A DNA stretch of 48,490 nt from contig JAFGNM010000128.1 of the NCBI GenBank assembly GCA_016927015.1, forward strand, positions 1 to 48,490, in the 5' to 3' direction. The stretch comes from Candidatus Bathyarchaeota archaeon (GTDB lineage Archaea > Thermoproteota > Bathyarchaeia > Bathyarchaeales > Bathycorpusculaceae). This document shows, piece by piece, positions 1 through 48,490 of this stretch (positions within the stretch are counted from its first letter, which is position 1; each line of letters opens with the position of its first letter). The notes below the pieces were generated by a model. That model saw only the letters and a list, made by a program, of their open reading frames with translations. It searched no databases and had not been told where the DNA came from. The translations under genes were made by a program, and so were the position numbers.

Positions 1-467
1 AACATGTCGGCGCAGACGAGCATGCCGACTTTGCAGTGTTCCGTGGTGAAGGCGGCTGGCTTGTCGCCGCGGCTCACACCAGCTTTCAACTCGGCGTTGA
101 TGGGGTTTCTTTTGCGGTACTTTCCAATGAGCACGCCGTTTTGCCACAGGGTGCTTGTGTTGTAGAATTTGCCGTGGTCTTCTTCGAGCACGGTGCCGCC
201 TAAAAGGTAGATGTCTTGAAGTTCTTTGCTGGTGTCTGCGAGGAAGCGGGTTGTTTCGTTGTATGTTTCTTTGCTGATTTTTTCTGCAGAAGTGAAATGT
301 TCCATGTTGTTTGGAACCGAGAAGTACTCGGGAAGCGCAATGAACGCAGGCTTTTGCGCAGCGGCTTTATGGATTGCCGTGGCGGCGGCTTCGAGATTGC
401 CTTTTAGGGAGCTGCGGACTTTCATGTGGATTAGACTTACCTTCAAACCGTTCACCTGATAGCACAT
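1..467 (-). CDS. Carbon-nitrogen hydrolase (nitrilase/omega-amidase-like), N-terminal part, truncated by window edge
   Basis: Reverse-strand reading gives MCYQVNGLKVSLIHMKV...AFIALPEYFSVPNN...YLLGGTVLEEDHGKFYNTSTLWQNGVLIGKYRKRNPI...CKVGMLVCADM, with nitrilase-like catalytic E (ALPEYF), K (YRK) and C (VCAD) contexts. Runs off the window start. Confidence 0.85.
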   Translation of the reverse strand, partial: MCYQVNGLKVSLIHMKVRSSLKGNLEAAATAIHKAAAQKPAFIALPEYFSVPNNMEHFTSAEKISKETYNETTRFLADTSKELQDIYLLGGTVLEEDHGKFYNTSTLWQNGVLIGKYRKRNPINAELKAGVSRGDKPAAFTTEHCKVGMLVCADM

Positions 468-645
468 GTGCTGTTGCAGTTCACTGGATAGTGTCCTTCG
501 ATAAGAACGGAACCTGAAAACTTTTAAACTTAACTACTTGACGGCAAATTGGCTGAAACCAGCCGTTTTAGCATGCGTGTTCAGTATTTGCGCGAGTTTT
601 AACACATATGTTTACATTTTTTGGGCTTTTATATGCATACGGATA

Positions 646-655
646 GATTTAAATA
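646..655 (+). promoter_or_regulatory. Archaeal TATA-like element (gatttaaata) upstream of the Asn-synthase-like gene
   Basis: gatttaaata lies 41-50 nt before ATG 696, which favours ATG 696 over the ORF-track start at 621. Confidence 0.45.
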
Positions 656-695
656 CCGCGAGATGGCAAACAATGTTAATCGCGAGGGAAAAAAC

Positions 696-1676
696 ATGAC
701 ATTAAATCCACAAGAATACGCGAAGCTTTTGCCGGAAGTTCGAACCTTAGTTAACAAGGTTGTACAGAAAAACATGGCTGACTCCATGCTGTTTTCAGCA
801 GGAACAGACACACAAATCATAATCGCCGAAGCAGCAAAGTACAAACCACAAATCCCCTGCTTAACGATGCACTTTAAGCATGGAAACCCGAAGGACACCG
901 AGTACGTGAAGAAAATGGTGGCTTTCCTGAAGCTTAACCATGAAACCCACATGTTCGGCCGCGACGAAGTCCTCAGCAACGCCCCGAAAGTCGTAGCAGC
1001 ACTGAAAAAGTATGACCCGATGGAAATCAGGAACAGCATGCCAGTTTACATAGGCTTAACAATTTTAAAGAAGAAAGGCTTTAAGAGTGTTTTCACGGGC
1101 GACGCGTTAGACGAGCTTTTTGGGTACCCATGGCAGTTCCACCTGTCCGAAGCTGAGTTTGCCCAGAAGCAGAAGGAGATGTGGGCGGAAATGGGTTTCT
1201 CTTCCATACCAATGGCGGAGTCTCTTGGAATGACCATCAAGGCGCCTTACATGGACCCAGAGTTCATGGACTGGGCGAAAAAGCTGCCGATCAAATTCAA
1301 GATTAACATGCACGACGGCGTGAAATACGGCAAATGGATAATGAGAAAAGCATATGAAGACGTAATCCCGAAAGATGTCATTTGGAGGCCGAAAGCGCCC
1401 TTGGAAGCGGGAACAGGCACCGAAGTTTTGCGCACGTACTTTAACGACATGATTCCAGACGCCGAGTTCGAAGAGAAAAAGAAAAAGATTCGCGCAGAAG
1501 ACGACGTGAAAATACAGGACAAGGAGCAACTGCTTTACTACGAGCACTTCAGGAAAATCTTCGGCAAACCCAAAGACGTCTACCCTGACAACGGCGGAAT
1601 CCAATGCCCATACTGCAAAAGCTACATCAAAACAAAAATCCAGTTCTGCAAAATATGCGGAGCCTACCCCATCTAA
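696..1676 (+). CDS. Stand-alone asparagine synthase C-domain-like PP-loop protein with C-terminal zinc ribbon
   Basis: ORF 621..1676 with likely start at ATG 696. Contains LFSAGTDTQ at the PP-loop position, VFTGDALDELFGYPW, and a C-terminal CPYC...CKIC ribbon. No N-terminal glutaminase domain. Confidence 0.75.
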   Translation: MTLNPQEYAKLLPEVRTLVNKVVQKNMADSMLFSAGTDTQIIIAEAAKYKPQIPCLTMHFKHGNPKDTEYVKKMVAFLKLNHETHMFGRDEVLSNAPKVVAALKKYDPMEIRNSMPVYIGLTILKKKGFKSVFTGDALDELFGYPWQFHLSEAEFAQKQKEMWAEMGFSSIPMAESLGMTIKAPYMDPEFMDWAKKLPIKFKINMHDGVKYGKWIMRKAYEDVIPKDVIWRPKAPLEAGTGTEVLRTYFNDMIPDAEFEEKKKKIRAEDDVKIQDKEQLLYYEHFRKIFGKPKDVYPDNGGIQCPYCKSYIKTKIQFCKICGAYPI

Positions 1677-1793
1677 AACCACCATCCCCTTCCTTATTTT
1701 CCAGCTTCAAGCGGTCACCTGCAGCGTGAGCTGGCTATTTTTCTTTAGAAAGACTTAATTCCATATTCAGAGGACAATTCCAGTAGGAGCCGC

Positions 1794-2855
1794 GTGCGTT
1801 TGGCTAGGCTGTCTGAACTCAAGTTTGCAATGGGAACCTCCATATTCATAGCATCCTTCATATTCGGCGCTTTCCTGATAGCGATACTGTACCTTTTCCA
1901 GTTTGACCTCGTGACAGGCTTAATAATCGGCTTGGCAGGCACAGGCTTATTCATCCTGTTCCAGTACCTGATAGGACCAGCCATAATCAGCGCCACCACA
2001 AGGCTGCATTACCTTAAGCCGGGCGAAAACCCATGGTTTGAAAACACCGTCAAAGAGTTTGTAGATAAAAGCGAAATGCCCATGCCGAGGCTGGCTATAG
2101 TTCCTAACAAGACGCCTAACGCGTTTGTTTTCGGCAGAACCGCCAGCAGCGCCACGTTGGCTTTGCACGAGGGGCTCTTAACCAGTTTGAACGAGGATGA
2201 AGTTAGAGGCGTAATCGCGCACGAGCTAGGTCACATTAAGCATAAGGATTACATTGTGATGACCGTGCTGTCCGCGTTGCCGTTGATTGCGTATATTGTG
2301 GCGCAGGCTATGTTTAGGGCAGGCATGGTGAGTTCTTACTCCAGCCGCAGAAGAAGAGACGATGGGGGAAACGCAGGCTTAGTGCTTGTAGCCGTGGGCG
2401 TAATCTCCTTCATAGTTTACATAATCTCCTTCCTTGCCGTGATGCGGCTCAGCCGACTGCGAGAGCACTATGCAGACGCGTACTCCGCGTACTTGACGGG
2501 TTCTCCGAGAAGCCTGCAAAGTGCACTATCGAAAATCACTTACGGATTGTCCATTGCGCCACCAGCGTCATCAGAAGCCAGAGCCTTCTACATTGAAGAC
2601 CCAACAATGGCGAAGCAAGAAATCAGCATGCTGATGCAGAAAAAACAGGAGTACGACTTGGACAAGGACGGCGTGCTGGATGAGCGTGAACTGCAACAGG
2701 CAATGGAGAAAGAGGCTAAATCCACGTGGAACCAACTCAACAGTTTGTTTGCGACGCATCCGCCTACGTTCAAGCGGATACTGCTGTTGCGCGAGATAGA
2801 AGAGGAAATGGAGACGGGAAGGTACACAACCGACCGCGTCTACGCTCACGTTTAG
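1794..2855 (+). CDS. htpX: HtpX-like M48 family membrane zinc metalloprotease
   Basis: N-terminal TM segments, HELGHIKHKD zinc motif, further TM helices, REHYADAYSA, THPPTFKRI C-terminal motif. Confidence 0.9.
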   Translation: MRLARLSELKFAMGTSIFIASFIFGAFLIAILYLFQFDLVTGLIIGLAGTGLFILFQYLIGPAIISATTRLHYLKPGENPWFENTVKEFVDKSEMPMPRLAIVPNKTPNAFVFGRTASSATLALHEGLLTSLNEDEVRGVIAHELGHIKHKDYIVMTVLSALPLIAYIVAQAMFRAGMVSSYSSRRRRDDGGNAGLVLVAVGVISFIVYIISFLAVMRLSRLREHYADAYSAYLTGSPRSLQSALSKITYGLSIAPPASSEARAFYIEDPTMAKQEISMLMQKKQEYDLDKDGVLDERELQQAMEKEAKSTWNQLNSLFATHPPTFKRILLLREIEEEMETGRYTTDRVYAHV

Positions 2856-2977
2856 GAAATCTTGTGCATCATCTTTTGCGTAGAGAAAGCGAAGGCTATG
2901 ATGGACAAGCACGGTAGCTGCTCAATGATGACGCGCTTCTTGAAGTAAACGAGCAGACCTAAGCCTATGATGGATAC
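2852..2977 (-). pseudogene. Possible remnant of a membrane-protein C-terminus
   Basis: Reverse frame reads VSIIGLGLLVYFKKRVIIEQLPCLSIIAFAFSTQKMMHKIS* with no plausible start codon. Its stop overlaps the htpX stop (ttag). Confidence 0.25.
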
Positions 2978-2985
2978 CTATGCAC

Positions 2986-3069
2986 TGCAGAAAACAGCAA
3001 CGCGTGCCTCCCAAGAACTATTTAAAGTTTCTATATAAAGGGGGCTATAGATTTTTCCACGCGCTAGAG
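2986..3069 (+). repeat. Dispersed TATA-like repeat, copy A (core 3018..3069)
   Basis: ctatttaaagtttctatataaagggggctatagatttttccacgcgctagag; 50/52 identical to copy B at 23036..23087. tgcagaaaac is also shared about 30 nt upstream. Confidence 0.85.
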
Positions 3070-3144
3070 AAAACTCTGACCCAAATTTTCTCCAACACGC
3101 GAAGCAGACGGTTCAAAACTCCATATATCACCGCACGTAGAAAG

Positions 3145-3154
3145 CTTTAAATAC
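3145..3154 (+). promoter_or_regulatory. TATA-like element upstream of gar1-tfb
   Basis: ctttaaatac about 40 nt before ATG 3191. Confidence 0.45.
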
Positions 3155-3190
3155 GCTATCACGTTGACGTTGTTGTTTTTCGAGAGGGGA

Positions 3191-3457
3191 ATGTGTTTGC
3201 AGAGATTGGGTAAAGTGCTTCATGTGACTCCTTCTCAAAACATTGTTGTCAAGACTGACAAAACCCCGAAAATCGGCTCAGCAGTCATCAACGAAAATTT
3301 GAAGATCGTTGGAAAAATCTTCGACGTAATAGGTCCAGTACCTTCGCCTTATGTAATAGTAAAACCAGCAATTAAGGAGCCTGAAAAACTAGCTGATAAA
3401 CAGTTGTACCTGCTTCTCTCGAAAAAGAACGGAGCAAAAAAGCATGAGCGAAGATAA
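3191..3457 (+). CDS. gar1: H/ACA RNP protein Gar1
   Basis: [59 protein letters not shown] is Gar1/Naf1 beta-barrel-like, and it sits directly upstream of tfb as in many archaea. Confidence 0.85.
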
Positions 3458-4418
3458 CAAGCCGCATGAACATGGAGAATCCTCATCGTCAGCGCAACGT
3501 GTTGAGTCATTCAAAGTCCAATCGTGCCCAGAATGCGGCAGCACCAGACTTATGCGTGATTACGAATGCGCTGAAATAGTTTGCATGGACTGCGGTTTCG
3601 TAGTGGCGGCCAAAATAGCTGATAGAGGACCAGAATGGAGAGCTTTCGACGACGAACAAAGATCAAAGAGAACAAGAGTTGGCGCTCCTTTAACATACAC
3701 TATTCACGATAAAGGTTTATCAACAACAATTGATTGGCATGACCGCGACGTATATGGCAAGAGCCTCTCACCCGGCCAAAAAGCGCAAGTATACCGCCTC
3801 AGGAAATGGCAACGGCGCATAAGAGTTTCAGACGCCACAGAACGCAATTTGGCTTTTGCTTTGTCTGAAATCACAAAAATCTCTAACAACTTGAACCTTC
3901 CCAAAAACATTCTTGAAACCGCCTCAGTCATTTACAGAAAAGCAGTGAAAGAACGACTAATACGCGGCAGATCGATTCAGGGTGTAACTTCAGCAGCGAT
4001 TTACTTGGCGTGCAGGCAGTGTGCATTGCCCAGAACTTTAGATGAGATCTCTCAGGCGTCAACCGTGAACAAGAAAGAAGTTGGTCGCAGCTACCGTTTT
4101 CTAATTAAAGAACTTAACTATTCTATTCCGCCGCTTAAACCTAGCCAGTACATAACAAAGTTTTCCAATCAACTGACAATGCAAGGAAAGGTCGAAGAAA
4201 TCGCCCACAAGATTTTGGCAGCCGCAAAAGAGCTTAAACTCACTTCAGGTCGTGGCCCAACTGGAATCGCTGCAGCCGCGAGCTATGTCGCTTCTGTTTT
4301 GACAGGTGAAAGAAAGACGCAGAGGGAAATAGCCGAGATCGCACAGGTAACTGAAGTTACTATTCGAAACCGCTACAAAGAACTTGTTGAAAGACTAATG
4401 TTCCAAATAAGCATTTGA
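3444..4418 (+). CDS. tfb: Transcription initiation factor IIB
   Basis: N-terminal zinc ribbon [24 protein letters not shown] and two cyclin-like repeats. Confidence 0.97.
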
Positions 4419-4535
4419 TTACACAACATCTTCCTTTTCATTTTTCTTTTACATTTTGCAGCGTAGATGTCGGCTTATAATGCAAAGTGTTATAGCTTAA
4501 TCTCAAAAGATGATTTCTGCTGATATCGCATAAAC

Positions 4536-4982
4536 TTGTATGTGAAGGGTTTATCGTTGGTTGACTGCCCAAATTGCGGAACAAAAGTAGCCACTGCGGT
4601 TAAATGCTGGACTGTGACGCCTGTGAAACCTAGCGTAAGAGGGAATATACCAGAATTCAAAGTTGGAATTTTCGAGTGCCCAAAATGCAAGTCCAAGTTT
4701 AGGTCTAAAGTGGGCGCAACCGCAAAACCGGTGGAAACAAACGTTAACGATTTCGTCGTAAAAATTAAAGAGATCCGTGAAGGGCTCACACAAACTTTGA
4801 GGACTCTGCGGGAAAAGATAAAGACACTGGAAACGGAGCGGGCAGGTCTGATGGTGGAAATCGAAAATCTCAAAAAAGTTGTGGAGTCACGAGCCAACGC
4901 ACTTGAGACTGAGGTAAACCAGTTGCGAGAAGAGTTACAGTCTCTGAGAGAGCTTTTAGGTGCCGGCGAAGAAATAGATTAG
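4536..4982 (+). CDS. Zinc-ribbon plus coiled-coil protein, function unknown
   Basis: CPNCGTK...CPKCKSK pairs followed by a long heptad-rich coiled coil. Confidence 0.7.
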   Translation: MYVKGLSLVDCPNCGTKVATAVKCWTVTPVKPSVRGNIPEFKVGIFECPKCKSKFRSKVGATAKPVETNVNDFVVKIKEIREGLTQTLRTLREKIKTLETERAGLMVEIENLKKVVESRANALETEVNQLREELQSLRELLGAGEEID

Positions 4983-5053
4983 CAGTTTTTTACGCTTAAT
5001 TCTGATTAGTACACAGGTATTTTTTTAAGCATGTATGTCGTTAATCTTAAGTT

Positions 5054-5668
5054 ATGCCCTACCAGTTTACCTTCGATCTGTCAAAGGTTCCGCGCTTCTT
5101 CTTCACCGAGGTTGCTCGGGTCAGCTACCAAAAGGGCATGCATAAAGCACTTCTTAACACTATGCAAGAAATTATTAAAAACTGTAGAATCCAAGAAGCC
5201 ACGGGACTAAATCTCTCAGACGCTGTTGTTCTCCTCCAAGACTTCATTGACCTGCAAGCCGTGAACCTCATGGAAAGAAAAAAGTTCCTGAAAGCGAAAA
5301 AGAGAGTGCTTCTGCTTCCTCATTGTTCCAGAAAATACATGGACAACAGATGCCAAGCATCCTTCGACGCAAGCCTTCCTTCTTACACTTGCGCTCATTG
5401 CTCCAAAGACTGTTTAGTTAACAAAGCAGACCGCTTAGCCAAGAAAAAAGGATACGACGTTTATGTGGTTCCAGGCGGCTCATGCATTTTGAAAATCCTG
5501 AAAGAGAACCCATATGAGGGTGTTATTGGAGTTGCTTGCGGTGAAGAGGTAAAAATGGGTGTGGCTGCCTTGGACAGCATGAACGTAGCTGTACAAGTTA
5601 TACCGCTGATAAAGAACGGGTGTGCAAACACAGCTTTCAACATGGAAACTTTAGTCAAGACTCTTTGA
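5054..5668 (+). CDS. DUF116-family Cys-rich protein
   Basis: LLLPHCSRK...CAHCSKDCLVN...VVPGGSCILKIL...GVACGEEVKMG...NGCANTAFN resembles DUF116. Confidence 0.75.
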   Translation: MPYQFTFDLSKVPRFFFTEVARVSYQKGMHKALLNTMQEIIKNCRIQEATGLNLSDAVVLLQDFIDLQAVNLMERKKFLKAKKRVLLLPHCSRKYMDNRCQASFDASLPSYTCAHCSKDCLVNKADRLAKKKGYDVYVVPGGSCILKILKENPYEGVIGVACGEEVKMGVAALDSMNVAVQVIPLIKNGCANTAFNMETLVKTL

Positions 5669-5679
5669 AATAAGAGCTT

Positions 5680-5841
5680 TTACTTTACAAGCTCTCTTTT
5701 CTTCCATCTGAGATTCTTGCCTTTACACTTTCTACACTTCAATGCAGTCGCGGCGTTTCTTACCCCGCAGTCCCTGCAGATTTTCATGTGCAGCCTATGC
5801 TTTTGTGCAATGGCCTTCTTAATAGGATCTAATATTGGCAT
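5680..5841 (-). CDS. rpl40e: 50S ribosomal protein L40e (absent from the ORF track)
   Basis: Reverse-strand 53 aa: MPILDPIKKAIAQKHRLHMKICRDCGVRNAATALKCRKCKGKNLRWKKRELVK, with the L40e C4 zinc finger. Confidence 0.95.
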   Translation of the reverse strand: MPILDPIKKAIAQKHRLHMKICRDCGVRNAATALKCRKCKGKNLRWKKRELVK

Positions 5842-6114
5842 TTGGCGACCTCTGTTTTGGTGCTAAGACTCAGATGGTTCTCTGTCAAATATACCTTTTG
5901 TCTCAAGACCACTGAAGTTGGCTCTCTAACCTGTGGAAAAACTATACCGCTCTATTATAGATTCGATAGGAGTTGATTTATGAGAAGTTGAGCAGCATTA
6001 GCGCTCTCACGAGACTATAGCACAACAGACCCGCAAAACTAAAAAAAAGCAACGGTTGAAAACTCGAGAACTTACAGAAATCTTTAGATAGCTAAACCTT
6101 CTCTGGTAACACTA

Positions 6115-6732
6115 ATGCCAGCCTCAAAATTTCCATCCAGAAAATTCGTCTCTGTTGACCCAAGCAATTGCACTGGTTGCGGGATCTGCGAGTACGCTTG
6201 CGTTCTCGAAAAAGAAGAAACCATCTTGAATCCCATACGCTCACGAATTCGCGTTGTCCGCATGACGCCCATGTTCAATTTTGCTCTCGCTTGCAGGTTC
6301 TGCGAAGACGCCAAATGCGTGACTGCGTGTCCAGAAAAAGCCCTGTCCCAATCCGAACAAACTGGCATTATAATGGTCAAAGAAAAGAAATGTAAAGGTT
6401 GCGACTGGTGCATACAAGCCTGTCCACACGGCGGCATTACGATTCATTCTGACACGGGCATAGCCGTAGCCTGCGACCTCTGCGGCGGAGAACCAAAATG
6501 CGTCGAATTCTGCCCCGAAGAAGCCTTAGACCTCGTATGCACAGACGAAGACGCTGAAACAAGGTTCACTGGCGCTCTTGAAAAGCTTCCTGAAGCAACT
6601 GAGCGCTTAACCAACACTGTTAAGAATAAAGATTGGAAACCCTTGCTTGCAGAAGCGGAAGAAAGGTCAATTAGGGTCAACGAAAAACTCGAAGCCTTGA
6701 ACAAGAAAGCAAGCGCCAAAAAACAAAAATAA
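6115..6732 (+). CDS. 4Fe-4S polyferredoxin (HycB/DMSO-reductase-type electron-transfer subunit)
   Basis: Repeated cysteine clusters CTGCGICEYAC, CRFCEDAKCVTACP, CKGCDWCIQACP, CDLCGGEPKCVEFCP. Confidence 0.85.
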   Translation: MPASKFPSRKFVSVDPSNCTGCGICEYACVLEKEETILNPIRSRIRVVRMTPMFNFALACRFCEDAKCVTACPEKALSQSEQTGIIMVKEKKCKGCDWCIQACPHGGITIHSDTGIAVACDLCGGEPKCVEFCPEEALDLVCTDEDAETRFTGALEKLPEATERLTNTVKNKDWKPLLAEAEERSIRVNEKLEALNKKASAKKQK

Positions 6733-6800
6733 ACTTAAAGCGCTCTCGCCGATCAGATGCATATCTTATCTCAAAAGAATTTTTCCCTAATTACACACCG

Positions 6801-7652
6801 TTAACCAGTCTTTTCGTCGCAACCTCTCAAAAGCTGGTCTATGTCTTTGCCGTTTTGTTCACCCACGTATCCACCTTCCATAACGAAGAATACGGGCTTC
6901 TTCAATGCGGCAATTCTTCTGCCTATTTCTAGGTAGCTGTTCTCTGTTAAGCCAAGCGACGCCAAGTCTCCAAGGTGAGCGTCGAGCCCCACTGAGACAG
7001 CTACAACCTCAAACTTGCCCACGTTAACCATGCCTAACGCTTCGTCAAAAGTTTCCAAGTATCTTTGTTCGCCGCAATCAGCCGGCAATGGAAAGTTCAG
7101 GCAGTTTCCCTCGGAGTATGCGCCTGTGCCGGGATAATGGGGGTAACGATGCAGTGAAACGTAAACCACTTTTTCGTCGCCTTGGAAAATCTCTTGCGTG
7201 CCGTTTCCATGATGCCCATCAATATCCAAAATCAAAGTGGGCTTGTTAAGGGTTTTCACAGCTATCGCGATGTTATTTAAGTAGCAGAAGCCTCGCGTGT
7301 AAACGCCTAAGGCTGCACCGCTTCGTCCCGCATGGTGCCCAGGAGGCCTCATAAGCGAGAAACCATTAATTTTAGCTGCCAGTATTGCGCCTCCAGCTGA
7401 AAGCCGTGCGTGTTTGTAGATGTTGTCGTATGCTGGTGTGTCGGGGTCTTCTACTAGGCCTTTTTTGAGGTTCCAGATGTAGTCGGCATCATGGGCCTTG
7501 AGTAAATCTTCTTCGGATGCAGAGTCAGGTTCCAAAAACGTGTAGTTCTTTTCTTTTAAAATTTCGTGGGCCATTTTCACTCTTTGTGGTCCTTCGATGT
7601 GCCAGCCGCCATAGTGTAAGCATTTTTCTGAAAAAACTATTTTTGTTTTCAT
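6801..7652 (-). CDS. Histone deacetylase/acetoin utilization family deacetylase
   Basis: LMRPPGHHAG, ILDIDGHHGNGTQEIF, VSLHRYPHYPGTG. Start placed at the internal Met (MKTKIVFSEKC); the ORF extends to 7691. Confidence 0.9.
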   Translation of the reverse strand: MKTKIVFSEKCLHYGGWHIEGPQRVKMAHEILKEKNYTFLEPDSASEEDLLKAHDADYIWNLKKGLVEDPDTPAYDNIYKHARLSAGGAILAAKINGFSLMRPPGHHAGRSGAALGVYTRGFCYLNNIAIAVKTLNKPTLILDIDGHHGNGTQEIFQGDEKVVYVSLHRYPHYPGTGAYSEGNCLNFPLPADCGEQRYLETFDEALGMVNVGKFEVVAVSVGLDAHLGDLASLGLTENSYLEIGRRIAALKKPVFFVMEGGYVGEQNGKDIDQLLRGCDEKTG

Positions 7653-7752
7653 TCCAGCTGCATCCATACATAGATAAACAACGTTTTTCACATTAAAATA
7701 CCACTTCCTCTTAAAGGTTTAGCGCGCTTCAAACATCGGGGAGAAAACGCAA

Positions 7753-9702
7753 ATGATTTCCGAAAATCCTTTCGCCATGTTCCGTGAGGAATGTGAAACT
7801 GCGTTAGCGTATGCCTTGAAGAAGACTCTTCCAGAGATTAAAGTTGAGACGTTGTCTTTGAGTAAGCCGCCAAACATCGATTTTGGGCAGCTAGCTTCGT
7901 CGCTGTGCTTTGAGTTTGCAAGGAAGCTTAATCAGAAGCCCATTGCTTTAGCTGAACATTTAGTCCGTGCCATGCGTAAATCTAGTTTTTCCCTAATTGA
8001 GAAGGTTGTTGCTGCTGGAGGAGGCTACGTTAACTTTCACGCAGATTTTCCCAAGTTTTCTGCTTTGGTGCTTTCATCTGTTAGGCAATTGAATTTTGAG
8101 TATGGCTTTGTCAAAACGGATTGCCCCGTTGAAGTGATTGTTGAGCACACCAGCGTTAACCCGCTTCATCCCATCCATATAGGTCAGGCGAGAAACCCCA
8201 TGCTGGGAGACGCTTTAGCTCGCATACTTGAGCATCGGGGGCATGCGGTTTCGCGTCACTATTACATCGACGATGTGGGACGTCAATCTTCGGTTGTTGC
8301 CTACGGATACGCCAAGCTGGGTGAGCCTCAACCCGATGAGAAAGCAGATTGTTTTGTGGGCAAGATATACACCATTACAAGCTGCATAGTGGAGCTTAAC
8401 CGCCTGAAAAGAGCGCTTGAGCTTGCAAAAACGGTTTCGCCTTCTGACGACGTAGCTAAAATCAATAAGGACCTTGCTGAGTGGATGTCTGTCGCTGCAG
8501 AGCTTGAAGAGAAATTTCCAGCGCTTTTTGCAAAGCTCTTGGCAAAAATAGGTGAAGACGAGAATCCTGAGGAAGAGATAAACAGGCTTAACCGTGCTTA
8601 CGAGGATGGAGAACCTGAGGCTAAGCGGCTCATAAGAAAGGTAAGTGAGATGTGTATTCAGGGTTTCAGGGAGACACAAGAGCGCGTGGAGGTTCGCTAT
8701 GATTCGTGGGATTGGGAAAGCGATTTCGTTTGGAGTAGCCAAGTCTCTAAGGTTCTTCAGAAACTGCAAACATCGCCTTTCGTTTACACTGAAGGCGGGG
8801 TCTTGGAGTTTGACGCTGAAAAAGTGGCGTGCACCTTGAATCTTAAAGCCAAATTGGGTTTGAGGGAGGATTATGAGGTTCCACCGTTAACGCTTGTGCG
8901 CGCTGACGGCACAACGCTTTACACTACGCGTGATGTTGCTTACACTTTGTGGAAGTTTAACCGAGCGGACAGAGTAGTAAACGTCATTGGCATGGAGCAG
9001 TCTCTGGCGCAGTTGCAGCTGAAAATAGCTTTGTACGCTTTAGGCTACAGCAGGTACGCTGACAACTTTGCTCATTTTGCTTACAACCTCATCACTCTTC
9101 CGGGCTACAAAATGTCCAGTCGGCGAGGTCGCTACATCACTTTCGACGCGGTTCTCGACGAAGCGGTTGAACGAGCTTACGAAGAGGTTTCGAAGCGTTC
9201 TCCTCAGCTGACAGAGACGGAAAAGCGGGAAATCGCTAACTTCGTCGGCGTCGGCGCCGTTCGCTATGCGCTTGTTGATGTTGACCCCTCTAAACCGGTC
9301 ATCTTCACATGGGATAGGGTGTTGAACTTCGAAACTAATAGTGCGCCTTACGTGCAGTACACGCATGCGAGGGCGTGCAGCATTCTGCGTAAAGCCGATA
9401 GGAAACCTGAAAACGCAGACTTCGCGCTTTTGAAGGAAAAGCTGGAGCGCGAATTGGTTTTGGCTGTTGCTAGTTTTCCAGATGCGTTTATCGAAGCCAC
9501 AGAGTATCTTAAACCCAACTTAATTGCGGATTTTGCTAATGCGTTGGCGGACAAGTTCAACACTTTCTATAACGCGTTGCCAGTCATAAAAGCGGAACCA
9601 CAAGAACTCAGCGATGCGAGGATAGCTTTGACGGATGCAGTGCGGATAGTGCTTCATAACGCTTTAAACTTAATTGGCGTAGTGGCACCAGAAAAAATGT
9701 AG
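7753..9702 (+). CDS. argS: Arginyl-tRNA synthetase
   Basis: VEHTSVNPLHPIHIGQARNPMLGDALARIL (HIGH-like), KMSSRRGRYI (KMSK-like), anticodon-binding C-terminus. Confidence 0.97.
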   Translation: MISENPFAMFREECETALAYALKKTLPEIKVETLSLSKPPNIDFGQLASSLCFEFARKLNQKPIALAEHLVRAMRKSSFSLIEKVVAAGGGYVNFHADFPKFSALVLSSVRQLNFEYGFVKTDCPVEVIVEHTSVNPLHPIHIGQARNPMLGDALARILEHRGHAVSRHYYIDDVGRQSSVVAYGYAKLGEPQPDEKADCFVGKIYTITSCIVELNRLKRALELAKTVSPSDDVAKINKDLAEWMSVAAELEEKFPALFAKLLAKIGEDENPEEEINRLNRAYEDGEPEAKRLIRKVSEMCIQGFRETQERVEVRYDSWDWESDFVWSSQVSKVLQKLQTSPFVYTEGGVLEFDAEKVACTLNLKAKLGLREDYEVPPLTLVRADGTTLYTTRDVAYTLWKFNRADRVVNVIGMEQSLAQLQLKIALYALGYSRYADNFAHFAYNLITLPGYKMSSRRGRYITFDAVLDEAVERAYEEVSKRSPQLTETEKREIANFVGVGAVRYALVDVDPSKPVIFTWDRVLNFETNSAPYVQYTHARACSILRKADRKPENADFALLKEKLERELVLAVASFPDAFIEATEYLKPNLIADFANALADKFNTFYNALPVIKAEPQELSDARIALTDAVRIVLHNALNLIGVVAPEKM

Positions 9703-9882
9703 CGCAGAGACCGCCACCACAACAAAAACCCAAATAGAACGGGATGTTTTAGGAAAAAGTTTAGAGGAGACAGACGAAGCTTTCGTCGTTGTCTGCGCCT
9801 CAGGAGTATATGGTTCTTCTGTTTCTGCGAGGATAGGCTGATTGTGATTATGTTTTTTAAAAATGCTTTGATTATTTGTCAT
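9670..9882 (-). CDS. Possible small tail-anchored protein
   Basis: 70-aa ORF with one C-terminal hydrophobic segment (SIWVFVVVAVSALHFFW); overlaps the argS 3' end by 33 nt; no clear RBS. Confidence 0.25.
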   Translation of the reverse strand: MTNNQSIFKKHNHNQPILAETEEPYTPEAQTTTKASSVSSKLFPKTSRSIWVFVVVAVSALHFFWCHYAN

Positions 9883-9929
9883 TTTGAAGCACAGAAAATC
9901 AAAAAAGGAGGAGTGGCGCGGATTATGAA

Positions 9930-10430
9930 GTGTATGAACAATGCTGGGTTAAGGTGAATGAAGTCGTGACTAAAGGTTTGCCTTGGACGGTTGAAGAGGA
10001 AGCGTTGCTTAAAGCACTTGTCGAAGCTAAAACGCCCCTAAGCGTGGTAGCTGTGAAGCTTGGGCGGCAGCATGGTGCCATACTCCTTAAGTGCCGACGC
10101 CTCGGGCTGTCGTTTAGTGAGGCTACCGCCGCAGCGATTTCTCTGCCCGCAGAGTTGCCTAGCGTTGAAGAGACTTTGAAGAAGTTGGCGGGTGCTTTGG
10201 AGGCGGCGTGTGCCTCCGGACTTAGCAGGGTGGAAGTTCAACGACTGCAGGTTGTCGCCACGTTGGCTAAAACGTACAAGGAAATCCTTTCTGATTATAT
10301 CAATTATCGAGAGATTGAAGCTAAATTGAATGATATGGAGGCGAAGTATGCCGCGTTACTGCAGCAACAAGCCGCGGGCGTTGCGTCCCAATCAGATTCT
10401 GCCCAAGTGGCAAAAAATCCAGCAGAATGA
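9930..10430 (+). CDS. Terminase small-subunit-like protein (Myb/SANT-like HTH plus helical oligomerisation region)
   Basis: GTG start. LPWTVEEEALLKALVEAKTPLSVVAVKLGRQHGAILLKCRRLGLS looks like a SANT/HTH segment. Lies directly upstream of and overlapping the large terminase. Confidence 0.65.
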   Translation: MYEQCWVKVNEVVTKGLPWTVEEEALLKALVEAKTPLSVVAVKLGRQHGAILLKCRRLGLSFSEATAAAISLPAELPSVEETLKKLAGALEAACASGLSRVEVQRLQVVATLAKTYKEILSDYINYREIEAKLNDMEAKYAALLQQQAAGVASQSDSAQVAKNPAE

Positions 10431-11799
10431 CCAGCTTGTAGAAGAAGCCATGCTGGAAAAAACTCAGAAGCTCAGTGCTGACCCTGTGGTTTTCTGTAAA
10501 GAAATCTTGGGTTTTAAGCCGTTTGCTTACCAAGAACAGTTTATTCAGCTGTTCAAAGAGAACCAGTTCACGGCTGCCCGTTGGAGCAGGCAGAGCGGCA
10601 AAAGTTTCATCGTTGCAGCCTTGCTACTGTGGTATGCTGTAACGCATTCAAACAGCGCGTTAGGCATTGTTGGTCCGTCGTGGCGGCAAACCAAACGCAT
10701 ACTTCAGCGAATAGCAACGTTCACTCGCAGATTGCCTGCGGGTATTGTGTTTAAGCCGCAGAGAACCCAGATTCACTTCACGAACGGCAGCACTATCGAG
10801 GCTTTTCCGAACAACCCTGAAACCATCCGAGGACCAACGCTGCATGTTGTGTACGCTGACGAATTCAATTATGTTGCCAACGACCAAGAACTCTACGACG
10901 CCATCCTCTACACACTGGGAACTACAGATGGAAAGTTCGTTTGCAGTAGCACGCCTTGGCATACTGACAGTGTTTTCTTTAAGATTTTTACTCATAAGGA
11001 CTTCCAAGACTTCAAAACCCTCCATGTGCCAGTGGAGAAAGCGTTGGAGCCTAACGGTCCACTGAAAACGAGCATAATCAGGAAAATCCGAACCCAGATG
11101 GGTGACGACCCTGCGCGGTGGCGTCGTGAGATGGAAGCGGAGTGGGCGGAAGACGAAGATGTCTGGCTAACCCATAGCCTAATCGCCTCATGCATCGGCA
11201 CATCAAAGACGTGCGGTGAAGACCTCCAAGAATACAATCCTGAAACGCAGCGCAGAGGCGAGTTCTTTGCGGGGCTGGATTTGGCTCAAACCCGAGACTA
11301 CAGCGTTCTCTCCGTAGTGGAAAGGCAAAATGACAAGCTGTTTCTGCGTCACGTGAAGATTTTCCAGCAGCCCACCGTGTACGCCACTGTGTTAGGCTAC
11401 ATGAAGGCGCTGCAGGACCGCTGGGGCAGATTCGAAAGAATCCGCGTAGACTTCACACGCGAAGGACCCAGCATAATCGCAGACATGGAGAACGCAGGCA
11501 TAAACAACGCCGAAGGCGTAAACTTCAGCGTGCCCCGCAAAAGCGAAATGGCAAGCTTACTCAAACAGCGCATGGCAAGCCACCAGTTCTTCTATCCCAT
11601 GATGAATTGGGAGCGCCCCTACAGAGGCGACATATGCACTGAACTCAACGTAGAACGCTACAGCCTACACAAAGACGGCACTATAGGCTACCACCACCCA
11701 ACAGGCACACACGACGACGTATTCTGGGCAACAGCACTAGCAGTATACGCCACAGCAAACATGGAACCAGAACCATTCCTAACAATAATACAACGCTAA
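10348..11799 (+). CDS. Phage-type terminase large subunit (ATPase-nuclease)
   Basis: Walker A-like RWSRQSGKSF, Walker B LHVVYADEFNYV, RNase H-like nuclease GLDLAQTRDYSVL, C-terminal THDDVFWATALAVYA. GGAGG about 7 nt before ATG 10348 supports that start over 10330. Confidence 0.92.
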   Translation: MPRYCSNKPRALRPNQILPKWQKIQQNDQLVEEAMLEKTQKLSADPVVFCKEILGFKPFAYQEQFIQLFKENQFTAARWSRQSGKSFIVAALLLWYAVTHSNSALGIVGPSWRQTKRILQRIATFTRRLPAGIVFKPQRTQIHFTNGSTIEAFPNNPETIRGPTLHVVYADEFNYVANDQELYDAILYTLGTTDGKFVCSSTPWHTDSVFFKIFTHKDFQDFKTLHVPVEKALEPNGPLKTSIIRKIRTQMGDDPARWRREMEAEWAEDEDVWLTHSLIASCIGTSKTCGEDLQEYNPETQRRGEFFAGLDLAQTRDYSVLSVVERQNDKLFLRHVKIFQQPTVYATVLGYMKALQDRWGRFERIRVDFTREGPSIIADMENAGINNAEGVNFSVPRKSEMASLLKQRMASHQFFYPMMNWERPYRGDICTELNVERYSLHKDGTIGYHHPTGTHDDVFWATALAVYATANMEPEPFLTIIQR

Positions 11800-11875
11800 C
11801 AAATTTAGCATTAACAATCAATCTCAATCAGTAGCGTGATAAAGCATATAGGCAGATGAGGAAATAATAGGCACC

Positions 11876-12622
11876 ATGCCTTCAGAATACAAGTTTTTGA
11901 GATTCGAGATAGTAGGTTTGTTTTCAGTAATATTCTTCTTAATTGGGATACTTCCACTAATTAGAATAGAGCTTATTGCAAACACTTTTTCAGCTTTAAG
12001 CACGTCATTATCTATTTTAGCAAGTCTACTACTGCTCTCTCTTCCATTGGGATACTGGGAGCATCAGTTTATCGTAAATAAATACCGTTCTGAGAAAAGA
12101 AATCGTCCCGCAATGCTTTTTTTGCAAGAAATGATTCTTACAAAGATTCCTGAGAACGGGAAAAAGGGCAGAGCATTCTATAATACTTTAAGCACAAGAA
12201 AGAAGAGTGCTCTTCTAGCGAGTCTTCTTGATCTCTGTGTTTATTCTAATACGTCAGGGATTTCCGATAGTATTTACGAACGACTTGCAGATCGCTGGTC
12301 TCATTTTTATGCAAGAAAAGCTGTTGGAGTACTTGCACCCATAATAGGAATTATTCTTTTTATAATAGGTCTTCTCGCAGGTACTGCGATCTGGTCTAAT
12401 GCATTTTCGTTCGGTTGGCAAAGAATTGTTATTTCTGGTGCAATCTGGGCTGTGATATTTGCAATTAGCCTTTACCTAATCAATCGTTACTCCATTAAAA
12501 TCTGGGAAGAGGTCTGTTTTCTGGAAAGCGAGATAGTGCTATCAAAAGAAGAAGAAAATAGACTCGCCGTTGAAAATGTAATAGAACGTGTTGCGGAACA
12601 TCCAGAATTTTTCTCGCCATAA
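11876..12622 (+). CDS. Four-TM membrane protein, unknown function
   Basis: Two N-terminal and two C-terminal hydrophobic helix pairs around a soluble central region. AT-richer than flanking genes. Confidence 0.75.
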   Translation: MPSEYKFLRFEIVGLFSVIFFLIGILPLIRIELIANTFSALSTSLSILASLLLLSLPLGYWEHQFIVNKYRSEKRNRPAMLFLQEMILTKIPENGKKGRAFYNTLSTRKKSALLASLLDLCVYSNTSGISDSIYERLADRWSHFYARKAVGVLAPIIGIILFIIGLLAGTAIWSNAFSFGWQRIVISGAIWAVIFAISLYLINRYSIKIWEEVCFLESEIVLSKEEENRLAVENVIERVAEHPEFFSP

Positions 12623-12631
12623 TTCCGTTTA

Positions 12632-12706
12632 GTGGAGGCAACGAAAACAAGAAAAGTGCTAGCAGTTAATAGTATTATCGCGTTTGTGCTAATAGTGAGC
12701 GTCTGA
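12632..12706 (+). CDS. Possible 24-aa TM micro-ORF coupled to the next gene
   Basis: GTG start: VEATKTRKVLAVNSIIAFVLIVSV*. Stop overlaps the next start as TGATG at 12704..12708. Confidence 0.3.
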   Translation: MEATKTRKVLAVNSIIAFVLIVSV

Positions 12707-14028
12707 TGATTACAAGCGACAACGAAATTCATCTATTGCTTGATTCAGAAAGTATCGATTGCAATATATCCTCACTAAGTAGAAGAGCCAGATCCCTTCT
12801 AAAGTATCGCATTGTTAAACCGCTCGTTTTCTTTAGGACGCCTGATTTAGCAAATAACGACATGCTAAGAGAGATAATCCCTATTGAGATTGTTCGTGAA
12901 AAAGAGAGAATTGTTTGCGTTAAAGTTCCTGTGGGAAAAATGAAGGCAACATATGGGATTAATAAGTTTGCGAATGTATATGCCCAAAAATTTGGCGAAA
13001 TTCTATTCAATAAGAAGATTCTAACTCCTGACGAAATAAGACCAATTGAGCTAGCGTTCATTCAGTCTTCTTTAAACGAGTTTAGCGGTCGCAATCTATT
13101 AGTAACTGAAAACAAGGTTCTGTTGGAGAATCGTCAATGGCTTCAGGGCAGATTCTCAACGCCTTTAAACATTTTCTCTATGGAAGAAGCAGCTGAAATG
13201 ATTGACTTATCATGGAAAAAGGATTCTTTATTTTATATCTCACCGTATCTTACCACTTCAAAGCATAATTGGTATTGGCTTTCCTTTAGAACAAAAGTTC
13301 CTAATTATCATGTAGACGTTAGCCGATTTAAAAGTGGAAATACTCTTGGCGACCTTTTTAGGAGATCGATTTTAGATGCTTTTTCGCAAAGATTTTGCTT
13401 TCTATTAATGAGCATTGACGAGATGGGCTTCAAATTTTGTGCCCCTGTTAATAATGACACGATTGAGGATATGACTTACCATTTCAACTATTTTATCCTA
13501 TTAATTACTGGAATTTTTGACAGCCTTGCTTTACATACAAAAAATCAATATCATCTCTTTGAAGACTCGGAAAAAATTAGTCCGTATAAGATATCATTAA
13601 GAAGCAAAATTGGCAAGAAATTTTTGCAAGCGGTGGAGCAAAAGAACCCTGCCCTTAGAAAGCATATTCATGATAACGTTGATTTAATTAACGCCCCTTA
13701 TTTACTCAGGGAACTTATAGCTCATAGGGAAAGTCTACATCCTCAGCATTTTAATATTGACGGCGCGAACGCCAACTTCCTTTTTGTTACAGATAATTTT
13801 TCAGAGTGTTTAAGAAGACTTGGTGACGACCAAGAAAAAGGTGGTTGCTCAAAGTTTGGGGTATACAGCCGCACATTTTTAAGTCCGTTCATTTTTGCGA
13901 AAGCAATGGCCACCTTGATTTCAAAGTTCTGCAATCGATATTTAGAGCTGCTAGGGTACAAAAATTCTATACTGGAATCTAACGCAAGCGATTTTTTGGC
14001 TTTCCAAGCGGATAATTTGGGGTTTTAA
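12706..14028 (+). CDS. 440-aa unknown protein with HEPN-like C-terminal half
   Basis: Helical segment FNYFILLITGIFDSLALHTKN followed by RELIAHRES, an RX4H motif at 13708..13725. Confidence 0.6.
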   Translation: MITSDNEIHLLLDSESIDCNISSLSRRARSLLKYRIVKPLVFFRTPDLANNDMLREIIPIEIVREKERIVCVKVPVGKMKATYGINKFANVYAQKFGEILFNKKILTPDEIRPIELAFIQSSLNEFSGRNLLVTENKVLLENRQWLQGRFSTPLNIFSMEEAAEMIDLSWKKDSLFYISPYLTTSKHNWYWLSFRTKVPNYHVDVSRFKSGNTLGDLFRRSILDAFSQRFCFLLMSIDEMGFKFCAPVNNDTIEDMTYHFNYFILLITGIFDSLALHTKNQYHLFEDSEKISPYKISLRSKIGKKFLQAVEQKNPALRKHIHDNVDLINAPYLLRELIAHRESLHPQHFNIDGANANFLFVTDNFSECLRRLGDDQEKGGCSKFGVYSRTFLSPFIFAKAMATLISKFCNRYLELLGYKNSILESNASDFLAFQADNLGF

Positions 14029-14062
14029 ATTCACAGGTTGTTTATGCTACTTGTGGCATCCT

Positions 14063-14141
14063 GCACAACCAGACTGCAACCTAAACCTAACTTGGACAAC
14101 AAAACGCAATGTGCCGGGCAGTCTGTTGGAAGTAGTTGTGC
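14063..14141. ncRNA. Candidate structured RNA / long stem-loop
   Basis: GCACAAC+CAGACTGC (14063..14077) pairs with GCAGTCTG (14118..14125) and GTTGTGC (14135..14141): 15 perfect bp with one 9-nt bulge and a 40-nt loop. Confidence 0.4.
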
Positions 14142-14272
14142 TTAGCAATCTTTCACTTCTACTAACAGAAAAAAAAACAAACCCAGCCCGTCAGCAACCA
14201 AGACAATGGGAAAAAGTTATAGATTAGTCAGGCATTAAGCCTTCACTATTAACGGTCATAGAGGTTTAAAAT

Positions 14273-15352
14273 TTGCCAGAAATCCGTGTAGCACTCGTAG
14301 GCGTTGGCAACAGCGCATCCGCCTTGATCCAAGGAACCCAGTACTATAAGGACGCAAAAGAGAACACCACAGTGCCTGGGCTTATGCACGTTAACTTCGG
14401 CGGTTACCACATACGAGACATAAAGTTCGTCGCCGCGTTCGAAGTGAACAAAGACAAAATCGGGAAAGACCTTTCTGAAGCCATATTCACAGCGCCTAAC
14501 TGCGCCGTCAAATTCGCTGAAGTGCCACCTTTAGGCGTGAAGATTTCGCCCGCGCCAGTTTTAGACGGCGTTGCCCCACACATGAGAAAGACTTTCAACG
14601 TTTACGACGACAGCGGATACGACAAGGCAAACGTAGTCAAAGTCCTCAAAGAAACCAAGACACAGGTACTCGTAAATTATCTGCCCGTTGGCAGCCACGA
14701 CGCCGCACGATTCTACGCGCAATGCGCCATGGACGCGGGATGCGCCTTCGTCAACTGCATGCCTGAGTTCATCGGTTCAGACGCTGAGTGGGCGAAGAAG
14801 TTTGAGAAAGCTGGTTTGCCCGTGCTCGGCGACGACATAAAAAGCCAAGTGGGCGCCACCATATTGCACAGGAGCCTTGTGCGGCTCTGCTTGGACAGAG
14901 GAGTTATCGTTGATGAGACTTATCAGCTAAACTTAGGCGGCGACACAGACTTCCAAAATATGACCGTTGAAGAGCGCCTAAAGACGAAGCGGGTCAGCAA
15001 AACCGAGGCAGTTACGAGTCTCGTTCCATACGCGTTGCCAACGAGGATTGGGCCTTCGGATTACGTGCCGTTCCTGCGGAACAAGAAAATCTGCTACGTT
15101 TCGCTGAAGGGCAGAAAATTCGGCGACCGCCCCATTAACATCAGCGTGAAGCTTGAGGTGGAGGATTCACCGAACAGCGCAGGCGTCGTCATCGACTTAA
15201 TTCGTGCGGCGAAGATTGCTTTGGACCGAAAAATCTCTGGCGCACTACTGAGTATGCCTAGTTACGCGTTTAAGCATCCGCCTGTGCAAGTGCCTGATCC
15301 TGTGGCGAGGCAGTGGACTGAGGACTGGATTGCAGACAAAAGAGAACGCTAA
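14273..15352 (+). CDS. ino1: myo-Inositol-1-phosphate synthase
   Basis: TTG start. VALVGVGNSASALIQGTQYY Rossmann motif, LVNYLPVGSHDAARFYAQCAMDAGCAFVNCMPEFIGS, GDDIKSQVGATI. Confidence 0.93.
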   Translation: MPEIRVALVGVGNSASALIQGTQYYKDAKENTTVPGLMHVNFGGYHIRDIKFVAAFEVNKDKIGKDLSEAIFTAPNCAVKFAEVPPLGVKISPAPVLDGVAPHMRKTFNVYDDSGYDKANVVKVLKETKTQVLVNYLPVGSHDAARFYAQCAMDAGCAFVNCMPEFIGSDAEWAKKFEKAGLPVLGDDIKSQVGATILHRSLVRLCLDRGVIVDETYQLNLGGDTDFQNMTVEERLKTKRVSKTEAVTSLVPYALPTRIGPSDYVPFLRNKKICYVSLKGRKFGDRPINISVKLEVEDSPNSAGVVIDLIRAAKIALDRKISGALLSMPSYAFKHPPVQVPDPVARQWTEDWIADKRER

Positions 15353-15445
15353 ACTCGCTGGATGCTCCTTGCAAACGAAGAAAGGCTTCATTAAAACTTT
15401 TAAGCGCTGAGCTTCCAGATTATTCACTGTTAGAGGTGCATATGC

Positions 15446-15856
15446 ATGGTGAAAGTAGACAATTACGAAGTGCCTGAAGGCCTATACTACTCAAACGATT
15501 TTGCATGGATAAAGGTCGAAGGAGACAAGGTCCGCATGGGCATAACCGACTACGCCCAAAAACAGTTGCGCGAGATCGTATACGCCGAGTTGCCAGAAGC
15601 AGGAGCAGAAGTGAAACAGAACGAGCCTTACGGTACGCTGGAGTCGGTGAAAGCCGTTTCCGACCTAGTCGCCGCCGTAAGCGGAACCGTGGAGGAAGTC
15701 AACGCGGAAGTCCAGTCACAACCAGAACTTCTGAATGAAGACCCCTACGTGAAAGGCTGGCTGGTAGTCGTTAAGCCTGCGAACCTGCAAGAAGAACTGG
15801 CTAACCTGATGGACTTTGACAAAGCGGTTGAATGGCACAAGAACCAAGGAAAATGA
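15446..15856 (+). CDS. gcvH: Glycine cleavage system H protein (lipoyl protein)
   Basis: GITDYAQKQLREIVYAELPEAG, lipoylation site ESVKAVSDL, LNEDPYVKGWLVVVKP. Confidence 0.95.
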   Translation: MVKVDNYEVPEGLYYSNDFAWIKVEGDKVRMGITDYAQKQLREIVYAELPEAGAEVKQNEPYGTLESVKAVSDLVAAVSGTVEEVNAEVQSQPELLNEDPYVKGWLVVVKPANLQEELANLMDFDKAVEWHKNQGK

Positions 15857-15867
15857 AGGAACCCCTG

Positions 15868-17214
15868 ATGGCTAGGCGAATACTCGTTATCGGAGCCAAC
15901 GCTGCAGGTATGGAAGCGGCGTCCGCTGCGCGAAAAAAAGACCGCGCAGCTGAAATCACACTAATAACACAGGAGAAAAACGCTGGATATTCCCGTTGTG
16001 GTTTACCCTTCGTGATAGGCGGACAGATACCAAGCTTTAAGGACTTGATTGTTTATCCAGCTGCCTACTTTCAGATGTTGAAGTTGAATTTGAAGACTGA
16101 GACAAAAGCTACTGCCATTAACACTAAAGAAAAAGTCGTCACAGTTGTTGACAAATCAGGCGCCACCGAGTCGTTGCCGTACGACAGCTTGGTGATTGCC
16201 ACTGGCGCCGACGCTTTTATGCCTCCGATTAAGGGGCGTGAAAAGCAGGGAATACTCAGTCTCCGCAACTTGGAGGACGGCGAAAAAATTCTGCGAGAGG
16301 TGCAGAACGGAGCCAAATCAGCAGTGATTATGGGCGCTGGGTTGATAGGGCTTGAAACTGGCGTGGCTTTTATTGAGCGCGGCTTAAAGGTAACCTTAGT
16401 TGAGATGTTGCCGCAGATTCTGCCTGCTATGCTTGACGCGGACATGGCGAAAATGGTTCAGGAGCACCTGCAAGAAAAGGGCATGTGTATTCTCACGGAT
16501 AAACGTGTGGAAGAGTTTCTCGGCGACGACAAAGTGACGGCGATTATGGCTGGCGGCGAAAAGATCGAGGCTGACCTGTTCCTCAGCGCTTTCGGCGTGC
16601 GAGCCAACACTAAGCTGGCTGTTGATGCGGGTATACCTCTAGGCGAAAGCAGAGCGATAAAAACAAATGGCAAGATGGAAACTGACGTGAAAGACGTTTA
16701 CGCCGTTGGTGACTGCGCCGAAGCCCCGAACTTGATCACCCACAAGGCTGTTTGTGCGCAGTTGGGAACCATCGCGGTTAGGCATGGAAAAGTGGCAGGG
16801 GCAAACGCTGCTGGCGCCTACTCCCAGTTCCCCGGTGTCTTGGCTTCGGCTGTAACGCGTCTGTTCGAAACGGAAGCTGGCGTGACAGGCTTAACGGAGG
16901 CAGCGGCGAAGAGAGCTGGAATCGAAGTGCTCACTGGAGCCATCAGTTCCAAAACTAAAGCGGACTACTACCCTGGCGCTTTGCCGGTAAAAGTTAAGCT
17001 CGTAGTCGAAAAGGAATCGCAGCGCATAATAGGTGCCCAAATAGTAGGGGGCGAAGAAGTCACGCAACGCATAAACGCGTTGTCCTTTGCCATACAGAAG
17101 GGCATGACCGTGCGCGAGTTAGCCAAAGCAGACACGGCTTACGCGCCACCGCTTAATGAGACATGGGACCCTATGGTTTTAGCGGCTGAAATGGTTTTGA
17201 TGAAGCTCCGCTGA
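15868..17214 (+). CDS. FAD-dependent pyridine nucleotide-disulfide oxidoreductase (NADH oxidase/CoA-disulfide reductase family)
   Basis: ILVIGANAAGMEAASAARK, single-Cys YSRCGLPFVIGG, second Rossmann motif, VYAVGDCAE. Start placed at ATG 15868; the ORF extends to 15832. Confidence 0.9.
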   Translation: MARRILVIGANAAGMEAASAARKKDRAAEITLITQEKNAGYSRCGLPFVIGGQIPSFKDLIVYPAAYFQMLKLNLKTETKATAINTKEKVVTVVDKSGATESLPYDSLVIATGADAFMPPIKGREKQGILSLRNLEDGEKILREVQNGAKSAVIMGAGLIGLETGVAFIERGLKVTLVEMLPQILPAMLDADMAKMVQEHLQEKGMCILTDKRVEEFLGDDKVTAIMAGGEKIEADLFLSAFGVRANTKLAVDAGIPLGESRAIKTNGKMETDVKDVYAVGDCAEAPNLITHKAVCAQLGTIAVRHGKVAGANAAGAYSQFPGVLASAVTRLFETEAGVTGLTEAAAKRAGIEVLTGAISSKTKADYYPGALPVKVKLVVEKESQRIIGAQIVGGEEVTQRINALSFAIQKGMTVRELAKADTAYAPPLNETWDPMVLAAEMVLMKLR

Positions 17215-17298
17215 ACACTAGCCTTCTTCTTTTCTTGTTTCGTATTTTAGTTTGTTTGCAAGCAGTAAACGATATATCCAAATTGCCACATTTTTTAG

Positions 17299-17649
17299 AT
17301 GGTGATGTTTTTGTCAAAGGCTAAAACTGAAAGACCCTTAGTAACGTACTTGATAGTAATTTGGATGGCAATCAACATCCTTTTAATGACGACTCTGATA
17401 GCAAGTGGCGACGAAGAGGATTTGAACAACTGGATAGAAATAGCGTTATGGGCATTTTCTACCGTAGGCTTGTTGTCGATGAAAAAGTGGGGCTCTGCCT
17501 TCGCCATTTTCACGTTATGCTACACGTTGAGCACAAGCATGGGCATTGTGATCTACTATCAAATATGGTTGAATGCAGTAAGGGTAATCATAAACGCAGT
17601 GGCTATCACTTACTTGTTCAGAAGTATTTTTTCTAAATCATTCAAGTAA
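17299..17649 (+). CDS. Small membrane protein, unknown
   Basis: 116-aa ORF with about 4 hydrophobic segments. Confidence 0.6.
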   Translation: MVMFLSKAKTERPLVTYLIVIWMAINILLMTTLIASGDEEDLNNWIEIALWAFSTVGLLSMKKWGSAFAIFTLCYTLSTSMGIVIYYQIWLNAVRVIINAVAITYLFRSIFSKSFK

Positions 17650-17699
17650 CCCTCTTTTTTAGTATTTTAGAAAGTTTTAATCACTTGTGCTGATTCTAA

Positions 17700-17769
17700 G
17701 CAGGTCCTCACGCGAGCTGTGAAGACGTGAGAGACAAAGACTTGTGCGGAAAAGTCGCCGCCTACTTGC
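17700..17769 (+). ncRNA. Candidate three-way-junction RNA upstream of deoxyhypusine synthase
   Basis: P1 GCAGGT/ACTTGC (17700-05/17764-69), P2 CTCACG/CGTGAG (17707-12/17726-31), P3 GACTT/AAGTC (17739-43/17752-56). TATA-like gaaagttttaat lies about 25 nt upstream. Confidence 0.3.
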
Positions 17770-17856
17770 CTGAATAGCGTGGGTTTATTCACATTCGTTT
17801 CGACACATATTTATTCCGACTTCAACAATCACACAGGTAAGTGGAGAAAGACAGTT

Positions 17857-18795
17857 ATGCTGAAAGAAGTTGTGAAGGATTACGAGTTCCGCGGAGACAT
17901 GTCGGTGGATGAGCTTGTCAAACAGATGGAGCAAGCGTGGGGTTTCACCGCTGGAAAACTCTCCGTGGGAGTAAGCATTCTGGAGCGCATGTTCAAAACT
18001 CAGAACTGCGTTAATTTCCTCTCGTTCACTGGAAACCTTGTGGCAACAGGCACCCGAGGCGTGTTTAAAGAGCTAGTGAAGCGGAAACTCGTTGATGTTG
18101 TAATCACGGCGTGTGGGACGCTGGACCACGACATGGCGAGGTGTTGGAGAAACTATTACAGGGGGTCCTTCATCATGAATGACGCTAAACTTCATGAGAA
18201 AGGCATAAACCGCCTAGGCAATGTGCTGGTTCCAAACGACAGTTACGGAACGATAATAGAGGAGAAAATGCAGGCGCTGCTGGAGAGCCTTTGGAAAGAG
18301 GGCGTAAGAGAAGTTTCAGGCAGTCAACTGTGCCGAGAAATAGGCTTACGCTGCTGCAACGAAAGCTCAATCCTCTACTGGGCAGCCAAAAACGGCATAC
18401 CAGTCTACGTGCCAGGCATCACGGACGGCGCGGTTGGTTATCAAACGTGGCTTTTCAGCCAAGACCACGACTTCAAGCTTAATTTGCTGAAAGACGAAGG
18501 AGAACTAAGCGACCTGATTTTCACGGCGAAAAAGACCGGCGCCTTAATTGTTGGCGGAGGCATCTCGAAGCATCACACTATATGGTGGAACCAGTTCAAA
18601 GACGGCTTAGACTACGTCGTGTACGTCAGCACAGCTGACGAGTGGGACGGCAGCCTCTCTGGCGCAAGACCGCGAGAAGCAGTTTCATGGGGAAAAATAA
18701 GCGAGAAAGCGAAGCGTGTGATGGTTGAGGGGGATGCTTCACTGATACTGCCCGTAATGCTGAGCGCGCTTGTAGCGAGGCTTGGGAAAGCTTAG
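17857..18795 (+). CDS. dys: Deoxyhypusine synthase
   Basis: FLSFTGNLVATGTRGVFKELVKRKLVDVVITACGTLDHD; active-site Lys context AVSWGKI. Start at 17857 (MLKEVVKDYE). Confidence 0.92.
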   Translation: MLKEVVKDYEFRGDMSVDELVKQMEQAWGFTAGKLSVGVSILERMFKTQNCVNFLSFTGNLVATGTRGVFKELVKRKLVDVVITACGTLDHDMARCWRNYYRGSFIMNDAKLHEKGINRLGNVLVPNDSYGTIIEEKMQALLESLWKEGVREVSGSQLCREIGLRCCNESSILYWAAKNGIPVYVPGITDGAVGYQTWLFSQDHDFKLNLLKDEGELSDLIFTAKKTGALIVGGGISKHHTIWWNQFKDGLDYVVYVSTADEWDGSLSGARPREAVSWGKISEKAKRVMVEGDASLILPVMLSALVARLGKA

Positions 18796-19856
18796 GATAC
18801 GCCCTTAAAGAGCCACGACATATCTGGCGCGTTGCGTTTCACTTTCACTCTTTCGTTGAGCGCATGCGTTATCAGCGGCAGAGCAATTGTGGCATCGCAG
18901 TAGCACACCGCGCGGGTGCCGCTTTCGCTGTTGATTTTGCCCCAGCTTATAGCCTCTTCCAGCGTGCAGCCTGACAAGCCGCCCCATTGTGGCGCGTCTG
19001 TGGTTATTTGTATGGCGTACTTGTGCGGGTAATAGTACTCTTGCAAGCCTTTGCGGAGGTGTCCGTCTCTGCCAGCTACGCCTTGGTCGTTGGTTTGGGG
19101 TGAAACTGAGATAGCGATGAGTTGTGTTAGGTCTTTTGGCACTCCGCCGCCGATGTAGACTACGCCGACGTCTTTTGTTTTGGTGCCGATGTTCACGAAC
19201 TGGTCGAACTCTTTTACTGAGTCCAGAATTATGGTGTGCCCTTGGTTCTTAGCCATCAGGAATGTTTCGCCGTAGGCGCTGTCGCTCATGGCTGGGCTGA
19301 AAATTGGAACGCCTTTCTTTGCGGCTACAGCGGTTATGCTGGGTATGCCTTTCGCGCCGAGGTGTTTGCCGAGTAAATGCAGAAATTCCGCGCTTGAGTA
19401 GGCAAAATCCGTTTTCAAAGTCATAACGAAATCTGTTACTAATTCTTCCATCTTTCGGTAGTCGGTTTCTTTGCCGAAGACGTCATAGTACCTGTTTACA
19501 TCCGCTTCTAGGAGCTCCTCGTCGTTTGCCATGTGGCTGCCCTGCCAGTAGCCGAAGCCCATGGCATCCACAATGTCCTCTGAAACGTTGGCGCCCGTTG
19601 AGACCAGCACGTCAATGAACCGGTTCTCCATAAGCCAGTTTACTATCGTCCATTGGCCAGCGGTGCTCATGGAGCCTGCCAAGCCCATAACAATAGTCAA
19701 ATCTTTTTCTTTAAGCATGTTTTCCCAGACGTCAACTGCTTCGCCGAGTTTTCTTCCCTGATAAGCGGTTCGGCTCATTTCCGCCAGAAGCTGTGAAACG
19801 CTTTTTTCTTTAACCTTTATCGGTTCTAGTTTTTTGTTGAAGTATGGTTCGCTCAT
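18792..19856 (-). CDS. Deoxyhypusine synthase-like paralog
   Basis: DHS-family sequence: MGLAGSMSTAGQWTIVNWLMENRFIDVLVSTGANVSEDI; EAISWGKI Lys context retained. Confidence 0.88.
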   Translation of the reverse strand: MSEPYFNKKLEPIKVKEKSVSQLLAEMSRTAYQGRKLGEAVDVWENMLKEKDLTIVMGLAGSMSTAGQWTIVNWLMENRFIDVLVSTGANVSEDIVDAMGFGYWQGSHMANDEELLEADVNRYYDVFGKETDYRKMEELVTDFVMTLKTDFAYSSAEFLHLLGKHLGAKGIPSITAVAAKKGVPIFSPAMSDSAYGETFLMAKNQGHTIILDSVKEFDQFVNIGTKTKDVGVVYIGGGVPKDLTQLIAISVSPQTNDQGVAGRDGHLRKGLQEYYYPHKYAIQITTDAPQWGGLSGCTLEEAISWGKINSESGTRAVCYCDATIALPLITHALNERVKVKRNAPDMSWLFKGVS

Positions 19857-19954
19857 TAATTTGCACCTCGTTGTAGATTAGGTGACTTGTATATGAAATT
19901 TATCATTTTGGATGAAGCCAAACAATATGGCTGGGTGTATTTTTCTGGACAGGA

Positions 19955-20398
19955 TTAAGTCGTTGATGTTTGTTGCGGATTGGAGGTTTTTTGACCGCGG
20001 TTGCTGAATTTTCCGAGAATTCCAAATGGATAGGGCAGTATCAAAATTTCAACTGCGGCGATTGCGAAGAAAGGCAAGCCTGTAATTGTTTGTAGTAGAA
20101 GGGTGATTGTGGAGAATGTGAGCAGCAGGAATAAGCCGTTGAGCCAGAAGCCTATTTGCCAGCCTTCGCATTTGTACAAACGCTGAAGCATAACGATGTT
20201 TAGCACGCCTATTATTATTGGTTCGATGCCGTATGAGATGAACAGGAAGAAGGCGAAACCCACTGGAGACATGAAAAGCAGCAAGGCATTTTGGAAAACA
20301 TCCAGTAGCAATTGAGCGACAACTAGGGCAATCGTTATTACTAAGCCGTGCATGAACGTTTGTTTAGATAGCTTACGTATTCTGTGCAATCCATTCAC
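19955..20398 (-). CDS. Small membrane protein, unknown
   Basis: 147-aa ORF with about 4 TM segments; start overlaps the 3' end of the upstream 811-aa gene. Confidence 0.6.
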   Translation of the reverse strand: MNGLHRIRKLSKQTFMHGLVITIALVVAQLLLDVFQNALLLFMSPVGFAFFLFISYGIEPIIIGVLNIVMLQRLYKCEGWQIGFWLNGLFLLLTFSTITLLLQTITGLPFFAIAAVEILILPYPFGILGKFSNRGQKTSNPQQTSTT

Positions 20399-22808
20399 CT
20401 ACTGTTTCTTCTGCGAGCCTTCCGCGTATTCCATAAGTGTTGTCCACACTATTCCAATAGACTATCCAGCAACCTCTGAGCCCCATGCTCTTGAAAAGGT
20501 TGAGACCCCTTATGATGAAGTCGCTTTGGGCTCTGTCGTCACTTGTTGACATGCCAAATTCGGTAATGACCACGTCTTTATTGGTTATTTTGTGCAGCAG
20601 CTGAACAAAGTTCGGAGATAGAACCAAGAAAGAGTCCATAAAGACATCAAACCCTACAAAATCGAGGTTTTCGCTGAATGTGATGGGAAGGTTTGTCCGA
20701 ATGACAAAGCCTGCTTCGAAATTAGTGTAAAGTTGTACTGAAAGCTGATGTTGATCAATTATTGAATACGTCTGTTCAAATTTAGAAATTATTTCATCAT
20801 CTGTAAATAAGGCACCTATATCCCACGATGACGACAACTCGGGTTCATTAAGAACCTGAATGTAAGAAAGAAATTGACCCCATCTACTAAGGTAGTACTC
20901 TATTGCAGCAGAGCCATCATTGTTATGGATTATGAGGGCAACTCTCATGTCAAAATATTGGGTGGCGCTAAAGAATGCATCTGTTAGGCTGTTGGCATAA
21001 TCACTTGGGTCAACTGAGTCACACACCAGATTTACACGGATCACTTTGAAACCTAAATTCTTAATGCACGAAACATCATCGTAGATTTGCCCAATATTGT
21101 CTTGCTCGTAGACATAGGTTACTCCCACCTCGAACGGCGAATTTGAATTAACGGGCAAAGACGAGAAGTAAAAGTATGGAGCGAAAAATTGGACAAGAAT
21201 CATAAGGATACAGGTGCTAATCAGGATTAAATTCAGCACTATTCGGTTATTAGCGATTGAGGCAAGCCGCTGTTTCACGCACTTTATCAAACCTTGTTGC
21301 TTGTAAGACAAAAATCGCTGTTTCTTGAAGTAAACCAGAAGGCAACCGCCGGCAAGAGCCACTATGGCTATGCTGGCTATAATCAAGGCAATCGGAAAAG
21401 GAGGCGCTATGTTGAAGTGAATGGTTTCTGAACTTTCATTTCCCGAGGTGTCAGTAGCGTAGACTGTTACGATATGCTCGCCATCAGCGAGACCTGACAA
21501 GGTGGTGTTCCCAGCGATAGTTACTGTATCTTGTCCGTCTAGGCTGTAACCAAGCCACGAAGTAGCCTCATTCACCACGAAAGTCAATGAAACCTCGCCT
21601 GTCTCGTACTTCTCATTTTTCGGGCTCAAAATAGAAATGACTGGCGGCTGAGCATCGGGTTCTGGTGAAACTTTGGTAAGCCGAATAACATTTCCTAAAA
21701 TCGTATCCAGAACCGCGTATCCGCCATCCGCGGTTCGTATTAAGGAAGGTAAACTGTAATCCACGTCTAGAAGAGCTGGCGGTTCCGTATTTGTCCCGCT
21801 TGCATCAGCATATGTCAAGCGCCACTGTTCACTACCAGAAGTGTCCGTCCTAACTAAAACTGCGCTGCCACCTACGGCTACGGTGTAGCCTTCATCGTTA
21901 TTCTGCACCACTGAACTGAAACTTTTATTAGGTATGTGCCCGTAAGGCAAGCTCCACTGCTCATGCCCGTTAGAATTGATTTTAATCAACCAAGGAACAA
22001 TTCCACCGCTCGCTTGCCATTCTCCCGCTCCTGCAAGCACAAAGCCGCCATCCTTTGTTCGTGCTAGAGAAAAAACAGAATGCAGGTCTGAAGTTTCGCC
22101 GGCAGCATAAGTTTGGCTCCATTGCAAATTGCTGTTTGAATCTATTTTTGCCAGCCAAAAATCGTTTTTCCAGCTACCTGCTAACGCGACACCACGGTCG
22201 TGTGTCTCGACTACATCATTAACAGTGAAACCGCCAGTAAACGTTTTATTCCATAGAATGTTGCCTTCAGTGTCAGTTTTAAGCAGCCAAACAACGTTTT
22301 CATCGTTATTTTCTATCTTGTTACCTACCATAACGTAGCTTTCATCGCTGGTTTGAATGCCGGCGCATAATCCCGTTACTCGTAGATCCCTTGTCCACTG
22401 AACGTTTCCTTCAGCATCCGTCTTAACCAGATAGCCCCCTTCACCAAACAACAAATAGCCCCAATCTGCAGTTTGTACCCCTGAAACAGCACTGTTGACG
22501 CCTCCAAAGACGTCAGCGCCATACTCCTTTTCCCACTGTAACTCACCTGACGAGTCGGTTTTGATAAGTACACTTGTGTACGCCGAGACAGGAGACCCAG
22601 CTATGGCGTATCCTCCATCAGCAGTCTGAATGACAGAATTGCCCCGCCACCCGCGGAAGGTTTTGCTCCACTCAGATGAAGGCGCCTCAGAAGCAACACT
22701 TAATGAAAGAAAAGCAGCAGTCATCGCCAACGCTATAAGCATTACTGCTACAGTAGTTCGTAAACGCCTTCGCCTATAGGAAGAACACTTAAACGCTGAC
22801 ATACGCAT
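20373..22808 (-). CDS. Secreted/membrane multidomain protein: signal peptide, beta-propeller-like repeats, Ig-like domain, TM hairpin, GH-A-like TIM barrel
   Basis: Repeated 'DGGYAIAG.. LIKTDSSGELQWEKEYG' blades; PPVISILSPKNEKYETGEVSLTF Ig-like; two TM segments with a basic loop; QVLNEPEL and VVITEFGMS as possible catalytic Glu contexts. Confidence 0.8.
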   Translation of the reverse strand: MRMSAFKCSSYRRRRLRTTVAVMLIALAMTAAFLSLSVASEAPSSEWSKTFRGWRGNSVIQTADGGYAIAGSPVSAYTSVLIKTDSSGELQWEKEYGADVFGGVNSAVSGVQTADWGYLLFGEGGYLVKTDAEGNVQWTRDLRVTGLCAGIQTSDESYVMVGNKIENNDENVVWLLKTDTEGNILWNKTFTGGFTVNDVVETHDRGVALAGSWKNDFWLAKIDSNSNLQWSQTYAAGETSDLHSVFSLARTKDGGFVLAGAGEWQASGGIVPWLIKINSNGHEQWSLPYGHIPNKSFSSVVQNNDEGYTVAVGGSAVLVRTDTSGSEQWRLTYADASGTNTEPPALLDVDYSLPSLIRTADGGYAVLDTILGNVIRLTKVSPEPDAQPPVISILSPKNEKYETGEVSLTFVVNEATSWLGYSLDGQDTVTIAGNTTLSGLADGEHIVTVYATDTSGNESSETIHFNIAPPFPIALIIASIAIVALAGGCLLVYFKKQRFLSYKQQGLIKCVKQRLASIANNRIVLNLILISTCILMILVQFFAPYFYFSSLPVNSNSPFEVGVTYVYEQDNIGQIYDDVSCIKNLGFKVIRVNLVCDSVDPSDYANSLTDAFFSATQYFDMRVALIIHNNDGSAAIEYYLSRWGQFLSYIQVLNEPELSSSWDIGALFTDDEIISKFEQTYSIIDQHQLSVQLYTNFEAGFVIRTNLPITFSENLDFVGFDVFMDSFLVLSPNFVQLLHKITNKDVVITEFGMSTSDDRAQSDFIIRGLNLFKSMGLRGCWIVYWNSVDNTYGIRGRLAEETVGEWIAQNT

Positions 22809-23007
22809 GCTTCACTTTAAACAATAATTACGAGTTGTGAACTTATAATTTTTGGAAGAACCCACCGTCTAACAAACATAAACCTCGATCTTGCCGTCTC
22901 GATACAATAATAGACAGCTAACCCCTGTTGAGAATTCTTACACAAAGAAGTAAGGGTGGAGGCTGATAGCAAAAGCCGTTCTTATTTGGAGCCAAATAGC
23001 CAATCTA

Positions 23008-23087
23008 TGCAGAAAACTATGGGGTCTCTTCAGCGCTATTTAAAGTTTCTATATAAAGGGGGCTATAGACTGTTCCACGCGCTAGAG
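23008..23087 (+). repeat. Dispersed TATA-like repeat, copy B (core 23036..23087)
   Basis: ctatttaaagtttctatataaagggggctatagactgttccacgcgctagag; 2 mismatches to copy A over 52 nt. Confidence 0.85.
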
Positions 23088-23179
23088 CAAAAACAGTTTG
23101 CTGCAACATACGGCTTCAGGTTTTTTGGTCGGAAAATTAATTAAGAAAGAAGGGGTGATTAACTCGCGAAATATGGTGA

Positions 23180-24205
<1,026 letters not shown>

Positions 24206-24276
24206 ACGCTTCAGATGCTGAAACTTTAAAAACCCTTTCCCCATCCTTTTCTTTTTGACAACAGAAGAGTGAAAAC

Positions 24277-25509
24277 ATGGCAAAGTATCTAACACTAGAC
24301 GATTTTAACGTGAAAAACAAAGTAGTCCTAGTCCGAGTTGACTTCAACTCAGAAATAGACCCAGAAACAAAAAAGGTCACAAGCAACGTACGCATTCGAG
24401 CACACGCCGAGTCAACAATCACTGAGCTGGCAGAAAAAGGCGCCAAAGTCGTAGTTTTAGCGCACCAAGGACGCAAAGGCGACGCAGACTTCATACCCAT
24501 GAAACAGCACGCTGAAATTCTAGGCAAAATCTTGAAGTGCCCAGTGCAATTCGTTGACGACGTTTACGGCGAAAAAGCAAAAAAAGCCATAAAAAACCTG
24601 AAAGCCGGCGAAATTCTCGTTTTAGACAACGTTAGAGGATTTGATGCTGAAACCAAAAAAGGAACACCTGAGGAACACGCGAAAACCGAGCTTGTCCAGA
24701 ACCTTGCGCCATTGGCGGATTTGTTTGTTAATGATGCCTTCGCGGCAGCTCACAGAGCTCACGTGTCGATGGTAGGTTTCACAGCGGTCTTGCCAAGTGC
24801 CGCAGGACGCATAATGGAGCGTGAACTGAAATCCCTCAGTAAAGCGTTGGATAAGCCAGAGAAACCCTGTTTGTTCGTTATGGGTGGAGCTAAAGCAGAT
24901 GATTCACTTGAAATCTCGAAATACGTTCTAAGCAACAACATAGCGGACATGGTGCTTACTGGTGGTGTGACTTCGCAGGTTTTTCTCGCTGCAAAAGGCT
25001 ACAAACTCGGCGAAAAGAACATGGCTTTCCTGGAGAAGAAAGGGCTCACTGAGCTGATTCCGGGAATAAAAGAGCTAATGCAGAAGTATCCTAAGGGCAT
25101 TGCAGTTCCAGAAGACTTAGCTCTAGACGTGAACGGAAAACGCAAAGAAATCTCCGTGGACAAATTGCCTGCTGACTACTCAATATTCGATGTGGGAACC
25201 AAAACGGTTGAGAGCTACGGAAAACTTTGCGCGTCAGCAAAATCCATCGTTCTCAGCGGACCAATGGGCGTCTACGAAAACCCAGAATTCGCCGTTGGAA
25301 CAAAAGGAATCTTCGAGGCAATCGCCGATTCTGAAGCCTTTTCGCTTGCTGGAGGAGGACACACCATCTCGGCGCTGAACCAGTTTGGGCTATCCAGCAA
25401 AATCTCTTACATAAGCACTGCTGGCGGAGCGTTAATCGAGTTCCTAATGGGCAAGAAACTTCCAGGCGTTGCAGCCTTGGAAAACGCTGTTAAAAAGAAA
25501 GTCGCTTAA
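24277..25509 (+). CDS. pgk: Phosphoglycerate kinase (archaeal type)
   Basis: VVLVRVDFNSEI, NDAFAAAHRAHVSMVGF, VMGGAKADDSLEI, SLAGGGHTISALNQFG. Confidence 0.96.
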   Translation: MAKYLTLDDFNVKNKVVLVRVDFNSEIDPETKKVTSNVRIRAHAESTITELAEKGAKVVVLAHQGRKGDADFIPMKQHAEILGKILKCPVQFVDDVYGEKAKKAIKNLKAGEILVLDNVRGFDAETKKGTPEEHAKTELVQNLAPLADLFVNDAFAAAHRAHVSMVGFTAVLPSAAGRIMERELKSLSKALDKPEKPCLFVMGGAKADDSLEISKYVLSNNIADMVLTGGVTSQVFLAAKGYKLGEKNMAFLEKKGLTELIPGIKELMQKYPKGIAVPEDLALDVNGKRKEISVDKLPADYSIFDVGTKTVESYGKLCASAKSIVLSGPMGVYENPEFAVGTKGIFEAIADSEAFSLAGGGHTISALNQFGLSSKISYISTAGGALIEFLMGKKLPGVAALENAVKKKVA

Positions 25510-25542
25510 ACTCTTCCTTCTTTTTCTTTGTCTTCTCATGTT

Positions 25543-25616
25543 CTCTAGCGCTCGAAAAAGACTACCCCCTCCCTTATTTAAAGGCTGAAATTATAGTAGA
25601 ATTGAAGTTTGACTGC
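25543..25616 (-). repeat. Dispersed repeat, diverged copy D (reverse orientation)
   Basis: ctctagcgctcgaaaaagactaccccctcccttatttaaag aligns with the reverse complement of copy A (ctctagcgcgtggaaaaatctatagccccctttatatag). Best match is to copy E. Confidence 0.5.
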
Positions 25617-25755
25617 TGTCTGCTGAGCTTCGACTGCTCTCTGCAGAAACAGGTCAGGGCATTGGCAAGATGCGATTAGAAGCCTATTCCCGTTATCATA
25701 TTTTGGGAAAAAGATAAACTGGGCTCAAACAGTTTTTAGGTGAATGTTTGGTTTG

Positions 25756-25977
25756 CTATTCTTCTTGTTTTCTCACGTAAGAGGCTGCAAAAGAGATTAT
25801 GATTAAGATTAGGAATATTCCTCCAAATATGGATAGAGGCGTTCTGAATGTTGGGTCTCCGATGAGGGTATCGTTTGAAGGCATGGGAATGTAAAACGCA
25901 GCCAAGAAAATGCCGTAGAAAACGACTCCTATGCTTTGCGCCAAAAACACTAACAATTCTGCTTGTTTGCTTTTCAT
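25756..25977 (-). CDS. Small two-TM protein, unknown
   Basis: 73-aa ORF MKSKQAELLVFLAQSIGVVFYGIFLAAFYIP...PLSIFGGIFLILIIISFAASYVRKQEE. Confidence 0.55.
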   Translation of the reverse strand: MKSKQAELLVFLAQSIGVVFYGIFLAAFYIPMPSNDTLIGDPTFRTPLSIFGGIFLILIIISFAASYVRKQEE

Positions 25978-26113
25978 TTAACTGCCACGTCCATTGCATA
26001 AACCTTATGTCTATGCCTCAATATGTCATTCTCTGTTGTCCATATTAAGCTTTATTTAATTGGTTGCAAGTATAATATACAAATTGTTTTGCATAAGACC
26101 AGAAGGAAGGGAA

Positions 26114-27046
26114 ATGTTCGCTATTAAACCAAATCGGACTATCAGAACAGGTTTGTTCTTAACCGCTCTGGCTTGGTTTACATTTACCTTCTACGAGTTT
26201 ACCAATGGAGTCCTTCACCACATTCACCCCGACCCTGATAATCCAGTCTGGACATACCTAGTGCTACAAGAAACAGGCGGCTGCGTTGGTCTAGGATTAA
26301 GAACAGCAGGCGGCCTAGTTGCCGTTATAGCTTCGATGTTCTATCTCATAAAGAGAGACCTCTCCGAACCAGAAGCCCTGATGGCACTGCGCATGATTGT
26401 AATCTTCGAAGCGTCATACTGGCTTTCTTTCCTTTTCTCCATTATTCCCAGTGACTTTACCCGCCTGACAGTGATGACTGTTGAGAACAACATTCCCGTT
26501 ACTGTGCAGGCAATCGTACTGCCAATAGTATTGGTTATGTTATTTCTCAACTTGTCTCCAAAAAAAGCAGCTACGGGTGGAGTAAAGTGGGGGCTGATTT
26601 CTGGAACAGTCTACATTCTCGTCATCTGGCTTAACAACGCTTGCAACTGGATAGTTGATGTGGTGCCGTTGCAGGGGTCGGAGATTATGGGGGTGAAAGG
26701 ACTAGAGTACCTGATCCTATACCCAGCCAACCTGTTCAGCTTCGCCTTAACAGTGTTTGGACTGCTCTTGTTAACTCTCTACGCCGCGTACTTCTCCAAG
26801 AAGTCAATAGGAAAACGCGACTTTACCACAATCAACTTGAGAACAGTAGGCGTCATAGTCACCGCCCTCGGATTGTACTTTGACATAATATACGTCATGT
26901 ACTTGTTCTTGGGTCCCGTCGGAGGCTGGGGCATATGGTATGCATGGTTTACCGGTCACAACTTGGACCTTTGGCTTATGGCGCTTCCGTTCATAGGTCT
27001 TCCGTTACTTTTCCAAAAGAGGGTTCAACCTTCTAATAGCTCATGA
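26114..27046 (+). CDS. Polytopic membrane protein, unknown
   Basis: MFAIKPNRTIRTGLFLTALAWFTFTFYEF..., about 8 hydrophobic helices. Upstream Met at 26060 also possible. Confidence 0.7.
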   Translation: MFAIKPNRTIRTGLFLTALAWFTFTFYEFTNGVLHHIHPDPDNPVWTYLVLQETGGCVGLGLRTAGGLVAVIASMFYLIKRDLSEPEALMALRMIVIFEASYWLSFLFSIIPSDFTRLTVMTVENNIPVTVQAIVLPIVLVMLFLNLSPKKAATGGVKWGLISGTVYILVIWLNNACNWIVDVVPLQGSEIMGVKGLEYLILYPANLFSFALTVFGLLLLTLYAAYFSKKSIGKRDFTTINLRTVGVIVTALGLYFDIIYVMYLFLGPVGGWGIWYAWFTGHNLDLWLMALPFIGLPLLFQKRVQPSNSS

Positions 27047-27216
27047 TGAAGGCTTGGTATTTCTGGTTTTCTCGTTGTTATGGGAAGCAAGAATATTCGG
27101 CGTCGCCGAACAGGATTTTGATTTGCTTCAAGACGCGCAGGTGCTAGCCGAGAATTGCCTGCACGGCAAATTAAAAATAAACCTACCTGCCTCATAATTG
27201 CAGAGGAAGTTGGCTT

Positions 27217-28762
27217 GACTGACATCGTGCTTGTGTTTGAGGTTCATCAGCCGCACAGGTTGAAGCGGAACCTGTTTTGGGAGAACAAGGTTTTCAGGCG
27301 TTTGAAAAAAGAGGAACTGTTTGATTACTACTTTGATAATGACGTGGATAGGGAGATTTTCAAGCGAGCGGCTAGGAAATGCTATTTTCCCTCGAACCAG
27401 ATACTGCTCGGCCTGATTGACGAGCACAAGAAGGCGAAGAGGCAGGTTAAGGTTTCATTCAGCGTCTCAGGCGTTTTCTTGGAACAGTGCGAAATGTTCG
27501 AAAAAGACCTTCTGGAAACCTTTAGGCAGCTCGCGGAGACGGGCTGCGTTGAATTTCTAAACCAGACGTATTATCATTCGGTCGCCAGCCTTTACCCCGA
27601 GAAAGACGAGTTTATTGCACAGGTGAAAATGCATCGGCAAACAGTGAAGAGTTTGCTTGGCTGCGCGCCCAAAGTTTTTGAAAACACCGAACTGCTTTAC
27701 AACAACACCATCGCTGGTATCGCAGAGGATTTGGGGTATAAGGGGATTTTCATGGAGGGTGTGGAAAAGATACTTGGCGAAAAATCACCCAACTACCTTT
27801 ACACTCCAAAAGGCTGCAAGAAAATTAGAGTGCTACTTCGCAACTACAAGTTGACAGATGACATAGGTTTCAGGTTTTCAGCACGATGGTGGAGCGAGTG
27901 GCCACTTACAGCTGACAAATACGCGAGGTGGTTAGCTGAAACGCAGGGCGACTGCATCAACATTTTCCCAGATTACGAAACTTTCGGAGAACACCACTGG
28001 CCAGAAACAGGCATACACAGCTTTCTGAGGCATCTGCCCGAGGAAATCTTGAAGCGGGAAAACTTGAACATGACGACTCCTTCAGAAATCGTTGAAAAAC
28101 ATGCGTCAGCAGGAGAGATTGATGTACCCGAAGCAGGCGGCACGGTTTCTTGGGCTGACCTTGAAAGAGACTCAAGCGGCTGGCTCGGTAACGCCCTGCA
28201 ATGGGCTTACTACACAGGTTTGCGGAGACTTGAACCCCTTGTCAAAGAGGCGGAGGATGAAGAGTTTCTCAAGCTGTGGCGATATTTCCAAACGAGCGAC
28301 CATCTCTATTACATGTTTGCTGCAGGCGGAGCACCTGGAGAAGTTCACGCGTATTTCAGTCCTTTCCAGTCGCCTATGGACGCTTTCGTGGCGGCTCAAA
28401 CGTTGCTATTTGACTTTGAAAACAGAATTAGACTTGCAACGTTAACGGCTAATGAACCCTTTCTGTTCTGTACGAAAGCGGGAAAAGAAAACTTCACAGG
28501 CGTGATGACGTGGAGTTTAAAGGGGTTCGTAAAGGCGCTTCAAACGGTTGATGCGGAAGCTTTGGAATTTCATAATCGCCGCGGAGATTTTGAGAGTTGG
28601 GCAGATCATTCATTGCAGGATAAGGCTTTGGCGCATCAACTCGAAGAAATTAGAGCCTCAAAGCTGAAGGGGGAATCGCTAAGAAAAGCGGTTCTTGACG
28701 CGGCGAAAAAAAGATTTAAGAAACTGAGCGCGCAGGTGCAGGCGGCAGTCAAGCTTTTCTGA
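27217..28762 (+). CDS. Glycoside hydrolase family 57 (alpha-amylase-like)
   Basis: DIVLVFEVHQPHRLKRNLFW, VEFLNQTYYHSVASLYP, FENTELLYNNTIAGIAEDLGYKGIFMEG, FPDYETFGEHHW. TTG start suggested at 27217; ORF track start is 27155. Confidence 0.9.
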
Positions 28763-28832
28763 ACAAACCCAGATGTGCATGTGTTTATAAGTTGAGCCTA
28801 CAATAATCACTTGCAAGCAAGGTGCATGCGAA

Positions 28833-29084
28833 ATGAGAGAAGAACTTCCTTTCCCAGAAAAGGTTTTACAGACGCTGCACAATTTATGCTCGACTGCGGC
28901 TGATTTGGCTAGACGAAGTGAAGAAGTGGCGCGGATTCTGCAACGAGATCAAGGAGAGATTGAAGGCATCCTTGACAAGTACAAGTCTGAGGGGTTCGCC
29001 GAGAGCTTTGTTGATAATGAAGGGAAAAAAAGGTATTATCTTAATGCAAGAGGAATAATCAAAGTCTGTTCTCTTTTCACGTAG
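28833..29084 (+). CDS. Small winged-helix-like protein
   Basis: 83-aa ORF LCSTAADLARRSEEVARILQRDQGEIEGILDKYKSEGFAESFVDNEGKKRYYLNARG. Confidence 0.6.
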   Translation: MREELPFPEKVLQTLHNLCSTAADLARRSEEVARILQRDQGEIEGILDKYKSEGFAESFVDNEGKKRYYLNARGIIKVCSLFT

Positions 29085-29093
29085 TGAAAGGCG

Positions 29094-29720
29094 ATGCGCG
29101 TCATAATTTTTTCGTGGGAGTATCCGCCACGAGTGGTGGGGCAACTCGCGGATTACATAAACGCGTTGTCAATTCAGCTTGCTAAGAACAACGTTGAGAC
29201 GTATGTCGTCACGTACAGTGATTCTTTAACTGGGGCTGTTGAAGAAGCGAGCGGAGTGAAAATTATGAGGGTGGCGAATCCGGTTCGCACCCACATCGGT
29301 GTTTTAACGTGGGATTTGACTTTGAATCAGGAGGTGGAACGCGCCGCAGCAAGCATTTACTACCAAGCAGATAAGCAGATAGACCTCATAGACGTCTATG
29401 ACTGGCATTTCATACCTGCTGCAGTTACCCTGAAAAACGCGCTCAACATACCGTTTGTTTACTCAGTTGAGAGCTTGGAGGATCACCGTTCTCCAAACAC
29501 GAGTACGCCTTATAACATGTCCATTAAAAGTATCGAGTGGGTGGGCTTTTACGAAGCCGAAAAGGTGAGCGTTAAGTCAGATTGGATGCGAGACGAGATT
29601 GTTAGAATACACAGTGTTCCTGAAGAAAAAGTGAAAGTGGTTTTGCCCAGCGCGGGTTCTTGGATAAAGGATGTTTTGGAGCTATACAAAACTGTGGCTG
29701 GAGGCTTAAACAGGAAATGA
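29094..29720 (+). CDS. Half-size glycosyltransferase (GT-B N-terminal domain only)
   Basis: FSWEYPPRVVGQLADYINALSIQLAKNNVETYVVTY...IDVYDWHFIPAAVTLKNALNIPFVYSVES; ends before any C-terminal nucleotide-binding domain. Confidence 0.8.
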   Translation: MRVIIFSWEYPPRVVGQLADYINALSIQLAKNNVETYVVTYSDSLTGAVEEASGVKIMRVANPVRTHIGVLTWDLTLNQEVERAAASIYYQADKQIDLIDVYDWHFIPAAVTLKNALNIPFVYSVESLEDHRSPNTSTPYNMSIKSIEWVGFYEAEKVSVKSDWMRDEIVRIHSVPEEKVKVVLPSAGSWIKDVLELYKTVAGGLNRK

Positions 29721-30925
29721 AAAACAAGTTAAGCGTCATGATGTTCACTTGGGAGTTTCCGCCGAGAGTCATAGGAGGAATATCGCCTCACGTCTTCTTC
29801 TTATCCAAGAGTCTAGCAAAAAACGGTGTCAAAGTCCATGTGGTAACCTGCGATTTTCCTGGTGCGCCTGCGCATGAAGTTATTGACGGCGTGGAAGTTT
29901 ACCGTATAGATTCATACAAAAACCCTGCACCAGATTTTGCCACGTGGGTTTACTTGATGAATTTGAACATGCAAAAGGAAGCTGCTGCCATCGCGAATAA
30001 GCTGAGGGATAAAATTGATGTTTTTCATGCGCATGACTGGCTGGTTGCAACCGCAGGAATAGGACTGAAGCACGTTTTCAGGAAACCACTTTTGGTCACA
30101 ATGCACTCTACTGAGATTGGACGGAGAGATGGGCTTCACACGAATACAGAAAAGATGATTCATGAGACTGAAGCTTGGCTTGCGTATGAGGCTTGGAAGG
30201 TGATCTGCTGCAGCGATTATATGGTTTCCCATGTCAAATGGGCTTTCGGGCTTCCTGAAGACAAGTTGGTCATGATTCCTAACGGCGTGAACACCCGTGT
30301 TTATGAAAGTTCCGAGACGGAAGACTACGATGCATTCCGAGCCAAGTTCGCGTTGCCTGACGAGAAAATCGTGCTCTATGTTGGAAGGCTAGTTTACGAA
30401 AAAGGCATTCACGTACTAATCAATGCCGTGCCCAAAGTTTTGGAGAAAGTTAACGCTAAATTCATAATCGTAGGCAGCGGCTACATGAAAGAGCAGCTCC
30501 TGACAATAGTCAGAAGCATGAAGTTAGAACACAAAGTGCTCTTCATGGGGTTCGTAGACGACGAGACCTTGCTTAAACTGCAGAAGTGCGCCGACGTCTC
30601 CGTTGTGCCATCCCTTTTTGAACCGTTTGGTATAGTTGCTCTGGAAGCAATGGCTGCGAAAAGCCCAGTTGTGGTATCTGACACAGGAGGCTTGTCCGAA
30701 ATCGTTGACCACGATGCAACTGGGTTCAAAGCTTACCCGAATAACCCTGACTCTTTAGCTTGGGGTATAACAAAGCTCTTGCTGGATGAAAACTACAGAA
30801 ACTACATCAGAGGAAACGCGTACAGGAAGGTTCAGGAGAAATACGATTGGGAAAGAATAGCGCAGCAGACAAAATCGATATACAAAGCCGTTTTAGGGGA
30901 GTACTCCAAAAGCTTCTGGGCATAA
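29717..30925 (+). CDS. GT4/GT5-type glycosyltransferase (glycogen synthase-like)
   Basis: MFTWEFPPRVIGGISPHVFFLSKSL, HAHDWL, VLYVGRLVYEKGIHVLI, PSLFEPFGIVALEAMAAKSPVVVSDTGG. ATG overlaps the upstream stop (ATGA). Confidence 0.93.
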   Translation: MKNKLSVMMFTWEFPPRVIGGISPHVFFLSKSLAKNGVKVHVVTCDFPGAPAHEVIDGVEVYRIDSYKNPAPDFATWVYLMNLNMQKEAAAIANKLRDKIDVFHAHDWLVATAGIGLKHVFRKPLLVTMHSTEIGRRDGLHTNTEKMIHETEAWLAYEAWKVICCSDYMVSHVKWAFGLPEDKLVMIPNGVNTRVYESSETEDYDAFRAKFALPDEKIVLYVGRLVYEKGIHVLINAVPKVLEKVNAKFIIVGSGYMKEQLLTIVRSMKLEHKVLFMGFVDDETLLKLQKCADVSVVPSLFEPFGIVALEAMAAKSPVVVSDTGGLSEIVDHDATGFKAYPNNPDSLAWGITKLLLDENYRNYIRGNAYRKVQEKYDWERIAQQTKSIYKAVLGEYSKSFWA

Positions 30926-30948
30926 AAACGCTGTTAAGTTGTTTGTAC

Positions 30949-30999
30949 TCTGGTGCTCAGAAAAGTCTATAGCCCCTTTTATATAGAAGCTATTTATAG
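30949..30999 (-). repeat. Dispersed TATA-like repeat, copy C (reverse orientation)
   Basis: Reverse complement ctataaatagcttctatataaaaggggctatagacttttctgagcaccagag aligns with copies A/B across the full core. Confidence 0.7.
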
Positions 31000-31045
31000 T
31001 TCTGATGGAAGCGCCGTCGTGTAGACCCCTATCGAAGGGATGTTT

Positions 31046-32416
31046 TCATTTTCCGATTACTCTAACGTTTTCGACGAGAATCCAAGGCGCGACCAGCTGA
31101 CCCATTTGCCTTTCATTGTTGGCTATCACGCTCACGTTTTTCAGCACTTCAAAGATGTTGCCCGCCAGCATCACGCCGCGTGTTGCGTGCGCTATTTTGC
31201 CCTTCCTGATTTTCCAAGCGGGTGTGGCTACGACGGAGAATTCGCCGCTTACAGGGTTGCTGCTGTGGGCACCTTGCAAATAGTAGATTATTAAGCCGTC
31301 ATCCACTTCGCTCATAAGCTGGTCGGGCGTCTTGTTTCCAGGCGTAATGTGGAAGTTTGTGGCTTCAATACTAGGCGTTGACAAGTATCCAGCTCTTGAG
31401 GCGTTTCCAGTGCTCTCTTTGCCCTCTTTTTTTGCGGCGTAGTTGTCGTATAAGAAGTTGCACAGGACACCTTTCTCTATGAGCGTTGTTTTCTGGTGAG
31501 GAGTTCCTTCGCCGTCGAACGCCCAGGTGCGAAGACCGCCCGGCAACATACCATCATCATGGATTGTGACGTTTTCTGCCGCAACTTTTTCGCCGACCCT
31601 GCCTTGGAAAGGAGACTGGTTTCTCTGAACATTATCCGCTTTTACCGCATTGATCAACGTGAAATAAAGCAACTCTTGCAGTGCAAACTGGGTCAATATC
31701 AGTTTGGTTGTTGCCGTTTCGATTCGCTTAGTTTTCAAGGCGGAAACCGCCAAGCGAGCCGCTTCTTTTCCAACCCATTCCGGATTAACATTATATGCTC
31801 TTCCAGCGTTAAATTCGAAGCAGACTGGTGTCACAGTGGTTCCTTCTTTGGCTACCGCCGCCAAACTGCACTCCATTATGGTTCCTCTATCGAAGGCTGC
31901 AACTCCATTCGAATTGGCTATGGCACTCGATAGATACGCGGCGCCAGCACCACCTTCAATTGGAAAAACACGCTTGTTCACGCTCACAGCGGCGTCCAAC
32001 ATGCTGGAAGCTAAGTCCACCAGGCCTTCGGAGCTAAGTTCAAGGATTTTGCGGTCATATGTTTTTTCGGCGGCAGCATAAAGCTTCTTTTCAGGAAGAC
32101 CGTTCCAGTCTTGGTCGGGCTTGCTTGCTCTCGCGGCGCTTAAAGCTCTGAGTATAGTGTCTTCGATTGCTTTTTGCCCCTCTATGATGTTTGTGTACGC
32201 AAAACCTACAGCCTTGTTAACTGTGGCTCTGATGCCTATGCCGCGGTCGATTATCCTGTTGGTTTTGGTGATTTGGCCTCGTTCTATGCCCACGTTCGTG
32301 GCTTGTCCTTCATAGACGTAGGCTTCGGCTTCCGCAGCACCTTTTTTCAGGGCTATGCTTACGGCGTTTTCTGCCAAACTTAACATTTCATCTTTTTCAA
32401 GCACTGCCACCAACAA
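31046..32416 (-). CDS. tldE: TldE/PmbA-like metalloprotease family protein
   Basis: TldD/PmbA family architecture, lacks HExxxH, partners the adjacent TldD. Confidence 0.88.
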
Positions 32417-33782
32417 TCACCTCTTTGATTCTGATGTGCGGTCCGCCGTCGCATATGAAGGCGGTTTGGCCTTTTCCGCACCGTCCAGGCCACAGCTCAA
32501 AGTCTTTTCCAACAGCGTCAACCTTAAAGAGAGTTTCAAGAGTGTTGCCGCTTATGGACGCGTCGCGGACAGGGTCACCTATTTCACCGTTTACTATCTC
32601 GTAGGCTTCTTGGATTCCTACTTGGAAAGTGCCGTCCAAATTGGCTTGTCCGCCTCTGAAACTCTTGAAGTAATAACCTGAACTTATGTCTTCAACCAGC
32701 TCTTCCAGAGAATGGTCTCTTGGAGCCATGAACGTGTTGCGCATGCGGATGATAGGTTCTACTCGAAAGTTCTCAGCTCTTGCGTTGCCCGTAGGTTCAG
32801 CATTGAAGTTTTGTGCGGTCTCGCGGTTATGCATTAAGCCTGTGACCACGCCGTCTTTTATGAGGAGCGTTTTCTGAGTTGGAACCCCTTCGTCATCGTA
32901 TTTGAAAGACCCGAAGGCGCCGTCTATTGTGCCGTCATCATAAAAGGTGACTAAGTCTGACCCGATTTTCTTTCCAAAGTTATTCTGCAATACGCCTCCA
33001 GATAGTGCCAAGTCCGCTTCAGCGAGATGCCCGAAAGCCTCGTGGACGAAGACGCCTACGACATTGGGTCCCAGCACCACCTGAGATTTGCCGCCTTTAG
33101 GCGACTTAGCCCCAAGCTGTTTGATTGCGCGTTTCGCCACTTTTTCACCTATCATTTCAGGCGTTTCCGCATCAAATACTTCGTAGCCCGCTGTGGAACC
33201 TATTTCCTCCCTGCTGAAAGAGAAAACACCTTTACTTCCGGCTGCGGCTGTTATTCTTGACCAAACATAGAGCTTGTCTTGCTCTATGCGTGTGCCTTCG
33301 CTGTTTGCAAAATAGTTGGTGCCAGTTAGGTCCAAATAGTCTATCGTGCAACTTTTGACTCGTTTGTCATAGCCTAAAGTCGTTTTATTTATCGATAAAG
33401 CGGTGTTTATTTTGTCTTCCATGAGGATTGCTGATGGTTTTTTCTTAGGTTTTATCTGAACGCGGTCTTCCACAGTTTTAGTTTCTGCAAGCTTTATCGG
33501 CGTTTTCAGCCGCGAACTTGCAGTTTTCGCCATCTTGCAAGCATCAGAAACGGCGCTCGCTAAGGCTTCAGCGTTTAGGGAGCCAACTGAAGCGAAACCC
33601 CAAGCACCATCCACAAGCACACGTATTGCTACCCCGCTTTCGATGCCTTGTTTGGCGGCTTCGACGCGGCCTTCTTTCAAGGTTAGCATTGTTTTGTACA
33701 GTTTTTGCGCGCGGGTTTCGGAGTATTCAGCTCCGAACTTCTGTACAGCGACGCCGTTTATGTTAGCTAAAATGTCTTCCAA
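32397..33782 (-). CDS. tldD: TldD-like metalloprotease
   Basis: [15 protein letters not shown] (HExxxH), [43 protein letters not shown]. Confidence 0.93.
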
Positions 33783-33918
33783 GAGCCCTTTACCTTCCGC
33801 AACAGATTAAGATATGAGTAATGAATGAAAGGGAATAAAATCGTTTTGTTCTCATTCAAGGAGCGCAAAACAAGTTGCTATTGAAATGTTGGATGCGTTT
33901 AGGAAAAAGGGATTGAGC

Positions 33919-34257
33919 TTATGCTTTTCGTAGGGCGCTTTTCATTTGATTAGCAAAATTATATCTTTCAGGTTTTCTTTCAAAATCCATTGTACCTAGT
34001 GAGCCATAAACAGCGGAGATGTCGTCTAAGATTTTGCTTTCTATTGCGAAGGCACCTGAGCTTAGGCAGTCTTCAAGTCCTTTGGCGAAAACATCGATTC
34101 TTTTTGAAAAGTCGCTTTGGCGCAGAGCGTAATTCTGCTCTAGGTATTTGTATATGAAAAGTGTAGCTTCTTCTCCGAAAACTTGCTTCAGAACTTTGTC
34201 TATAATTTGGAAGATTTTGTCGTTTTTTTCTCCAGGCAGAGCGTCCAAAGTCGTCAC
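33919..34257 (-). CDS. Small conserved-looking protein (possibly NitrOD5-like), unknown
   Basis: FQIIDKVLKQVFGEEATLFIYKYLEQNYALRQSDFSKRIDVFAKGLEDCLSSGAFAIESKILDDI; family assignment tentative. Confidence 0.55.
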   Translation of the reverse strand: MTTLDALPGEKNDKIFQIIDKVLKQVFGEEATLFIYKYLEQNYALRQSDFSKRIDVFAKGLEDCLSSGAFAIESKILDDISAVYGSLGTMDFERKPERYNFANQMKSALRKA

Positions 34258-34347
34258 AGCGACAGTATCGCATTAATTACGATTTAATAAGTATTCCCGT
34301 TAGACCGTTAAACACAACAACACGTAAAACACCATGAAAGTCCATAG

Positions 34348-35634
34348 TCACCAGAAATCTGCAAGATTCAACTGTTGAACGCTTCTGCGGGTAGGCTTCT
34401 CTGCGGGACCGGCCACACCCAAATCAAGCTTCCCGTACACGCCGTCGTATCCCGGAACCACACGAATCGAGCCTGTTCTAACCCTAAGCACAGCATCAGC
34501 AATCGCCGCGTCCGCAACCTCAGCCAGCGCATCCTCAGACGCGTCTATAAGCACCGTATACTCATCGCCGAATTTACCAACAAGCAAATTATACATTTTC
34601 CACACCGCTTGAGTCGAAGGCGAAGCAGCACCCAACACCGTTGCAATTATCTCCGAAAGGGGCAACAGCCGCATGAAACCCGGCTTGTTATCAGGCTTAA
34701 AGTCTGTGGGGCGGTCAGCAAGTTCTTCTACGCGCGGTTCAACGCCTTTTGTGAGTTTTCTACGGCACACCGGGCACATGTTGCCGAATTTTTCGGCTTC
34801 CTGCGGTGAAAGAGACACATTACATTTGCGGTGCCCAGTCCAATGGTATTTTCCGTAAGCAGGATCAGTCTCAATAGTTAACTTGAACCGCGCAGGGTCT
34901 TTGCTGCACACAGCGTCCACAACTTCACGGTAACTCATTCTTCCAAGCTCAAACACATTGGCTTCTCTGCCGATACGCCAAGGCCAAAAGCTGTGACAGT
35001 CGCTGTTCGAAACCAACGCGAACCGGTCAAGCCTGCTCAAACGCCAGTTCATCGCAGGGTCCGATGAAAGCCCCGTCTCCAGCGCGTGTATATGCTTGGC
35101 CATGTCTTGATAGCAGTCTTCGATGCTGTCGAAACCGCTGAAAGCACCGAAAACGCTGAACCACGGCGTCCAGACATGAGCTGGGAAAACCATGTTCTCA
35201 CTTGAAGTCGCCATCACCTCTTCAACTAACTGCGGAGCAGTCATGTTCAGCAGAGGTCTGCCGTCTGCGCCTAAATCGCCGTATCGTTTAAGCGCGTCAT
35301 TGATTTGAACCGCGGTTTCCACGCTTGGTGTCAAGATGACATGGTGAACCTTTTTGACTTCGTTTTCAAAATTGAAGATTGTGCATACTTCAGTCGTCAA
35401 CATGAACCGTACTGGCGAATCCGCTTTGCTGGCAACTTTGTAAAGGCTGGTGTTTGGTTCTGGAACCAAGGTTTCTTGTATTTCCGTGAGCCATTTCGGA
35501 TGAGTAAAGTCACCTGTGCCTACAAGGTTCAGCCCCTTAATTTTCGCGAACCGAGCGATTTCATCAATGCTCATCCGCTGGCTCGTTGCTCGGCTGTAAC
35601 GGCTATGAATATGTAAGTCGGCGATTACCCTCAA
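34348..35634 (-). CDS. Endonuclease Q-like PHP-domain DNA repair nuclease
   Basis: VIADLHIHSRYSRATSQRMSIDEIARFAKIKGLNLVGTGDFTHPKWL, PAHVWTPWFSVFGAFSGFDSIEDCY, SNSDCHSFWPWRIGREAN, zinc-binding CPVCRRKL. Confidence 0.88.
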   Translation of the reverse strand: MRVIADLHIHSRYSRATSQRMSIDEIARFAKIKGLNLVGTGDFTHPKWLTEIQETLVPEPNTSLYKVASKADSPVRFMLTTEVCTIFNFENEVKKVHHVILTPSVETAVQINDALKRYGDLGADGRPLLNMTAPQLVEEVMATSSENMVFPAHVWTPWFSVFGAFSGFDSIEDCYQDMAKHIHALETGLSSDPAMNWRLSRLDRFALVSNSDCHSFWPWRIGREANVFELGRMSYREVVDAVCSKDPARFKLTIETDPAYGKYHWTGHRKCNVSLSPQEAEKFGNMCPVCRRKLTKGVEPRVEELADRPTDFKPDNKPGFMRLLPLSEIIATVLGAASPSTQAVWKMYNLLVGKFGDEYTVLIDASEDALAEVADAAIADAVLRVRTGSIRVVPGYDGVYGKLDLGVAGPAEKPTRRSVQQLNLADFW

Positions 35635-35710
35635 GTTTTGCGCCTGCTCTTAAAGTGGCAACCAACAATTTTAAAGTTAATGCTTTAATTTCACCGTAAC
35701 AGAGAATAAT

Positions 35711-36382
35711 TTAGTCCGCGTTATTCTTGGCTGCTGCCTCTTCAGAGGTTTTGTCGCTGCTCTTTGGCTCATCTACGTATTTCGCGAAGTGTTTTTCCCA
35801 ATCCAACTTGAACATTATTACAAATACAATAACCAGCAGGACTATTCCAATGATTGTGCCAACCAAAAGGGACGTTCCTTCGCCTTCCACGCCGAAGAGG
35901 GTTTTAACAATTTCAAGAGACAAACGACCACTGTAAGCTATTATAAGGTTGGAAAAGAATTTGCCCAGCAATGCTGGAACAAAAGCGCGAAGCAAACTAT
36001 AGCGCATAACGCCCAACGGAATAAAGAGCAAATCATCCGGCAGAGGAGTCAGAGCAAAAACAAAAATCGCGATTGACCCATATTTTTTGAAGAGTTTCGT
36101 CAAGAAATCTATCCTTTTCTTGTATTTACCGCTGATAACTTTGCTACCCCCCATACCAATCAGGTATCCTGAAAACTCACCTATGGCAGCGCCTGCGCCA
36201 GCTGCAACCGCAATCAAGAGAGGGTCAAAACTCGGGAGACCGCCAAGAATGAATATGACAACCGTGTAAGGAATTGGAACGAAAATTGACATGGCACCAA
36301 ACAGGCTTATGAGAAAAATGCCTAGATATCCATACTGGGTCGCAAAGGTATACAACCAATCTTCAATTTCCTGAAACGACAA
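35711..36382 (-). CDS. DedA/VTT-domain membrane protein
   Basis: YGYLGIFLISLFGAMSIFVPIPYTVVIFILGG, AGAGAAIGEFSGYLIGMGG. Confidence 0.8.
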   Translation of the reverse strand: MSFQEIEDWLYTFATQYGYLGIFLISLFGAMSIFVPIPYTVVIFILGGLPSFDPLLIAVAAGAGAAIGEFSGYLIGMGGSKVISGKYKKRIDFLTKLFKKYGSIAIFVFALTPLPDDLLFIPLGVMRYSLLRAFVPALLGKFFSNLIIAYSGRLSLEIVKTLFGVEGEGTSLLVGTIIGIVLLVIVFVIMFKLDWEKHFAKYVDEPKSSDKTSEEAAAKNNAD

Positions 36383-36591
36383 GGGACGGTCAAACCTTTC
36401 ACTAATGTATGCGAGTTGCGCTTAAAGAATTTATGAATTTAGAAAAACAGATTTAAAGCGATTTTCAAAGAAGCAAACTATGACAGGTACTTCTCAACGG
36501 GACTTTTCAATTCGATACTTCCTGTTTTCGGTCGAAACCTTCATAAATGAGAAGTGTCGATAAGACTGTGCCTTAAAAGGGTGAGGCTAAT

Positions 36592-36972
36592 ATGTCCAAA
36601 CCATTCTATGTAAAATATGAAGCGCCTAAAGAAATCGTAGACGCAGCCTATGAAGCCCTATCAATTGCTTCAAAGACAGGCGTAGTCAGAAAAGGAACAA
36701 ACGAAGCCACGAAAGCTGTTGAGCGAGCCATAGCAAAACTCGTAGTCATAGCTGAAGACGTGGATCCACCAGAAGTTATAGCGCATTTGCCGCTCCTCTG
36801 CGACGAAAGAAAAATTCCGTACGTGTTCGTTCCAAACAAAGACAAACTGGGCAATGCAGTGGGCATAGATGTCCCATGTGCTGCAGCGTGCATTATCAAA
36901 GAAGGAGACGCTACAGGATTAATCAAAGAAATCATCACGCGGATTGAGCAGGTTAAAAGAGGAGCTCAGTAA
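36592..36972 (+). CDS. rpl7ae: Ribosomal protein L7Ae
   Basis: [51 protein letters not shown]. Confidence 0.97.
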
Positions 36973-37205
36973 TGAGCAAAAAAGACGATAAAGCAGTAGC
37001 AGAGCAAGAACTTATACCTTCAGAAGTTATCCAAATAATCGGACGCACAGGCGTGACTGGAGAAATCACTCAGGTGAGAGTACGCATCCTAGACGGAAAA
37101 GACAAAGGGCGCATTATAACGCGAAATGTTAAAGGTCCAGTTCGAGTTCAAGACGTCTTGATGCTGAGAGAAACCGAAAGAGAAGCAAAGAAAATCACCA
37201 GATAA
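36972..37205 (+). CDS. rps28e: Ribosomal protein S28e
   Basis: [57 protein letters not shown]. Confidence 0.96.
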
Positions 37206-37235
37206 AAAAATGCAAGGTCAAGCTTATTAGAGGAA

Positions 37236-37439
37236 TTGTCAATGCCCAAACCCCGAAAATGCTCATTCTGCGGTAACGATTTCCCAGCCGGCACAGGCAT
37301 GATGTACGTCAAAAATGATGGAACCCTTTTGTGGTTCTGTTCAGGCAAATGCAAAAAGAGCTCATTGAACTTTGGAAGAGACGCACGCAAGCTCAAATGG
37401 ACAACATATTACGGCAAAGAAGAAAAAGGAAAAGCCTAA
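37236..37439 (+). CDS. rpl24e: Ribosomal protein L24e
   Basis: KPRKCSFCGNDFPAGTGMMYVKNDGTLLWFCSGKCKKSSL. Confidence 0.96.
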   Translation: MSMPKPRKCSFCGNDFPAGTGMMYVKNDGTLLWFCSGKCKKSSLNFGRDARKLKWTTYYGKEEKGKA

Positions 37440-37591
37440 AACCGCAAGCAGCAGTTCCACTTATTTTCCCATTATCAACCCCTTTTTGTTGCGTTATACA
37501 TGAGAAAAGGCTATATCTGATTTGGATACGTATCGCCCTCAGAAAGAACGGTTTTATTAATACTTACGATATCCTCGTAAGGGTCAAACAG

Positions 37592-37819
37592 ATGAGTAAA
37601 AGAAAGAAAACCGTAAAACCAAAAAAAATCGATCTGCTTGAACTATCTGCTTCCAAAAAGACTCGTCTTCTAAGGGAAGCCAAGGAAAAACTGCGGCAGC
37701 AAATAGCAGAATCAAAATTTTGGCAGTCATTTGCCGAAACTGAGAGAGTAACCATAAACGGGCACTCAATAAATTTTGAAAACAGCGACCTCACATGCAG
37801 CCCGTTAGCAACAACCTGA
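37592..37819 (+). CDS. Small basic protein, unknown
   Basis: MSKRKKTVKPKKIDLLELSASKKTRLLREAKEKLRQQIAESKFWQSFAETERVTINGHSINFENSDL, within ORF 37331..37819. Confidence 0.5.
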   Translation: MSKRKKTVKPKKIDLLELSASKKTRLLREAKEKLRQQIAESKFWQSFAETERVTINGHSINFENSDLTCSPLATT

Positions 37820-37875
37820 TTAACGCCATCCAACACTACGCCGCAATCTTTTGGTACCATACCATAGAAGTTGTT

Positions 37876-37977
37876 TGGTAGCGGGGACTAGATTTGAACT
37901 AGCGATCTCTGGGTCTCTCACAGCGCGCAGGCGCCGTTATGAGCCCAGCGGGTTAATCCTGGCTACCCCACCCCGCT
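37876..37977 (-). tRNA. Initiator tRNA-Met(CAT) with 23-nt BHB intron and encoded CCA
   Basis: Reverse strand AGCGGGG-T-G-GGGT-agccaggatta-ACCC-G-CTGGG-CTCATA[intron]A-CCCAG-...-GCTAG-TTCAAAT-CTAGT-CCCCGCT-A-CCA. A1:U72 and GGG/CCC anticodon stem are initiator hallmarks. Intron 37915..37937; anticodon 37939..37941. Confidence 0.92.
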
Positions 37978-38105
37978 GAGTTTACGCTGAAACTTTTTGA
38001 ATCCTTTTAGTACTACCTCGCGTCAAATATTAATAGTTTCTTTTTTTGCCTCAGCAAAAGCCTTTTAGTGTTGACAATTACTGTGTATGCGTGGTGCAAT
38101 GGTGA

Positions 38106-38750
38106 ATGGATAAGCCGTACCTGCGCAAGATGTTCAATCCAGCTCTTGAAAATCCAGTTTTTGTTCAGGGCCTTCCAGGTTTCGGCAACGTTGGGAGAAT
38201 AGCGGCGCATCTTTTGATAAAGTTTTGTGAAGCAAAACCTTTCGCAGAATTATATTCTCCTTCCTTTCCAGATTACGTTTCAATCAGCTCAAAAGGAATA
38301 ACCCACCTGCCTAAGTATGAGTTCTATGCTGCACCTATGGAGAAAAACAACCTCATCATTATGACTGGTGAAACGCAGCCTTCATTCGACGATGTTTTGG
38401 CGCACTACCAAGTTTGCTCTGAAATAGTGGAATTTGCCGAAAAATTAGGCTGCCATTTCATCGTGACCATGGGAGGCGTGCCCATAACCGAAGATAAAAC
38501 CCAAGTGTACGTAGCAGCTACCTCGCCAAGGCTGGCAACCGAGTTCATGGAAAAAGGCGCAGTCATATACGGCAAAGGCAGAATAGTCGGGGGAACAGGG
38601 CTTACGTTAGCGCTTGCAAAGGAGCGAAAACTCGACGGCGTCTGCTTGCTGGGCACCACAACAGGTTTCAAGGCGGACCGCGGCGCTGGGTTCATGGTTT
38701 TCAAGTTTTTGATGAAGGCTTTAGGAAAAGAGATAAAAGAAGGGTTATAA
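38106..38750 (+). CDS. PAC2 (proteasome assembly chaperone) family protein
   Basis: NPVFVQGLPGFGNVGRIAAHLLI, LIIMTGETQP, IVTMGGVPI, LLGTTTGFKADRGAG. Confidence 0.85.
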   Translation: MDKPYLRKMFNPALENPVFVQGLPGFGNVGRIAAHLLIKFCEAKPFAELYSPSFPDYVSISSKGITHLPKYEFYAAPMEKNNLIIMTGETQPSFDDVLAHYQVCSEIVEFAEKLGCHFIVTMGGVPITEDKTQVYVAATSPRLATEFMEKGAVIYGKGRIVGGTGLTLALAKERKLDGVCLLGTTTGFKADRGAGFMVFKFLMKALGKEIKEGL

Positions 38751-38791
38751 GAAGAAAGATTGCACCTAAACAATAGCGGGATTGTGTTTGA

Positions 38792-39004
38792 ATGGTCGAG
38801 AACGATGTAAATTCAAAATTCATGAGAGTTCTCTTAATCATAGTCACGTTTGTTCTGATTTTTGCTGGTCCAACATACGTTCCCTACGTGCTTTTCAGCA
38901 TCTTAAACTTGAATTACGTGGCCTCGGCAGTTTCGGGTTTTGCCCTGTTCATAGCAGGATTACTGTTAATGTTCTTTCTTATTCGAAAGAAAATCATCAC
39001 GTAA
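38792..39004 (+). CDS. Small two-TM protein, unknown
   Basis: 70-aa ORF with two hydrophobic segments and a basic C-terminus. Confidence 0.55.
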   Translation: MVENDVNSKFMRVLLIIVTFVLIFAGPTYVPYVLFSILNLNYVASAVSGFALFIAGLLLMFFLIRKKIIT

Positions 39005-39158
39005 AAATGCGCCTCAGATACCCCAGGGTGCATCATCGGTATCAGCATTTTGGATTCTTCATCGGCATTTTCTAGATTCTGGTGGCGCGTATTAAGTCTT
39101 CTCGGGTATTCGTGGCGGCTAGAAAAGCATATAAAATATTCCTAAAGATATATCCAGT

Positions 39159-39752
39159 ATGCAAGAGGAGAAAAAGAAGCGCCTAGAAGACATGGTTAGC
39201 AAGGATGAAGAGGGCACCAAGAGAACAACAATCATACTGGAAAAAGACGAACGCGATTTCGTAGACCAAATGATACGAGAGGGAAAGGAGCCCGGGATTA
39301 AGCCGCTTATCTCCAAGATGCTTGACGTTTACCGAAGCATGATGATTTACGATTGGCGTTTTCCCGGCGAATACTACTGCGGCATAAGCCGTATTGCTTT
39401 CGTTAACGTGGAGTTGCTGAACATCCTGATCCAGCACATTCCAAAAGAAAAATGGCGTGAAATCGGGAAAGAAATGGGCGCCGCCTTGAAAGTCTCAATG
39501 GAAACAACCTTAGGTCTTCAAGCAGCACAGCGTGAAAACTGGGAAAACATTTTCAAAAGATTAAGAGTGCAAGGATTCGGAGATTTCTATTTAAAAGACA
39601 AATATCTCCTTCTTAAAACACCGTTTATTGGTTACCCTGAACTTTGGGAAGGCCTTTTGGAGGGACTGTTCGATATAGAGTTGGACATGAAAACCACGGC
39701 GCCTCCGCTTGTTTTCGAGATAAAAACACAAAAACCACTTCCAACACAATAG
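39159..39752 (+). CDS. Hypothetical protein with RHH-like N-terminus
   Basis: TKRTTIILEKDERDFVDQMIREGKEPGIKPLISKMLDVYRSM... N-terminal strand-helix-helix-like pattern. Confidence 0.55.
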   Translation: MQEEKKKRLEDMVSKDEEGTKRTTIILEKDERDFVDQMIREGKEPGIKPLISKMLDVYRSMMIYDWRFPGEYYCGISRIAFVNVELLNILIQHIPKEKWREIGKEMGAALKVSMETTLGLQAAQRENWENIFKRLRVQGFGDFYLKDKYLLLKTPFIGYPELWEGLLEGLFDIELDMKTTAPPLVFEIKTQKPLPTQ

Positions 39753-40024
39753 ACTAAGATGGCACAGCTAATATTAGAGAAGATAGATTTATTAGGAGAC
39801 GCCAACTTAAGGTGCCCTTCAGTGATAAAAGTTGAGGGATTGCATTCATACAAGGCGATTGCGTTCATCAGAAGTAAAAGCAATCCACGAATCACAAGTC
39901 TAAAAACGAAAAACTATTTTAAACTACGCATATCCCTCCAGAAGTCACAAATTTTCTCGGAAAACATATTTTCAGTTAGACCCCCACTCCGAGAGTACTT
40001 TAACAAAAAAGTAGGTTATGAAAA

Positions 40025-41023
40025 ATGGATAAAGTGAAATTTGCCATACCCGCTGGCTCCTTAGCCAAAGCAACCTTTGACATTCTGAACCGTTCAGGAT
40101 ACAAAGTGTCAGGTCAAGAACGCACTTACAGACCAACAATTAACGACCCGCAGATTGAATTGAAAATTCTCAGACCACAAGAAATACCCGTTTTCGTTGC
40201 TGAAGGTCTCCAAGACGTAGGCATAACGGGTCAAGACTGGATCAAGGAAACCGGCGCCGACGTTGAAGTCCTCCAGAACTTGGAGTACGGGAAAATACGC
40301 TTGGTAATAGCCATACCGAAAAGCTTGAGTGCAAACTCAATCTCCGAACTCATGGAAGACGTGTGGAGCAAAGGAAAGAACTTCCGCGTTTCCACAGAAT
40401 ACTTGAACATCGCAGCTGAATACTTGAAAAGCAGTCCAGCCTATCAAAAACGCTTCGGCAAGTCAGAACCCTTGATGGTGACGCCGTGGTGGAAAAAAGG
40501 CGAAAACGCCCGCGCAAAGATTTTTCTGTCTTTCGGCGCTACAGAAGCCAAGCCGCCGGAAAATTCTGACTGCATCATGGACGTAACTGAGACGGGCTCC
40601 ACTCTAGACGCGAACAATTTGAAGATAATTGAAGACGTACTGCGGTCTTCAGCGGTGCTTGTAGCGAACAAGGATGCTTTGGCTGACTCGAAGAAGAAAG
40701 AAAAAATCTATGACATCCTGACCCTGCTGAAAGGTGTAGTGGACGGCTCCAAGAGAATTCACATTTTCGTAAACGTGAAGAAAGCAAACCTGCAGAAGTT
40801 GCTCAGCGAGTTGCCAGCCTTGAGGAACCCTACGATAGCGCCGTTGGCAGATGAAGAATGGTGCTCAGTTAACACGATAATCGAAAAAGACTGCCTCATA
40901 AGCCTCTTGCCCAAAATCCGCAAGCTCGCCCAAGGCATCGTTGTCTACGAACCTCGGCAGGTGCTGGCTTTAGACGAGATAAGCAGGAGAGAAAAAACCA
41001 AATGCGCAACCGAACCCAAGTGA
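40025..41023 (+). CDS. hisG: ATP phosphoribosyltransferase
   Basis: FAIPAGSLAKATFDILNRSGY, DVGITGQDWI, DVTETGSTLDANNLKII. Confidence 0.96.
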   Translation: MDKVKFAIPAGSLAKATFDILNRSGYKVSGQERTYRPTINDPQIELKILRPQEIPVFVAEGLQDVGITGQDWIKETGADVEVLQNLEYGKIRLVIAIPKSLSANSISELMEDVWSKGKNFRVSTEYLNIAAEYLKSSPAYQKRFGKSEPLMVTPWWKKGENARAKIFLSFGATEAKPPENSDCIMDVTETGSTLDANNLKIIEDVLRSSAVLVANKDALADSKKKEKIYDILTLLKGVVDGSKRIHIFVNVKKANLQKLLSELPALRNPTIAPLADEEWCSVNTIIEKDCLISLLPKIRKLAQGIVVYEPRQVLALDEISRREKTKCATEPK

Positions 41024-42306
41024 GAACATGGAAATCCTCAGCGTTACCGCCTGACTGGTTCAAAAGACAAGCGCCAGACGAACAAACCAATAAACAAGTC
41101 GAAAGCAACGTTAAAGCAATAGTAAGCACCGTCGTGAAAAGCGGAGACGCTGCGCTGATAACGCTTACAGAGCAATTTGATGAAGCCCGTTTAGCAGCCA
41201 AAGACCTGCGAGTAACATCCAGAGAGATTAAAGAAGCATACAACGAAGTGAGCCAAGAGCAGGTCGCTGCCCTCAAGTTCATGAAAAACAAGGTCAGCGC
41301 CTTCGAGAAGCTCACGCTTAAGCAGGCTTGCTTCAAAACTTCCAGCGAGGGCATTGCTGTCCAAAATGTTCTGCGCCCAATCGAAAGCGTCGGCTGTTAC
41401 GTTCCAGGAGGACAAGCCGCTTACCCAAGCACTTTAGTCATGACTGCAGTTCCCGCCAAGGCAGCAGGAGTTCCCAGAATCGTGGTTTGCTCGCCGCCCA
41501 ACGCCGAGGGCAAGGTAAACCCGTTTGTTCTCGTCGCCGCCGACATCTGCGAAGTTAACGAGATCTACAAGGTCGGAGGCGCCCAAGCCATTGCCGCGCT
41601 TGCTTACGGTACAGAAACAATCCAGCCCGTGAAGAAAATCGTCGGTCCAGGAAGCAGGTACGTGACAGCGGCGAAGATTCTTGTCTCAAAGGATGTTGCC
41701 ATTGACATGCCTGCTGGTCCCAGCGAGGTTCTGGTGTTGGCAGATGAGACCGCGAACCCGCAGTTCATTGCTTTTGACATGGTTTCTCAGGCGGAACACG
41801 GCGGAGACAGCGTGGCTGGGTTGATTACCACTTCGGAGAAGCTTGCAGACGAGGTGCAGGGTTGGCTGGCTAAAGCGGCTGCTGGCGCAGAGCGCGGAGA
41901 AATCGTTGCGAAAGCTCTGGAGCAGTACGGGTTTATAATCACCTGCGAAGACTTGACTGAAGCTGTTGAGTTAGCGAATGTTTTTGCTTCTGAGCACGTT
42001 GAGATAATGACGCGGAACCCTGAGCGAACAGCTGAGAAAATCACGTCAGCCGGGCTAATTCTTGTCGGCTCGTACAGTCCTGTCGCCCTAAGCGATTACG
42101 CCAGTGGAACAAATCATGTCTTGCCCACAAGCGGCTTCGGGCATGCGTTTTCAGGCTTGTCTGCCCTTGACTTCGCGAGAAGAGTTAGCATCGTTGAGAG
42201 TTCACGGGAAGGATTACAAAGAGTACGGGAACGTGTGAAGGTTATGACTGACGCGGAAAATCTTCCGAACCACTACAAAGCAGTTGAAGCGAGGTTCAAG
42301 AAATGA
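41002..42306 (+). CDS. hisD: Histidinol dehydrogenase
   Basis: VGCYVPGGQAAYPSTLVMTAVPAKAAGVPRIVVCSPP, YKVGGAQAIAALAYGTETI, SQAEHGGDS. Confidence 0.98.
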   Translation: MRNRTQVRTWKSSALPPDWFKRQAPDEQTNKQVESNVKAIVSTVVKSGDAALITLTEQFDEARLAAKDLRVTSREIKEAYNEVSQEQVAALKFMKNKVSAFEKLTLKQACFKTSSEGIAVQNVLRPIESVGCYVPGGQAAYPSTLVMTAVPAKAAGVPRIVVCSPPNAEGKVNPFVLVAADICEVNEIYKVGGAQAIAALAYGTETIQPVKKIVGPGSRYVTAAKILVSKDVAIDMPAGPSEVLVLADETANPQFIAFDMVSQAEHGGDSVAGLITTSEKLADEVQGWLAKAAAGAERGEIVAKALEQYGFIITCEDLTEAVELANVFASEHVEIMTRNPERTAEKITSAGLILVGSYSPVALSDYASGTNHVLPTSGFGHAFSGLSALDFARRVSIVESSREGLQRVRERVKVMTDAENLPNHYKAVEARFKK

Positions 42307-43418
42307 ACGCGTCATGTAAGAAGTGGCTGGAAGATAAACTTGCAAAGATAGAGGCTCTTGAAAGCTATGCCCCTGAAAAAACCACTGAAAACGTAGCGAA
42401 GCAGTATGGGCTTTCGCCCGCCGACATCGTGAAGCTGAACTTCAACGAAAACCTGTACATGCCACGGGCAAAGCTCGTTGAGCTCCTTAAGGAAGTGGCG
42501 GAAGAATGCGACTTAAGGCTTTACCCGCAGGAAGAAGAAGAAAAACTGCGCAAAGCTATAACCGAGTATCTCAGGCTACAGCAAGGATGCGTTGCCGTTG
42601 GGAACTCAAGCGACGAAGTTATGGACCGGACCACGCGCTTGTTCTTGGAGAGAGGCGATCGTGCAGTCACTTTTGCGCCCACGTTCAGCGTCTTCAGGTA
42701 CTGCGTGAAATATCAGGGCGCCGAGTACGTTTCCGTGCCGCTTCGTGAAGGCTTCACGCTTGATGCTGAAGCGATGCGTAAGGCGTTCACGCCCGAGGCG
42801 AAGCTGCTGTACCTGTGCTCACCGAATAACCCGACGGGTAACCAGTTTGGGCTGGATGCGGTTGAGGCTTTGATTGAAGAGTTCCCAGGGATAGTGATTG
42901 TTGACGAGGCTTACGGGGAGTACGCGGATTACTCCGTGGTTCCGCTGATAGACAAGTACGAGAACCTCGTAGTGTTGCGTACCTTCTCGAAAGCCTTCGG
43001 CTTGGCTGGGCTCAGGCTTGGCTACGCCGTAGCTAACCCGACGCTGGCGAACGCGGTTAACAAGATACCTGCGCCTTACGTGATTAACATTGTATCGTTG
43101 ACTATGGGCAGGAAGCTTCTGGAGAACGTTGGCGTAATGAGGCAGGCGGTTGCCGCGTTGAAGGCTGAACGGGGAAAACTGATAAACGCGCTGAACGAGA
43201 TAAGAGGTGCGGAAGCGTTCGATTCACGGGCGAACTTTGCGCTGTTCAACACCAGCAAGCCGTACGAGGACGTTTACGTGAACATGCTGAAGCGGGGCTT
43301 AATCATCAAGAAGCTGGGCAAGCTCTTGATGTACGAGAACTGCCTCAGAGCCACGGTTGGATTGCCCGAGATGAACGCGAAACTCCTTAATGCGTTGAGA
43401 GAGTATTTGGGTGATTGA
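42303..43418 (+). CDS. hisC: Histidinol-phosphate aminotransferase
   Basis: KLNFNENLYMP, SSDEVMDRTTRLF, SPNNPTGNQF, VVLRTFSKAFGLAGLRLGYA. Confidence 0.97.
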   Translation: MNASCKKWLEDKLAKIEALESYAPEKTTENVAKQYGLSPADIVKLNFNENLYMPRAKLVELLKEVAEECDLRLYPQEEEEKLRKAITEYLRLQQGCVAVGNSSDEVMDRTTRLFLERGDRAVTFAPTFSVFRYCVKYQGAEYVSVPLREGFTLDAEAMRKAFTPEAKLLYLCSPNNPTGNQFGLDAVEALIEEFPGIVIVDEAYGEYADYSVVPLIDKYENLVVLRTFSKAFGLAGLRLGYAVANPTLANAVNKIPAPYVINIVSLTMGRKLLENVGVMRQAVAALKAERGKLINALNEIRGAEAFDSRANFALFNTSKPYEDVYVNMLKRGLIIKKLGKLLMYENCLRATVGLPEMNAKLLNALREYLGD

Positions 43419-43996
43419 GCATGAGAAAGGATGAAGTGTACAGGAAAACGAAGGAAACAGAAGTCAGCGTGAAAGTAAACCTTGACGGAGCAGGAAAAGC
43501 CGACGCCAACACGGGCGTGCCCTTCCTTGACCACATGGTTACTTCGCTGGCTACACACAGCATGATCGACATAACCGCCAAGGTCAAGGGCGACTTGAGG
43601 CACCACTCTGTTGAAGACCTCGCCATAGGCTTGGGAGAGGCATTGAGCAAAGCGTTAGGCAGCAGAGAAGGGGTCACCAGGTTCGGTTACGCAGCGGCGC
43701 CTATGGACTGCTCCTTGGCGTTTGCAGCCGTGGACCTCGTGAAGCGCCCATACTTCAAGATTGACCTGAAACTGCGTGGCAAAAAAATCGAGGACATGCC
43801 CACAGAAGACATCAACCACTTCTTCGAGTCGCTGGCGACTTCGCTTTGCGCGAACGTCCATGTGTACACCCAGTACGGCAGCAACGACCACCACAAGGCA
43901 GAAGCCGCAGTCAAAGCCCTAGCGCTTTCGCTGAGGCAAGCGGTAGCCTTGGACCCGAGGCGGAAAGGCGTGCCGAGCTCCAAGGGAGTAATCTGA
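43415..43996 (+). CDS. hisB: Imidazoleglycerol-phosphate dehydratase
   Basis: GVPFLDHMVTSLATHSMIDI, DLRHHSVEDLAIGLGEAL, YGSNDHHKAEAAVKALALSLRQA. Confidence 0.98.
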   Translation: MSMRKDEVYRKTKETEVSVKVNLDGAGKADANTGVPFLDHMVTSLATHSMIDITAKVKGDLRHHSVEDLAIGLGEALSKALGSREGVTRFGYAAAPMDCSLAFAAVDLVKRPYFKIDLKLRGKKIEDMPTEDINHFFESLATSLCANVHVYTQYGSNDHHKAEAAVKALALSLRQAVALDPRRKGVPSSKGVI

Positions 43997-44601
43997 TGCC
44001 TGAAGCCGTAATATTCGACTATGGCGTCGGAAACCTTCTCAGCTTGAAATGTGCCTTGGAAAAAGTTGGGCTAAACGCCAAAATCGGCGTGTCAGCTCAG
44101 CAACTGAAAAAAGCAGATGCTATTGCGTTGCCGGGGGTTGGGAGCTTTTCTGCTGCCATCACCAAACTCGACGCAGTGAAGGAAACGCTTTTGGCTGCTG
44201 TGGAAAGCGGCACGCCCCTAATCGGCATATGCTTAGGCTTGCAGTTGTTCTTTCCAGAAAGCGAGGAAGGTCCAGGAAAAGGCTTGGCGCTTTTCGAGGG
44301 CAAAAACGTCCGATTGAGAGGCGAGGTGAAGGTGCCGCACATGGGCTGGAACACGCTTCGAATAGTGAAGCAGAACGCGCTCTTTGAAGGCGTTGCTGAC
44401 GAGTCTTACGTGTACTTTGTTCACTCGCTTTACCCAGTGCCCACCGACAAGGCTATTGTGGCGTCGGAAACAGAGTATGGGGCAACGTTTACTTCAGCCA
44501 TAGCCAGCAAAAACGTGTTCGGCACGCAGTTTCACCCAGAAAAGTCAGGCGACATTGGGCTCCACATTCTGGAGAACTTCGCCAAAATCGTGAAAAGGTG
44601 A
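43996..44601 (+). CDS. hisH: Imidazole glycerol phosphate synthase, glutaminase subunit
   Basis: IFDYGVGNLLSLKCALEKVG, LPGVGSF, PLIGICLGLQLFF, FGTQFHPEKSG. Confidence 0.97.
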   Translation: MPEAVIFDYGVGNLLSLKCALEKVGLNAKIGVSAQQLKKADAIALPGVGSFSAAITKLDAVKETLLAAVESGTPLIGICLGLQLFFPESEEGPGKGLALFEGKNVRLRGEVKVPHMGWNTLRIVKQNALFEGVADESYVYFVHSLYPVPTDKAIVASETEYGATFTSAIASKNVFGTQFHPEKSGDIGLHILENFAKIVKR

Positions 44602-45335
44602 CGCGGCAGTTGCAGTTGATTCCAGCTATTGACTTGATGAACGGCAAAATTGTTCGTTTGACGCATGGTGACCCGAAAACCGCCAAGGTTTACGACCAGT
44701 TTGGTGGACCAGTGGAAACCGCGAAGAAATGGCAGGCGGAAGGCGCAAGAAAATTGCACATAATCGATTTGGATGCGGCGTTAAGCATTGGTAACAACTT
44801 GTCAGTCATCGCGGACATCGCCGAAAGCGTGGATTTGCCCATCCAAGTTGGCGGCGGAATCCGCAACATCGACGCGGTGGAAAAGGTGCTTAAGCTGGGC
44901 GTTAGCCAAGTTATTTTCGGCGCTTTGGCGTTCAGCGACCCAGACGCGGTAACGCAGGTCCAGCAAGAGTTCGACGCAAAGTCCGTGATTGTTGCTTTAG
45001 ATAATAGGGATGGCAAAGTAATGGTTGAGGGATGGAAAACTGCGACGGCGCTAGGCATGAAAGAAGCATTGGAAAAGTTTGCTACGCTCGGCGTTAAGGC
45101 GTTTCTGGTGACTTCGATAACAAAGGATGGGACGCTTTCAGGTCCAGACCTTGACACGCTTAGGGAAGCATGCCAGTACCCGAGTGTGGAGGTAATTGCG
45201 GCTGGAGGAATAGGCGGCTTGAACGATTTGGTGGCGTTGAAGCGTGTGGGCGTTGAAGGCGCAGTTATTGGTAAGGCTCTGTACGAGGGCAGATTCACGT
45301 TGAAAGAAGCATTAAAAACAGTAGGAGAAAAGTAG
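44598..45335 (+). CDS. hisA: HisA phosphoribosylformimino isomerase
   Basis: [42 protein letters not shown] start. Confidence 0.96.
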
Positions 45336-45337
45336 AG

Positions 45338-46141
45338 ATGCCGTTAGCGAAGCGAATAGTGCCCTGTTTGGATGTGACCTGCGGGACGGTTGTCAAAGGA
45401 ATCAACTTCTTGAACTTGAAAAAGGCGGGTGACCCTGTTGAGTTGGCAAAGCGTTATTCGGATGAAGGCGCTGATGAACTGGTTTTTCTTGACATAACTG
45501 CTTCCTCGGATAACAGGGACATACTTCGAGGAGTCGTCGAGGGCGTGGCAAGAGCGATAAGCATCCCGTTCACTGTTGGGGGCGGAATCCGTAACGTGTC
45601 GGACGCCCGTCTTGTGTTGTGCAGCGGAGCGGACAAGGTTTCGGTGAACACGGCGGCGGTGGAAAACCCGCAGGTGATAACGGAACTTGCCGACGTGTTC
45701 GGGCAGCAATGCGTGGTAGTTGCTATAGACGCAAAAAGAAGGCATGAGAAGGCAGAGAGCAAGATAACGGTGGAAACCCGCGAAGGTCCCGTCTGGTTCG
45801 AAGTCTACACTTACGGCGGAAGGAAACCCACGGGAATAGACGCGGTTACTTGGGCGCTGCGGGCTGTGGAGCTTGGGGCAGGCGAGTTTCTGGTGACTTC
45901 GATGGATAAGGACGGCACGAAAGATGGTTACGACATAGAGTTGACGCGGACGATTTCTGAAAAAGTGAACGTGCCAGTTATAGCAAGCGGCGGCGCTGGG
46001 GTGCCTGAGCATTTTGTTGAAGTTTTCACGGATGGAAAAGCTGATGCGGCGTTGGCGGCTTCGGTTTTCCACTACAACCAGTATCCTGTTCCAGTCATAA
46101 AGGAGTTCTTGCGTAAGCAGGGGGTGATTGTTCGACCTTGA
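45338..46141 (+). CDS. hisF: Imidazole glycerol phosphate synthase, cyclase subunit
   Basis: [63 protein letters not shown]. Confidence 0.98.
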
Positions 46142-46467
46142 CTGAAGATTTGAAGAAGCTGGATTTCAAGAAGGGCAAAGGTCTCATACCAGTAGTTGTA
46201 CAAGATGCTGAGTCTAAAGAGGTTCTTATGCTGGCTTACGCTAACGAGGAAGCCTTACAGAAGACGTTAAGCACAGGTTACGCGCATTACTGGAGCCGCT
46301 CACGGAAAAAACTGTGGATGAAAGGCGAAACATCAGGGAACACACAGAAAATCCAAAAAGTAATGACAGACTGCGATTACGACACCCTGTTGTACGTGGT
46401 GAACCAGAAAGGACCAGCATGCCACACAGGCAAATATACATGCTTCCACAACAAGCTAAAGGGTTAG
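46138..46467 (+). CDS. hisI: Phosphoribosyl-AMP cyclohydrolase
   Basis: [65 protein letters not shown]. Confidence 0.97.
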
Positions 46468-46576
46468 CTAACCGTTTTGGGGTCTCTAATGCTTGGTGGA
46501 AATTGCACCCTCTCCCCCTCTATCTTTTCTGCATTGTATTTCTATTAGGATCCAAATATGATGGTGTTTTTTGCGT

Positions 46577-46643
46577 CTCTGCGGTGACTACCCCCTCCCT
46601 TATAAATACGTTGAACTTCTGTGTAGAATTTGCGTTTGAATGC
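46577..46643 (-). repeat. Dispersed repeat, diverged copy E (reverse orientation)
   Basis: gactaccccctcccttat followed by gtagaatt and gtttga.tgc in register with copy D. Confidence 0.45.
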
Positions 46644-46665
46644 CAGGTCGATTGAGGTTTTTAGT

Positions 46666-47172
46666 CTATGAGGTGCTTGCCAAGGTTGAATGAGGTACTT
46701 GTTCAGTTTGGCTGCTCAGTTTGGTTCGCCTGTGGTGCAGTAATGCTTCAACGGTGAACACTACCATGGCGAATCCAGTTATCAGTATTAGTAACAGGAA
46801 GAAAACTTTGAATTCGTAGGTTTCAACAGAATAGTGCATAGCGAGAACAACGAGTTCAACGATTAGAATGCTCATGAAAATAAGGGAGTAAACCAGCATT
46901 TTCGGCAGCATACGCCTACCAATCCAGATGTACCCTCTCACGCGGGCTTTGTCTTTGGTCACGTATTCACCGTAATTGTTTTTCTGCAGGTAGCCCATGT
47001 CTTCAAGCTTCTGCAAGTGCCTGTAAGCCACGCTCGGGCTGCTGAGGTGCGCGCCTTTCATGACATCTCTGGGACCGACTGGGGTGCCTTTCCTAACAGC
47101 GTACAGGTACACGCTTAGTGTGATGCCTTCGAGTTCCTCGTTACTTGAGTTCGGCACATTTAAGCCTCGCAT
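46666..47172 (-). CDS. Membrane-anchored winged-helix transcription regulator
   Basis: N-terminal wHTH (GPRDVMKGAHLSSPSVAYRHLQKLEDMGYLQKNNYGEYVTK) plus two C-terminal TM segments. Confidence 0.75.
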   Translation of the reverse strand: MRGLNVPNSSNEELEGITLSVYLYAVRKGTPVGPRDVMKGAHLSSPSVAYRHLQKLEDMGYLQKNNYGEYVTKDKARVRGYIWIGRRMLPKMLVYSLIFMSILIVELVVLAMHYSVETYEFKVFFLLLILITGFAMVVFTVEALLHHRRTKLSSQTEQVPHSTLASTS

Positions 47173-47376
47173 GCACGACGACTATTTTGGTGACTATGGC
47201 GTATTAGTTTTGCCCAAAAGCCACGCTGGTTCATGGGGTCCCGCATGGTTTTGCCGTTTTAAGCCCTATAGGAGACTGGGTTTTTTGGTGTTCTTCTGGG
47301 AGAACAGCGTGTTCTCCTGGGAGAGTTAATAGTTACTTTCTGATTAAGAGTTTATGTGGCTGTGGGTGATGGCGCT

Positions 47377-47505
47377 ATGGCTAAAAGAATAGCTGTAACA
47401 ATTATCATCTTGGCGCTGTTGTTTTCAGCGGTAGCTGGAACACGGTATGCGTACGCTGCTGGGCTGGGGGTCGAAAGCGCCGTTGGATGGACTAATAGTT
47501 TTTAA
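47377..47505 (+). CDS. 42-aa signal-peptide-like small ORF
   Basis: MAKRIAVTIIILALLFSAVAGTRYAYAAGLGVESAVGWTNSF*; basic N-terminus, hydrophobic core, AYA-A cleavage-like site. Confidence 0.4.
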   Translation: MAKRIAVTIIILALLFSAVAGTRYAYAAGLGVESAVGWTNSF

Positions 47506-47591
47506 GAAAAACTTACCTATTCTAGGTGAGAGTTAACGCAAGCAACTCTTTATTCGAAAATAGGTGACAATTGTTGTCTTTACATGTAGCT

Positions 47592-48490
47592 ATGCTTTAC
47601 GAGAAGCAGAAAGATAAGAAAGTGAAGTGCCATTTGTGCGGGCGTCGCTGTCTCATAAGTGACGGCGCAACAGGTTTTTGTTTAGTGCGTAAAAACGAAG
47701 GCGGAACCCTTTACTCGTTGAATTATGGGAAGGCGGTTTCTGCGGCTGTTGACCCAATAAGTAAGAAGCCGCTCTCACATTTTAACCCTGGAGCGCTGGT
47801 CATGTCTGTGGCGGCGGCTGGCTGTAACTTTCGCTGCAAATTCTGCGACAACTGGATGGTGAGCCAAGAAACAGAAGTGGTGGGCAGACATTTTCCCCCA
47901 GCGGAAGTCGTGAAAGCGGCAAGAGACAGGAGTTGCCAAGGGATAAGCTACACTTACACTGAACCAACCATCTACATGGAGTACGCGTATGAAACCGCCA
48001 AACTCGCTCATCAAGTAGGAGTCTTCAACACTTTCGTAACCAACGGCTACATGACGCCTGAAGCCGTGAAAACAATTGCGCCGTATCTGGATGCTGCAAC
48101 GGTTGACTTCAAAGGCGGCGGAGACCCAGACTTCTACAAAAACTTTTCAGCAGTTCCAGACGTGAAACCGATTTACGAGGCGTTGAAGGAGCTTAGGAGA
48201 AACCGAGTTCATATTGAAATCACGAACTTGGTTATTCCCAAAATCGGAGACTCAAGAGACAGAATAAAAGAGATGGCAACGTGGATTAAAGACGCGCTGG
48301 GTAGAGAGACGCCCTTCCACTTGCTGCGCTTTCATCCCGACTACAAAATGACGACGACCCCTGCCACAACCGTTGAAGACATGGAGAAAGCGTACATGAC
48401 CGCCCGAAACGTAGGACTGCATTACGTTTACATTGGAAACGTTCCTGGGCACCCATCCGAGAACACTTACTGCCCAAACTGCAACGAACT
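47592..48490 (+). CDS. amrS: AmmeMemoRadiSam system radical SAM enzyme AmrS, truncated by window edge
   Basis: CHLCGRRCLISDGATGFCLVR, CNFRCKFC radical SAM motif, GISYTYTEPTIYMEYAYETAKLAHQVGVFNTFVTNGYMTPEA. Open to window end, so absent from the ORF track. Confidence 0.93.
   Translation, partial: MLYEKQKDKKVKCHLCGRRCLISDGATGFCLVRKNEGGTLYSLNYGKAVSAAVDPISKKPLSHFNPGALVMSVAAAGCNFRCKFCDNWMVSQETEVVGRHFPPAEVVKAARDRSCQGISYTYTEPTIYMEYAYETAKLAHQVGVFNTFVTNGYMTPEAVKTIAPYLDAATVDFKGGGDPDFYKNFSAVPDVKPIYEALKELRRNRVHIEITNLVIPKIGDSRDRIKEMATWIKDALGRETPFHLLRFHPDYKMTTTPATTVEDMEKAYMTARNVGLHYVYIGNVPGHPSENTYCPNCNE

What the first reader, a model, noticed from the sequence alone, without database searches (positions are those of the whole stretch)
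11876..14141. Candidate defence/TA-like cassette: 4-TM protein, micro-ORF, HEPN-like protein and structured RNA
Immediately after the terminase pair lies an AT-richer block: a 4-TM protein, a possible 24-aa TM micro-ORF coupled by TGATG to a 440-aa protein with a HEPN-like RX4H motif, and a strong stem-loop just after its stop. A membrane protein plus HEPN-type RNase candidate next to phage-derived genes is a plausible anti-mobile-element arrangement. I recognise neither large ORF as a named family.
Basis: inference. Interest (0 to 1): 0.7.

Follow-up and report, generated by a model that had tools for sequence, protein, structure and literature searches.

The report
Possible toxin riding a lone-terminase insertion
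The two unfamiliar genes are the payload of a 4.5-kb insertion in an archaeal chromosome built around a virus-derived DNA-packaging gene pair whose relatives sit beside known antiviral or toxin genes, so one of them is probably an RNA-cutting toxin or defence protein, though the membrane protein next to it is not shown to be its partner.

Summary
With TerS and TerL they form one insertion, about 9752-14244. A same-genus genome has argS next to MIPS with nothing between, and the insert is bounded by an imperfect ~33-bp repeat. B is a real family: full-length relatives (~31% identity) lie on haloarchaeal plasmids and in another genome of the same family. R335-x4-H340 is invariant, even where only 15 columns are. 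A HEPN fold is suggested but not demonstrated (best Foldseek match HepT, not significant). A has no relatives found, and B's relatives lack A, so the two-gene system is not supported. The micro-ORF and stem-loop are not beyond chance. The larger result is the context. The TerL belongs to a 15-member chromosomal clade (support 100/100) of TerS-TerL pairs without virion genes, with intact catalytic motifs and dN/dS of about 0.06-0.09. Nine of the 14 other loci have PIN or VapBC, SPARTA-like, IetS, NucC-like, CHAT or methylase genes immediately downstream, against 1 of 10 upstream neighbours tested. B is most likely a toxin-type ribonuclease carried as payload.

The parts
9752..9784 (.). left copy of the imperfect repeat bounding the insertion (decayed copy of the MIPS upstream region)
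   Evidence: matches the uninterrupted argS-MIPS spacer of same-genus genome G001; local score 16 against the right copy, maximum 14 in 2000 shuffles
9930..10430 (+). TerS-like HTH protein, 166 aa
   Evidence: paired with TerL in proviruses and in the lone loci
10330..11799 (+). terminase large subunit (TerL), 489 aa, with Walker A, Walker B and nuclease motifs intact
   Evidence: Pfam Terminase_6N 3e-15, PHROG 2 1e-37; motifs and dN/dS
11876..12622 (+). ORF A, 248 aa, four hydrophobic segments, orphan membrane protein
   Evidence: hydropathy; no family or homologue
12632..12706 (+). possible 24-codon ORF overlapping B's start (TGATG); probably chance
   Evidence: chance about 3%
12706..14028 (+). 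ORF B, 440 aa, PHROG 33637-like; RX4H at R335-H340; candidate HEPN-like C-terminal half and possible PIN-like N-terminal half
   Evidence: PHROG 33637 E 1.8e-17; haloarchaeal plasmid relatives E 3e-44; same-family relative G490 profile E 1e-85; conserved residues
14209..14244 (.). right copy of the repeat, part of the conserved MIPS upstream region

Best explanation
The block is the cargo end of a ~4.5-kb insertion (about 9752-14244) between argS and the myo-inositol-1-phosphate synthase gene of a Bathyarchaeia-like archaeon. The insertion consists of a lone TerS-TerL pair and then genes A and B, with no recognisable integrase or virion gene. B is most likely a toxin-type or abortive-infection ribonuclease. 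Its all-helical C-terminal half with an invariant R-x4-H would cut RNA in the HEPN manner, and its N-terminal half (possibly a degenerate PIN-like domain) would bind target or trigger. On infection, or if the element were lost, B would be released and would stop growth, protecting the element and its neighbours. A is an orphan membrane protein of the same insertion; it might anchor or control B, or be unrelated. Shown: the insertion and its boundaries, the lone-terminase clade, cargo variation at the same position, B's family and its conserved RX4H. Inferred: the HEPN fold, RNA cleavage, the trigger, any role for A, and how the element moves.
For: Empty site in G001, both flanks matching the same ~28 bp. 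Lone TerS-TerL clade of 15, support 100/100. Catalytic motifs intact and dN/dS 0.06-0.09. Defence- or TA-type genes directly downstream in 9 of 14 other lone loci: SPARTA-like; PIN x3, DUF6602/NucC-like, IetS, CHAT, N6-methylase; MazE-PIN pair. Left-hand neighbours: 1 of 10. Same site with different cargo in G354 and G220, empty in G492, a TerS scar in G493. B relatives lie on plasmids and, in G490, 65 nt after a MazE/AbrB-type ORF. RX4H invariant among 15 invariant columns and inside the most confident helix of the C-terminal model, pTM 0.68. HepT, a HEPN toxin, has the highest Foldseek probability listed, 0.54.
Against: No significant fold match and a low-confidence full-length model, mean pLDDT 49. 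No Pfam, NCBIfam, PADLOC or solved-structure hit for B. The residue after the conserved R is E or P, not the usual N, D or H described in PMC3710099. B's own relatives are not next to terminases. No antitoxin is identifiable in the window. Nothing about activity can be tested here.
Confidence: 0.5

Rival explanations
1. A and B are a genuine two-gene defence system: a membrane protein that kills or signals and a HEPN-type nuclease that senses or executes.
For: Adjacent on one strand 83 bp apart, both AT-rich and so probably acquired together; the setting favours defence cargo.
Against: A has no homologue anywhere searched; B's relatives lack A.
Confidence: 0.15
2. B is not a nuclease but a plasmid- or virus-borne protein of other function (partitioning, regulation, host take-over), and the RX4H is structural.
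For: Family present on haloarchaeal megaplasmids and in a PHROG of unknown function; no fold match; RX4H common by chance.
Against: RX4H stays invariant at 31% identity and in the G456 fragment; sister elements carry toxins and nucleases at the same position.
Confidence: 0.25
3. The whole insertion is a decaying remnant of a tailed provirus, and A and B are leftover viral genes.
For: TerS-TerL of tailed proviruses are the nearest outside relatives; the same genome holds a decayed provirus terminase.
Against: TerL is intact and under purifying selection; 15 lone pairs form one clade; 79 of 80 viral contigs with a related TerL keep the provirus neighbours that are absent here; A and B occur in none of those 80.
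Confidence: 0.1

Closest known systems
HEPN superfamily toxins (HepT, Abi-type; PMC3710099)
   Same: RX4H invariant in an all-helical C-terminal half; mobile, TA-like setting; HepT has the highest-probability, non-significant Foldseek match
   Different: No sequence or significant structural match to any HEPN family; residue after R is E or P rather than the usual N, D or H; no MNT partner
Swt1 (PIN plus HEPN architecture, eukaryotes; PMC3710099)
   Same: A possible PIN-like N-terminal topology before a HEPN-like half
   Different: Order recognised only from a low-confidence model; PIN acids not conserved; eukaryotic Swt1 HEPN is described as inactive whereas RX4H is kept here
PHROG 33637 (unknown function)
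   Same: B matches over residues 6-342, E 1.8e-17
   Different: The family has no described function, so membership explains nothing
Bathyarchaeia tailed proviruses with defence genes (BATPV1 with pPIWI, BATPV2 with DrmA/C; PMC11705971)
   Same: Tailed-virus terminase with defence genes carried in the same element (sequence relation to BATPV itself not tested)
   Different: The window element and its clade have no tail, lysis-like or P-loop neighbours such as the proviruses examined here have
Phage satellites (PICI and similar; from general knowledge)
   Same: Small element with packaging genes and no virion genes, carrying defence cargo
   Different: No integrase, no regulator pair, no demonstrated helper; carries TerL as well as TerS

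Membership tests
HEPN superfamily | Conserved Rx4-6H motif | tested here: met
   R335 and H340 invariant in window, G490, G456 fragment and haloarchaeal relatives
HEPN superfamily | Polar residue (usually N, D or H) after the R | tested here: inconclusive
   E in window, G490 and G456, P in haloarchaea; the source says 'typically', not always
HEPN superfamily | Four-helix HEPN fold | tested here: inconclusive
   C-terminal model all helical, pTM 0.68; best HEPN match HepT prob 0.54, E 0.67
HEPN superfamily | RNase activity dependent on R and H | not testable with these tools
   needs biochemistry
PIN superfamily (N-terminal half of B) | Conserved acidic active-site residues | tested here: not met
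   D13 conserved, but the T-x-D position reads T-E-N, T-N-D and T-N-R in the relatives
PIN superfamily (N-terminal half of B) | Sequence-profile relation to PIN proteins | tested here: not met
   hhalign against seven PIN proteins: probability 0.2%, touching only the VT-x-D segment; low power with such shallow profiles
PIN superfamily (N-terminal half of B) | beta-alpha-alpha-beta-alpha-alpha-beta-alpha-beta-alpha topology | tested here: inconclusive
   secondary-structure order compatible, but pLDDT about 40
Two-gene defence or TA system A+B | Partners conserved together | tested here: not met
   no A near any B relative, no A homologue
Known defence systems (PADLOC) | Match to a described defence gene | tested here: not met
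   no PADLOC match for A, B or B's relatives
Phage satellite | Lacks virion genes but carries packaging functions | tested here: met
   only TerS, TerL, A and B in the insert
Phage satellite | Own integrase and att sites | tested here: inconclusive
   bounding repeat and empty site present, but no integrase among the ORFs
Phage satellite | Packaging in a helper's particles | not testable with these tools
   needs virus and culture

The most novel reading that the evidence does not exclude
In one family of Bathyarchaeia-like archaea, a lineage of tailed-virus terminase pairs has left the virus and become a chromosomal, movable, virion-less platform under strong purifying selection, next to which defence and toxin genes are repeatedly exchanged. 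It would be a satellite-like element that packages its cargo into the particles of related viruses, or a terminase turned against them. A+B is one such payload, and B a new ribonuclease toxin family.
Probability: 0.35. Interest if true: 0.82.

Novelty: new variant of a known kind. Interest (0 to 1): 0.62.

Why it matters
B is an uncharacterised, horizontally moving family shared by very distant archaea, and it has a concrete testable active site. The setting matters more. Terminases are viral packaging motors, and an intact, selected, monophyletic set of them without any virion gene, with SPARTA-like, IetS, NucC-like, VapBC or methylase genes downstream, would be an unusual archaeal vehicle for defence genes. 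It also gives a simple search handle: genes downstream of lone TerS-TerL pairs are candidates for new defence systems.

Tried and rejected
Close-relative searches of genome contigs and viral contigs with B or its alignments found nothing; only the alignment search of genome contigs gave relatives, all haloarchaeal. The phrog_33637 search of the phylum gave three hits besides B; the one read (L004) is a GatB-like tRNA amidotransferase subunit (by eye), rejected as chance. Weak hits for A in G313 and G137: G313's overlaps ABC-transporter permease-like ORFs and G137's gives no comparable ORF; both rejected. Foldseek on the whole model gave GPCR-like noise and is not used. Profile comparison of B with PIN proteins gave nothing. 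The general search for flanking repeats in other lone loci was at control level except L078 (tRNA-3'-end-like, 27.6 against a control maximum of 23.7) and L120 (15-bp exact, 29.5 against 21.8). ARAGORN and Rfam did not confirm a tRNA at L078. Conserved element ends shared by all lone loci were not found.

Full report
WHAT IS THERE. The window is contig C38 of a 1.93-Mb archaeal genome bin; by its gene content and the matching literature on relatives it is Bathyarchaeia-like (inference, no name is given). ORF A (11876-12622, 248 aa) and ORF B (12706-14028, 440 aa) follow a TerS-like HTH protein (9930-10430) and TerL (10330-11799). A has four hydrophobic segments in two pairs, B none. The A-B region has about 37% GC against roughly 45-50% in most of the window. 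The micro-ORF is GTG 12632 to TGA 12706; such a frame arises in about 3% of shuffled gaps and is not seen before B's relative in G490. The post-stop stem-loop is not special (z 0.10 over 146 nt, about -1.5 and -1.6 for sub-segments), and Rfam is empty.

IT IS ONE INSERTION. In same-genus genome G001 argS is followed directly by the inositol-phosphate synthase gene (MIPS) with about 120 nt between. The window's left flank matches that spacer up to 9784 and its right flank from 14209, and both cover the same ~28 bp. The two copies (9752-9784, 14209-14244) score 16 in local alignment; none of 2000 shuffles exceeded 14. The right copy belongs to a MIPS upstream region conserved across genera. So about 4.46 kb, TerS-TerL-A-B, entered as a unit or grew there. 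No ORF in it resembles an integrase or a virion gene.

THE TERMINASE PAIR BELONGS TO A VIRION-LESS CLADE. Related TerL genes occur in 32 of 61 relatives and, at E up to 1e-100, in 43 of 257 genomes of the class. In most proviruses examined TerS-TerL lies between a conserved small gene with a small membrane gene upstream and a ~480-aa P-loop protein downstream. These neighbours lie within 2.5 kb of TerL in 79 of 80 IMG/VR contigs with a related TerL. They are absent from the window and from 14 other chromosomal loci, and the 15 TerLs form one clade with support 100/100 (a first tree gave the four then known as a clade, 100/99). Full-length IMG/VR TerLs in that scan reach at most 67% identity to the window's (one partial 70%), whereas lone chromosomal ones reach 82%. 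I counted L122 as lone because its only provirus-type hit was a 24% match on the other side. Two further lone pairs (L076, L137) and one IMG/VR contig (L227) fall outside the clade. Catalytic motifs (Walker A and B, the nuclease acids) are kept in all 15, and dN/dS in five pairs is 0.06-0.09. Three of the 15 (L078, L119, L121) show one stop inside the translated stretch, which for some may be the natural stop at the end. L071 has only about 2 kb of contig on its left.

WHAT SITS NEXT TO THE LONE PAIRS. Directly downstream: short Argonaute plus TIR-APAZ, SPARTA-like (L078); PIN proteins (L118, L123, L128); a MazE-PIN pair (L122); a DUF6602/NucC-like nuclease (L120); IetS subtilase (L121); a CHAT protein (L124); an N6/N4 methylase with an unknown 325-aa partner (L125). 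That is 9 of 14 other clade members; the rest have a SAM methyltransferase (L070), a PIN-like ORF by eye only (L119, no Pfam hit), a transposase by eye (L126) or ordinary host genes. On the left side 1 of 10 tested neighbours is of that kind (a PIN in L123). By hand, Fisher's exact one-sided P is about 0.01. L120 and L121 share the left neighbourhood (a MazG-type gene) and the TerS-TerL, yet carry different cargo; in L120 rpl3 follows. In G492 the MazG-type gene lies directly beside rpl3, and in G493 only a 29-codon TerS scar with Dus remains there. This is what a cargo slot in a movable element would look like. The method of movement is unknown. L078 has a tRNA-3'-end-like repeat on both sides, 27.6 bits against 23.7 for controls, unconfirmed as a tRNA.

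ORF B. PHROG 33637 (unknown function) matches at 1.8e-17. tblastn finds full-length relatives on four haloarchaeal plasmids, about 29% identity, E 3e-44, four more haloarchaeal genomes, and a profile search adds a same-family genome G490 (E 1e-85) and a contig-edge fragment in G456. None lies beside a TerL in the stretches read. The haloarchaeal copies are about 95% alike and lie near an AbiEi-type gene that is divergent from B. In G490 two MazE/AbrB-type ORFs stand upstream, one ending 65 nt before B, a TA-like arrangement. R335, H340 and R341 are invariant in all alignments, including the one where only 15 columns are invariant. AlphaFold with only about two effective sequences gave a poor full-length model (pLDDT 49) and a fair C-terminal one (pLDDT 64, pTM 0.68) in which the RX4H sits in one of the best-predicted helices. 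Foldseek is not significant; HepT is the highest-probability match shown (0.54). The N-terminal strand-helix order is compatible with PIN, D13 is invariant, but the other acids and the profile test fail. I therefore do not file B as a PIN or HEPN protein. It may work like a HEPN ribonuclease.

ORF A. No family and no relative. It might be a membrane effector, as in the Sulfolobus short-Argonaute system cited in PMC11705971, an exclusion protein, or an unrelated gene; nothing here decides.

LITERATURE. Defence genes in Bathyarchaeia tailed proviruses, including pPIWI, are known (PMC11705971), and defence systems are common in Bathyarchaeia (PMC10848311). HEPN rules are from PMC3710099. Searches for lone, orphan or domesticated terminases and for archaeal satellites of this type returned nothing relevant by title and abstract; this library is incomplete, so novelty is provisional.

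VERDICT. The specific pairing, the micro-ORF and the RNA are not supported, and the HEPN claim is plausible but open.

Noticed in passing
window 9930-11799; L070, L071, L078, L118-L128: A 15-member chromosomal clade of TerS-TerL pairs without virion genes, TerL under strong purifying selection, with defence or TA genes downstream in 9 of the 14 others.
   Followed up: partly
L120 (G354), L121 (G220), L145 (G492), L141 (G493): One site beside rpl3 or its neighbours seen with TerS-TerL plus a NucC-like nuclease, with TerS-TerL plus IetS, empty, and with only a TerS scar.
   Followed up: partly
L078:4269-10380: Lone TerS-TerL plus SPARTA-like operon bounded by an imperfect 20-bp repeat that looks like a tRNA 3' end; neither ARAGORN nor Rfam called a tRNA.
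   Followed up: partly
L022:885-2216 and upstream: B's relative in G490 is preceded by two MazE/AbrB-type ORFs, one ending 65 nt before it: a possible toxin-antitoxin pair.
   Followed up: partly
L075:10519-15521; L196:10988-13168: Long Argonaute (PprPIWI-like, 1e-72) and an N6 methylase downstream of TerL in a G015 provirus; a viral contig carries the same Argonaute at 88% identity.
   Followed up: partly
L074:2427-5594: HKD-Snf2 helicase of defence type (PADLOC C3a139, 8e-63) downstream of the provirus TerL in G003.
   Followed up: no
L079:5973-7391 and relatives: A conserved ~480-aa P-loop protein follows TerL in most of these proviruses; its role is unknown.
   Followed up: partly
L080 (G000:C13:11873-13267): The window's own genome has a decayed provirus with four stop codons in its TerL.
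   Followed up: no
whole genome G000: Only one PIN-domain match in the genome bin, so PIN genes are not a common background in this genome.
   Followed up: no
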